DNA of 64,000 nucleotides from Polytrichum commune (taxonomy: Eukaryota; Streptophyta; Polytrichopsida; Polytrichales; Polytrichaceae). The DNA lies in contig OX485805.1 in NCBI GenBank assembly GCA_950295325.1, positions 30,119,501 to 30,183,500 of the forward strand, in the 5' to 3' direction. Both the position numbers and the translations under genes were made by a program. Under the pieces are notes generated by a model. The model saw only the letters and a list, made by a program, of their open reading frames with translations, made no database searches and was not told the DNA's origin. This document shows positions 1-64,000 of the stretch, piece by piece. How positions within the stretch are numbered: the stretch's first letter is position 1; each line of letters begins with the position of its first letter.

Positions 1-2736
1 TTTGTAAGTGTTGTTGGAAGTAACCTAAGGATGTGGAGCCAAGGGGGATCACAAGCTATAGAGTTTTGTAACCATGTGCGGTTGGAGGTTAATAAAGATG
101 GGGTATTTATCTAGATTTTTGAATAATTGGCACCCTACTAGTAGATAAAATGGTACTTTGAGGTATTTTCAAGACCCTATAGGTAAATATAATTTACAGC
201 ATGAATTTATTTTATAAACTCCATTTTCTTTGTAAACCATACCATCTATCAAAATATTAGAATTTTGACTTAAATTGATGTTAATCCATAATGAAATGAC
301 AACAATACATCACTAGTACATGTAAACAACATTGAGTAGTACATGGTTGCAACACTATCTTGAAACTCTTAGTGACCTCCCCAAGCTTGCCAACATCTAA
401 AATCAATGACTTTTAGTCAACTGAGGCAACTTCTCCATCCAAATCAAAGACATTCTTCATTCCTCACATAAATTCTTCATTCTTCCAAATATAACAAACC
501 CTATTGTATTAATAAAAAAGAAATATTACCTATATTTTTCACCTACCTTATTTTAGATATAATATTGTATTGGTCATTTCATCCAAGCTATAGTATTTCC
601 AATATTTGTATCATTTTTTTATGACTTGAATTGAACATATCCTATGTTTTTTCTCACATGGTTTAATAAAATTTCAACAATGACCTCCCCATGATGTGGA
701 GTTACCATCCTCTTGCGCACAACGCGGGGGTGTAGTGCCTCGTGGTGATGAGTGTTAGCCATCTTGCTTGAGTGTTGGAGTGAGGTGAACATGGTGGGGG
801 TGCGCCGCCTAGATCTAGAGGCACAAAGAGAGCAATGTGTGAGGTCAAAGAGTGTAGTTAGGATGGTATGCATAGAGTGATGAGCAAAATGAGGTGATGG
901 AAACTTACATTCTGTGAGCCTGTGTATGAATGAGGAAGATTGGAGTGGTTGTGTGAGGTTTTTATGATGGTTTTGGGTTGTACAGTGGTGGAAGAATCAT
1001 TTTGTTGGGTATGTGGAGTGAGGTGGAGCATCTAAGGAGTAAGGGATGCACAATGAGTGAGGGTTATCAATGTGACCGTGGTGGGAGAGTAGTGTTGTGG
1101 AATATTTGTGGATGAGGGGAGAGGATCGAGTAAAGGAGATGGGAATTGTGGTTGCATGCCGAGAATGGAGAGTTTGTTGAGTGAGGAAATCAAGATGTTT
1201 GTGCATGTAAGGGTAGATGTGTATTCTTGGGGTGTATCGTGTGGTGATCCCATGTTAGGGGGATGCAAGCGAGGATTTGGCATGTGGCTGGGGGCCGGGG
1301 GGGGGGGGGGGGGCAGCTTGAGAGGACGTGCTCAGATAAAGATCCAGGGTGTTGGGGAGTGAAAATGAGGATGTTGTGGAGTGGGAGCAAACCTAACGGC
1401 ACAACGGCCATGAAGTGGGGTATTGAGTCGAGCAACAAGGGCGGAGCCCTAGAGTGAGATCCTAGGTTGAGCATAGGAGCGGGGTTCATGAGCGATGTCC
1501 TAGGGCAGGCAACATGAGCAAGACCTTGGAGCATAGGGGGGAGGGTGGATGGGTAGTGTTGCAGGGTGTAGTGAAGGGGAAAACAACGATAGCTGCTACC
1601 CATGTGTAAAGTAGGAAGTGTTGGATGTAGTGAAGAAAGGGAGGACTAGTGTAGAATTTTGAGCGTTTGTAGCTCTACATTATAATGTTGTTGGGAAGGC
1701 AATGTAGTGGGGAGCCGCTACTCCTAGGTTCGGTGATGAATATAATTGTGGTTGCCGAGATAGTGGTGTCGGTGTTGTGGCCGTGTGGTAATGAGTAAAG
1801 TTGTTGTCGTCAAAATATGGGTGCCAGTATTGTGGTGTGCAGGAGCATTATGGGAGTCAAGTTTCTCAGTGTGCACTTGTTGGGTCTTCTGAGATGTTGG
1901 GTCGCTTGGATCTAGTCTTGGTAGGGTGCACTTGTTTAGATCGTCCGGGTTGCAGTCAGTTGAATTGGGTGATAATAAGGTGCACTTGGTTGTGGGAGGA
2001 GATGTATCTAGGCCAATGTGTGTGTTTCATTGATGTGTTTTGCAGAGAGCATGCTTGGCTTCAACTTGTGGCTGCCATGTTGCAATTGTCTGTGCTTGAG
2101 TTGTGTCTGTTTAGCACCAAGTTTAGCGGAGCTCCTCCATTGCCCCTCCGAAACTTGAGTAACTTAGTTTACAATCAAATTTCTTGAGAAGTGTGCTTGC
2201 ATTGCAGATCCAATGTCTATCGTTCCCGACTCCATATTATATGTACCATAATACAACAACATTCTCAACTCACATCCAATATAAATCACATCATACGTGG
2301 AACACAAGGATAAGCTACTAGAATTGTTACATTGGAATAAGTTTGATCCAAGTTAATTAGTTGTATTCTCTGGCTTCAATTTGGCCCTCCATAGAGTAGG
2401 TAGACTTCCACATAGATTAATAAAAAAAAGAATTCAACTAGCAACAGTCTAAAGTCACTAAGTCACTAAGTTACTCCACTCATCTGGGCATATTCATTCA
2501 AAAACAAAGTTATGGGACTATTAAGAGGCCGTGGACATCGAAAGCTCTCCTCAAATAAGAGCCGATAAAATATTGTACTGGTCACTTCATTGATAATGCT
2601 ACACCATACCGATGTCTGTAGAATTTGCCTCAGTACTGAAGAACAATGCAAATAAATTGTGCACTAAACAGATGAGATCCCTATATTCTGCACTGTGAGT
2701 ATAATCACGTTCCTGTTGTGTGCATGCCTAACATCA
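1..2736. other. Gene-free left flank, GT-rich low-complexity DNA
   Basis: I find no supported gene here. The stretch from about 620 to 2150 is strongly GT-rich on the + strand and full of short GTGGAGTGAGG-like words, so several long open frames appear on both strands by composition alone. A 17-base run of G lies at 1297-1313. The part from 2160 to 2736 is ordinary AT-rich DNA and probably includes the 3' flank of the Nudix gene that ends at 2737. Confidence 0.5.
1297..1313 (+). repeat. Poly-G run of 17
   Basis: Uninterrupted run of 17 G. Its length is likely to vary and it is prone to sequencing error. Confidence 0.9.
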
Positions 2737-5700
2737 TCAGTAGTTTGATTGGGGCAGACTGAAGGTTTGATTAGCCCAAGAAGAAATCAAATGGTGTGCA
2801 ATCGCATAGGGCCCTGGTACAAAAAGTGGGCTACTGGTTTCACTGCTCTCCTGTTTCACATCTGACAAGGGTTTGTGCAGCTTCTTAATTTCTCTATCTT
2901 CGATTGTTGTTGTTGCTGCCGCCTTTTGGATCTTCAACATGGCCTCCAACTGGTCCTTCTTAAAAGGAATCTGTTGAAGTGCGTTCCTTATTTGTTCCCG
3001 AGGGTGCCACCTGGCATCTGGCCAGTCAAACAACAGATGCATTAAATTCATGAAACATGATTACGTTGATTATAGTAAACAGGGTGGACCACACTATTGA
3101 GCTTGTTTCCACACTAAAAGCGCTGGGGATATTACTGTGGGTGCACATTATTTACCAGCCCACAGAATTTAACATCAAAGGTCCATGTTGTAAGGTAGAT
3201 GGGTCTTGTAACGTTCCTCTTTCCAACTAGCCCACTTCTCCTAGGATATGAAACACACGATTAGTACAACATGGTTAGCAAATCCAAATCAAGTCTACAG
3301 CCACTTTCCTCATGATTTTCGGAGCTCATATGAATATCTTATTCATTATCAAAGTGAAGGTTTCCATGCTCATTGAATAAACTTGACTAGACCCTAAAAT
3401 GGTTAGCATATTTTAACCATGAAGTCCAATCTCTTTTGAGCACATGTCTTTCTAGTATCCATTCTTGGAGCCACACCAACCACATACCACTCAAATATAG
3501 GTGTCCTAATAAGAAAAGCAACTGAATAAGGGTTGTCTACCTTAGGTTACAATATTTCTATTGGACTGAAAATAGTGCACTTTTGAAAAACTTCAATCTA
3601 GGGGAAGGACGTGGCTACATCACAGAGCCATGACAGATTAAACTAGGGCTGCAAACTATTTTCTTGCGAAGTGGTGTAGCACTGTCAAATTTTACATTTT
3701 GGCTGCACATAAATTACACATACTTGAATTATCCCTCCAGTAAGAGGACCCTCAAAATGATCAATACTTGATATTAATTTACAAGCTACAATAGACCCCA
3801 GGCATGAAGCAACATGATGTAAATTGATCCAGAGTTGCAAAGAAAAGAATAATCTGTCACATAATTACATACCTTCCAGCTCCTTTCCGTCCACTTTAAT
3901 GTCAAAAGTTTTGGCATATGCAAAGAAGCCTATCATGAGCTGGCACGACATTGAGCTAGGTCCTACTGCAAATCAAAGCAACACATAATTTCAGTGGTTC
4001 AGCTATGTACCCAATTATAACAGTATGCAGTGACAAAATTTTGTCCATAACGGCTTCAGAATTAGCATATATTCTTTGCATTAAGAGCAAAACTTAGCCT
4101 ACTCATCAAAATATTATTGCATGAGGTAAATAAACCTTAAATGGTTACTATTTTCCAACTAGCCCACTTCTCCTAGGATATGAGACATGTGACTGTGTGT
4201 GATGGTTAGCAAATCCAAATCAAGGCCGTAGTCACTTTCCACATAATTTGGAGCTCACACGAATATCTTATTTATTTTCAAAGTGAAGATTCTTATGCTC
4301 ATGAAATGGTCATATAGGTTCCCCCCAATTATGTTGACTATTAAGCCAAGAATGGATATCATATTTTGAGTACGTAGTCCAATCTTTTTAGAACATGTCT
4401 TTTTGGTATCTGTTCTTGGGGCCACACCTAGCCACACCACTCAAAAATAAGTGTCTGTTTAAGATAAGTAACTAAATAAGACATATCTACTTTACCCATG
4501 CATACAGCAGCCATTGAAATAAGAAATGATTTGGTGATGTCTAGACAGAAAATGTTTGATGAACTAAAGATATATATCTTAACACACGGAATCAGTTTTC
4601 TATTTTTGAAACTCTTTATTATTGCACATTATTAACCTGTGAGCTGCACAGAAAAAAATTACCTGGCCAAGGTTGAGAGCTATGGTATACTATGTCACCA
4701 ACTTCAATACCTACTTCCTCCCGAGTTTCACGGTGAACTGCCTCCTCGAGACTTTCACCAGGCTGTAAACCAACAAGATGAAATTATCACATTTCAAGTC
4801 TGTTCCATGACTGAACGTTGAGCAAAATTTGAATCAGGATAATTGGACAACTGGCTTAGAGATTTACACTTAAAATTCTTAGAATACGGACAACCTAAAT
4901 TCTTGTAAAGCAGATCGCATCGGTTGACATGCAATGATCATCTATCTGCCAATGAATGTTGACCTTTTAGGGTTTGATTGACATTTCTATATTTGGTTCA
5001 ACCTAGGCAAAACAGGCGTTCAACGAACTGACCTCGATGAAGCCTGCTAGGCAGCTCCACATGCGTGGCACAAATCGCGATTGCCTGGCCAAAATTGCAC
5101 AGTCACGCTCTTTGTCAATGACAAGCATTATTACAACCTGCAGCCAGAGTACAGCCCCCGAAATTGTCATATGCATTGAATTACAACTGCATCCCTATTG
5201 ACTTCTCACCATCTACAACAACAGAGTGTAAATGACACAAAAAACACTGCCAGAAATACAGGGTTGTATAGAAGTTGATAGAGATTGCACCTAAGATGGC
5301 ATCACCAATTCTGTCAAGGTAGGATGAAAGTCAAAATTTATGAGAAACAAATCTCAAACAAATAGACTTTAAACCACATGTGCGCACACTCTTAATTCAG
5401 TCAATCTGGATATGTTCTCAAACTCTGGACTTCTTGATTGCCTTGATTCTATGAGCGGGGATCCATTGGCACACTTCCATACACCTAAATTTTATGGGAG
5501 GTATGTGAACCCTTAGTGGTTGCTTGAATGTTATGATATTGAAATATGATGGAAAAAATCAAATTTATACTCCCTGATCTTAAATCTAAATGATTAAATT
5601 AGAGATAATCAAAATATAATCAAAAAAATTGCTAAAATATTATCATAACCATCTATGTATATTCCATCAGAGGATCCTACCATACAATTGTATCAGAGGA

Positions 5701-8645
5701 TCCTACAATAAAATTCAGCATTTTGTAAATCTGGACTGGGACTTAGCCCAGTTTTACTTAAATATCAGCAGTGGAAGACTTACAGGATCAATCCGCGGGT
5801 ATAATTTATGGTTGCACTTAACGTTAGAGCACTGCCTCCTTTGCCCACATAAAATGGGGCTGGTGCTACTCCCACAGCGTCCACAGAAAGCAGCCTGCTT
5901 GTGCCATTCTAACATAGCCCTAGCCTGTAGAAACCACACCAGACCAGTACATCATATCATTGATCTTGCCATTTTTTGGTAGTATAGAAAGGGAATTAGC
6001 CCAAAAATTGGTACATGAGCCCTGCACGGCTTCAAAACTGTACATGAGGCTTCCCCCATACGCAGCTCTCAGGATTTCCCAAATTCCCACTTGTGTTCAA
6101 CATGGACTGGCTTGTCCAGAAAGTTAAACGTTGTGTTCTACGAAAAAGCATGGATTTCACTTTGATGTGGTCCACATTTATTTCCTCGTGGATTTCTAAC
6201 ATCTTTAGGCAATTTACTGAACAAGATGATGTATCACACAAGGATTCTGCTCTAAGGTGTTCCATACCTGTTGCTCTTGAATGGTTCCAAATTTACACAG
6301 ATGTAATTTACCTTGAGCAGTGATGCGTCAAACACACATTATTGTTTTCAACAAGAAAATTTGAAAATGATTCCTGAAAATGATCAACGGACACATATTT
6401 CGGTTCTTTCATCCTTGTAAAAATTATTAATTAGCAACCATGAAGCTCAGAATTTTTCCATCGCAACATATATCAGAACATATGTTTTGACGCGAATCTG
6501 AAGCAAGTGCTTCATTCAGAACTACTTCAAAATTTGGTAACGGATGCAGATAAGTTTAATCTATGTGGAGAAAATCACCCACCACACATAGAAATAGAGG
6601 ATTACTGTGGTTAAATCTGATTTCACATTCTGAGTTCAAATATTGAGTTCTATCTTCAGTTCACAGGGGTTCAGAAGCTTCACTCCACCCTGAAAAAGAG
6701 AGAATTCTTCAAGTAGGTTGCCACCTAATTCTATTCACAAAGTAAACATCACCCCAGTAACAATAACAAAGTATTTTCCGGTTGTTATCTGTTTTAAAAG
6801 TGGTATCCTAGCTGTAGGCATGTGAAGAAAATGTCTACTTGAAAATGGTAAGGAAAAATGCAAATAAATGTAATCTATGCGGAGAAAATCCTAATCAACT
6901 AAAGATAGAGCTCATTTGAACTCAGAATACGAAACTTGCAGATTGAACACCAGTAAATCATCTGTTTCTGCATGTGATGGGTGAGTTTCTTCACATAGAT
7001 TAACTTATCTGCATCTCCCCTTACCAAACTTATTTCTTGACATTCACTTCAGGTTCCTACTAACTATCTTTATGATCGTAGTTACCAAATGAAGAATACA
7101 CTCTGTTACTGTGGTTCAATCTGCTTTATACATCCTGATTTCAGATATGAGTTCAAACATCTTCAATTCACAGAGTCCAAAGGGTGATCTCCACCCACAA
7201 AAAACAAAGAATTCTTCAAGTGGGGTCGATTAGAAAGAGACAATTCTTCAAGTAAATCCAGGGTATGAAAGCAGATTGAACAGTAACCCTCTGTTTCTGT
7301 GTGCGGTGGGTGATTCTCTCACAAATATTATACTTACCTGCATCTCTGCTTACCAAAATTTTCAAGTATTTCTTGATATTTGCTTAAGAATCTACAGTTA
7401 TCTTTATGAAAAAAGGTATCAAATAAAACCTACACACTGATACTGTGGTTCAATCTGCTTTATACATTCGGAGTTTAAATATGAGTTTAATCTTCAATTC
7501 ACAGGGTTCACAGGGTTCATTCTCCATCCCAAAAAACAGAATATTCTTCAAGCAGGTTGATGCAAGAAATTCAAGGAGAAAATGCTTTAAGAGCAAACGA
7601 GTAAGGTAGGTTATTTGGCCAGCAATGGACATAAGAAGAGATGCAGAGAGGCTCAACCTATGAGGAGAAATCCACCCACCCCACCCACACAGAAACCAAA
7701 AACAAGAAAATTACTGAGTCTCAATCTGCTTTCACATTCTGAGTTCAAATAGAAGTTCTATCTTCAAATCACGGGGTTCAGAGGGTTCATTCTCCACCCA
7801 CGATAACAGAGACTTCTTCAAGTAAGTTGCTGCAGATTACCCAATTCAGCACAAACAGTACCAGAGTAACTTTCACTTGTTATCTCTTTTGAGAGACCTG
7901 CTGGAGGAATGCGAAGCGAATGTCAAGAACTATTCAAAATTTGGTAAGAAGAGATGCAGATAAGAAAATGTATGTGGAGGAAACCTCTCGCCAAATACAG
8001 AAACAAAAGATTTCTGCTTCCACACCCTGAGTTCCAAAAATGAGTTCTATCTTGAATTCACAGGGCTCAAATGGTTCACTCTCCACCCACAAAACACAGA
8101 ATTCTTCAAGCAGGTTGATGCAAGAAATTTAAGATAAAAATAAAAAAATAAAAAAGGGGGTATTTGTGATGAACGGTAATTAAGCTTACATGGCCAGCGA
8201 TGGCCAACTCGCCCATAGCATCCTGACTCGCCCAATCCGAAGCCTGCATGAGAGTCCTCACATCAGAAAAAGTGAGATCCTGCTGCCCAAACACATCCGC
8301 CAACCTCTTAGTCTCATGCCGGTCTGCGGAATCTTGGACTGGAACGTCGATTGCAAAGTATGCAACTCCATCTCGGTCTCCAATGTACACCATATGCTTG
8401 TTCCTGTCTTCAATTGTGCTGTAGTAGTGATGGATGTCATCGATGTGTTGCCATGCCAGATGCCAATGCGAGCTCTTCTCATGGCTGGGAGCGATTACCA
8501 AGGGTTTGCCATCGCAAATTGGTAAAACTTTAAGGATATGGTCTCCTGGGGTTTGGAGGAGGAATTCCAAAGCCTCCTTCTCTTGCTTCCCCCCTATTAT
8601 GGGATTTCCTGCAAAAGCGTTGATGGTCTCCCTCATTCTCAACAT
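2737..8645 (-). CDS. NUDT19: NUDT19-like Nudix hydrolase (NADH pyrophosphatase), six exons
   Basis: Predicted 391-residue NADH pyrophosphatase of the NudC/NUDT19 type, which splits NAD(P)H into NMNH and AMP. Exons on the minus strand: 8645-8190, 5924-5784, 5137-5033, 4762-4663, 3965-3873, 3017-2737; all junctions are GT/AG and keep the frame. In order: an N-terminal domain starting near NAFAGNP as in plant NUDT19; a four-cysteine zinc ribbon (Cys166, Cys169, Cys184, Cys189); the Nudix box at residues 231-253 (GFIEPGE, then RETREEVGI, matching GX5EX7REUXEEXGU); the NudC-type signature SQPWPVGPSS; and a C-terminal FVPGPYAIAHHLI block. The start is the first ATG after an in-frame stop. Arabidopsis NUDT19 is organellar, but this C-terminus (SNY) is not an obvious PTS1. 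Intron 1 is 2.3 kb and repeat-filled; introns 4 and 5 each hold a dispersed TIR repeat. The family call is strong; targeting is unknown. Confidence 0.88.
3191..3544 (+). mobile_element. Dispersed TIR repeat, family 1, copy in Nudix intron 5
   Basis: About 354 bp that begins TAAGGTAGAT and ends GTCTACCTTA, so the ends form a roughly 9-bp inverted repeat. The interior carries phrases shared by all copies: a 'cctaggatatgaaac' block, a 'gagctcatatgaatatctta' block, a 'gagcacatgtctttctagt' block and 'ccactcaaatataggtgtcc'. It has no coding capacity and is probably a non-autonomous DNA transposon (MITE). It lies wholly inside intron 5 of the Nudix gene. I could not read a clear target-site duplication. 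Confidence 0.7.
4124..4496 (+). mobile_element. Dispersed TIR repeat, family 1, copy in Nudix intron 4
   Basis: Second copy of the family seen at 3191-3544, in the same orientation, with the same interior blocks and similar length. The terminal bases are more eroded (left end near 'aaaccttaaatggtta', right end near 'atctactttacc'). It lies inside intron 4 of the Nudix gene. Confidence 0.65.
6530..8135 (-). repeat. Degenerate tandem repeats filling Nudix intron 1
   Basis: A module recurs at about 6628, 7137, 7467, 7737 and 8027 (spacing about 270-510 bp). Each copy reads, on the + strand, roughly 'ctgagttcaaatatgagttc', then 'aattcacagggttcagaggg', then 'ttctccacccacaaa', then 'gaattcttcaagcaggttg'. 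A second shared block, 'tttggtaagaagagatgcag' followed by 'tgtggagaaaatccaccc', occurs between several copies. The array takes up most of the 2.3-kb intron 1 and contributes no coding sequence. Confidence 0.75.
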
Positions 8646-9670
8646 CCTTAAGCCCCTCAAATAGCAGACACCTCGAATTCCAAGTAATGGGATTGAGCAA
8701 AAAATAGGACAAATATGTCACCGAAAAAAAAACTCCAAATTCCACCAGGGAAGTTGGCCAAGAATCAAAGTACCAAGCCTGCTGCCAATGTTGCACCGAG
8801 TGGGTTAATGAGAGGGAAAAGCCCCACTCAACAACTTTTTTTTGTCTCGCTAATCGCTAATAAGAGAAGACTGCAATTCAAACAAACGACACATAATTTC
8901 CTTTTCTGGGATGATAATGATGATGGGTCACCCACTTTGCAAGCTTTTTGGTCACGGCATCAGAAGAAAGCAGTCGTTGTAGTTCAGTAAGCCACTTGTT
9001 CGGCCATTGTCAATCTCTCATGGTGACCCCACATGTCTTTTACTCCTGGAGCCATCCTTCCACGGCACGTGAAGGGGAAGGAGGCACGACACCAACCGAA
9101 CACATAATTTCTCTTCAATAAACGTGAATTTTTTCCCTGGCAATTTCAAAGAACCTTCTGCTGTTTTTTCCAGAATTTACTACAGATACACTATAAAAAG
9201 TTTCACCTCACTGCATGTAAGTTAATGTCACCACATGCATGTAATGTGCTTGCTGCTGTGTATTTATAGTGACTTTGGGTAAGTAGGACCAACTAGACTT
9301 TCCTCACAGCTCATACAACCTTTTTCAAAAAGTGGGTCCACCTGCCAATTTTCTCCAAAGAACCACCATGCAAACCTATCTCCCACAATTCATCTAATAA
9401 GTTAAAGTTAAGTGAAGCCAAGAACAATTCCTCCAATCCTCAATTCCTCAAGCCTTGTAGGAAATACAAACCCATGGGACGTCTGCAAATGATCATATGC
9501 ACCTTCGGTTGAGTAATGTAAACCAGCAGTAATCTGCAGAAATGAAGAGTTTTTAACCGTTGTGCATGTGACAAGATTGCAACAAGTGTACATGCTTCGG
9601 TCCCTTGTGACAGATCGCATAAAGGTTGCTTCATTCTTTGGCAGATTGCTGGTGTGATCCTAGAGTGTTG
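8646..9670. promoter_or_regulatory. Divergent intergenic region between the Nudix gene and the SDR gene
   Basis: About 1 kb separates the two divergent start codons, so both promoters must lie here or in unannotated 5' UTRs. TATA-like words occur on the + strand at about 9189 ('cactataaaaag') and 9260 ('tgtatttatagtg'). Several short upstream ATGs sit before the SDR start (for example near 9541 and 9591). I see no other gene. Promoter assignment is inference from position only. Confidence 0.4.
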
Positions 9671-12447
9671 ATGTCCATCACGCTGCTCTCCGGCCGAGTA
9701 AGTAGCGGTGCTGTCACCGGTTTGACATGCTGGAGAAAGAGCGCGGTAGAGGGTCTCCGAACCTTCAGACTTCAGCAGCGACATAGCTACGCTAACAGTA
9801 CCTGCCAACATTCCTTCTTCGACAGAGTTTTGTGGAATTTCGTTGGATTGAGCAGTGATCGGAGAAGTCGCAGATCGACATCTTGTGCTCACGGGATCGG
9901 ATTGGTGAGGAAGTTTAAAGTAGACGCATCCATGGAAGATTCTAGGTGTGCTATCATCACAGGAGTCGCTCGTCCTCACGGGATCGGCCATCAACTCGTG
10001 TACTCATTTTTGAAACAGGTGAGTGAGTGCACAGGAATGACATGTCACTATATTCTTGAGATTTCAATTTTGATTCCTTAGCATATTCTTAAGTTGTGGA
10101 GCATGTATCGAAGCAATCTGAGACCAATTGGTGAGCAGTGTTGGCAGAAATTGTTCTGTTACACGCTTAGGGTATAGGGTTTAAAGTTTTAGGCGTTGTA
10201 CTCATTCTCGAAACAGGTGGGTTGCACAGGAACCACATATCACAACATCCTTGAAATTTCAGTGTTCATGTTGTCGGATTCTTAGAGCATTCTTAAGGTT
10301 GCGGAGCATGTGTCGAAGCGATTTGAAATTTGATTTGTGGGCAGTGTTGGAGGAAATTGTTCCGTTACACGCTTAGGGTTTAGGGTTTAGGGTTTAAGGG
10401 TTTGGGTGTGGAGTCTGTTGTGAAATTTCGTGGTTGAAGGTTTGTTGCTGTTTTTTTTTTATGGCCAGGGCTACAATGTTGTAGGTGCGGATGTGCAAGA
10501 GCTCAACAAGGACGAGAAGCTTGATGATGGAGCTTTCAAGTTTGTGCTTGCAGACATCAGCAATCCTGTAGATGCCAAGCGAGTGGTCGATGCGTCGGTT
10601 GAGGCTTATGGTGGTCAAATTCATGTGCTCATTAACAATGCAGGTAGGCTCTTTGATTGGCACCGAGAGAGATCACAAGTATGACGACTTTCAGCAGAAC
10701 CCATTCATCTTCATTTGTGAAGCTTTGGAAGGATGATTTCTAACAATGCAAGTTGATGATTCTCAGCAAAACTCATTCATCTTCATTTGTGAAGCTTTGA
10801 GAGGATTCGAAAAATGCAAGGTGATTGGCAGTCAAATTTAGAGTCATCTTGACTTATGAAGCTTTGAAAAGATTCAAATAATGCAAGTTGATGATTATCA
10901 GCAAAGTCATTTCCATTTGTGAAGCTTTGAAAAGATGATTACTAAGAATGCGAGTTGATGAATTTCAGCAAAACTCCCTCATACCGGAGCAGAGGATCCT
11001 TTGAAGGAGTTTTCGGATACAGTAGCTGTGAATTTAATCGGAGCTTACAATATGTCGCATTATGCGATACCATTCATGCCGCCAGGAAAATCCAGTATTG
11101 TCCACATGTCCAGCACCAGGGCTCATCAAAGTGAACCAGACACCACAGGCTACAGTGCTTCCAAAGCTGGTCTCTGCGGCCTCACACATTCCCAGGTTTG
11201 TTTTTGCAATTGTATAAGTACCGGCAGAAAAGTTTTGCATCCCATTTTTGCACTTCTAAGGAATCCCTGCAACAGTTGTCACCCCACATTTGTCCAACCT
11301 ACTTTTTTCACCTTCTAGATGCACTTATTGATGTGTTGCCAAAGTGGGCCTCAAAGTAAACTGAATCATCTTCCATTATTGCTAAAGTCACTCAAGTTAC
11401 TGTGCAGTTCTAATTGCAGGCAATTACTTCCTTGCATCCCTTTTTATATCTAGAAATTGAAACAGAAACATCAACAATAGTCACTCAAAGTGTTTGCCTG
11501 TTTTCTGCCTTCCTCATCTCTTTATCATACCTCCCTGCTGGAATGCTGAATAAGCTGGGTTTGGAAGTGGTTTTTTGCAATACGTTGATGATTCATAGTC
11601 TCATGTTTGTGCTGTGATTCTTCTGCATCCCCTTCTCTATCTCTTAAGTGAAAGTGAAACATCAACAATAGTCACTCGGAATGTCTGCCTGTTTTCTGCC
11701 TTCCTCACCTTTAAGGTAGATGGGTTTTAAATGGTTCCTTTTTCCCATTAGCCTACTCCTAGGATATGAAATACATGATCAGTACAAGATGGTTAGCAAA
11801 TCTTAATCGAGGTGGTAGCAACTTTCCTTACAGTTTTCCCAACTCATATAAATATCTTATTCATTGTCAAAGTCAACATTCTCGTGCTCTCTAAATGGTC
11901 ATATACGTCCCCCCAAATATGTTGACTACTGAGCCCAGAATGGTTATCATATTTTGAGCACACAGTCCAATTTGTTGTAAGCACATGTCTTTTTGGTACC
12001 TCTTTTTGGAGCCACACCAAGACACATACTACTCAAAACATAGGTGTCCCATCAAGACAGTAACTGAATAAGGATTGTCTACCTTAGCACACCTATGCTG
12101 AATTGCTGAAATTTGTGATTAAACTGGGTTGTGAACTGGTGTTTTCACTACATTAAAGATTCACAGTCCCATGTGTTGTGGTGTAATTCTGCCTGCAGGC
12201 AATCACTTTAGCAGGCAAAGTGCGTGTCAATGCAGTGTTACCAGGGTGGATTAACACGGATGAGCAAGGTGAAGCCGCATTGCGGAGTGAAGATCATGCA
12301 TGGCACCCCGTGGGGCGGGTGGGTGTTCCCCAAGATGTGGCTGAAATGTGTCTGTTTTTGTGTGATGAAAGGAGATCAGGGTTCATCACTGGTCAAGAGT
12401 TTGTTGTTGATGGGGGTGTCTCGAAGAAGATGGTGTACCCCGAGTAA
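9671..12447 (+). CDS. Classical short-chain dehydrogenase/reductase (SDR), four exons
   Basis: NAD(P)-dependent oxidoreductase with a Rossmann fold; the substrate cannot be told. Exons: 9671 (or 9932)-10018, 10469-10643, 10969-11195, 12199-12447; all GT/AG and in frame. From the ATG at 9932 the protein is 245 residues, the usual classical SDR length. Motifs in that numbering: cofactor glycine motif TGVARPHGIG at 10-19, NNA at 85-87 (NNAA instead of NNAG), active-site Ser in HMSSTRA near 135, YSASK with Tyr149 and Lys153, and LPGWINT. The frame stays open upstream to an ATG at 9671, adding 87 Arg/Ser-rich residues that could be an organelle transit peptide; I list the longer form, but the start is unresolved. 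The C-terminal half (HPVGRVGVPQDVAE, FITGQEFVVDGG) resembles bacterial and fungal SDRs as I recall them. Introns 1 and 2 carry tandem copies of their own splice-site regions, and intron 3 holds a dispersed TIR repeat. Confidence 0.82.
9999..10395 (+). repeat. 198-bp tandem duplication spanning the SDR exon 1 end and donor site
   Basis: Two head-to-tail units, 9999-10196 and 10197 to about 10395. The first contains the last 20 bases of SDR exon 1 plus the real donor (cag|gtgagt at 10018/10019). The second contains a diverged copy of the same exon end and donor (cag|gtgggt at 10216/10217), now inside intron 1. The shared remainder includes 'ttaagttgtggagcatgt'-like and 'gttacacgcttaggg' blocks. 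The second unit ends in a short TTTAGGG run. Confidence 0.85.
10370..10403 (+). repeat. Interstitial plant telomere-type repeat in SDR intron 1
   Basis: Several adjacent TTTAGGG units (ttagggtttagggtttaggg and neighbours). This is the plant telomere heptamer. It is short and lies inside an intron, so it is interstitial rather than a chromosome end. Confidence 0.85.
10684..10990 (+). repeat. ~68-bp tandem repeats in SDR intron 2 carrying acceptor-like sites
   Basis: Five units with period about 65-72 bp. Each starts with a 'ttcagcaaaact'-like string and then has 'catcttcatttgtgaagctt' and 'aatgcaagttgatga'. The AG dinucleotides end at 10694, 10766, 10831, 10901 and 10968. The last of these is the acceptor I assign to exon 3, so four upstream copies of the acceptor context precede it. 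Confidence 0.8.
11712..12086 (+). mobile_element. Dispersed TIR repeat, family 1, copy in SDR intron 3
   Basis: Starts TTAAGGTAGATGGG and ends GTCTACCTTAG, about 375 bp, with the same interior blocks as the copy at 3191-3544. It is one of the best-preserved copies and lies wholly inside intron 3 of the SDR gene. Confidence 0.7.
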
Positions 12448-13816
12448 CTCGATTACGTGTTGATATATATAGTTCATTTTTAAAACAAGTTCTGTTGCAT
12501 TTATTGTTGTTTTTGCTGTGAGATTGCAAGAGTTGCAGTTTGCTCTTTAACTACACCGATGATGGTAAATAGTAGCTAATTCCAGCTAATATATGACAAC
12601 TGTGCACTAAAGAGAATTGCGCTAAAGAGAATTGCACTATAGAAACCTTTTAATTCCACATAACCTGGCAGTGCTAACCTACATTTACCCCTAAAGGCCC
12701 ACGAGGACCTTTTTGTCTCTGGCCCTCGAAATCCCATGAAACCTTGTTAGCCATTTTCCTCCCTAGTCATAGCTATTGAAGTTGTCTGTCAGCTCCAAAA
12801 GCTTGATCATGGAATTGCATGCATGGTTATTCTCTAAACCTCATGAAGTGCCCACATCTCAATAGACAATTCGACACTTTGATCACTTAAAGATCATGCT
12901 TGCAACCCTCCACCACTCTATAATGTGCGTAATTTCAACCGATTTCTCGTCAAAATAACGAGATTGATGATTATAGTATAACGACCAAAAATAACATGTG
13001 ATTTGTGTTCGTAATCGTATGGATATGATATCTCACCATTTCGTTTTGGAACACCTCTCAAGACACCCTTAGATTTGTTATCTATCTTAGAAAATGCTTC
13101 ACCCTTCATGTCTTCGTAGGCCTTTAGGGATTAATTGATGGCCAGTCGATACAAAGGAATTTAGTCACACTTGCTTAAAATCTGCTAATTGCGGTGCACA
13201 ATTGACATGGGACATTCTCACCACAAATGAATGGGTAGTACTTACTAGGTATTCTTCTCCGACAAAGAAACTAAGAATTTGAGCATGAAGCCCAGCCGGA
13301 AGATAATATTTTTCCAGATATGTAGCCAACTCTAGAAGACCAAGCTCTCAAATGTGTCTTTGTCTTCAAAGGAATTATTTGGTTCCTTGAATCTTGGTAA
13401 CCCCTAGTCATACGAAAAGAACTAAGCACAAGCATAACTTGGCATAACACGGGATCCACAAGAATTTTGCAGAAGTTGTGCCCATCCCAACTCCATAGAC
13501 AAAATCCAAAGCCAAGCCAGAGTTCGAATCAAGTCCTGTTTCTCAACTGGTATTCACAATTGGGTCAAATTGCCTCTTACAAAATAAAATACCTACATTA
13601 CAATGTCAAGTGAGGTAACATCAGGTGTCTTTCAAACCCTGATGCACACCCAAAAGTAACTTCTGTATTTGCCTGCCCAAAGGTTCATGGTAATTCGAAC
13701 AAAAATGACGGACATACTATAGATCCATCTAGCACTATACAACAGAGCTTGCTCTATACAAGAACATAAAAAAGCACTTATCTTTCAGTTTACCATGTCA
13801 CCCAGACCATACCACC
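12448..13816. other. Convergent intergenic region between the SDR gene and the F-box gene
   Basis: Holds the 3' flanks of two convergent genes. I see no coding exon, RNA gene or strong repeat. Short open frames at 12918-13109 and 13271-13459 (minus) have no recognisable motif. Confidence 0.5.
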
Positions 13817-15121
13817 TCACATCCATGGGAAATTCTCGTTTGGATGATCCCCTGCAAATTCAATTAGCATTTGTACATCATCTGCACTCACACACCCATT
13901 CGATTTATCCATCGCATAGTCAACAAGCATCTCAAGGTTATCGTCATCAAGCGCATCCTTGGAATCTTTCGGTACTTCGACCGTGCTCCATGTCTTCAAT
14001 GCCATGTTGTAGATCACAAACTTCGTCAAACATTGTGGCGTCCATTCCATTGGACACATTAGGATGTACTCCTCACAGTAAAAAGTCTTCACAAGGTACC
14101 GATTCTGAAATTCTCTGTCCTCAGGCTTTAACCACAAATGCATTTTGTCTGGCATGCTGTCAACCATGCACCATTGTAGACCTGATTGTAAAAATTCCCA
14201 TACGCGAATCAACCCTTCGTCATCCCCGGTCACGTCATACAAAACTCCTTTCCATTCACCGAGCCCGCTGTGATGGCCATCAACACAGCGCTGATATGGT
14301 GCATGTGGAAGAGACGTCCACGAATCGTGCTCAAAATCGTATGCTATTAATGCAGGTTGCATATGCCTCCGAGACTTGATGTATAAAATCCCATTACAAT
14401 GCACGGACACCCCACACTCCAACTTCACGCGGGAAAGCTCGGCGGATTTCAATGTCCATTTCTCCGAAATGCTTTCGTATACGTACGTTTGCATGTTGGG
14501 GTAACCCATCGTGACAAGTAACTTGTACGTGCCGCAATTTTTGTCCACCGCAATCTCGGACAAAGTGATCACCGTGTCCTTGGATGAGTCATGTTCGTAA
14601 AGAGTTGGCAAATGATGTCTCGCTTTCGTATGAATGTTGAACACGGTACCTTGCTGCGGGTTATGCGAAGTCGCACTATATACATACCCATCGGCCACAA
14701 CCGTTTTCCCCTTCTTGAAGGCGAAGTGCGGAAGCGGCTTTCTCACCCAATCACAAAGCCCCACATCGTACACCAACATGACATGATGACACCAAAAGCC
14801 GACCGCCCCAAAAAGGATGAAATAGGGCTTTGGAAAACGAGGCCCCGCGTATTGCTCTAAGAAGTGTCGGTTTCCTGCGAGAACGTTCCACGCCGAGCAC
14901 ACGCAGCGTAGCTGGTAGAAAATTTGAAGTGGGAGCTTCGCATACACCATCTCCAAGTTAATGAACTGTTGAAGGTTGCCCCATAACGCCGAATCCATCA
15001 CCACATTTTGAGTGCTTGCGCTCGAGCTCCATCCTGAGGGTTGTGGTTGTTGATGGTGCTCAAATGGTCCTCCCACTTTTGACCACTTTCTTGCACCTAA
15101 TTCATCTTGGCTACTGGCCAT
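13817..15121 (-). CDS. F-box protein with kelch-like C-terminal region
   Basis: Predicted 434-residue protein in one coding exon, likely the substrate adaptor of an SCF ubiquitin ligase. The F-box is at about residues 45-90: LWGNLQQF, a short helix, KLPLQIFYQLRCVCSAWNVL, then FLEQ, which fits the LPxxxxxxxRxVCxxWN core. Residues about 110-400 look like F-box-associated or kelch-type blades (LVYDVGLCDWVRKPLP, YVYESISEKWTL, IAYDFEHDSWTSLP, FVIYNMALKTWSTVEVP, each with the Tyr-x(6)-Trp spacing of kelch units). The start is the ATG of MASSQDELGA. The frame runs 19 codons further upstream, but a good acceptor (tttcacag) lies there, just before 15146, so that part is intron. The substrate is unknown. 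Confidence 0.82.
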   Translation of the reverse strand: MASSQDELGARKWSKVGGPFEHHQQPQPSGWSSSASTQNVVMDSALWGNLQQFINLEMVYAKLPLQIFYQLRCVCSAWNVLAGNRHFLEQYAGPRFPKPYFILFGAVGFWCHHVMLVYDVGLCDWVRKPLPHFAFKKGKTVVADGYVYSATSHNPQQGTVFNIHTKARHHLPTLYEHDSSKDTVITLSEIAVDKNCGTYKLLVTMGYPNMQTYVYESISEKWTLKSAELSRVKLECGVSVHCNGILYIKSRRHMQPALIAYDFEHDSWTSLPHAPYQRCVDGHHSGLGEWKGVLYDVTGDDEGLIRVWEFLQSGLQWCMVDSMPDKMHLWLKPEDREFQNRYLVKTFYCEEYILMCPMEWTPQCLTKFVIYNMALKTWSTVEVPKDSKDALDDDNLEMLVDYAMDKSNGCVSADDVQMLIEFAGDHPNENFPWM

Positions 15122-15556
15122 TGTTCCCTCATTATCACCAACTCTGCTGTGAAACAAACACACACACACACACCGCATTCATGTTTGTATTAGGAGGTAC
15201 AGATCTATAAACAAGCAAGTGACACGCATTGAGGAGGTGATAGCTCTAGAGAGTGAAAGCCAATGTTATGCCACGATAATCTTGGAAATTCCCAAACACA
15301 ACCCCTATGTTATTTTCAAGCACCAAAATGAGAGTATGAGGGACTCTGTAAAATACATCATCCTGATGTTCTATGCTGTAGAATAGCATCAATTCTGACA
15401 ATTCAAATCTAAAAATAAATCCTACCTATGCTTAGAGATTTAACGCAGACGCACAACTTCTTGCTTCAAAAAGTAACCCAACCCAGAAACTAAAGATGTC
15501 ACTCCAATTTTCCAATACGACATCCCCAGAGTTTTTGCTTTTGCATGCATCAGATT

Positions 15557-15589
15557 TTTTAGGGTTTAGGGTTTAAGGTTTAGGGTTTT
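15557..15589 (+). repeat. Interstitial telomere-type repeat upstream of the F-box gene
   Basis: Degenerate TTTAGGG units in tandem (tttagggtttagggtttaag and onward). It lies in the suspected 5' UTR intron of the F-box gene. Confidence 0.8.
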
Positions 15590-16376
15590 AAGACCAGGCA
15601 AAAGATGGGTTTAAGACCAACACTTTCTCTCTAGACAGCAAACTTTTCAGGGAAGGGGTTATGTAGGCAAAATTCGGTGGCCTGGCAATTTTATGGCAAC
15701 AGATTCACCACCAGATGACTTGACTTTGAAACCAAATTTCAATTTCCATCTCAAATGTATGCCTAGAATTTTCTGTACGCAGATACAAAAGAGAAACCAC
15801 AAACACATGGCTGAACACGTGGCTAACAAATCCAGTGAATTATTTTGACCCACATCGACCATGATTCCAGATCCAATGCTGCAAGTCACCACCTCATCCA
15901 AATCGATCCAACATCACCAAACCTCACCGATCGTGCATATTGGGCTACTTACAGATATAACATCAAACTCTGGGTCCGAGTTAAAAGAATACTTATTATT
16001 GACCCAAAAGTTTAAGAGGAGATTTCGTCACCCTTAAACCTTACTTTAAAGAACTTTCCTCCGCCAACTATGACACAAACTCTTACTCTGACTACAGTTT
16101 AACATCCAAGCACACTTCTTAGCACAATTTTTTTCCCAAAAGGAAACGTCACCAAAATTCAGTCAATTTCCAGAACCACCCACACCTTTATCTCAATTTC
16201 GAAGACAAAAATTGAACACATTCATCAGTAGAGAGCCAACAGAACACCAAAATGACACCAAAATGACATGAAATTTAGGTTGAACTCAAATCCATGTGTG
16301 CACATCAACAGCTGCGACAAGGAGAGAAATGGAGAACGTGTCAAAACAAAAACATAACCCAAAACAATTCTCAAGA

Positions 16377-16398
16377 AAATAAATAAATAAATAAATAA
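16377..16398 (+). repeat. AAAT tetranucleotide microsatellite
   Basis: Five to six tandem AAAT units. Confidence 0.85.
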
Positions 16399-16638
16399 AA
16401 AGCAGAAAGAGCAGACTAACCCAATTCTACCAAGCTGTGGACCCGAGAGAGGATGCTAATATGTCTGCAACATGAAGAAAGTGTCGAAAATCCAAAAGCT
16501 GCATAAACCCCTCCGAACCCAAATGCGATCCAAAATCTGACTCACTTCGGGCCTTCTCCTCCCTTTCAACTCAAAACGGACAAACTTGTGGATCGGTGCA
16601 ATTCTCCTAAGGTGTAACTAAAATCATTCCCGGTTCCG

Positions 16639-16664
16639 TTCCGATTGCTTCGAAGCAATCGGAA
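16639..16664. repeat. 26-bp perfect palindrome
   Basis: The arm TTCCGATTGCTTC is followed directly by its exact reverse complement GAAGCAATCGGAA with no spacer. A second small hairpin (GTGCTT-tgt-AAGCAC) and a 7-bp stem (ATCCTTG / CAAGGAT) follow within 50 bp. Function is unknown. It lies next to the proposed 5' exon of the F-box gene. Confidence 0.9.
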
Positions 16665-16706
16665 TCCGTGCTTTGTAAGCACAGCCATCCTTGATTCTTT
16701 GCTTAC

Positions 16707-16815
16707 AAGGATGAGATGGATCTGCCGCCGCCACCAGCCGTAGGCTTCGACGGGGGACCCGGGGAATGGCCGGGTGACCCTCGGGAACTAGTTTCTTGCA
16801 GGCGGGAATGATACG
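16707..16815 (-). other. GC-rich island, candidate 5' exon or promoter of the F-box gene
   Basis: A short GC-rich patch in an AT-rich region. On the minus strand it ends in a good donor (GTAAGC), so it could be the untranslated first exon of the F-box gene. On the + strand it also holds a 31-codon open frame from ATG at 16716 to TGA at 16811 (starting MDLPPPPAVGF), whose Pro/Gly-rich product I do not recognise. The first reading fits the neighbouring gene better. Confidence 0.35.
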
Positions 16816-16840
16816 AGTTCAAATTTGGAGAACCACTTGA

Positions 16841-17362
16841 GGGTCCGGGCCTAAAGAAACTTGGGGTCCAAAACATCACCCCACCTTCGAACTCAAGATT
16901 GGTTTCTCAAACTAAGAGTATTTGTTTTCAGTCGAGATCATTTAAATTTGGCAAAAATAATGTCACATCAGCGTCACATCAGTTTTTCCATATCTTAGAC
17001 CCAAACCTTTGCATAACATTACTCAGATCCATAGCAATGTTTTGTGGGACTGACAGTATTTGCAAATATTCCTCACGTTCAGTTTGAGTGTGGGAATATT
17101 CTCAATCCCACATAACATTATTATGGATCTCAATAATGTTATGTGTGTAAATTTATTGGGTCTAAAATTTTGCTCTCAACCAATAGGATTGGTTCATTCA
17201 ATAGTTATTCTGATCTTGGGCCCTAGTGTGAACTCACCATTAGTATGGATTTGGTTGGGTTCCTTATGCACTAACTTAAGGTGGGTTTACACTTAGATCC
17301 AGGGTCAAAGAAACTCCACAATCAAACAAAATTTTGGACCCAAGAAGTTTACACTAGGGTCC
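16841..17362. mobile_element. Possible TIR element, about 520 bp
   Basis: The left end (gggtccgggcctaaag, then cttggggtccaaaa) and the reverse complement of the right end (ggaccctagtgtaaac, then cttgggtccaaaa) share an imperfect inverted repeat of about 30 bp. The interior includes a hairpin at about 17108-17146 with 14-bp arms (CACATAACATTATT). There is no coding capacity. The ends are imperfect and no target duplication is evident. Confidence 0.4.
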
Positions 17363-17524
17363 ATATCCATAATAGGACCAAATGAAGTGGCATTAATGTG
17401 GCATCACTTTTCCACATGCCAAAATTTAATCAGAGAAATGAAAACAATAATGAGGATCCACATCGTATCAAAAGTGAAGTAGTTCCTAGTCACGAGGCTC
17501 AAGTATAAAACTTGTGATACTTGC

Positions 17525-18036
17525 ACTACACCGTTTCTCGTATGTAGTGTCACATACACTATTTGTGAAGGGCATGAACTAGATGCCTAGAAGTCTGAAA
17601 GTAGCATGTCCTCTTATTGCCAGTTTGATATTCTTTGTCAATGTTAGTTACTTGTTTAAGTGAAAAAATATTTAATAGTTATGACAGTTAGCATAGCACA
17701 TTGGGATATTCGAGATAATGCAAGGGGGAGATATTATTGAGTATACTAATGGCAATTGTCATGTATTTACATTTTAGTATGCAATAGGAAAATATTATTG
17801 AGCATACTAATGCCAAGTATCATTGGTGTGCACTTTAGTAAACTTGTAGACCATTGTGTAACATATGCATACATCACATAACACTATTGAACATACTCAT
17901 GCCATGATATTAATAAGTGTTAAGAGGTGGCACTTTTGGTGAATTTATTGATCATTAGTGTAACCTAGACTATGCCTCAAAATTGGGTAAGTGATACTAT
18001 TGCATGTGTGACATTAAATACCATAAATGGTGTAGT
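17525..18036. mobile_element. TIR element with ACTACACC ends, next to the LINE 3' end
   Basis: The left end (actacaccgtttctcgtatg, then tagtgtcaca) and the reverse complement of the right end (actacaccatttatggtatt, then taatgtcac) match over about 30 bp with a few mismatches. The interior has three degenerate copies of an 'attattgagcatactaatgc' unit (about 17731, 17792, 17882). The right end abuts the point where the neighbouring LINE loses homology, about 25 codons before its expected stop. A similar single end lies at about 49939-49969. Confidence 0.5.
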
Positions 18037-20160
18037 TCAATGTTTTTGTGATATTGTTGGGGGGGGTATGTGGAAGCTTTCGAGTAGTTCAATGCTCCTT
18101 GTGTGTATGGAGCCTCGGATACATGTGGTGATTACTATAAGTGGGTTGACTTTTCAACCTTGTGCTTTGATTGCGACAATAAGAGGAATATATCTATTGC
18201 TTTTGGTTAAGATGGCTTGGTTTGTATATCTATCATGCGCGAATGTAAATTATAGTACATGGATTCTTAACTTGGGGTTTGGTGTGTATGCACATGGTCG
18301 TTCTTGTGGTGCACCTTCGACATACATAATGTATGGACAAAGTCTTGTCATACATGTACATTTTGTTGTCGGGCATGTGCATTGTAGTACCCATGATAGG
18401 ATGGCATTTCCTTGTGGGTGTTCACATTTGTTGCAAATGTTTGTAAGTGTGTGGTATCTTGTATGGATACATGATTTATGTAACTTGGCGATTTGTTGAG
18501 TAGGGGCGTTTGTGACGTGCAACTCTAAGTCCTTTAAGGAATTCATGATTGCATAGGGAGAGTAGGTGTGGCCATGTGTCTTAGTCATTGTTACGGCATA
18601 GTTTATAATTAGGGTTTGTAATTTGGGGGGCCATAAGAGGTTTTTTCCTATGGTTGCCCACCTATTTTGCGGATTTGAATTTGAGGATTTGTGTGATTTG
18701 GGTAGAATATACATTTGGCTCACAAAGCCCAACCCTAGCAACTCAATGGCAAGGTATGGGCCTCACACATCCCACCAATTACCAAAGCATAAGTGAAGCA
18801 ATCCCCTGGACCAAAAATGGCCGCCAAAGCAAACCCAACAACATTACCATACTCATCCTCACCCACAAAGGTTGGTCATCCCCAAAACTATCATTAACAA
18901 AACAAAACATTCTTATCATCACAACCATCCCATCCAATGCTCTCCAATTTACACTAGAACCCGAATGGCCTTCCTATTATAACCGCCCCAAACCATCACT
19001 CAGAACAATTACATGCACACATAGCCTAGACACACCACCCGTAAAACACACATTTACGCCACACCTACAACAAATCATCTAAGAGCAATATAATCTCAAC
19101 ATCCCTACACATCCACAATCATCATAAAAACATACAAAGTAAATGCATCACATAGACGGCTCCTTCATACCCCTAATGGCAAAAATAATGGAAATTTAGT
19201 TGGCTTAGGGTGAATATCTTAATTAATGATATGCAAATAGCAAAAAGACTATCAGGCTTCCAAAACATCCTACTTGCATATCTTCATGCCATCTAGCTAC
19301 ACTAAATATGATATTTAGTGGTGTATGGTACTTTATGTCACTATGGTAACTTTTTTGAGTGACACTTCTTATGAATAAGTGATCAATAATTGTCATGGAT
19401 GATGGATGAGATCATCCATTGGCCAAACCCTATCTTCTATTGTCAACACCTTGTGATGAAATATTGTCATGGGTGATTGAAATTTGGATGAAAATCCACT
19501 TGGTAAGTGACAGTAATTGCAACACTGTAAATCTTTAGTTCCCAAAAAAAATTACAAGGACTGACAAATAATGTTGGGTTAACATTTACTGCTAGTGACA
19601 CTATACTATGGTTTACAATTAATATTGAGCAAGACAATTAGAATTGGTGACACTAAATATCATATTTAGTGTGGCAATTGCCAACACACAAAACATCTTC
19701 CATGATATCCACATATTCACCGATTCTTTAAACAACATCTATTTCCTAAACAACATATAAGACGACCATCTTCCCAACATAATCACCCTAACAAACTACT
19801 TATAGCTTCCATAGTACACCTTATCACATGGATCCCACACAAAATTGTAATTGAAAAAGTTAGAGCTCACACATGTATACATGGAAACAACCAAACAAAC
19901 ACCTTAGCCACTGATGCCACATCTAAACCTATATAACCCCAATGATATGTACCACATATACGCATGGCCCACACCATCCCCTACATACTAGCAAAACCAT
20001 CCTCATTGGCTAACCTCACCTGAATAACAATGAATCTTAAAACATTCGTAAAGAAAGAACACAATAGGATTACAATCACAAAAGCCAAATAACTCCAATG
20101 CATCAACAAGTGTATCACTAATGACCAAATTCGTCACAAGCTATCCAACTCCTTATGGAT
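18037..20160 (-). mobile_element. LINE relic with 5' inversion (twin-priming structure)
   Basis: Two LINE ORF2 segments in opposite orientation. The minus segment, 18740 down to 18037, encodes the C-terminus (TQILKFKSAK, a CxxC knuckle with DTWPHLLSLC, FLKGLRVARH, then CTCPTTKCTC), with frameshifts. The plus segment, about 18720-20160, encodes the upstream part: linker (EAIPWTKNGRQ, WPSYYNRPKPSL), then RNase H (DGSF, then RLSGFQNILLAY, then IFTDSLN, then KVRAHTCIHGNNQTNTLAT), ending at KLSNSLWI. Together they cover one continuous stretch of the protein, breaking just before STQITQIL. A TIR element (19300-19671) interrupts the RNase H part. Many stops make it non-functional. I recognise the family from memory of plant LINE proteins; a database alignment would settle it. 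Confidence 0.75.
19300..19671. mobile_element. TIR element inserted in the LINE RNase H region
   Basis: Bounded by identical 21-bp inverted repeats: CACTAAATATGATATTTAGT plus G on the left, and the exact reverse complement at 19651-19671. Each end is itself almost palindromic. The LINE reading frame before it (LLAYLHAI) resumes after it (IANTQNIFHDIHIFTDSLN), which dates it as younger than the LINE. It has no coding capacity. The CACTA-like first bases are suggestive, but I see no 3-bp target duplication. Confidence 0.65.
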
Positions 20161-20659
20161 AGAGAGAGAGAAAAGAGAAGAAAGGTTGGTCCTTATGGAT
20201 TAGTGTGATTGAAATGCCCGTTCGACCCACCCTTGGTATTATGCCCACTGGGCATAATAACAGTGGTGCAGGGAAACTAACCCCTCTCGGGTGGGCACTA
20301 TAATAACTAGGGCCATGGAAACTTAGTGACTGGAGGATTTTTGTATAGGTGTTGTTAATGTGGTTGTGATGTTTGTAAGGGTACGTTTTTAAATTTTTTA
20401 AATTTTTTTATTGTGTGGTGGTCACCGAGTGGGTTACTCAGTGGATCTTCAAATATGGGGGTTAATAACACCGGTTTAGTGGTTTGGGTTCCATTCTTGA
20501 TGGCCTCTTACGAGCATTGTATTGTGACGTAAGTGACTTGGCATATGCTATGTGAGTTTACTTGGTGGAACATATCAGCCCTACCATGGGTTGTAACAAT
20601 TCTTTAGCTCTCTTTGGCATTTATTATTTTCTTTTCATCTTAAATATTAATTATTTCTA
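20161..20659. other. Spacer between the two LINE relics
   Basis: A short GA-rich stretch (20158-20190), then AT-rich sequence with no recognisable feature. Confidence 0.4.
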
Positions 20660-23480
20660 TTTCTATTTTTGTGGGTATTTGGGGTTGTTATGAGGGTTGT
20701 GTGTCTGTTGGTAGTGGTTCATTGTTTTATATTCTCCTTTTGTGTAGGATTATGAACATGGCATATTGTATGGCAATGACGTTGATTTCCTCAAATGTGT
20801 GTTTGATGCTTATTTTGGGAATTTTAAACATTGTTTCAATATTTTTCATAGAAGGGGTGTGTGTGTGGCTGCCCTAGCACCAACCGTGATGACTATTAGT
20901 GGGTCTACCTTCCATCCTCTATTGATAATATTGTCTATTAGTGGTTCATATTTTATGTTTTTCTAATTATGGTATCATATGGTATTCTGTCATTACAGTA
21001 TGTGAATTCCATGAATTGTATTATTAGGTTCTCATTCGATTCTGTTGGTGATGGGGATTGGTATGGTAGTCCTTTCACGCATAAGATGTCCGGTTTGAAT
21101 ATGGCATTGCAATGACATCTTTGTTGACCATATGTGCAAGGTAGTAGCCATGGGGGGACTGTGTTTTCTAGTGGGTTATTATTGAATGTGCATGCATTCA
21201 TGAAAATATAACATCTTGACTTTTTTTATGCCACTATAATTTTTCTTAATTCCCATATTGCCTTATTATGCCTTTTAGTTCGGAGGGCATGTGTGTGGTG
21301 TTGTTTGCACTTTAGAAGTACGTGTAGTCATGTGTCAGGGTCTGGAGAGTTACATATGGGGCATGTGATTGACGGGAAGGCTGACCTGTTGAAGAACAAA
21401 TGTTTATTGGCGTTCCCCATATATTGGCCATGTCTTAGTTTTAGAAGGCATATTTTTTGGGAGTCCGTTATATTTTTGTTTGTTCATAATTTATTTGATA
21501 ATTCATTATCTATTTTCACTATCCACTTATCTATGTTGGGATATAGTATGAGAATTAATTCTACATTTATATTCTTATCATGTTTCGTGAGATGTTTTTC
21601 AAGGAATCTAATAGGTCCTTTGTTTGGGGTTGTTCCCATTGACGACCAATCGCCTCTTTGGTAGTAGTACTTATGAAGTTGAGTGGGCAAATTCATGTGG
21701 TTGTGAGGCGTTGAGGTGTTCTTTTGACGTGCCTTCTTTAGCAAGTATGTTGGCTTCCTCATTCCCCGTGATGTTTGCATGTGTTCTTACTTTATATAGT
21801 GTTGTGGGTTGGGTTCTTTGTAAAAGTAAGTTAACTATTACTTCTAAATTAGTTTTATGTGGGTGGTTGTTATGTAGTGTGGGGTGTTTTATTTGGTTTT
21901 GTTATTACATGTAGGCCATTGAGGCAGTCTGTGAAGATATGTGCGGGTTTATTTGGGAAGTCTTTATTTAGTATTGTAAGGGCGTGGTGTATAGCCATTA
22001 ATTATGCTCTGAAAATGTCTTGTAGGCCTGGTAGTTGTATTGCAAGTTTGATATTTTTTCTTGGTTATATATGCCGTAACCAACTTCTTCCCATGGCCAA
22101 ATATCTCCTATTTTTTTGGAGGGTTGAAGGATTTGTCTGTGTAGAAGCAATATTCGGGAGAGAATTTGTGTGGTTGTAGGGTTTATGTTAAGGTTATTAC
22201 ATATATTTTTTATTGTGTTAATTTGTTCTATGGTACCGATATTGTTATGTCAGTGGTGTATGCAAAGGATTCTAATAGCAAGTGGTTCTATACGTGGCTC
22301 GCTGAGTTCTAGAGGTTTAGTTGGTTCCTCGTATTTCGTGGTATCTACTAGTATATGAGTGATTACATGTGTGTATGGGAGGGGGCCTATATATGGGGTG
22401 AGATTTTGAAACCATTTAAAATATGGGATGGTGAGTATTGTGATGGTGTCTGGGTCATGTTTAGGTACTAACCTAGCCCAATGAATGGCTATTTGGGCTT
22501 CGTTTTCATTGTGGGGGTGAGCATAACCTATTCCTTGCCATTTGTGTGAGAATGCAGTACCAAGAGATCCGAAAATTTTATCTTTGGGGAATGGCGAGAA
22601 GTTTGTTAGTTGAGTGGAGCATGTAACCGGTGAGGAGAAGTAGGAATGGGTAATATTAAAAGAATATTGTGATGTAGTCTAATAGTACATTGGGTAGGGC
22701 ATGGTGTGAGTTTTTGAGTAGGTCATTTTTGGGGAATCTATATTTATATCTTTGATATAGCCAATTTATTTATATTTCAAATGTTTGGGTGGGGGTTATT
22801 AGGTCGTGTAGTTGGTGTAGTATTTGGTTGTATTGGGTCCAAAGCCATGCAAGTCTATCATAAGGAATGGTTATAAGATGTTTGCATGTTTCATCATATA
22901 TGTGGGTGATGTCATCTTGTACTTGAATTTTGTTTATGTTAGTATTGATATTTTTTTCAAGGTTGCATTCGTGTGTTGAATTATTTTTTACGAGGGGGAT
23001 GTTCAAGGGCGGGGATATGTGCCTTGGGTGTTTGTTTTGGGTAGAAAAATCATTTTCTCGTATGATTATTTCATATAGTGTATGTTGTTTCTTGGTAAAG
23101 TATGTGAGTATTATATTTGTATTATGTTGTATGACTCTTGGGGTATTATAGGGAAACAATTCTCTTTGTGGGAGTTTTGTGTTATAAGTTGTACCATTGG
23201 GTAGTATCCATTGGCATAGGTTTGTGTAATTTTTTTTTTATAATTTTATGTTTGTCTTTGATTGGTATCATATAATGGTCTATGATTGAGTGTATAGGGT
23301 ATTTTATTGGGTTGTTTATTATGTGTGTTGGTGTGGGCGGGTGTATTAGATGTGTTAGGGTTGGTGGGTGTGTGTGGGTATCACTATTTAGAGGTTTTGC
23401 CCAAGACTGCAACCATAGGTAGGATAGTAACCATGGGTTATAGGAGGCAATCAAGTCCAATGCATGGAGTTTGACCATAA
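20660..23480 (-). mobile_element. 5'-truncated LINE (RNase H plus C-terminal domain)
   Basis: Read on the minus strand, the order is: linker after the reverse transcriptase (KLHALDLIASYNPWLLSYLW near 23470); RNase H (IFTDCLN near 21940, then VRTHANITGNEEANILAKEG near 21740, a match to the typical RNase H end); a QPHEFAHST and WSSMGTTPNKGPIRFLEKH block; a zinc knuckle (CPICNSPEPDTWLHVLLKC near 21330); and a C-terminal CTYGQQRCHC and PDILCVKG block, with EFTYCNDRIPYD near 20990, ending at a stop near 20730. No reverse transcriptase domain remains. Frames are broken by stops and shifts, so it is a dead copy. Confidence 0.75.
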
Positions 23481-23511
23481 ACTAAGGAAAGCATGCCTAA
23501 TTTGTTCACGT

Positions 23512-23695
23512 AAAACAGACACTCATATTTGAGTGGTATGTCGTTAGGTGTCAAGAATAAATACCAAAAAGACATGTGTTTAAATAAGATTGGACTATGT
23601 GTTCAAAGTGTGTTAATCATTCTAGGTTTAATACTTAGCGTATTTAGAGGATCTTAACCATTTAGTGAGCACGAGAATCTTCACTTTGACAATCT
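23512..23695 (-). mobile_element. Dispersed TIR repeat, family 1, truncated copy
   Basis: Reverse orientation relative to 3191-3544. The shared blocks 'gacactcatatttgagtggt', 'aaaaagacatgtgtttaaat' and 'gcacgagaatcttcactttg' are present, and the distal half is missing. It directly follows the 5' end of the LINE relic. Confidence 0.6.
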
Positions 23696-24965
23696 TGCAT
23701 CACTGAGAGATTATTTTACATCACTGAAAATCTACAAATCTATCATGATGATATACTTGCATACTTGAACCGACTTAGGAGAATTGTCTAGGGCTCATAT
23801 GTTGGTAGTACCTCCATAGGACTCTTGTCTAGGATAAAGATCTCAATCTCTTTCAACACCTTTAAGTTTAATGCACAAGCCTCTCTCTAACTATCTCATC
23901 TATGCTCATGTGGTGGTTGTCCCTAGTGCATTCTCATATTTTCTGGTGAATTAACTTACGCCACTACAAGCATATGAAACTCGTGCAACTCGTTTATGTT
24001 GGTGAAATTTCCTGCAAATCTACTACACAGATAGAATTTTAGGTTTTTTAGTGACAGGAGACAATTTTCAATGACACAAGACAAGTTCCCTAAGTCTCAT
24101 ATGCTTGTAGTGATTTCTCTTCTAATACCATACTTACCAGTATTCTAAATCGTTGAATTCTCACTAGGCACAGACATGCACTCTGATACCATGAGAATTG
24201 ATAATGATGGAGAGTTAGTCTTCTCAATGTGAGGCGCCAAGCTAGTCCGAAGTTGAAATCTACGTTGATTTCTACCTAACTTAGCCAATATATTGACCTG
24301 ACTTAAAACTATATCATCTATATTGTGAATGCACAGAGTCACAAATCAACCATAACTTGAAGGGCCTCGAAAACACTGTCAGATAAAGTTTACAATCCAA
24401 AAAAAGTAAAATATTAGAAACAATACTGCAGGGTGCACTTGAAAGCATTAACGGAACTCAGACCCATTCAGTTTATAGGTAGGCAGGGTTAAGACATGTC
24501 AAGAAAAGCCATCAATAGACAACCCACACAATTGGGAGTGCTGAAATGCAATATGGTAAGGTATACAGTGCTCAGTCAATTTAAGTGCTGAGTGTATATA
24601 TAATTATTAGATCGATGAAGTTTTGAGATGTTCCTTGTTAGCAATAGAAAGGGGATTCGAACACATCAAATATTTGAATCCCACATGCAAAAGGTAACAT
24701 GGATTCAAATTAGTTTTATCCAAGACCCCAAAACCCACAATGGGTATATGTTTTTCCCAGTGAGTAGTTCCAACTTTGTAAAGTGGACATAGAAAGAAAT
24801 CAAGATGCGCAAATCAGTGTGAAATACTTAACAAAATTTAATAAGAGAATTTATGGCCACCTTTACAAGGGGTAAAAGTTTTGTCCTTTGCTTGTATGTC
24901 CTCGTGTAGAGAGAACAAGAAGGTGAAAAAATGTTTCTGGACATATATCAGTCAGTATGGATGAT
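23696..24965. other. 3' flank of the MDH gene, no other feature
   Basis: AT-rich DNA downstream of the malate dehydrogenase stop. No coding exon or strong repeat is visible. The 3' UTR of MDH presumably lies in its last few hundred bases (24600-24965). Confidence 0.4.
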
Positions 24966-29938
<4,973 letters not shown>

Positions 29939-30283
29939 GGTGGAAGATTGGCGATGGAGGCACGAAAAAGATGTCGAGGCAGACCGAAGATGGTGAAGTT
30001 TGCGTGAGAGACGATGATGAAGCACGACTGGAAGGCAGGAATACAAGGGAAGGCGAGGAGAGCATTAGGAAGGAAAGGGAAAGTAAAGCGGGTCCGGTGG
30101 GAGATCGCGGGTCGGGTCGGGTGTGACGTGAACCAGCGGGGCCCATGGACCCGGCCTGCCGACGGCGAACGGTGCCGGGGATGAGGGGTCACATGTTCGA
30201 ACGGCAGGTAGGTTATGTTATAATAGGACGCTCTCATGGTCCACCCTACCAATATAGTCCTTCACTCACCAAACCATAAAGCC
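29939..30283 (-). promoter_or_regulatory. MDH promoter and 5' UTR region
   Basis: GC-rich sequence directly upstream of the MDH ATG (about 29939-30190), then an AT-rich patch that on the minus strand reads 'cctattataacataac' near 30210-30227, a possible TATA element about 280 bases from the ATG. A MITE starts at 30287, just beyond it. Assignment is by position and word match only. Confidence 0.35.
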
Positions 30284-30286
30284 TAA

Positions 30287-30648
30287 GGGTCGGTTCACAC
30301 TATGCCCAAGTCGAGAGGAGAAGCATCACTTTTCTAGACCAAACTATGTCGAGAGGAGAAGCCTTTGGGTTGAAAAAGTATATTAAAATAATCCACGGCT
30401 AAAAATGTTCGGCCTCTCGACGGAAGTTTGGGTCGAGCATTTTGCTCGACCCAAACTTGGCTCGAGAGGCCGAACTCTTGGCGCCATATCTTCCTAAAAG
30501 TGCTACCACCTAGGCTCTTTTGGAGGCGACGTCCTTTGGACTTCGGCCTCTAGTGTGAAGGCCGAGAGGACAGACTTTGGACATTTCTGCATTTTCATTG
30601 GTCGAAACGCTTCTCCTCTCGAAGTTTGGCCATAGTGTGAACCGGCCC
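30287..30648. mobile_element. PIF/Harbinger-like MITE, 362 bp
   Basis: Inverted ends GGGTCGGTTCACACTATG and, from the other side, GGGCCGGTTCACACTATG (one mismatch). A perfect 3-bp duplication TAA lies on both flanks (30284-30286 and 30649-30651). The TAA target site and GGG start fit PIF/Harbinger (Tourist-type) MITEs. It has no coding capacity. Its centre is a 69-bp near-perfect palindrome (30407-30475). It sits just upstream of the MDH promoter. Confidence 0.85.
30407..30475. repeat. 69-bp near-perfect palindrome at the MITE centre
   Basis: Arms of 14 bp (GTTCGGCCTCTCGA) and 16 bp (AAGTTTGGGTCGAGCA), separated by a 3-bp mismatch, pair perfectly with their complements around a TTT loop. Confidence 0.9.
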
Positions 30649-30651
30649 TAA

Positions 30652-31719
30652 TTACCGTTCTCCCTCTTTAGCACGGCTAATTTTTCACAAAGTTTTTGCC
30701 CGTCCACGTCCAAAAACCTTAAATTGAAAGGCGAAAAAATTGCAACCCGTCCCAAAACCGGTTTAGAAATGAAAATACCCGCCTCGCAATACGTATAAAT
30801 AAGTCTCTTACAATGTTGGTAAAAAATTATTTTAAAAAAAACCAAAAAAACCAAAAGTTGTTGACATGTGACTGTTTGCACTTGGAAACAATAGGATCTT
30901 CACAAATTATGCCTTCAATGCCCGTTAGTTATTTGCCTTTTGCTGTCGATTCTCATCTTTCCAGTACACCCCATTCTAATTTCCTCTGCCACCATCATTT
31001 CTTTTTATTTCTTGTCCTTCAATCTCCCATTTCTTTCCCCACACTCTATCCTCAAGGTGTTTCCATCACCCGTTATCGCCTGTCCGTCACCACCCGCATT
31101 CCCTTCACAAGAGGGGTTTTTCTAAACAAAACCTAATCAAGAGTCATCTACGTGCTAGTTTGAAGTTAGAGACTTTAGATGCTTTGATGCACATTTCATG
31201 TGCAAATATTCCAATTGAAAACATCAATTGGAATGCAGTGATGCTTGTTTGGAGAAACATGAAGGGTAGGAGAATTCATCCACTTCTTTGAAGGGTGAGT
31301 AGCTTTTTATTTTTAAATTTTTGAACATGTTTATATATACTAATTCTTCTTCGATTGCTAAGTTTACCTTCAATTATAATCTTTGACATTATGTTAAAAA
31401 GGTTATAAATTTTGTGGTTGATGAATTAATGTATGCAGGTGTATCAAGCACTTCAAGATGGATATTTCGATTGGGTATTAGTGGTTTGATTGCATTATGC
31501 TTATATTCACATGTCATATATGACATAATGTAACTGATATTTGTACCAATTATATTGGTTGGAAAAAATTATCAAAAAAAATTTATTTTTAAAACCCATC
31601 CGAAGTGAATTTGACACATCCAAAAACCGGTTCATTTTCTAAGAACCCGTCCACTGGAAAGGTTTTTTTAATGAACATGTCCCTGGACATGTTGGGGACC
31701 TTCTGAAAAATCACCACTG
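30652..31719. other. Intergenic, no assigned gene
   Basis: AT-rich. The open frames at 30813-31136 show no recognisable motif. The stretch 31140-31500 has scattered short open segments but nothing I can assign. Confidence 0.4.
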
Positions 31720-32456
31720 CTCTTTAGTATGACACGTTTGGGATACACAAAAAATTCGTATTATCGAGGTGTCATCTTCTCATTAATATGACAAATGGCG
31801 TAAAGTTGTCGTATTATTGATGGAATACAAAAACATAGGTAATATGAGCTTAAAATTATATACAACAATATAGATGGTATGAAATAATAACTTATAACTC
31901 CAAACAAATACAAATATTCTCAAGAACTCTTGAAATAGCAGTCCAAAGATCTCTGGTGTTGCCTACCCAAGTTAGCAACCGTCGTCTTATGCAAGTTCCC
32001 TATTAACTTTTGAAAACTAATAATTTCATTAACACCAAAATATAAAGAGTTCTCTAATAAGAAACTAGACAACAATGATGCATGGCGATTAACATCAAGA
32101 TACTGGTGATACTATATCACCCGTGTACAAGGTAACATACTAGGTAGGAGGCCACTCTAACCCTAACCATGTCCATTCTACATTAGTAACCCTAATTAAC
32201 ATTGAGTTCTCAATGATAAGTGAAGTTCCCAAGTAGTTCCTACGTGAAAATGGATGTATTTTAGATGTGCGTAACATAGATGAAAGGAATTTTAGCATTA
32301 ACTACCTCTTTAATATGACAAAACGGTGATTCTAAATGTCGCATTATCAAGTGTCGTAGTCGTATAAAAGAGGGAGTTTTGAACCAAAAAGTTTGGTCGT
32401 GCAAAAATGTGTCATAATATCAAGGTTGTCGTATAAACGAGTGTCATATTAAGAAG
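31720..32456. mobile_element. Possible TIR element with TATGACA motifs
   Basis: The left end (ctctttagtatgacacg) and the reverse complement of the right end (cttcttaatatgacactcg) form an imperfect inverted repeat. Inside are further copies of 'aatatgacaaa' and 'gtcgtat' words near both ends. The layout resembles the long TIRs of mariner/pogo-type elements, but no transposase is present. Low certainty. Confidence 0.4.
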
Positions 32457-33360
32457 GTTAGATTGTACTATATATCCGCCCTTGATATATGATACCCTAA
32501 TAAGTGTTAAAATTGCATATGCGTTAAGGAAAACTGCACCCTACAAATTAATCCAAAAATACATTAGTAAGTGTTAATTGTTAATGTTAAGAGAATTTAT
32601 AAAAGCATGTTACCATGGTCAATGAATTCACCTCAATAAGTGTGAATTGGATGAAAGAGAAGCTACGAAATTTTATTACTTGGATGAAAATTAATAGAAA
32701 CCCTCATCCTAAACCCTAAACTCTAAACCCTACTACCTTACCGGAACAATTGGTATTGGTATATGCAAAGAGTGAAACTAGACCCACTGTGAATGCACAC
32801 AAGCTCATCAATTATGAATCGGAACTTCATCTAAACGATCCTTACATACCTACTAAAGAGGAAAATTATAAATATGCTTGATGAAAGAAATGATGCAACT
32901 AACAATGAACCCATTGAAGAAGTTGACAATGTGCCAATTGGTGATGTGGTGGTAGATAGAGTAGGATTCAAGGATGTTGAAAGTGCATTAATGACCTTGA
33001 ATCAATTCTTGGTGCAAAGACTTGTTGATGTTACATTTCTCATCCAAAGCATTCGAGCACTAATGAAGGAAGTAAGATATTGGTGTGCACAATAATCTCA
33101 TCAGACTACTTTAGATTTGTTCTTTTATTGCGCTTAGATGTACGATGACATTCATATATTACGTATTGTCATCCTTTATCTATATAAGGGTTAACGTTTT
33201 TCACTCCAAAGTCACATAAGTGTTATTCATGTAAGTGTTACAAATTGTCTAGTATGCGACCCCTGATAAATGTTAAAGTGTTACCAAAAAATTCCTTGCT
33301 CCAAAGTGTATATCAAGGGTGGACTTTACCAACAAATCAATGTATTTTCTTAAGTTTGTT
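32457..33360. other. Unassigned stretch with an acidic 73-codon open frame
   Basis: An open frame at 32874-33095 (+) encodes an acidic peptide (starting MLDERNDATNN) ending in a hydrophobic/basic helix. It is preceded by more open sequence in another frame. It could be the C-terminal relic of a DNA transposase, but I cannot show that. A telomere-like CCCTAAA patch lies near 32705-32735. Confidence 0.3.
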
Positions 33361-33745
33361 GAAGGTAGGTGTGCCTAATGCAATTGCTTCTCTTGATCAA
33401 ACACCCATATTTTAGTGATATTGTATGTGGTTAGGTGTGGCTCCAAGAATAGATGCTAAAAAGACATGTGTTTAAAAGAGATTAACTATGTGCTCCTAAT
33501 AAAATAATTGTTTTAGGTTCAACATCCAACATGATTGGGGAGACCTATATGACCATTTATGAGCATGAGAATCTTCACATGGATAATGAATGAGATATTC
33601 ATATGGGCTCCAAAATTTATTAGGGAAAGTGGTACGGCCTCGATTTGGATTTGCTAACCATATCTCATTAATTGCATGTTTCATATCCTAGAAGGAGTGG
33701 ACTAGTTGGAAAAGGTAACCATTTAAGACCCATCTACCGTAAGGT
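33361..33745 (-). mobile_element. Dispersed TIR repeat, family 1, intergenic copy
   Basis: Full-length reverse-orientation copy. It begins GAAGGTAGGTGTG and ends ACCCATCTACCGTAAGG, with family blocks between (gtggttaggtgtggctccaa, then aaaaagacatgtgtttaaaa, then gcatgtttcatatcctagaa). It is one of the cleanest copies outside genes. Confidence 0.7.
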
Positions 33746-33824
33746 AGTCATGCTTTATTTGGTTTTTGTTGTTGTTGTTTGCTACCTTATATACTCATAT
33801 TGGGGAGGTTAAAATTTATCGTGC

Positions 33825-34035
33825 ATCTCATTTTGGAGCTAATCATGAACTATTGTGAATTATTCAATTCCAATGACAATGAGTCATAAGAAAGCTAGAT
33901 ATGCCCCCCCCCCCCCCCCACAAACACACACACACAAATTATGTTGATGACTATTGAGCCTAGAACAGTGAACAAATATTGAGCTCGTAATCCAAAATCT
34001 TCTAAACACAAGTTGAATTTGCACTAATCATTCAC
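33825..34035 (+). mobile_element. Family 1 relative (partial), with poly-C tract
   Basis: Shares 'ttttggagctaat', 'gaattattcaattccaatg'-like and 'gactattgagcctagaacag' blocks with the ALG14 intron copy at 53780-54020. A run of 16 C at 33904-33919, followed by CA repeats, interrupts it. Confidence 0.55.
33904..33919 (+). repeat. Poly-C run of 16 followed by CA repeats
   Basis: Sixteen C in a row, then a short (CA)n. Likely unstable in length. Confidence 0.9.
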
Positions 34036-34189
34036 CATTTACTTTTAGGTATGCGATCAAGGTAAGTGAATGCATAGGCATGATTGCACTTCTTTTTGTT
34101 AATTTTCATCTCACCCTCTTCCAATGATAGGTAGTCAACTCTCTTAACAATATCCCATGATGATCTTGAGAATGAGTGAGATTAATTTT

Positions 34190-34470
34190 ATAGTGATGCC
34201 ACATCATTGGAAGATAGCTATATTTGAAAAAGGACATGAAAACATGTGTTCAAAGGAGATTGGACTAATTGCTCAAAATTCAGTATCCGTTCTAGGTTCA
34301 ATTATCAACATAATTAGGGAAACATATATGATCTTTTAATAAGATGAAAAATCTTCCGTAAATAAGGTATTCATATGAGCTCCAAAATACGGCCATGAGC
34401 ACGAATTGGATTTTCTTATCATTTGCATTAATTGTGATGTTCATGTCCTCCAAGAAGTGCTTGCAAAGCT
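34190..34470 (-). mobile_element. Dispersed TIR repeat, family 1, partial copy
   Basis: Reverse-orientation partial copy with 'acatgtgttcaaaggagatt', 'tcaattatcaacataattag' and 'aaggtattcatatgagctcc' in family order. Both termini are eroded. Confidence 0.55.
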
Positions 34471-35616
34471 ATAAGATCTTGTTCATTCTTTCCTTCTCAA
34501 TGCATTTGTTGATTCATCCCTTGGTCTCATATAAATTGTGACGAAGTAAGTTCTAATCAGTTCCAAGATTACAACGTTCCCAAAAAGGAAATATAGAAGC
34601 ATGCAAAATTAATGAACCAACCAAAGAAAATAATAGACATCCAACTACTAGTTAATACAAGAACTATTTGACAACATTGGTTATCTAATGCTTTTGTAGT
34701 TTTAAGGGTTAAAATTGACCAAGAAATGTGCACATAAGCCAATATGCACCTATTCTTATGCCACTATACTTATCTCTGGTCCCAAACCCCTCATGCCCCT
34801 TGCTCTTGTTTTTTTACATTAATTTATTTCAAAAAAATATTAATCTCCACACTAACTATGGGGGAGGTGACTATCATAATTTTAGAAAACCATGTGAGAT
34901 AAAAAAAGGTCAATTTAATTTGTTTAGGGTAGAATATATAATTTTGTAAGATCTACCATAACATTGGAAATATGTCCCCTACATGACTATATGTAAAATA
35001 AGGTGGTGAATAATTCCTTCATTTTAGTCATTAGTAGAAAAAAATAAAAAATAAAAATGTAATAGACCTAGGATCTTACTTGTCTTGCTAGTAGTGTCCA
35101 ATATGCCAACCTTGTATTGATCACCCTTTTGTTACAACAACCACCCTTTCCGGATGATCGATGATGTGCTACAACATTTGGCAACCTCACCATGGTGGAC
35201 TTGGAGGATTGCGCATAATAATAAAATTAAGTTTAATTTTTTTCTACAAAAAAAAAATTTTTTTTTCAAAGAAAAATTTAGTAAAAAAATATAAGTTTAG
35301 CTAAAGGTGGATTATTTAGAGCAGGTGCTATGGATAATGGAGATGGAATAGTTGTTGGTTGGCTAGGTCATGTTGTTCTTAAAGATAAAGAAGGACATGA
35401 ACTTTTTGTTCGTCGTATGCCTACTTTCTTTTGCCTTGGAGGAAGACAAGGCGGAGTGGTTGGAGACTTCGAAGGTTGGCCCCCTCATGCCATCAACTAG
35501 TTTTAGGTATTCATCATCATTGGTGCTAAACCTCTCATAATTTATTAGTTTTATCATGACATTATAGAGGACGTTGAACATATATCTTGACAATATTGGA
35601 GGGTGCATAGTTGTAT
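34471..35616. other. Intergenic, no assigned gene
   Basis: AT-rich with several homopolymer A/T runs (35230-35290). I see no coding exon or RNA gene. Confidence 0.4.
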
Positions 35617-35619
35617 CCT

Positions 35620-36154
35620 TAGGGCCGCTTTACACTTAGAGGCCGGGCCAATTCGTTGTGTAAGAGGCTTGAAATCCTCATTTGTGATTGGTCAAAAGGC
35701 TCAAATCGGCCCCAACCCCTTTACATCTAGAGGCCGGGCCGATTTGGTGGTATGATTTTTTAAATTAAAAAATGTATGTTATGACACGGCCCAAGCTCGT
35801 TGAATTGGGTGCACCCAAAATGGAAGGCCAATTCTTGGCCTAGAGGCCAATGTCATATTCCACTAAAAAAATCTTCTTAAATAAAGTATAATTTTTTAAA
35901 GTGAACTAGATCCATTGGATTATGTGGAATCTAAAGGCTCTATCTTAGATTATGCTACATCCGTTGGATTAGGCTAATTTTTTTGAATAAGCTTGGCTTC
36001 TTGGCCCGAGGGCCTTTACATATGGGAAAATTGGCCCCCGGTATAATCTTATTATAATGTGTAGTAGAGGCCGGCCTCCAACCCAAAAAAGGCTGAAATT
36101 TTGTGCAATCGGCCTCAAGGGAAATTGGCCCGGCCTCTAGGTGTAAAGCGGCCC
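35620..36154. mobile_element. PIF/Harbinger-like MITE, 535 bp
   Basis: Terminal inverted repeats of 32 bp with one mismatch: GGGCCGCTTTACACTTAGAG on the left against GGGCCGCTTTACACCTAGAG read inward from the right, both continuing GCCGGGCCAATT. The 3-bp duplication TTA flanks it at 35617-35619 and 36155-36157. Subterminal copies of the 'tctagaggccgggccgattt' word occur inside (about 35727). It has no coding capacity. It shares the GGGCCG start and target type with the MITE at 30287-30648, but the interior is different. Confidence 0.88.
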
Positions 36155-36157
36155 TTA

Positions 36158-38744
36158 GGATAACCCTTCACGTTGTAACCCTTCACATTGTGAATGCTTG
36201 TTACAAGACTTGAATGGGACTATAGTTGAATGTGTTTGTGAACATGCTTAAAGTATTTCTTTCTTTCTTTTTTATATTTAGTTTTCTTGTATGTGAAAGC
36301 AATTTTTTTTAAGTAGGTAATTGTGCAACATCCTTGTCTTGTCACAACTGATTATATTTCTTGTTTTGTTTTATCCGTGCTTACAACTTCTCTATTTCAG
36401 CTTGTATATATATTTTTATCTCCATGTTTATTGGTAACCCTTTAACTAGTATCCAAGTGCTATTGGTTGCGTTTTGAATGGTACTTCGAATGATATGGAA
36501 TATTTGTTGCTCACGTCATCGGTTTCGCAATGCTATAGTATTTGTGTGCAAAAAATTAGCCTCTTTAAATAATTACAAATAAACATAGGGTGTTAAAAAA
36601 TACGTCAAAATAACTTTTATCTACAAATAAGGAGGGGGAAATTTATTGAGAGGTGCATAAATATCCCCCCATTAAATACCCCATTATTACACGTGATTAT
36701 GAAACGTAAGGGGGCGTGATCGCCCTGAGCACTCACAATTTACTTTTGAATCAAGGAAGACTAAGAAGATGTAACCTACACATTCTTCGGAAGTGCCCAA
36801 GAACTCCCCAAATCTCTCCCTAAAAACTTTCATCAAAGATCACTTCAAGTGCCGGATTTTTGATGCTCACTAAGGTAATGCAAACACATTCACATGCATT
36901 CGATCTGCACATTAACTAGCTATTATTTGTCAATCTCCAAAATGGAGAAACATGCAACACCAAAGTCAAGGCAACATGACACATACATAAGAGCTAACCG
37001 CAAGACCACTGAAAAAAAAACCAAGTTGTGCCAAATTCATTGACTCCACATGCCTATAGAGACACAAAGAATTATCAAGTGTTTAAGTTGGTCCAACAAT
37101 GGAAACCAACACCAACATGTGTCACATAAACATCGCCTCAAGTGCCTCCACAAACTTTGTGTTATAGACCCACATACTTTTACACCAACATTGCGCAAAA
37201 CTACAATAAATTTATGTTGTTTGACACCACAACAATCACTACACCTCAAATTTGTAACAACTCTAGTTTTGTCATAACCAACATCTCTTAAAATTAACCC
37301 GTCTTACATTAACCATATTACACTCTAAACTTCATAGTATCACACTATGGCAAGCAAAGTGCACGTGATATTACGGAGTTTTGTAGTGTTAACATGGATG
37401 CATGATAGTAGATAATTAGTGTAGCATGTGACATTATGGAATAACACAAGGTGCAACATTGTAATGTTGAAATTGACGCTCACGTTTGGCCAAGTTAGGT
37501 GGTTAAAGGTTTGAATATCAAGATTTGAAGAAACAAGATGCACATGCATCACCAATGAGAAGCAATCAACAACACTTCCATTACTATGAGTGTGGATGAA
37601 ATCTAGTATGTACTAGAGAAAATTTGTCTTGTTTGCGACAAATGGTACCTTTGGTGCGGATCACATGACGATGTACTAATACTGATCCTCTTGATCGAGA
37701 TAAGAATGCAAGATGGAGAGTGTTGCGGGAAAGCACTTAGTGCTTAAATTATCATACACAAAGAGTGGTGTCGGACTATTAAAATTTGGCTTTCTAACAT
37801 GTCCTACTAGGATGGCTGGGGGCTGGGGCGAACCAACCCGTACACTGGTTCCTTGGAGGCAAGGGTTTAGGCATCCAACAAGGAACGAGCGTATGGGTTG
37901 GTTCGCCCAAATCGATGAGTGGGCCAAGATAACCTTGCATAGGTCAATCCGGGATTTAGGATGATGGATCCCATGTGCATACCATGTTTTAAATCCTAAA
38001 ACCCTCTCAAAGTTTGAGAGTTGGAAAGAAGAGGTCCCAAAATTTACACCCAAGTTTCAAAATAGGCTCCAATATATGACGAGCTAAGGAGCTCATAATA
38101 GAAAGTTTTCTCAAAGAAGGATCAAATCCATTGTTTCGTCCATCTTTGAGAGACTTTTACGGATAACTTTAATGAAACCTCCCCTCCACATTCAAGATAG
38201 TTTTCCTTCAAAGAATTGCCTCCTTAGTTATGGTAGAAATCTGCCCATGAGTCAAACAAAGGCTAGTCAATTTGGGTAGGCTTTCCAATAGGATTTCTCA
38301 AGTTCATAGAGCAAAGGATAAAGGTGGGAGGCGGTGCATGGACCCACAAAGCCTGACTTGATAAGGTCGTATCCAAGTTGGTCACGAGAAGTTTGCTTTT
38401 TGGCTAAGCTTATTTCCCGTGTGATCAATAAAGCTCTACACAATGTACCTGAGTGCGGTCCCTGCATTCAAGGTACAAGTCCCAATTCCTCTTTTTGTTG
38501 TGAACCAACAATCCCAAGTGAAACTGGGCTTCACAACTAAAACTGAGTCAGGATTCCTCATTATGTCACACTTTGTGAAGATTGGACAAAATTCAACTAG
38601 GGTGCTGATGGTTATTGTCTCTTGATATAATTGATGCAAACAAAAGCCCATAAGCATGTCACTGGAATAACATAGTGCACAACTCATCCAGATTAACGTA
38701 AGCAGGTCTTCAATGGACACTTTTCTCTCTGCACTCACTTCTTA
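36158..38744. other. Gene-free stretch
   Basis: AT-rich to AC-rich sequence. Open frames on both strands at 37037-37277 and 37676-38053 have no recognisable domain and overlap each other. I see no supported gene. Confidence 0.4.
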
Positions 38745-39003
38745 AAGGATATGAAACGCACAAATTTCCTCATGATTCTTGGGGATCGTATTAATATCTT
38801 ATTTATCATCAAAGTGAGATCTATGAGTTACTGTATGATCATCTAGGTCCCTCCCAAGTATGTTCACTATTGTGTTTAGAACAGTTAACAAGTTTTGAGC
38901 ACATAGTTCAATCTCTTTTCAACATGTCTTTTTGGTATGTGTTCTCGATCCACACCCAACCATACATCACTCAAATATGGATGTTTGTTTAAGATCAGGC
39001 ACC
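38745..39003 (+). mobile_element. Dispersed TIR repeat, family 1, right part
   Basis: Forward copy starting inside the element (aaaggatatgaaacgcacaa) and running to 'catcactcaaatatggatgt'. The left TIR and the extreme right end are lost. Confidence 0.6.
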
Positions 39004-40476
39004 AAATTATGCACATCTTTCTTAAATTATTGAGACAAGTCTTACTCATCTTCATGTCATTTCAACTGTTGCCAGTGGCACAAGACCCACAGCTGAATTA
39101 TCTTCATGTTGATTGCAATCTTCATTCCTCCATGCATCCTCATGTGTGCACATCACGGCTCAGGAAGAACCGGCAGTTAGTTAAAGATGAGCCAGTTGAG
39201 TTTGAGAAATAACCGGTTGAAGTTTGAGACTTCAGGAGGATAACCGATCACTTTAGAGGAATCTATAGAATATACCTCAAAAGTATAAAGCAAAACCGGA
39301 AAATGTCAACATGTAACTGGTTGAATTTAGAATCACTAGGATCTTGACCAACTATGCCCAAAAACTTCCCGGGCACTGGTGCACATCATGTGAATATCAG
39401 GATATTTGTTATGCTTTCTGGTTTGTTTCCAAGGGCTTGACTTGCAAAGGTGATTTTAAAAGCATTAGACATTCATTTGATTGCATCCATGTCCCAGGGT
39501 ATTGTAACTTTGAGTTCGTCTATTTTGCACAAGTTTCATCTGCAAAGCTTTCACCAGCCAGATGATTTATTATGTTATTCTACACATTCATGAGAAGGTG
39601 GACAACTCCTTAATTTCCCACTTCAAGGAAGCTGTCTTTTTCTGCATAATTTACCATTGCATTAAACTCTCAAACTGACAATTCTTGGTGCATGTTTTGG
39701 ATCTAGATTGCTAGGTTACCAAATGCACAAGTACAATGAAGGGGCTATAATGAGGCTGTAATAGCACTATGGTCACAAAGAAGGTTTTCAAACCTAAACC
39801 TGATAACAAGCATGACTTATGAATATAGTTGGCACATCAATCCATGTACTCAATAAAATTGTCAGTGCAAAAAAGCATCTGCATAAAACGAAGCACAACT
39901 TTCAGATGCTTACCTCCTCAACATTCCCCACTCCCTGAGGGTTATCCTTTTCATTGACCAGTTGAACACTTTCCTTGAAACATACATACAGCAGAAATCA
40001 ATGGGATACAAATGTATAATGCATGGTGCAGACCAAGCATATTGCTGCAGAGGATGCAGACATGACATGGGAAGGGACAAGGAGAAGGCTACCAAAACAG
40101 GATCAGTGCATTCTGCCCATAACAAAGAGCATTGAATCACCAAATGTGACAAAAGTGTGCAAACATTTCGAAATCTAAATTTTTTACTAAAACTCAGCAA
40201 GTTGAACTGGATTCCCTGAAGGCCCACTTTGGCCATCACGTTGGGACACTGACAGATATCTTAGTGAGCACATGGCTTGGAAATACAAAACCCTGGCATG
40301 CTGGCCCCCTACCACTAATTCAATCTCACCATCACAAGTCCCAATCAAACCTTGACCAATGTCCACATTAACCACCTACTACCAATCACCCAACTGCAAG
40401 ATTAAATGATGAATCAGATTGCCCTTCTACGCTATAACTACACCCACTCACCCCTGAAAATGACAAACCCTACGTG
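39004..40476. other. 3' flank of the charged-protein gene, otherwise no feature
   Basis: No coding exon recognised. The part next to 40477 should be the 3' UTR of the minus-strand gene. Confidence 0.4.
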
Positions 40477-41788
40477 TTACAGGTGCTCAATGGAACGTGA
40501 GCGCCTTTCATGTGTCCGTGACCTTTCGACAGCCCTTTCAGATCCTTTTTCTAGTTTTTCTGCATGAGACTTGCCATCAGCATCTTTCCCACTTTTCTCA
40601 TGTGGCCGACGGTGATGACGGCTGTGGTGATGATGTTCTTTCTTGTGCTTTTTAATTCGAGCCCGTCCTTCATCAGAGACATCATAGCTGTCCCGCCCAC
40701 TAGAGCACTCTCCTTCCTCCTTGCGCCAAGCAGAAAGCTTCAGAGGCTGGATATCATCTGTATCTGTGGACAATAATTACAATGTATAAGTGAATGATTA
40801 CATATCCAAAAACGTTACACTTAATGAACCCTCAATTACTCAGGCCTTGGCTCACTCAAATCTATATTCTCAGCTTACAAGTATTCCATGCTTGCGCAAC
40901 AAATATAATTGAGAATTATCTTCACTTTCTATGGCAATTGGCATACCAAGTAATCACAAATACTAGAACCAAGAAAAGAAAATACACAACCAAAATTTGA
41001 GAACAAGTTTCACAACATTTTGATTTCAAACCCATACAGAGATGGATAATAACTGCAATTCACCTCGAGTCGTCAAATGTGAAAAATGAACAAGTGCAAA
41101 AAGTGATGAACCTTTACACTAGTTTGGTAGTGGATGTGGGATGCACAAGGTCATATGGTGACCTTTAGCTTCAAATAAAACTCAGAACAGTTCCTACTTG
41201 AAGTGAACACAGCACTCACAATGGAAAGGTACAAAAACAGGACTAGTGTGACACAAAATAACGCTCCACAGAAACACTACCACTCTCATATTTTAAAATG
41301 AACATAGCAAATTGGCACACAAACCTCAATCAGGTTGAAGTGTAGAGCCAACTTACAATCCAAAATAGCTTATGACAATGAAATATAAGAACCAGGCCAA
41401 TTAGCAAACCTGATTGATCCTTGTGGTGCTTGCGATTTCGCTCCCGATGAGTGCGCCTCTCTCGACTATCATCAGAGCCACTTTCATCGTTATCCTCTTC
41501 TGATTCAGATCCAGACCCCCGTCGATGCTTTTTTGAGTGTTTGCTCCGCTTGTGCTTCCGGTGTTTTCTCCTTTTCTTTTTCTCCTCAGCATCTTGGTCA
41601 GAGTCAGAATCAGAACTCCGATGCCTTCTGTGCTTTTTGTGAGATTTGTCCTCCTTCACATTGGTATCAACCAATCCCTTGGCTGAAGCCTCCAGCCTCT
41701 GTTCCCATTTCAAGGGGGCTTCCTTCTTCTCAAGAGCTTTCCTCTTCCTTTCCTCAACCAGCTTGAGAAACTGCTTCTGGCTGTCCAT
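40477..41788 (-). CDS. Lys/Arg/His/Ser-rich highly charged protein, probably nuclear, two exons
   Basis: Predicted 221 residues from exons 41788-41410 and 40763-40477 (GT/AG, frame kept). The first 40 residues form a likely charged helix (MDSQKQFLKLVEERKRKALE, then KKEAPLKWEQRLEA). After this comes a low-complexity region: KSHKKHRRHRSSDSDSDQD, KKKRRKHRKHKRSKHSKKHR, then acidic SESEEDNDESGSDDS and more RERRTHRERNRK. Exon 2 adds a short conserved-looking segment (DDIQPLKLSAWRKEEGE) and a His/Lys/Arg tail. The RS/KH-rich composition with acidic serine patches suggests a nuclear, phosphorylated, RNA-associated protein, perhaps splicing-related. I do not recognise a named family. The start is the first ATG after an in-frame stop. 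A 5' UTR intron is likely (acceptor before 41839, possible donor near 43330). Confidence 0.7.
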
Positions 41789-43440
41789 AAAGTTGATGGA
41801 ACAATAACCCCTTGTGACCAAACCACATCAAAACTACCTGCATTATTGATGTCGGTAGCAGATGCCGGAGAGTGCATCTCACAGCCGAAACACACCCATA
41901 TTAGTGTTTTGCTCCGTCAATTGAAATAAAATGCACAATACAACCAATATAATCCAGGTAGTATCCTATGCAACATCTTGGTGCACCAGTGACTAGTGTT
42001 GCCACGCACATCACATAATACTAGGTAGAGAATAGATCCACAAGAGAGGACAATGTCATGCACCATGGCCAATGCATTGATTGCAATGTGCAGCACAGAG
42101 TTTGAGATGGTTTCATTGCAGATGACTAACTTCTTGCTCAATGGCCAGCTGCATTTCAATGGGTTCAATTAACCCTGCATTTTCTACTCAGATATTTTAT
42201 CACTCTGGGTACAGAGACCCCACATAGTGTATGATACAGTTGTCCAAATTCAACTAAAATTTGAACAGTAAGTACTCAAACTCTACGCTGATGAGGAACA
42301 CAGACTTCCTTTGGCGTTCCTCTCCGCCAGGTTGGAAGAGAAAGCGACACAAGCGCGAGTAAGAAAGATAAAGATGCGACCAATGAGATCTCCAGATAAA
42401 GGGACACAACACTACGTCTTACTGGCTGTGTGCATCAATCAGTATGGACAACTTTACTTCCTATGGATATACATCGATTCCAAGCGACAGTACTAAAACC
42501 CCACAACATGGAGAACTCTACCAACAGAATTGGTGAAATATACTACCTAATAGGTTCACATACCACATAAACCATATGCTTGACTCACCCCAATTCTAAG
42601 ACCAAACCAAAACCCTACTCCAAGCCACACTACACAGCATTGAGATACCCTCAGAAAAGGTTCGAAGAACCTTATATCAAACGTGAAACCTATAATATCA
42701 ACTTGACTTGAAGAACCGGCACAACAAATCACGGAGAATCTCACACTGAAATTCAAGTAGTCTAACCACCTGATGCTCCTAAATTGTCGCCATTTCCAAA
42801 TCTTCACAACGTCGTAAACCCTGGATCTCAAGAAATCCAAAATTCTTCCAAAATCCCTTGTGAATTGCTAAAGGATATCCTATCAAATATCTCATGACAT
42901 CGGTTCCCAATGCTTCCATCTCAGGAAGCTCTGCAAAAATCGTTCAAGTACCATGTTGGCATGACATGATACTTGCAGTTCAACGAGGCAGACTACAATA
43001 AATCGAACTTCCCAACCAACTCACTGAAGAGTGAGCTGCAAAACCTTGTGATGAATCTAGGGGAGAATTTATTGACTGCCTGAACTGACGCTCTACTAGG
43101 AAACAAAAAGCCAAACCCTAGAGAGTCCATCATACCAACAGCAGAATCATATGCGAACAACCAAGACAGCAACCAAGGCCGATGGCATCAGCTCCCCAAA
43201 AAAGGGCGAAATCTCCCGCTCACTCCTCCACTACTTCCTTCCCAAACCCTAGAAATTTTAAATAAACAGCAAACAATAATAAAAACTTTAACCCAGGCAA
43301 GAAATGCGGCACTAAACCATAAGCCCTACCTCAAATCGCAGGTCCGAGGGTTCACCCCGCGCACCAGAGGCACCGTCGCGCAATTCCCACTGCCGCCCAC
43401 GAAGGAATCCTCGAAACTTTAAACCCTTGCTTCACGGGTG
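41789..43440 (-). other. Probable 5' UTR and 5' UTR intron of the charged-protein gene
   Basis: On the minus strand a CAG acceptor lies just before 41839 and a GTAGGG donor near 43330, with a GC-rich patch at about 43330-43430 that looks like a first exon. No coding exon is visible in between. Confidence 0.35.
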
Positions 43441-43624
43441 CGTCTCAATGAGCAGCGGGACGATGTGAAACACATCTGCGTGACATCATGGCCAGTGTGC
43501 CGGAGTTTCTAAATGCGCGGGAGTGAATTTGATGTGGTGCCGCGGAGGTTCGGCGGTGACGGATCGGAGGTGACCCCCCGGCGAACCGATGAGCTGTGCA
43601 TAAAAGTGACGAACGAGCTCGAGG

Positions 43625-44925
43625 CCGAAGCTTTCTTCCTCCCCACCACCCTTCGCCTCCTTGCGTGGATGGATTAGTGCGAATATTCGTTCGGTGGAAT
43701 ATGCTCGTTCGTTGGATGAATGTATGTGACACGTGGATGACACGAGGCATACATTTAGATATCATGTGATGAGTTGGCGGAGGAATTAGCCAAGGCCATA
43801 AGGTGAGAGATGGGAAAGGGTCTCATGACTTCCTTTGGATTTTCTCATCATTTAGTTTAGAATATAGTTTTGATGGTGTGGCATTTTCCACTTTCTTTTA
43901 TTTTGTAAATACTTTTGGGTGCCACTAAGTTGATTTTTGGGATGACTTGTACACATCTAAGATATAAATACCATAAACCATGAAAATAAGGTGATTCGCA
44001 TTGAAGATATGGTCTTAAAATCATGAGATCATTTTCCAAGAAAAAAGAGAAGGATTCATGAAGAATGCAAGTTGTTTCGTATTTTATTCCCTGTAGAAAA
44101 AAATCAAATCTACAATTTTTCAAAGTGGAAAGTTCGTCAAACCCCCTACTCGTTCCTTGGATTCTCCTTAAACCAAACACAGTATTGCTCATTTCCACAC
44201 AAGACATCACCTAAACCGGTTAACTCATGAGTACATTAAACTCTAATTGATGGTAGTCATACATGTCTAAATTTGGCTAAATTGACTATACACGCATACT
44301 AAGTTGCCAACCTCGCAATTATCGGTTTTAGAAATGGCACTTCACTATTCTGACGGAAGTCTACTGCACGGGTAGAGGGTAGTTCGCGGTTTATAGTGTT
44401 TCTACCTCATACTTCCTTCCCCACCACCCTTCATCTCTTGGCATTGATGGACGGGTTAAATTATTCATTCATTCGAATATGCTCTCATTTGTTATATTAA
44501 TATTTTGACACAAGGCACACATAATAGGTATTGTTGTTTGCTCCTTGTCGTGGATTAGGAATTTTTTGCACCTTCAAGAGGAATTATTATCATATATAGT
44601 TGGGAGATGAGGAAAAGTCTCTTGTCTTCCTTTGGATTCTTCTTATCAATTAAAATAACTTTTGGATGACGTGGCGCTTTTCAACTTTCCTTATTACGAA
44701 TACATCTAACTACCACCTAAGCTAATTTGTGAGACGACATGTACGTGTCTGTGTATATTCTTCCCCGTTGCACTTCATCTCCTTCATCTTGCATGAATGG
44801 ATGAGTCGGAATATTTGCTTGTTAGAGAATCCTCATTCATAAGATGAATTTTTGTGACACTTGGATGACATGCTTGCATACAAAATAAATATCATTGTTT
44901 GCTCCTTTTGATGAACTAGTAGAGA
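43625..44925. repeat. Three degenerate direct copies upstream of the charged-protein gene
   Basis: A segment starting 'ccccaccacccttcgcctcc' (about 43640) recurs at about 44419 ('ccccaccacccttcatctct') and about 44763 ('ccgttgcacttcatctcctt'). Each is followed by a 'gatggatgagtcggaatatt'-like block, and the first two also by 'gacttcctttggattttctc' and 'gatgacttgtacac'-like blocks. The first two copies are about 780 bp apart. Confidence 0.65.
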
Positions 44926-45137
44926 AAAGTTGTGCGTCATCCAATGTCGGTGAGCTCTTCCGACCTCTCCCCAAGTTTAGGAGCGTCTTCCGAAATTTAC
45001 GAGCTTTTTGCTAGATGGATTTGAAAATGAATGTTGCTCGATTCCTTTGCCATATCATTTGTCTTTGTATGGGGATGTGAGACTTCAAACTCAAGTGATA
45101 CACCGTTTATGGTATTCAATGCCACTTACTATGATTT

Positions 45138-45332
45138 TTTATTTTATTTTTGGAGATAGATGGTCGACAGGCGAGCGCCAAAACACAAGAGGTAGTTGAC
45201 CGACCACCTGGCAAGTTTTCCGTCAAGTAGAGAGGAGATTTCACAACTAGGAGTCGAACCGCCAACCTCTTCCTTGATATTTGGGTATCTCTCCACCATC
45301 ATCCGGTAGTTTAGGGTCGTCTCGAACCATCT
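45138..45332 (-). mobile_element. tRNA-type SINE with 13-bp target duplication
   Basis: On the minus strand the 195-bp element has a perfect Pol III B box, GGTTCGACTCC, at 45260-45250, with A-box-like words upstream (TGGTTCGAGACG near 45329; TGGTGGAGAGA near 45296), and ends in an A-rich tail (aaaaataaaataaaaaa at 45151-45135). The flanks carry a direct repeat CTTACT(A/G)TGATTT (45125-45137 and 45333-45345, 12 of 13 identical), as expected for a LINE-mobilised SINE insertion. The source tRNA is not identified. Confidence 0.75.
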
Positions 45333-45345
45333 CTTACTGTGATTT

Positions 45346-47339
45346 GGAATTACAATGTTGTAAAATCTTATTGTTAATCTCATTTCTTACCATCAAAGTT
45401 CACATGGGTTCATTAGATATTGTTGAACATATATGGCTTTACGCGGCAAAACATACATCCTCGATAAATAAAGAGTTATAGAATTGTGTAGTTCCAACTA
45501 TTAAGGGACACTAACTACCATAAAAGCATAGCATTCTTGGCACTTTTTTTTATCTACATTTGATAGATTGTTGTGGACATGTTACCAACAAGAAAACGGT
45601 AGAACCGTGAGGCTCTGTTCTTTATTATGAAAGACTACAATTGTAGTTGTCCACTTTGCTCATGCCAATTTATGGCTATTCAATATACCAAACCTTTCTT
45701 GGATTTTGTGCACCTTCTTCTCAAATACGGGTCAAGGATTGAAGCTACTCATTTATCACCCCAAATTTTAAAAATAAATAATCAAGAACTACCGAAATAA
45801 CTATAGTTAACTAGATTTCTTTCAATGCATTTTAGGGAGCACTTATATATAAACTATAATTAACATCCACATTAAATAAAGTGGACCAAAAATAACAAGA
45901 ACAAGTAATGTTCAAGTGTGAACACAAAGTGGTTAGGAAATTTTGCTCTTGAAACGAAGAAGTTGATGCATAGTCTCTGTCCTACAGACAGAGCCAACAA
46001 AAGTTCAAAGGTTGTTTGGACATAGTAGAACATAAATGACTTTGCTTGGAAAAAACTTACGTTCAATCAAAATTTACAGCATTGTGTATCTCTAGATAGT
46101 AAGTGACCCTGGGCACGATAAACAATGTAGCAATCTTGGCATTATATTCTTATCTACGTCAAATAACACAACGTGGTAAGTATTCCGGACTTTTAGTTCA
46201 TGGGCCCTTCCCACATGTCTTGGAACCCACTTTGCAAAGTCCCACTTAGAGGTGAAGGTCTCAACTTCATGGGCTCTAAAATTTGATAAAAATGGAGAAG
46301 AATGCAATGCTCAAGCCTTCACATTCCAATTTCAGGCATTTCCAACATCAGTGTTGAAAATATGTATTATGTAGAAACTATAGTATTTTTTCCTAAAATT
46401 GAATTATACGGATGTGCATTAGACTACCATATATTAATGCTTTGAGAAGTTTAAGTCAATCAGACCACATTAATTTTGCTAAGTCTGATTGACATGTGAA
46501 CAAGGTCTTCATCCGGGAGGCAGCTAGAGAAAACCTTCTAAAAAATTGTCTCATGACCATTTTGGTCATAGTTGTGCTTGAAAAACATATCCGCCAAAAA
46601 AATACCTATTTGAAGCAAGACCTATCCATTTGAAGTTGAGAGTCACATTCTAGAACAAATATGTGTATAAGGGTCAATTGCTTGATTATTATAATGAAAA
46701 AGGTATTAGGAACTTAGCCTTGGAGTTGGGTCAACCACTTTTGATCGACCAAGCTACAAGGCAAAGTCCCAACTACTTAGCACCATATATTGTTGCCATG
46801 TACGATTTTGGGGCATGGTGTTACTTGTAAGAAATGAGTTTTGTAGGGCATTTTGCCACAGGACTTTCGTCTCTACCAATCACATTGCTTGAAATAAACG
46901 TGACTTAAGAAATGTGACATGGTGTAAAGTGGTCATCAATCTAGGTGAATGTATACGTAGTGTAGGAACAATACAAGCATGTGAGTTATTATGTTTACCA
47001 TAGTTAGAGATATATGGACCTTAGTCCCCCACGAGCCACATGACGACCCACCATGGAGCTACCTATTGACTTAGTTACAAAATCAACACCCTATCCACCT
47101 ACATACATGTGTATCATATTAACACACACCCAACTTAGATATTAGGGTCATTTTGCACACATGACCAAGGACCGTGAAAAAAATTTGATTTAGAATTCCT
47201 CTTGGTCAGAGGTCCAAACCAAGGGCCATGACCATGAGAAATCTACGTCATTTTTATGGTTGCCTTGGTCATGGGACATAATGCAAAGAGGACTTAGACC
47301 ACATGAAAAGAGCTAGGTCTATTATAAATAGCATTGTTT
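45346..47339. other. Gene-free stretch
   Basis: AT-rich DNA with short open frames only. No recognisable exon, RNA gene or strong repeat. Confidence 0.4.
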
Positions 47340-47684
47340 TACATTGAGAACGGAAAACTCTTATTATGATATAATAAAAGACCCAATCCAACAGCCACCT
47401 AGCCCACACATCCCCATTACGGCACTCTGTAATTGACAACATCCAACACCCCACAAACAACCTCGTACAACACCTAAAATCTTGAACAATACAAGAAACA
47501 AACCGCCACATACATTATCCCAAAATACATGTACGTTGCCAAATGGAACAACATAACCACAACTCTTTCCAACCAGTTTTGAGCAACCTCACACAACACT
47601 AACATGCGAGTTACACAAACCTTCAAATTTAGGCACCCCAATACATGAGCAATGCATACCAAAAACAAAAACAAAAAAACACAT

Positions 47685-47728
<44 letters not shown>

Positions 47729-48070
47729 TCCTTGATTGAGATAAACAACGCACCGTGACATGTCAACTAAGGCACCTCAACAAAATAGACTTATGGGTGC
47801 ACAACCATACACAAAAACATGAGAATATACCCCCACAACTGAACAATGTGGTTGGTATAGAAGTTCATACCATTCCATAACAACCCCAAAGACCTCACAT
47901 TAATGAACACCAACACCCACATGGGCCCAACACCAAACAACTCCATCCTGACATGGCAATACACATATAGGTGCACCACCATATCCACGTGTAATACACA
48001 ACTAAAACTAGACATTTTGATTGTCAGCCCCCAATCCCCACCTCAAAAATCACACCAACACCCCAGATCA
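47340..48070 (+). mobile_element. Highly decayed LINE C-terminal relic
   Basis: Translated in shifting frames, it shows the same order as the other LINEs: KYMYVAKWNNITTTLSNQF, then VTQTFKFR and QYMSNAYQK, and after a gap NNSILTWQYTYRC and STCNTQLKLDILIV (the CTC...C and PDILCV block). Every part has mutations, so it is old. It contains a (CA)20 microsatellite at 47686-47725. Confidence 0.55.
47686..47725 (+). repeat. (CA)20 microsatellite
   Basis: Twenty uninterrupted CA units. Confidence 0.95.
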
Positions 48071-48439
48071 CCAATGCAATCAAGTTCATTGAATTTTAGG
48101 ATGCCATACAAGCTATCATAAATATCATGAATACCATGAACATTGGGAAAATATCATGAATGCTATACAAGCTTAAAAAAACAAGTACAAACCATGATCG
48201 ACACACTTGAGAGTGAGGATTAGCTCATCCAACTAAGGACCAAGAGTTACACATTAAAACTAGTATAGTTACCATCATCATTGCCAAAATCTAAGGTGGC
48301 ATCCACACCAATTCAATAGACACCTCCACAACCAACTTCATAGCCCCCTTACAATATATACATACATGCATGAGACTAATACCTCATCATGTTAATGCTA
48401 AACAAATGATGCTTTAAAACCACCAAAACCCATGCACAT
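48071..48439. other. Gene-free stretch
   Basis: AC-rich sequence following the LINE relic. Nothing recognisable. Confidence 0.4.
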
Positions 48440-48850
48440 GGAGGTCACTCCATTGTAAAGTTGAACAACCGCGTGCGAACACTTTACATGTAAAACAATC
48501 CTACTTTTTACATAAAGCATCACCAAAACGGGTCAAACTTTTATCAATTTTTGTTCATGAGTAAATATACAAGGTACCTGTTACATAGTAAAAAATGATA
48601 ACTAATTTGTATTATTTTTTTAATATAAAACATACCATTTCTAGCTAGAATGACACATAATTGAACTAAAACAATTACTACAAAAATGAAGATGACTAAA
48701 ACAAATAAAAAATATATAAAAACGATACTATCAATGGTTATGTATATGTAGAAAAAATATCATAAATTTTAAAATTATCCATGGCATGTAATATAGGGGT
48801 AGCAAACTTTGTTTGCATGTGGTGTTCAACTTGACAATGGAGTGACCTCC
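48440..48850. mobile_element. Inverted-repeat element, about 411 bp
   Basis: The left arm GGAGGTCACTCCATTGTAAA (then gttgaacaac, then gcgaacactttac) matches the reverse complement of the right arm (ggaggtcactccattgtcaa, then gttgaacacc, then gcaaacaaagttt) over about 50 bp with mismatches. The interior is very AT-rich and non-coding. Probably a MITE or foldback element. No clear target duplication was read. Confidence 0.65.
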
Positions 48851-51800
48851 CTGTGAACCCATGTACTCTCATGTTCAATGCACCACCCACATTCACACTG
48901 CAAAATGCCAACAAAACTTGAAAATTGCAAAGGTAGTTGACATGCCTAGCCAATAGTCTCAATCTATGGAAAAAAAAATCCTCCCACACACACACAACCT
49001 CTCCAAGGGCCACTCGTGCTTGAACTTGGACCTTCACATTTAACAAACCAAAACTAACACAACCTCAAGAATTTAGTGAGCGGTGGTCACGATCCCTGGT
49101 CGTTAGTGTCAACATGCCCTATCTAGGAGGTGTCATGAAGGCAATGTATTGGGCATGGCACAAACTTTATGCAATTCTATGCAAATTATACTATAATTAA
49201 CATCAATCTATAATTTAAAGATTATGCACAAATGCAAAGCGTTGTTGGCACACGCAAGCTAGTGGCATGTATTTGAGCTCTCTATCCAAAATATACTTTC
49301 ATTGTTTGAACATATTGTCAGTATGATAGTTAATATAGGTTAGACCAAATCAAGAATTCTATGCATTGGTTTGTTATTGGTCAACGAAGAACTTGTTTTT
49401 GTTAATTACGTGGTAATGACCTCAATCAAACTTGGATTTGAAGTGGACAACATAATTTGATCACTTGCAACATAACAAAATTACCATCAATAAGAAGAAG
49501 AAACTCCGTTCTATGAGATGAAGAAGAATTACCATCAACGATTAACCATCCCCATGTCAACATACATGGCTATACATACATTTTGCTAACTCAAAATGAG
49601 CACATAAATATCAAGTTCCCTCAAACCTTACACCCAACACACAAGGTTTGTAGGAGACGGTTTAGGGTACCATGAGATCTAATACCAATTCGGACTAATT
49701 TGTGCAAGGTACCACGTGCTCGATAATCTTGTTCTTTCTTGCATACTCGAATGTAGAACTATCATCTAGAGCATTCGGGAAACATTCCAATGTTCTTTGT
49801 TAAATATCATATCGTAAACAATCATGCATTTCAAAAACTTATTCTTATGAATAAGTAGTGTCTTGTTGACAAGTAGCAAACATGACACTACTAAGTCTCT
49901 AGGCACCTACTTTAGACTGTTCACCAATAATGTACATGACACTAAATACCATAAACCGTGTAGTGGTACCATGTCCCTCTTGTATGTGCGGTATGTGACA
50001 TACTAAAGGAACAGTCCTTGCAATATATTACTCTTTGAAGGCTACAACTACAATCGTGGTTACTTATACAAGTACATGATGTCCCTCCCCTATATGCCCC
50101 TACATGATTTGGAAAGCTTGACAATTGCATGTGTGTGCAAAATGTAAGAACCATGTTCCAATTTGTTTTTTTTGGAGGTTCGTGTAACTCAATCCGGTGG
50201 GTCACACCTTCTTAATACAATGAATTAACATGGGTGATCTTTTTTTAGAATTGCGGGATGTAGGAAACTTGATGGACCAATGAGCCTCAAGCCTCCGCAT
50301 GAATGACGTGGACATTATATTCATGGTCTCCAATTTGTCAAGCTTTGCAATTACCTATGTATGAACATAACAAAAGTGGTAGTGAGTCTCACAACGTATC
50401 GGGAGCAAAGACAGGCGTTGGGTGTACCAATATTAATTACTTATCCTTATGTATGTGTGAAATTATAGTTTGTGGGTTCAAAGTACGATACAATGCAATT
50501 GCCTTTTCCTTTGGTGTCATGTACCATACAGTGAAGGGGACATGGTAAAACTGATTGTATTCCATAGCCATGCTCTATGAACTTGCTTTGGGTTCACATA
50601 TGAGCTTGTGGATAATGATGAAGATGAAGCACATCCCATTTTAACGACATAAGTGGTTGGTGTCGTCTCTCTTACTTCCTTTGCATGCAGTAACCACAAA
50701 CTGCTAAGGGCATATTGAATCCAAGCTTTGTGAGTTTCCTTGACGTGTAATGGGTAGATACATAATAAACATATATGGACATGTGAATTGTGACACCTCC
50801 CACGATTTGTGTCTCATCCATGATATACCATATACACAAACATGAACATATATACTAGGGTTTTACAAGAGATAACATGTGTGTATTATATTGGGCACAA
50901 ACTATTCCATACACGGCTGCTATGGACAATTTAAAACCCCAAGTCAATCATGCAAGACCATGTTGAAGTCGTCTTTAACCACCTTTCAACAGAAAGCCCG
51001 CATCTTGTATTGCATCATGGTCACACATGACCATGATAAGGAGAATGGGCTTAACTTCATGTTGATACACGAATATTGGCAGGTTTCTCTTCTTCTTCTC
51101 TCTTCCTCATTGAAACTCTCGTTATTCCACCAAGTGATTTGAATATTGTAGGAAGATAATTAGGGTAGATTAATTACTCAAGTGTCAACAAATATATCAC
51201 TCCGTACTTCATGGTACATATTGTGTGTAAACATTTGCGTGGTGGACATTCATGAGAGGGCAAAGCTCTCAACTTCATGGAAGATTCTAGTTTCTTACTA
51301 TGCTACTCTTAAGCCTGCCTCTTGGTAGGAATTTGATTCCAATTGCAATAGTTAAAAAATGGTCATTTAATATAGTTTAGGACGCAAGATCATTGAGACC
51401 AATGGGCTTCCAACAAATGGGTTTGGTTTGAATATCAACATATTTCAATGTACACAAGTTAAATGCTAAAGTCATGCATATTGGATAATGTGACAAACCT
51501 TAGGTTGACTAAGCTCGGGATCGTGTCATAGGGACCTCACTAGTTCCAATAGGTAGACAATATTCAATTGTGTTAGCTCTTAGTACTAGAAGTGCTTTGT
51601 AATGCATTGTCCTTCAAATATCTAGTTACTATTGATGCATGAACATTATTTCACCTTGTGTTAATTCATGATGCATATTTAGCTCCATTGTCATTTCTTA
51701 CCATCTGAGACCCAATTCTACGATAGGTTCACAAGGTCAGGTGGAATCTTGCAACAAACTCCTTCAACAACATAAAAACGCGTGACTCTTCAACTAGATC

Positions 51801-52989
51801 ATATTCATTGTGCTCTCGTTTTCACTATCAATTGTGAGTAAGACACTAGATGAAACCTTTTGAGAAGGTGAATGCATAAGAGACCAATCTCACTTCCTAT
51901 GTTTGAGTATCGAGTTAGAAAATCATCAAAGTTAAAAATGAAGAGCACGTGATATTTGAATGGTCATTGCACTCAAATTACCAAGAGTCAGGAGTCAATC
52001 TTGATGTCCATGGGAAGATATGATCAAGCGACTTAACATGATGGATTGTCTATTTGTTGGGAACGAGTAAGATTTGAAGGAGATATCATCACTTGAAGTG
52101 GCTTGAGATGTTTCTCGAAGGTAGTTTTTGATGGTGAACACCACTTTTTACAAGTCATGTACATGCTTCAAGGAGAGACAACCACTTGTCAAACACCTTA
52201 CTTTACATTACTACCCTAACTTATATAAGTCCACATTCAAATCTAAGACATGTTCCCATGAACTTTGTGTTGGCCAAGCTACCCTTCCCCAAATGCATAC
52301 GCATACTCTTACACACACAACATGGTTAATGTTGAAGCCTATTGCAAACCCCAGATTTGTATCTTATTATTGGCGTTGTCTCAAACTTGGGAGAAATACG
52401 TTGGGTACCCAATAGATCTCATCTGAACAAACAGAGAAGGTTGACAGTAAGGACAAGCTTCGAAACTAAATCGAACTTAAAAAGCAAGCTAAATTGGCCA
52501 CAAAATACAAGTTAGTTGTCATAACCTCTTGAAGCAAATCAACTTGTTTGATATAGGGATTTTGTTCACATAGATAGGGATTGTGAACTATGATATTCAT
52601 GAAACCTCATGCATTGCAACGTATGTTTGCGCCACCGTCCATTTAGACCCGTTTCCCAAACAACACAATATGACACTCTAACTTTGTGATGTTTGTGAAT
52701 TGCACCAATACATTGACAACTGCGGCATACGAGAAAACCAAATAAAGCTCAAGAAAACCACCTTGTATATTGTCACATGCAAGTATAAGATTTTGGTGGC
52801 TACAAAAGATGTCGTGTGTACCACTCATTTGCTTCATTGGTTTCAATACTACACACTCTATGAAACTTCAAGGCCACGAGCAAGTCTTTGCTTCATTGGG
52901 TTTCAATAGTACACTCTATGAAACTTGACAACCCCGAGTAAGTGGCATTGTAGTTTATGCGTGTAATTTAGGCATAATAAGCAACTAAG
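48851..52989. other. Gene-free stretch
   Basis: No supported gene in about 4.1 kb. A single TIR-like end (actacacggtttatggtatt on the minus strand) lies at 49939-49969, and a roughly 55-bp tandem duplication ('cttcattggtttcaatac', then 'cactctatgaaact') lies at about 52835-52945. The rest is AT-rich unique-looking DNA. Confidence 0.4.
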
Positions 52990-53435
52990 CTAAATTCATC
53001 CACATCCATCCATGCAGACACACGGTTCATCCATCCATCCGCCCTCCTTTTCTCCTGCCTTGGGAAGAATGCCAAGCAAATTTTCTTCTCGAAGACTCAA
53101 CAAACTGGTAAACATCTCGAAGATTGGTCATCACCTCATTTCTATGGCGATTCAAGCTCAGTCAAAGCAGCTGTGGCAGCCATCCGACGCCTGATCAACA
53201 TGACTTTCCACAAATTTGGTTTCATGCAAATTTCAAGGTGACCGACATGCAGAGAAGAAGAATTTGTCCGATTGAGTTTGCCTCAAGTTGCCGGTGTTTG
53301 ACGCTGGCGATGGAGAGGCAGGGGTTTAAATGCAAGTTTATCCTGGATGAAGAATGGTTGTTTTCTCAGAGTACCGATTTGTGAGCATTGTGTTGGAGCT
53401 TTGAGGAGTTTGAGAAGGAGCGTGTTGTCGGAGCG
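52990..53435 (+). promoter_or_regulatory. ALG14 upstream region and 5' UTR
   Basis: Directly upstream of the ALG14 ATG. An ATCC-rich patch (53005-53045) precedes more GC-rich, leader-like DNA. No clear TATA box. Confidence 0.35.
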
Positions 53436-56400
53436 ATGGAGCTTCTGACAGGATTGGTGCTGTTGGCGCTCTTGCTGTTTTTGACTCGAATCTTCTGGGT
53501 GGTGAGGTTTACGGGAAGCCCTCTTTTGGTTTCCGATGCCCAGCAAAGGTCTCTTCGGACCCTCATTGTGCTGGGATCAGGTGAGGAGCCCTACATTCCC
53601 CCCTGTATTTGGTTTCTTGGTTTTGGCTGAAACCCTAAACCTAATGACGTTTTGCTATGGAATTCCACTTACTTTTTTCTGTTTTCTACCTTATTCTACT
53701 TGGATTCTCGAGGTTGAAATCTCTGTGCATCTGCAAATGTATCTGAAGAAGCCCGAACCAATCCCAAAAAAGTTTTGGAGCTAATTTTGAATTGTTATGA
53801 ATTATGAAAGTCCAATGGCAATGAATGAGCTATAAGAAAGCCACATAGGCCCCTCGATTATGCGGATGACAATTGAGCCTGGAATGGTTAAATTATTTGG
53901 ATCCCTTTTAAACACAAGATGCCTTTCTGGTGTCTGTTCTCAAATTTGCACCTAACCATACACCACTCAAAATATAGGTGTCTGACTAAGATAAGTAACC
54001 GAATTAGGCCCTCTTACCTTATGGGAAATCCAAAGTGTGAGGATTGCTCTTTTTATCATATGGCCTCTCATTGGCTGATTTGGCTGCAAATTTTTGTTGA
54101 GCAGCCAGGGTGTCATCGTAGCCCAACTTGAAATTGATTTAGAGTTCAGGAAGCCAAAAGACTCATGGGACTAGAAGTACATCAAGATGGGGTTAAAAGG
54201 GCTAATTGTCTAAGGGAACGTAGTGCTGTGACTTCTGTGAGATAACAGCTAATATCAACCTGGCGATCAAGTTGATAGAAAGATGTGAGACTACCTAGCG
54301 CTACATTTTAAAATAGGGAAGCATACCTTCTGTAATGGAGTTGTAAAGGGGATATCTCAACAAAAAGTGTACTTCATTTTCAAATAAGTTGTAAGAGTAA
54401 AGTGGCATAATCCGTTATCCCTAGGGATTGGTATGGTTGGCCATCAGCCATTTTCAATGGCAATTTTTATAACTCAAGGTGCAGTAGCAACAATGCTTTT
54501 GCGTTGGGATGGTGACAAGGGTTGGTTCAAGTACGCTTCACATGCATAGTTGAGAAAGTGTTGGCGAAAGTAGCCTAGTCGTTCCTGCAACGCGAAAGGA
54601 GTTCCATTCTTGAGCAAGAAAGGCTTGCTGTGGAATTCCACTTTGGGAAATTAGAATTGGGAGGATTGCTCTTTAATCATAAGTTTACTCATCACTTGAT
54701 TTGGCTGCAAATTTTTGTTGAGCAGCAATCATTATCATTGTAGCCCAGTTTGCAATTTACCCTCGCATGTGCAGGTGGTCATACGGCAGAGATGCTGAGC
54801 TTGGTGGGAGCACTGAACCGGCAGTGGTATTCACCTCGGTACTACATTGCTGCAATGACGGACAAGATGAGCTTGATCAGGGCTCAAACAGTAGAATCCA
54901 AGTTGTTGGACCAGGTATGAGTTTATTTGGTCTACTTTATGTGGTGTGCGCAATAAGATTTTCTACCAAGTGCGGATGAGTCTTGAGATACTCCTGTGCA
55001 CCAAGGAATGATGGTGTTTTTGGGAAACTCCTTGCTCTTGTGGATCCACTCTCCAAATTGAGAATCTAGATGGGATGGTTTGGTATTTTCTCGCTAAACC
55101 TCACTTGAGAGGTTTAGTCAGTGGAGAATTGAAAGGGCTGAAGCTGGCAGTATGACAGGGAAACCGGGCGGTGGAAAAATCTACTCTGAAAACTGAATAC
55201 TGCCAAATATATCGAAGTCGCGAAGTGGGTCAATCATATATAACTTCAGTCTTCACAACTTTATGGGCATTTGTTCATGCAATGATTCGAGTCCTGCAAA
55301 TACAGCCAGACGTGGTAAGCTATGACCTTCTTCAATCCTAGACTCTACTTCCTTGTAAATTTCTTTGTAGATAATCTCTTGATCTAGTTGCTACTAAGCT
55401 GACAGTCTACACTCAAGATAGAGTAAGCTGTGGCAATGCAAAGTCTCTGTTTAGAAGTTTTGCATTGATCAGGTCAGGAGTTGAAAGTTGTTATACTTGC
55501 CTGTTTAGCACTTCCATAGAATGCCATTTGTTTGAGAGTAGACTTGTATTTAATATGACTAACTCAATGAAGGTGGAATGTAGGTTGGGATTGGTTTCTA
55601 GACAGTAGAAATTTTAGGAGTTGGTCATCATTACTTGTGTAGACGATTCAGATTGTTGCTTGGTGTATTTACAAAGATGTGTTGCCAATGGCTTACTGTA
55701 GATTTTGTGCAACGGTCCGGGCACCTGTCTACCAATTTGTATCGCTGGTTTCCTACTCAAGGTAATCTCTCTTACAAGCATGAGTTGAGACACATGAATA
55801 TAATCCAGGTCTAAATGAGTAGTCCGGTTTAAAGCCTTCTGTCAGATGTGATGTCTGAGAAGTGTCTAGGAATTTTTATGTGTTGACATTCAGTAAGTCC
55901 TAACAATACTATGTAAGCATGTATGTAGACATTAAGCATGTTCCATTGAGGCGATCCTAAAATTGAAACAGCAAAGTCCTAATTGTTGGTTTCTGCAGTT
56001 GTATACCACATAGTAATTACCTGGGACCTGAAAGAGTCAAGGAAGGCCGTTCACGATGTTCAACCTTCATCCTTGTGGTTGCATGTTGTGAATCTTAGGA
56101 TAAAAGCAGCCTCAATAAATGGTTATCTCCAACTCTCCTCCCTCAAAATGTTTATGATAACTTTTTACAAACTTTTTCACTGGAGCATGAGGTCCTTGAC
56201 TGAGTTCAAACAGTCTTAAGGGTTTTATGACTACACATGGTGGTATCCTGGTGCTAATGGGTTCCCAGCATGCAGGTTGTGGGTTGGAAGTGGGTGGTGA
56301 TTGTTTATGTGGAGAGCATTGCGCGGGTGAAGAGGCTGTCACTTACAGGTCTTTTGCTGTATGAGCTTGGACTTACAGACCAGTTCTTTGTCCAGTGGCC

Positions 56401-56452
56401 AAAGTTGAAGTTGCAGTTTCCATACACCACCTACGTTGGGCGCTTGATGTAA
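53436..56452 (+). CDS. ALG14: ALG14, UDP-GlcNAc transferase membrane subunit, five exons
   Basis: Predicted 225 residues. ALG14 anchors ALG13 at the ER membrane; together they add the second GlcNAc to the dolichol-linked N-glycan precursor. Exons: 53436-53580, 54775-54914, 55159-55314, 55702-55761, 56276-56452; all GT/AG and in frame. Visible: an N-terminal membrane anchor at residues about 5-24 (LTGLVLLALLLFLTRIFWVV); the sugar-nucleotide binding signature LGSGGHTAEML at 46-56, split by intron 1; QIYRSREVGQSY; the conserved LCNGPGTCLPICI loop encoded by the small exon 4; VIVYVESIARVKRLSLTG; and FFVQWPKL with YVGRLM at the end. The length matches the plant family. Intron 1 carries a direct duplication and a TIR-family insertion. 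Confidence 0.93.
53652..54763 (+). repeat. Direct duplication inside ALG14 intron 1
   Basis: Copy 1 is split (53652-53670 and 54022-54140); copy 2 is continuous (54625-54763). Shared blocks: 'ttgctgtggaattccacttt', 'ggattgctcttt', 'gatttggctgcaaatttttg' and 'ttgagcagc'. Copy 2 ends 11 bases before the exon 2 acceptor. The 351 bp that split copy 1 include a dispersed TIR repeat. Confidence 0.8.
53671..54021 (+). mobile_element. 351-bp insertion in ALG14 intron 1, family 1 relative
   Basis: Its right part has family 1 blocks (gagcctggaatggtta, then catacaccactcaaaatata, then ctcttaccttat). It interrupts a sequence whose undisturbed duplicate at 54640-54650 reads straight through (ccactttgggaaa), so the duplicate serves as an empty site. 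The left 110 bp does not match other copies. Confidence 0.6.
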
Positions 56453-58284
56453 CTCATTTCTAATTAAGTCTGAAGTTACATGCAGACAGCTCTGAATCTG
56501 GTAATCTAGGCAATACACACTTGAAAAAAAATAGAACTATATATTTAAACCATTACTTGTATTCTGTACATTGGATTGGACTTCAAAGGATGAACCCATT
56601 CTAAAATGGATAGCGTGAACAATTTACAATTTACTGTCTTTACTTATGAGGAGAATCCTCTGGGATACAAGGACAAAGCCCACAGTTCTTCATCATTGAT
56701 ATTCTGTTCTTTTGATGTCCTGTGGGAGCCTGGATGACTGCAAGCACCATCTATTCCTACATAGGATATTCTTGGTTTCAGTTTTTGTTTTCTTGGTTGT
56801 TCTTTTTTCAAGCTGAACTTGTAAAGCATTTGTTCAATGCCAGAGGATTGTAGAAACTGGGGATAGTGATGAATTCTTCATGTCTGCAATTGCACTCATT
56901 TGACTCTCGAAAGGATGCTACAAAGGCCTTTTCCTTTTCCGAGATGGAACCATCCCAAGAATTTGTTCCATATGCTGTTAATTTGATGTTCTGGTACACT
57001 GTTTGACAACATTGCTGTCCACTTTGTAAGGTGGGCCTCATTGCACTTGACCACCCACCCTTGTCACTGACAAGATTGTATCAAAGACAAATAGCAGACT
57101 GGTTGGCTTTCATCAATAGATGAATGGAGGCACATTCAGTGCATTTTATGCCCTGCTAGACATGTGATGTTAACCTTAAGATCCTTCTGTATACGAACTG
57201 CTGTTCATTTTTTGTTGCTTTGAACAGTACTTGATCTTTGTACAATGGTTCTCATGGTTTGCCTGCATTCTTTGTTGTAGTGATCAAAACTGTTAAGTGG
57301 GTTACTTAGTGATAGATGTTAGTGAGGCGATTAGAAATAAGTTCTCAAGTAGAAACATGAGAACAGAAGTTGTGTTCTTCACCTACTAGATTCATCAACG
57401 TTCAGCATTGTCGACTTTGGTGATTCTTCTGTGTTCAATTTCAAATCTTGACATTGAAGGGAGTCAATACCATATATGGAGACACTGAAGCCACTATTCA
57501 AGCACCAAGTAAACATAGATTTTGTTCTGGGGAAGTAAATTGTCAAAGTTCCATGGGTAGACTCATGCACAGTGGCACTTGATGCTTGGAAAAGCACCAA
57601 CACCTCATGTTGTGCACAAAGTATATGATTTAGGTTAAGCAATCCTCCAAAACCCTAAATGGTTGCAGGTGACCAGCTGTTCTATTACTGTTGTTGCTGG
57701 ATGCACAATATTGGATTAGGTCTTGAGATAAGGAAAATCCATTACGCGTAGCAGGTGTCCCACTTAACTTAGTGGACTTTGGGGGTTGATATCATGAGCA
57801 TGGTCAAGGTCGCATGATGCCCACTAATTGGGTTGCAAGTCGATTTAGGATTTGACAGGTGTGCTTGTTGAGAGCCTCCCCCACTGCGGAGCTATGAAGC
57901 TTTCCTTTGTTCAATCTCCAAAATTTCTTCTACTCCAACTTTTTGAACCCAGCTAAAAAGCTGAGCTTGAGAGCCTTGAAGGCAACAAACAAGCAAAAAT
58001 CTTGGAATAACAATGGAGTCAACCTTGGGGGTTACTAACTTAGAGCTAAATGAATCGAATTTCCATAGGGGACCAACAAACAAGAAACCTACCTATTGCA
58101 AATAAGAAATTAAAGTAATACTATTCAAACTTAATCTACTTGTACACTGGGGTAGGGTCCCACCCCTCGACATCTGGGTTGGGGACCTCACGGACGGTCC
58201 AGATCTCGTGGCGCTGAGCGGCGTGGTCAGGGGGACGATGGATGGGAGCGATGGGAGGGAAGCCAACCCCCCGGGGTCTCTCCC
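56453..58284. other. Intergenic between ALG14 and dyskerin
   Basis: No gene recognised. Short open frames (57379-57642 minus and others) lack motifs. The sequence becomes GC-rich from about 58150 towards the dyskerin promoter. Confidence 0.4.
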
Positions 58285-58300
58285 CTAAACCCTAAACCCT
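58285..58300 (+). promoter_or_regulatory. Tandem telo-box in the dyskerin promoter
   Basis: Two adjacent AAACCCTA units (ctaaaccctaaaccct), about 245 bases before the ATG, in a GC-rich stretch. Telo-boxes are a known promoter element of plant ribosome-biogenesis and translation genes, which fits dyskerin. Activity is inferred, not shown. Confidence 0.6.
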
Positions 58301-58545
58301 TGCCCTAATTCCCCCCTGCTGCCCCCACATACCTTCCTCCCCCGCCATAGCTCGCCCTTTCCCACCCTCGAGCAAAGGGTGGATGCACACACGGAGGTCG
58401 ATAATACTCCCATTCTCAGCAAGACTGTAGTTTTCATTTACTTACCAGCCGTCATTGCAAGTTGAGTTTGAGTTTCCAAGAGAATTCTCTTCCACCTTCA
58501 AGAGTGCAGGGTTTTAGGTTGAGAGGTTTAGGTGTTCTTTTCGGG

Positions 58546-60222
58546 ATGGCGGGCTCGGAGAGCAAAAAGAAGCGGAAAGACAAGCACCCGGAGGAGGATG
58601 GTGGCGCAGCAGCCAGCACTGCAGTAGATCTCATTGCGAACGAGCAAGCCGACACAGACTACCTGATCAAGCCACAAGCCTCAACTCCACCTTTGGATAC
58701 ATCGAAGTGGCCAATTCTGCTCAAGAATTACGATAAGTTGAATGTGCGAACGGGACATTACACTCCGCTCCCCACGGGACACACACCATTGAAGAGACCG
58801 CTGTTCGATTACGTGAGGTATGGTGTCATCAACCTTGACAAGCCTGCGAACCCCTCATCCCACGAGGTGGTGGCATGGATTCGTCGCATGCTTCGAGTGG
58901 ACAAGACCGGACACAGCGGAACTCTCGATCCTAAGGTGACAGGAAGCTTGATTGTATGTGTAGACCGAGCTACAAGGCTAGTGAAAGCACAGCAAGGAGC
59001 CGGAAAGGAGTATGTGTGTGTTGCGAGGTTGCATTCTGCGGTTGAGTCTGTGGCTAAAGTCGCACAAGCAATTGAAACCCTAACCGGTGCGTTGTTCCAG
59101 CGGCCGCCGTTGATCTCGGCTGTAAAGAGGCAGCTACGTATCCGAACCATATACGAGAGCAAACTGCTCGAGTATGATGCTGAGAGGCATCTGGTGGTGT
59201 TTTGGGTGTCATGTGAAGCGGGGACATATATCCGAACTTTGTGTGTGCATTTGGGGTTACTGTTGGGGGTTGGTGGTCATATGCAGGAGCTTCGTAGGGT
59301 AAGGTCGGGGATATTGGGGGAGAAGGATAATCTTGTGACAATGCATGATGTTTTGGATGCGCAATGGGTGTATGACAACCATAAGGATGAAAGCTACTTG
59401 AGGCGGGTAATCATGCCTTTGGAGGTGCTGCTTACGAGTTACAAGAGGTGTGTTGTGAAGGATAGTGCTGTGAATGCCATCTGCTATGGTGCTAAGCTTA
59501 TGATTCCTGGTTTGTTGAGGTACGAACAAGGGATTGAGGTCGGGGAGGAGGTTGTTTTGATGACCACCAAAGGAGAGGCTATTGCTCTTGGCATTGCTCA
59601 GATGACCACTGCTGTCATGGCAACATGTGATCATGGTGTTGTTGCTAAGGTGAAGAGAGTTGTCATGGAGAGGGATACTTATCCCCGAAAGTGGGGGTTA
59701 GGTCCAAGGGCGACCACGAAGAAGAAAATGATCAATGATGGTCTTCTGGACAAGCATGGTAAACCTAACGAGAAGACCCCTGCAGAATGGTTGAGAGTTC
59801 CGCAGTTTGATTCCATTCCTGCAAAGCAAGATGTGGAGACAACAAGGGCACTTACTGAAGGAGATGAGGTGACACCAGCCAAGGAGAAGAAGGTGAAAAA
59901 GCCCAAGGATGAGTCTGAGGATGGTGACAAGAAAAGGTCGAAGGAAGTGGCCAGCCCTACTCAACAAACACCGGAGACTGCACCGAAGAAGAAGAAAGCC
60001 AAGAAGGATCATGATGCTGATGCTGCAACCCCATTGCCAGCATCCACTCCGGTGACCAATGGCGAAACTACCACGACGGAGAAGAAGAAGAAGAAAAAGA
60101 AATCTGCGGATGTGGAGATGGAAGATGCCCCAGCCGCTGAGGTACCTGCCGCTAATGTAGAAAAGAGTGTAGAGAAGAGTGAAAAGAAGAAGAAGAAGAA
60201 ATCATCAGAAGCTGTGCAATAG
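58546..60222 (+). CDS. CBF5: Dyskerin/CBF5, H/ACA snoRNP pseudouridine synthase (intronless)
   Basis: Predicted 558 residues in one exon. It is the catalytic subunit of H/ACA ribonucleoproteins, which isomerises uridine to pseudouridine in rRNA and snRNA in the nucleolus; in plants as elsewhere it is also linked to telomerase RNP. In order: basic N-terminus (SKKKRKDKH); dyskerin-like domain to about 90 ([32 protein letters not shown] in two parts); TruB catalytic domain with Asp128 in [24 protein letters not shown] and [19 protein letters not shown] domain about 299-375 ([20 protein letters not shown]); YPRKWGLGP; and a Lys-rich low-complexity tail from about 440 with repeated KKKKK blocks, typical of nucleolar proteins. 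The start is the ATG of MAGSES; the frame is open upstream but has no earlier ATG. Length and lack of introns match Arabidopsis CBF5. Confidence 0.96.
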
Positions 60223-60469
60223 GGTTATTTTCTTTTATTTTCTTTTATTTTCTGTTCCTACTATGTTTAGTGACTTAAGTAGTCTTTGCCCTCAGAAGAT
60301 GAGATTTGCATCCACATACCTTGAGATTCCCAAATTTTGTGTACCCCACTAACTTATGATGACCTAAATTATGATGAGCAGCCGCACACGGGTGCGGCTA
60401 CTACAACCATGCCACCTTTTTTGGCACCCTTCGCAGATTCAAAGATAGGAACCACAACTTGTTGCTGAA
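60223..60469 (+). other. Dyskerin 3' UTR region
   Basis: TTTTATTTTC repeats follow the stop codon directly. No gene. Confidence 0.4.
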
Positions 60470-61090
60470 AGATGGGTGTATAAAACAGACTTTTCACCAG
60501 GAATTTGAACTGGTCTGAATTGTATTATCTTGAATACCTGCGATCTCTTTTCAATTCTTCCTCTCATGGTTGATGTTGTGGACCTTTGAACTTTTGATGT
60601 ACTGTATTGTGGTTTGTGGAAGGAGTGCAATTTGGATATGTTGGGCATGTTAACTCTCCATGTTGAAATATGGTATTGGTGGAATCAATGCAGTCGTTAT
60701 GTTTCCTGCAGATCAAAACGTTTCTAAGAATGGCTTTGGCTATAAAGCAAACTTCTCACCAGGATTTGAACTGGACTGAATTGTATTATGTTGAACAATT
60801 ATCTTGAACTTGACTGAATTGTATCATGTTCAACAATTATCTGGAACTGGATTGAATTTTACTATCTTGAACAATTATGTTGAGCTGGTCTGAATTGTAT
60901 TATCTGTGAACTCTTTTCAAAGTCATATCCTTTCATGGTTTGGGCGATGTTATGGACATGTAGTCTTGCTGCACCTCATTTTGGTTTGTCGAAGGATTGC
61001 AATTTGAAAAACTAGGGGATGTTCAACTCTTCTATGTTGAGATGTGGCTTGCTTTTATCAATGCAGTGGTAACTTGCCCTGCAGTTTAGC
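60470..61090 (+). repeat. Tandem duplication downstream of dyskerin with nested 38-45-bp repeats
   Basis: Unit 1 is about 60470-60715 and unit 2 about 60738-61090. Shared blocks in order: 'cttttcaccaggaatttgaa', 'ctctcatggttgatgttgtg', 'ttgtggtttgtggaaggagt' and 'tcaatgcagtcg', ending in 'cctgcag'. Inside unit 2 the phrase 'ctggactgaattgtattatg' plus 'ttgaacaattatc' is repeated about four times (60755-60905). Confidence 0.75.
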
Positions 61091-63084
61091 AATTGGTTTT
61101 GATACAACATCTGATGCTGTGTACTATCAATTGTACATGAAGTGGAAAGAGTGGTATGGGTGCTATATGTTTTGCTGAATGTGAATCCTTGGTACTTGGT
61201 CGTGAGCTTGGTTCAGAACGAACTGAAGCCAAATGTTTTAATTACAAAGCACCTGGCAGCATCTTTGATCAATTTTGTTTGTTTTTGTTTGGTAACACTC
61301 CAACTTGGTACAAACACTGAATGTGTATCTGGAATTGCCACATTGGATTAGGAACTAGTTTTGTATTAGTGTACTATCTGGTTGTATTATGATCTTATGT
61401 TGCAACGTTCCTTGAGCTAACACACTTCAAGCTTGGACTGATTTTTGTCCACGTCTACTTTGGTCTACTGAGGCCATAGGCACCACTTTCTTTTTGTTGG
61501 GAGTCCATCAAACAAGTGTCATTCTATATGACACGACGCAAGAGTTTGACAAGTATCACTGATCCAACACAGCACAGCATTAGCGAGGTTTGAATTCTGA
61601 AGATTTATCTGTATGTTAAAATGAGGCATGCATAACTAAAAAGAGTCTGAATCCTGCAATGGACAATTGATCCAAGCAAGATTATATTAAGGCATTTCTT
61701 AATGTATGTGGTGGGCACTGGGCAGTCATGGAACAAATGGCTTACCCTAAGGTTAAGGTCTTAGAAGAACTGATAAGATGTATGCAGATACTGAGTTTCT
61801 CAAAATCAGATGGTTTCAAAATGACAACTTGTAGAGACTTGGATCATTCAAATGGTAAGATGGTAGTTCTTGGTTCCAAAATTTTTCTCCTTGCTTGATG
61901 CCAGACATCTGGAGTCTTGTCACTTGGTAACATCATTGTGAAGTGTTCATACAATCGAGTGAAGTCTTGTCTTGTCATCAGTAACTTGCTCGTTTGAGGC
62001 TGTCCATTGCTGGCTTGATAAGGCTTTCACCAGAGGTTGTGTAGAAACATCCAGTTTTTAGTCTTGCACTTTTGAAAGTATAAGGTATAAGGTTGTTATG
62101 CAGTTACTTCTATAAATTGGACACCTTTATTTGAAGGCCTCTGTAAGTTGTGTACAGATAAAACCTGTATATGGCAATTTATGGGAAGAGCTGGCAGTCA
62201 CTGTAAAATTAGCCGACCACATTTGGCAAAAAACCGGATGAAATTTGAATATGTAGGCCGGATAACCAATGGTAAATTAGAGTGCATAGGAAATTGATCA
62301 GTCCAATGAAACAAATGACGGTGAATTAGCTGCTGGATATCTAGGGAGGTGGAAATTGGCTGGACCCTCGAGGGTATAGGCAATTCTTAGATGGGATTCC
62401 CCAGGGTATAGCCGAGTATGGTTAAGGGTTCGGTGCTCACTCACTTGGCTCCCCCTACCTTGCTCTGCTTACTTGCTTCCTAACTTCCAATTGCTTCTTT
62501 CTTCACTCCTTTTCTCTATCCCATTCTATCTGAGGTTTCTTAGTGTCAGGATGAGTAGTGGCTGTTGAGCAGTGGGCTAATTGGAAGTTGGTAAGTTAAC
62601 ATGTTCAATATGACATTGGATGTTTATGGAAGCCAATGTTCCTGAGCATGTTCTCGAGCTTGTGGAAGATGATGTATTGGATGTAGGCAAGTTAACATTG
62701 TTATAAGTTGTTGAGAAATCCATTATTGTGGGACACTATCTTGGTAGAGTCATGAGCTCCATGATTGTAATGGTTTCTTAATACAATCATAGACCTTCTT
62801 CTTGTTCCTGCATGTTGTGTCTTCCCCCCCCCCCTGTCAAGAGCGTTAGGGTTTCGTGGTTTCTGATTTTGTGAACTTGACACTTCTTAGAGGATGATGC
62901 TTGTATTGGGAAGATCCTCATATGCCACAGATCTTAATCCTATCTCTCTGTTTATGGCACTATCCCCAAGCATGTCACTAGGTGGTGATTGTAACCGAGG
63001 TGTATAAGAAATACTTGTGCACGAGAAAATAGATTAATGGAAAGAAAAAAATGTTCGAACTCTTGCTGGACTGTTCTTTTGCAG
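61091..63084. other. Gene-free stretch
   Basis: About 2 kb with no supported coding exon. A run of 11 C lies at 62824-62834. If the CutA exon downstream belongs to a live gene, its 5' exons should be here, but I could not find the expected YVTVPN-type exon. Confidence 0.4.
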
Positions 63085-63147
63085 GCTCAAAGTTGGCACA
63101 CAACATTATTGAGAACAAGCTTGCAGCGTGTGTCAACCAAATTCTAG
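63085..63147 (+). pseudogene. CUTA: Isolated CutA1-like exon (partial gene or pseudogene)
   Basis: A 63-base exon with a strong acceptor (gttcttttgcag) and a weaker donor (ctag|gtccat). It encodes GSKLAHNIIENKLAACVNQIL, matching the CutA1 segment usually written GKKLAxSIVxEKLAACVNxVPG; Leu replaces the conserved Pro. CutA1 is a small trimeric protein, organelle-targeted in plants, named for divalent-cation tolerance. No preceding YVTVPN exon or following ESVYWW exon is visible, and a satellite array starts 300 bases downstream. Either the gene continues beyond the window with very long introns, or this is a stranded fragment. Confidence 0.5.
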
Positions 63148-63451
63148 GTCCATTTCCTTCAAACTCATATGAGTACCATACGTTAAGGGCAGCTTCGGCA
63201 CAAAATAATTCTAAAAATAGACGCCGAAAATTTTAGAAAATTATTGACATTTTTTGCCGAATATAAAATTAATTAATTTTCAAAATTGCCGAAAAGTAAG
63301 AAATTTTTACTTCTCACTAGAATTTTACTTACACTGGAAGCATATATGAACTCTGAAGGAGAGAAGGTGCTCCTTTTGTAATCAAGCTCACTTACATTAG
63401 TCCACAAAGAATATGGGTTAAGAAGTAGCAAGACTCTAAGTGAGGCTTTTC
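63148..63451. other. Spacer between the CutA-like exon and the satellite
   Basis: AT-rich, with repeated 'gccgaaaa' words and short inverted repeats around 63195-63300. No gene. Confidence 0.4.
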
Positions 63452-64000
63452 AAATGTGTTGTACACAATTTTTTGGAGTCCAATTGAGCATAGAAGATGA
63501 AGTTTTATAGAATTTTGTCCAACTAACAAAAGTTGAGAAATCAAGTAATCTTCCACCCCCAACAAGTTTTGTGTCAAAATAAGTCTTTATGCAAAAGATA
63601 TGGACAAAACATTGCAGCTGTGTAAAGATCAAAAAATTAAAATGCGTTCATAACAGTTTTTCGGAGCTCATTTGTGCATAGAAGATCAACTTTTTTGGAA
63701 ATTTATTGCTCTAAGAAAAGTTTAGAAATCAAGTAATCTTCCACCTCCAACAAGTTTTGTGTCAAAATAAGTCTTTATGCGAAAGATATGGAGAAAACAT
63801 TGCAGCCGTGTAAAGATCAAAAAATTAAAATGCGTTCATAACAGTTTTTCGGAGCTCATTTGTGCATAGAAGATGAAGTTTTATAGAATTTTGTCCAACT
63901 AACAAAAGTTGAGAAATCAAGTAATCTTCCACCCCCAACAAGTTTTGTGTCAAAATAAGTCTTTATGCAAAAGATATGGAGAAAACATTGCAGCCGTGTA
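63452..64000 (+). repeat. Satellite array, 188-bp period, running off the window
   Basis: Units start at 63452, 63640 and 63828 (an exact period of 188). Conserved phrases: 'gcatagaagatgaagtttta', 'aagtaatcttccacccccaa', 'caagttttgtgtcaaaataa' and 'gtctttatgcaaaagatatg'. Units 1 and 3 share a 'gaattttgtccaactaac' version that unit 2 lacks, hinting at a two-unit higher-order repeat of 376 bp. The array is cut by the window edge, so its full size is unknown. Confidence 0.92.

Follow-up and report, generated by a model that had tools for sequence, protein, structure and literature searches.

The window, i.e., the whole 64-kb stretch of DNA analysed here, has a eukaryotic and plant-like character, as seen from its spliced genes and TTTAGGG runs. 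It contains a short-chain dehydrogenase/reductase (SDR) gene of four exons on the forward strand, whose model is based on protein homology, in the form of Pfam and PDB matches, and not on transcripts. Its spliced product of 245 amino acids is a single open frame. The product matches the Pfam family adh_short_C2 (PF13561) over residues 11-238 (6.3e-52), with the SDR domain spanning most of the protein, and aligns with PDB 3ged over residues 5-243 (3.5e-41) with no gap at the exon 1/2 junction. The features of the gene and of its first intron are as follows (a slash marks the splice position in all motifs):

9932-10018, + strand: coding portion of SDR exon 1, ATG 9932 to the real donor CAG/GTGAGT
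10019-10468, + strand: SDR intron 1, 450 nt
9999-10193, + strand: copy 1 of the tandem unit, 195 bp, made up of the exon 1 tail (20 nt), the donor and a 5' portion of intron 1
10197-10399, + strand: copy 2 of the tandem unit, 203 bp, wholly intronic
10079-10081, + strand: in-frame TAG met if the twin donor is used, the 21st added codon, after 20 sense codons
10214-10222, + strand: twin donor CAG/GTGGGT, its exon side ending at 10216, 198 bp 3' of the real donor
10469-10643, + strand: SDR exon 2, from the spliced model and the 3ged alignment
10969-11195, + strand: SDR exon 3, on the same basis
12199-12447, + strand: SDR exon 4, up to the stop codon, on the same basis

The SDR frame is also open 5' of ATG 9932, back to ATG 9671. 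The intervening stretch (9671-9931) would add 87 N-terminal residues, which at a guess might form an organelle transit peptide, and encodes a second HGIG.

The repeat across the first exon-intron border

An earlier note on this DNA had claimed a direct duplication of 198 bp spanning the exon 1/intron 1 boundary, and had named an alignment showing the two segments not to be homologous as grounds for dropping the claim. On aligning the two units this objection fails, since the segments are homologous: local alignment of 9999-10193 with 10197-10399 gives 160 identical bases among the 191 aligned (84%), with 16 gap columns and a score of 177, as against a best score of 30 in 500 dinucleotide shuffles. 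The figure of 198 bp is correct at the splice site but does not extend to the unit as a whole, for the copies measure 195 and 203 bp and their ungapped blocks are offset by anything between 195 and 206 bp. With a spacer of only 3 bases, the two copies stand in tandem. Chance similarity of the copies is rejected by the shuffles, together with the window-matched junction tests given below. Further, differences at 31 of the 191 aligned bases, along with several indels, make a misassembly unlikely; the Jukes-Cantor distance between the copies is 0.18. Short runs of the plant telomere repeat TTTAGGG are seen at 10373-10407 and 15557-15592, the first of them where copy 2 ends; copy 1 has a degenerate counterpart at its own end.

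The unit starts 20 nt inside exon 1, and hence the donor has been copied too. Eighteen of the 20 nt of this exon tail are identical between the copies, and of 3000 windows of equal length from the rest of the 64 kb none gives as good a match to the tail as the gene's own intron. The real donor reads AAACAG/GTGAGT, with exon 1 ending at 10018, and its twin reads AAACAG/GTGGGT, bearing out the view that the donor has a counterpart accompanied by a copied exon tail. In the junction block, 88% of 26 nt are identical between the copies.

When scored with a matrix from the window's 18 modelled introns, the gene's own intron being left out, the twin donor attains 8.34 versus 10.68 for the real one. 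This places it above 11 of the 18 real donors, level with one and below six, and its U1 duplex energy is -11.4 kcal/mol versus -13.0 kcal/mol for the real donor. On these measures the twin plausibly looks competent for splicing. In this respect the suggestion of a ready-made alternative donor stands as far as the site itself goes, but the usable 66-codon in-frame addition that came with it does not. The 198 nt added by the twin donor are divisible by three but contain the TAG at 10079, which supplies the answer to the check for in-frame stops that the earlier note had left open. If the twin were used, the SDR protein would end after 49 residues with three junctions remaining downstream, and a stop with junctions still downstream is a usual substrate for decay.

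Junction copies in the modelled introns

The survey of other junctions covered four genes, namely the SDR gene, a cytosolic malate dehydrogenase (MDH, - strand, six introns), a NUDIX gene (- strand, five introns) and ALG14 (+ strand, four introns), amounting to 18 introns and 36 junctions. Two apparently intronless genes, at 13820-15178 and 58405-60219, and other, unmodelled stretches fall outside it; the second of these genes is a single 605-codon open frame carrying DKCLD, TruB and PUA domains, whose predicted product is a dyskerin/CBF5-type pseudouridine synthase. The MDH and ALG14 models derive from plant proteins, with exon ends set by eye, and the NUDIX gene was modelled by eye. All four models were checked as open frames; the NUDIX model is 2 nt over a multiple of three in length, and both it and the MDH model have approximate 3' ends.

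For every junction the adjoining 25 nt of exon were aligned to the intron concerned, both by themselves and with 12 nt of intron added, and compared with 400 same-length windows elsewhere. With the exon alone, three of the 36 junctions reach p<=0.01, i.e., the SDR intron 1 donor, the MDH intron 1 acceptor and the NUDIX intron 1 donor (0/400 each). With the intron flank the acceptors of SDR introns 2 and 3 are added, bringing the number to five, while the other 31 junctions lack a match at p<=0.01 even with the flank, and 13 of the 18 introns are without a junction copy at this threshold. Seven of the junctions, namely the five hits plus two that narrowly missed the threshold, were picked after the 400-window run and repeated with 3000 windows. 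With the flank, no window matched at least as well for SDR introns 1 and 2, MDH intron 1 and NUDIX intron 1, as compared with 17 windows for SDR intron 3, 85 for the NUDIX intron 2 acceptor and 294 for the ALG14 intron 1 donor. With the exon alone the corresponding counts are 112 for SDR intron 2 and 985 for SDR intron 3; the support for these two cases thus comes from the sequence context of the junction and from the arrays that surround it. Self-alignment shows the copies to extend into the exons by 20 nt in SDR intron 1, 14 nt in SDR intron 2 and 22 nt in MDH intron 1. The repeats at these further junctions are:

10676-10982, + strand: array of about 67 bp filling most of SDR intron 2 (TRF, 4.4 copies, 10676-10976)
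11402-11429, + strand: twin of the SDR intron 3 acceptor, GCAG/GCAATTACTT, with 10 nt resembling the head of exon 4
11433-11710, + strand: tandem repeat in SDR intron 3 with a shift of 191 bp (11433-11519 and 11624-11710)
28086-29069, - strand: repeat array in MDH intron 1, reaching 22 nt into exon 2 (exon 2 start 28107)
6518-8141, - strand: repeat array in NUDIX intron 1, from self-alignment
7616-7631, - strand: copy of the NUDIX exon 1 tail, 14/16 nt, with the expected GT absent

In SDR intron 2 the last copy of the array takes in the real acceptor and reaches 14 nt into exon 3. Within the array, 10907-10982 and 10705-10780 match at 86%, and acceptor-like copies precede positions 10695, 10767 and 10902. 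All 27 upstream AGs that were tried as starts of exon 3 give stops. In SDR intron 3 the twin at 11402-11429 agrees with 12181-12208 at 79% of 28 nt, and in a small matrix it scores higher than the real acceptor (8.6 as against 6.67); its use leads to stops.

The head of MDH exon 2 encodes QIGYAL, identical to the plant protein, which fits copying from exon to intron there. The intronic twin has lost the AG before it and, if used, would meet a stop at codon 47. The edge of the MDH array and exon 2 share CTGGT; since this left edge could derive from an exon copy that has decayed, no breakpoint microhomology is claimed for it. The donor-side copy in NUDIX intron 1 is probable and not certain, because its register is imperfect and no GT follows it: the copy of the exon tail is slightly out of step with the array (a shift of about 575 versus 558), and a lenient alignment picked another register. 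Reading through at this twin results in a stop.

Self-BLAST within the four genes (E<=1e-3) recovers local repeats in six introns, i.e., SDR introns 1, 2 and 3, MDH intron 1, NUDIX intron 1 and ALG14 intron 1, and five of these six hold a junction copy. The exception is ALG14 intron 1, with a local duplication (54022-54135 and 54644-54757) that ends 17 nt short of the acceptor and no junction copy by the 400-window tests. Short repeats seen by TRF only, at 5666-5715 (26 bp, NUDIX intron 2) and 26562-26605 (16 bp, MDH intron 3), lie in introns without a junction copy at p<=0.01, and counting them lowers the proportion from five of six to five of eight.

Other repeats of the window are of separate kinds. 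A dispersed element of about 375 bp is present at 3191-3545, 4137-4494 and 11712-12086, the last of these copies being in SDR intron 3, with partial matches at 23528-23693, 26708-26995, 33391-33742, 34239-34338, 38786-38975 and 53949-54008. These matches are 71-77% identical and five are inside modelled introns; the piece at 53949-54008 is just 5' of the first ALG14 intron 1 copy, and an extra self-BLAST pair represents the element in NUDIX introns 4 and 5. The copies at 3191 and 11712 start with TAAGGTAGA and end with TCTACCTTA, i.e., they have inverted ends like those of a MITE. Additionally, a 188-bp tandem array whose copies are 88-92% alike occupies 63449-64000, up to the end of the window.

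Probable intron lengthening and its rivals

We favour, with a probability of roughly 0.8, a neutral lengthening of introns by local tandem duplication in which the outer splice site stays in use. Under this reading, a tandem duplication across the SDR exon 1/intron 1 border would have doubled a segment made up of 20 nt of exon, the donor and some 180 nt of intron. As splicing would keep the outer, i.e., first, donor, the second copy would lie within the intron and the mRNA would be unchanged, with only the intron becoming longer. Intron 1, at present 450 nt, shrinks to 252 nt once 198 nt are taken away. This agrees with the proposal in the earlier note that the intron grew by duplicating its own donor: exon tail, donor and 5' intron are found in tandem, with the direction of the change being the part that we infer. 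The same kind of event would have taken place at the acceptors of SDR introns 2 and 3 and MDH intron 1 and, with less certainty, on the donor side of NUDIX intron 1. In general, a donor-crossing duplication would be harmless if the first donor is kept, and an acceptor-crossing one if the last acceptor is kept. Events that leave the mRNA unchanged would survive, and the twin splice sites would be their relics. Occasional use of the SDR twin would lead to the stop at the 21st added codon and probably to nonsense-mediated decay. The tandem copies, their overlap with the exons, the stop codon and the recurrence are directly observed; the splice site in use, the neutrality of the growth, the ancestral intron lengths and the order of events are in each case deduced from the sequence.

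In support of lengthening, the homology-supported model uses the outer donor and yields a protein collinear with 3ged. Likewise, the MDH twin without an AG and the NUDIX twin without a GT are as expected of relics. Against the relic view, the twin acceptor of SDR intron 3 outscores the real one, which is not required of a mere relic.

A placement model gives the chance of a duplication crossing an intron edge as 0.83 for SDR intron 1, 0.82 for SDR intron 2, 0.22 for MDH intron 1, 0.61 for SDR intron 3 and 0.45 for NUDIX intron 1. Given that 82-83% of random duplications of these sizes would cross in SDR introns 1 and 2, no special mechanism is needed for the crossing itself, and under the model crossings are to be expected where introns are short. 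The copied exon parts are short in all five cases (10-22 nt). The chance of such short overlaps under random placement is about 0.003 when the three secure cases are considered and 0.00002 when all five are, these being rough, post hoc values for which the unit, exon and ancestral intron lengths were guessed. To account for them, selection against larger exon copies or a preference in breakpoints has to be added. The likeliest reason is selection against larger, more exon-like copies, a breakpoint preference being the bolder supposition.

That introns here lengthen mainly by tandem arrays starting at splice junctions, their breakpoints falling 10-22 nt into the exon and ladders of twin sites being left behind, is a more sweeping claim which we consider doubtful. 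If true, junction-anchored growth would leave the history of intron elongation legible in the sequence and would keep cryptic sites in constant supply. It also appears unlikely that a directed process nucleates the arrays at splice junctions with these breakpoints, for instance through mis-priming at exon edges or through breaks associated with transcription or R-loops. Such a process would fit the junction copies in five of the six introns with self-BLAST repeats and the low chance of the exon overlaps. However, this pattern was recognized post hoc from few cases, of which two of five are weaker (17/3000 for SDR intron 3 and the imperfect register for NUDIX), and local tandem repeats also occur outside modelled introns, e.g., at 60479-61084 and 63449-64000. 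Moreover, selection against long exon copies predicts the same pattern.

A regulatory function of the SDR twin donor, whereby the stop-containing mRNA is degraded and output is tuned by unproductive splicing, strikes us as decidedly unlikely. The twin is the weaker of the two SDR donors, its junction block is little more conserved than the copy as a whole (88% versus 84%), and its MDH and NUDIX counterparts have lost the AG or GT, all of which tell against a maintained site in spite of its standing above 11 of 18 real donors, its good pairing with U1 and a stop positioned with three junctions downstream. Finally, a mobile or introner-like element as the source of the repeat is very improbable: introns here do carry the dispersed element, e.g., at 3191-3545, 4137-4494 and 11712-12086, but the copies of the SDR unit are tandem and include gene-specific exon sequence, and a search of the 64-kb window alone (E<=1e-3) recovered no dispersed copy of the unit save short matches around the TTTAGGG runs.

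Neutral lengthening by local duplication, as favoured here, bears on a mode of growth seldom accessible, for intron growth other than by insertion of mobile elements is rarely readable from a single sequence. In this instance the copies are labelled by a fragment of coding exon, from which one can see where the added sequence came from. Further, the presence of the pattern in three genes of a 64-kb region suggests that the genome is well suited to measuring the rate of junction-crossing duplication and the tolerance of splicing to it.

Comparison with known systems

A word search of a partial literature returned, among the matches listed, no report of recurrent junction-spanning arrays in the introns of one plant region, and passages of PMC7969005 contain nothing closer to the SDR case. 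In a potato RdRp gene, a tandem duplication over an intron-exon boundary gave rise to a new intron and to additional exon sequence, a result backed by RNA-seq (Ma, Lan and Niu 2016, PMC4974935). As in the SDR gene, this is a plant gene with a local tandem duplication that includes a splice junction and the adjoining exon. Unlike the potato gene with its new intron, the extra SDR copy appears to have been absorbed, leaving the old intron longer.

The tandem genomic duplication (AGGT) model, in which duplication of an exonic segment creates an intron (reviewed in PMC3443670), resembles the SDR case in that tandem duplication supplies a second set of splice sites. However, the SDR duplication involved an existing donor and its intron rather than an exonic segment; an AGGT-type gain was rejected for this locus on the grounds that the unit is mostly intronic and the acceptor at 10468 falls outside both copies. 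Tandem duplication as a route to intron gain has also been discussed for Drosophila (PMC2891723).

In the minisatellite of human IFI6 (6-16), downstream repeat units are used as donors, giving three mRNAs (Turri 1995, via PMC4526556). The likeness consists in donor-carrying repeat units at an exon edge, and the difference in that the extra donors of IFI6 are used, whereas the extra SDR donor is predicted to lead to a stop; an open-frame extra donor of the IFI6 type was likewise discarded, the frame being closed by the TAG at 10079. Human paralogues have internal tandem repeats at exon-intron boundaries, which are recent, lie in segmental duplications and often generate new introns (PMC2812944). 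Border repeats alter intron structure there as they do here, but in contrast to those recent repeats the SDR intron 1 copies have diverged at 31 of 191 aligned bases. Thus, duplications across exon-intron borders are already known, and the SDR case differs from them in the probable lengthening, as opposed to the gain, of an intron, and in the recurrence of such events in a small region.
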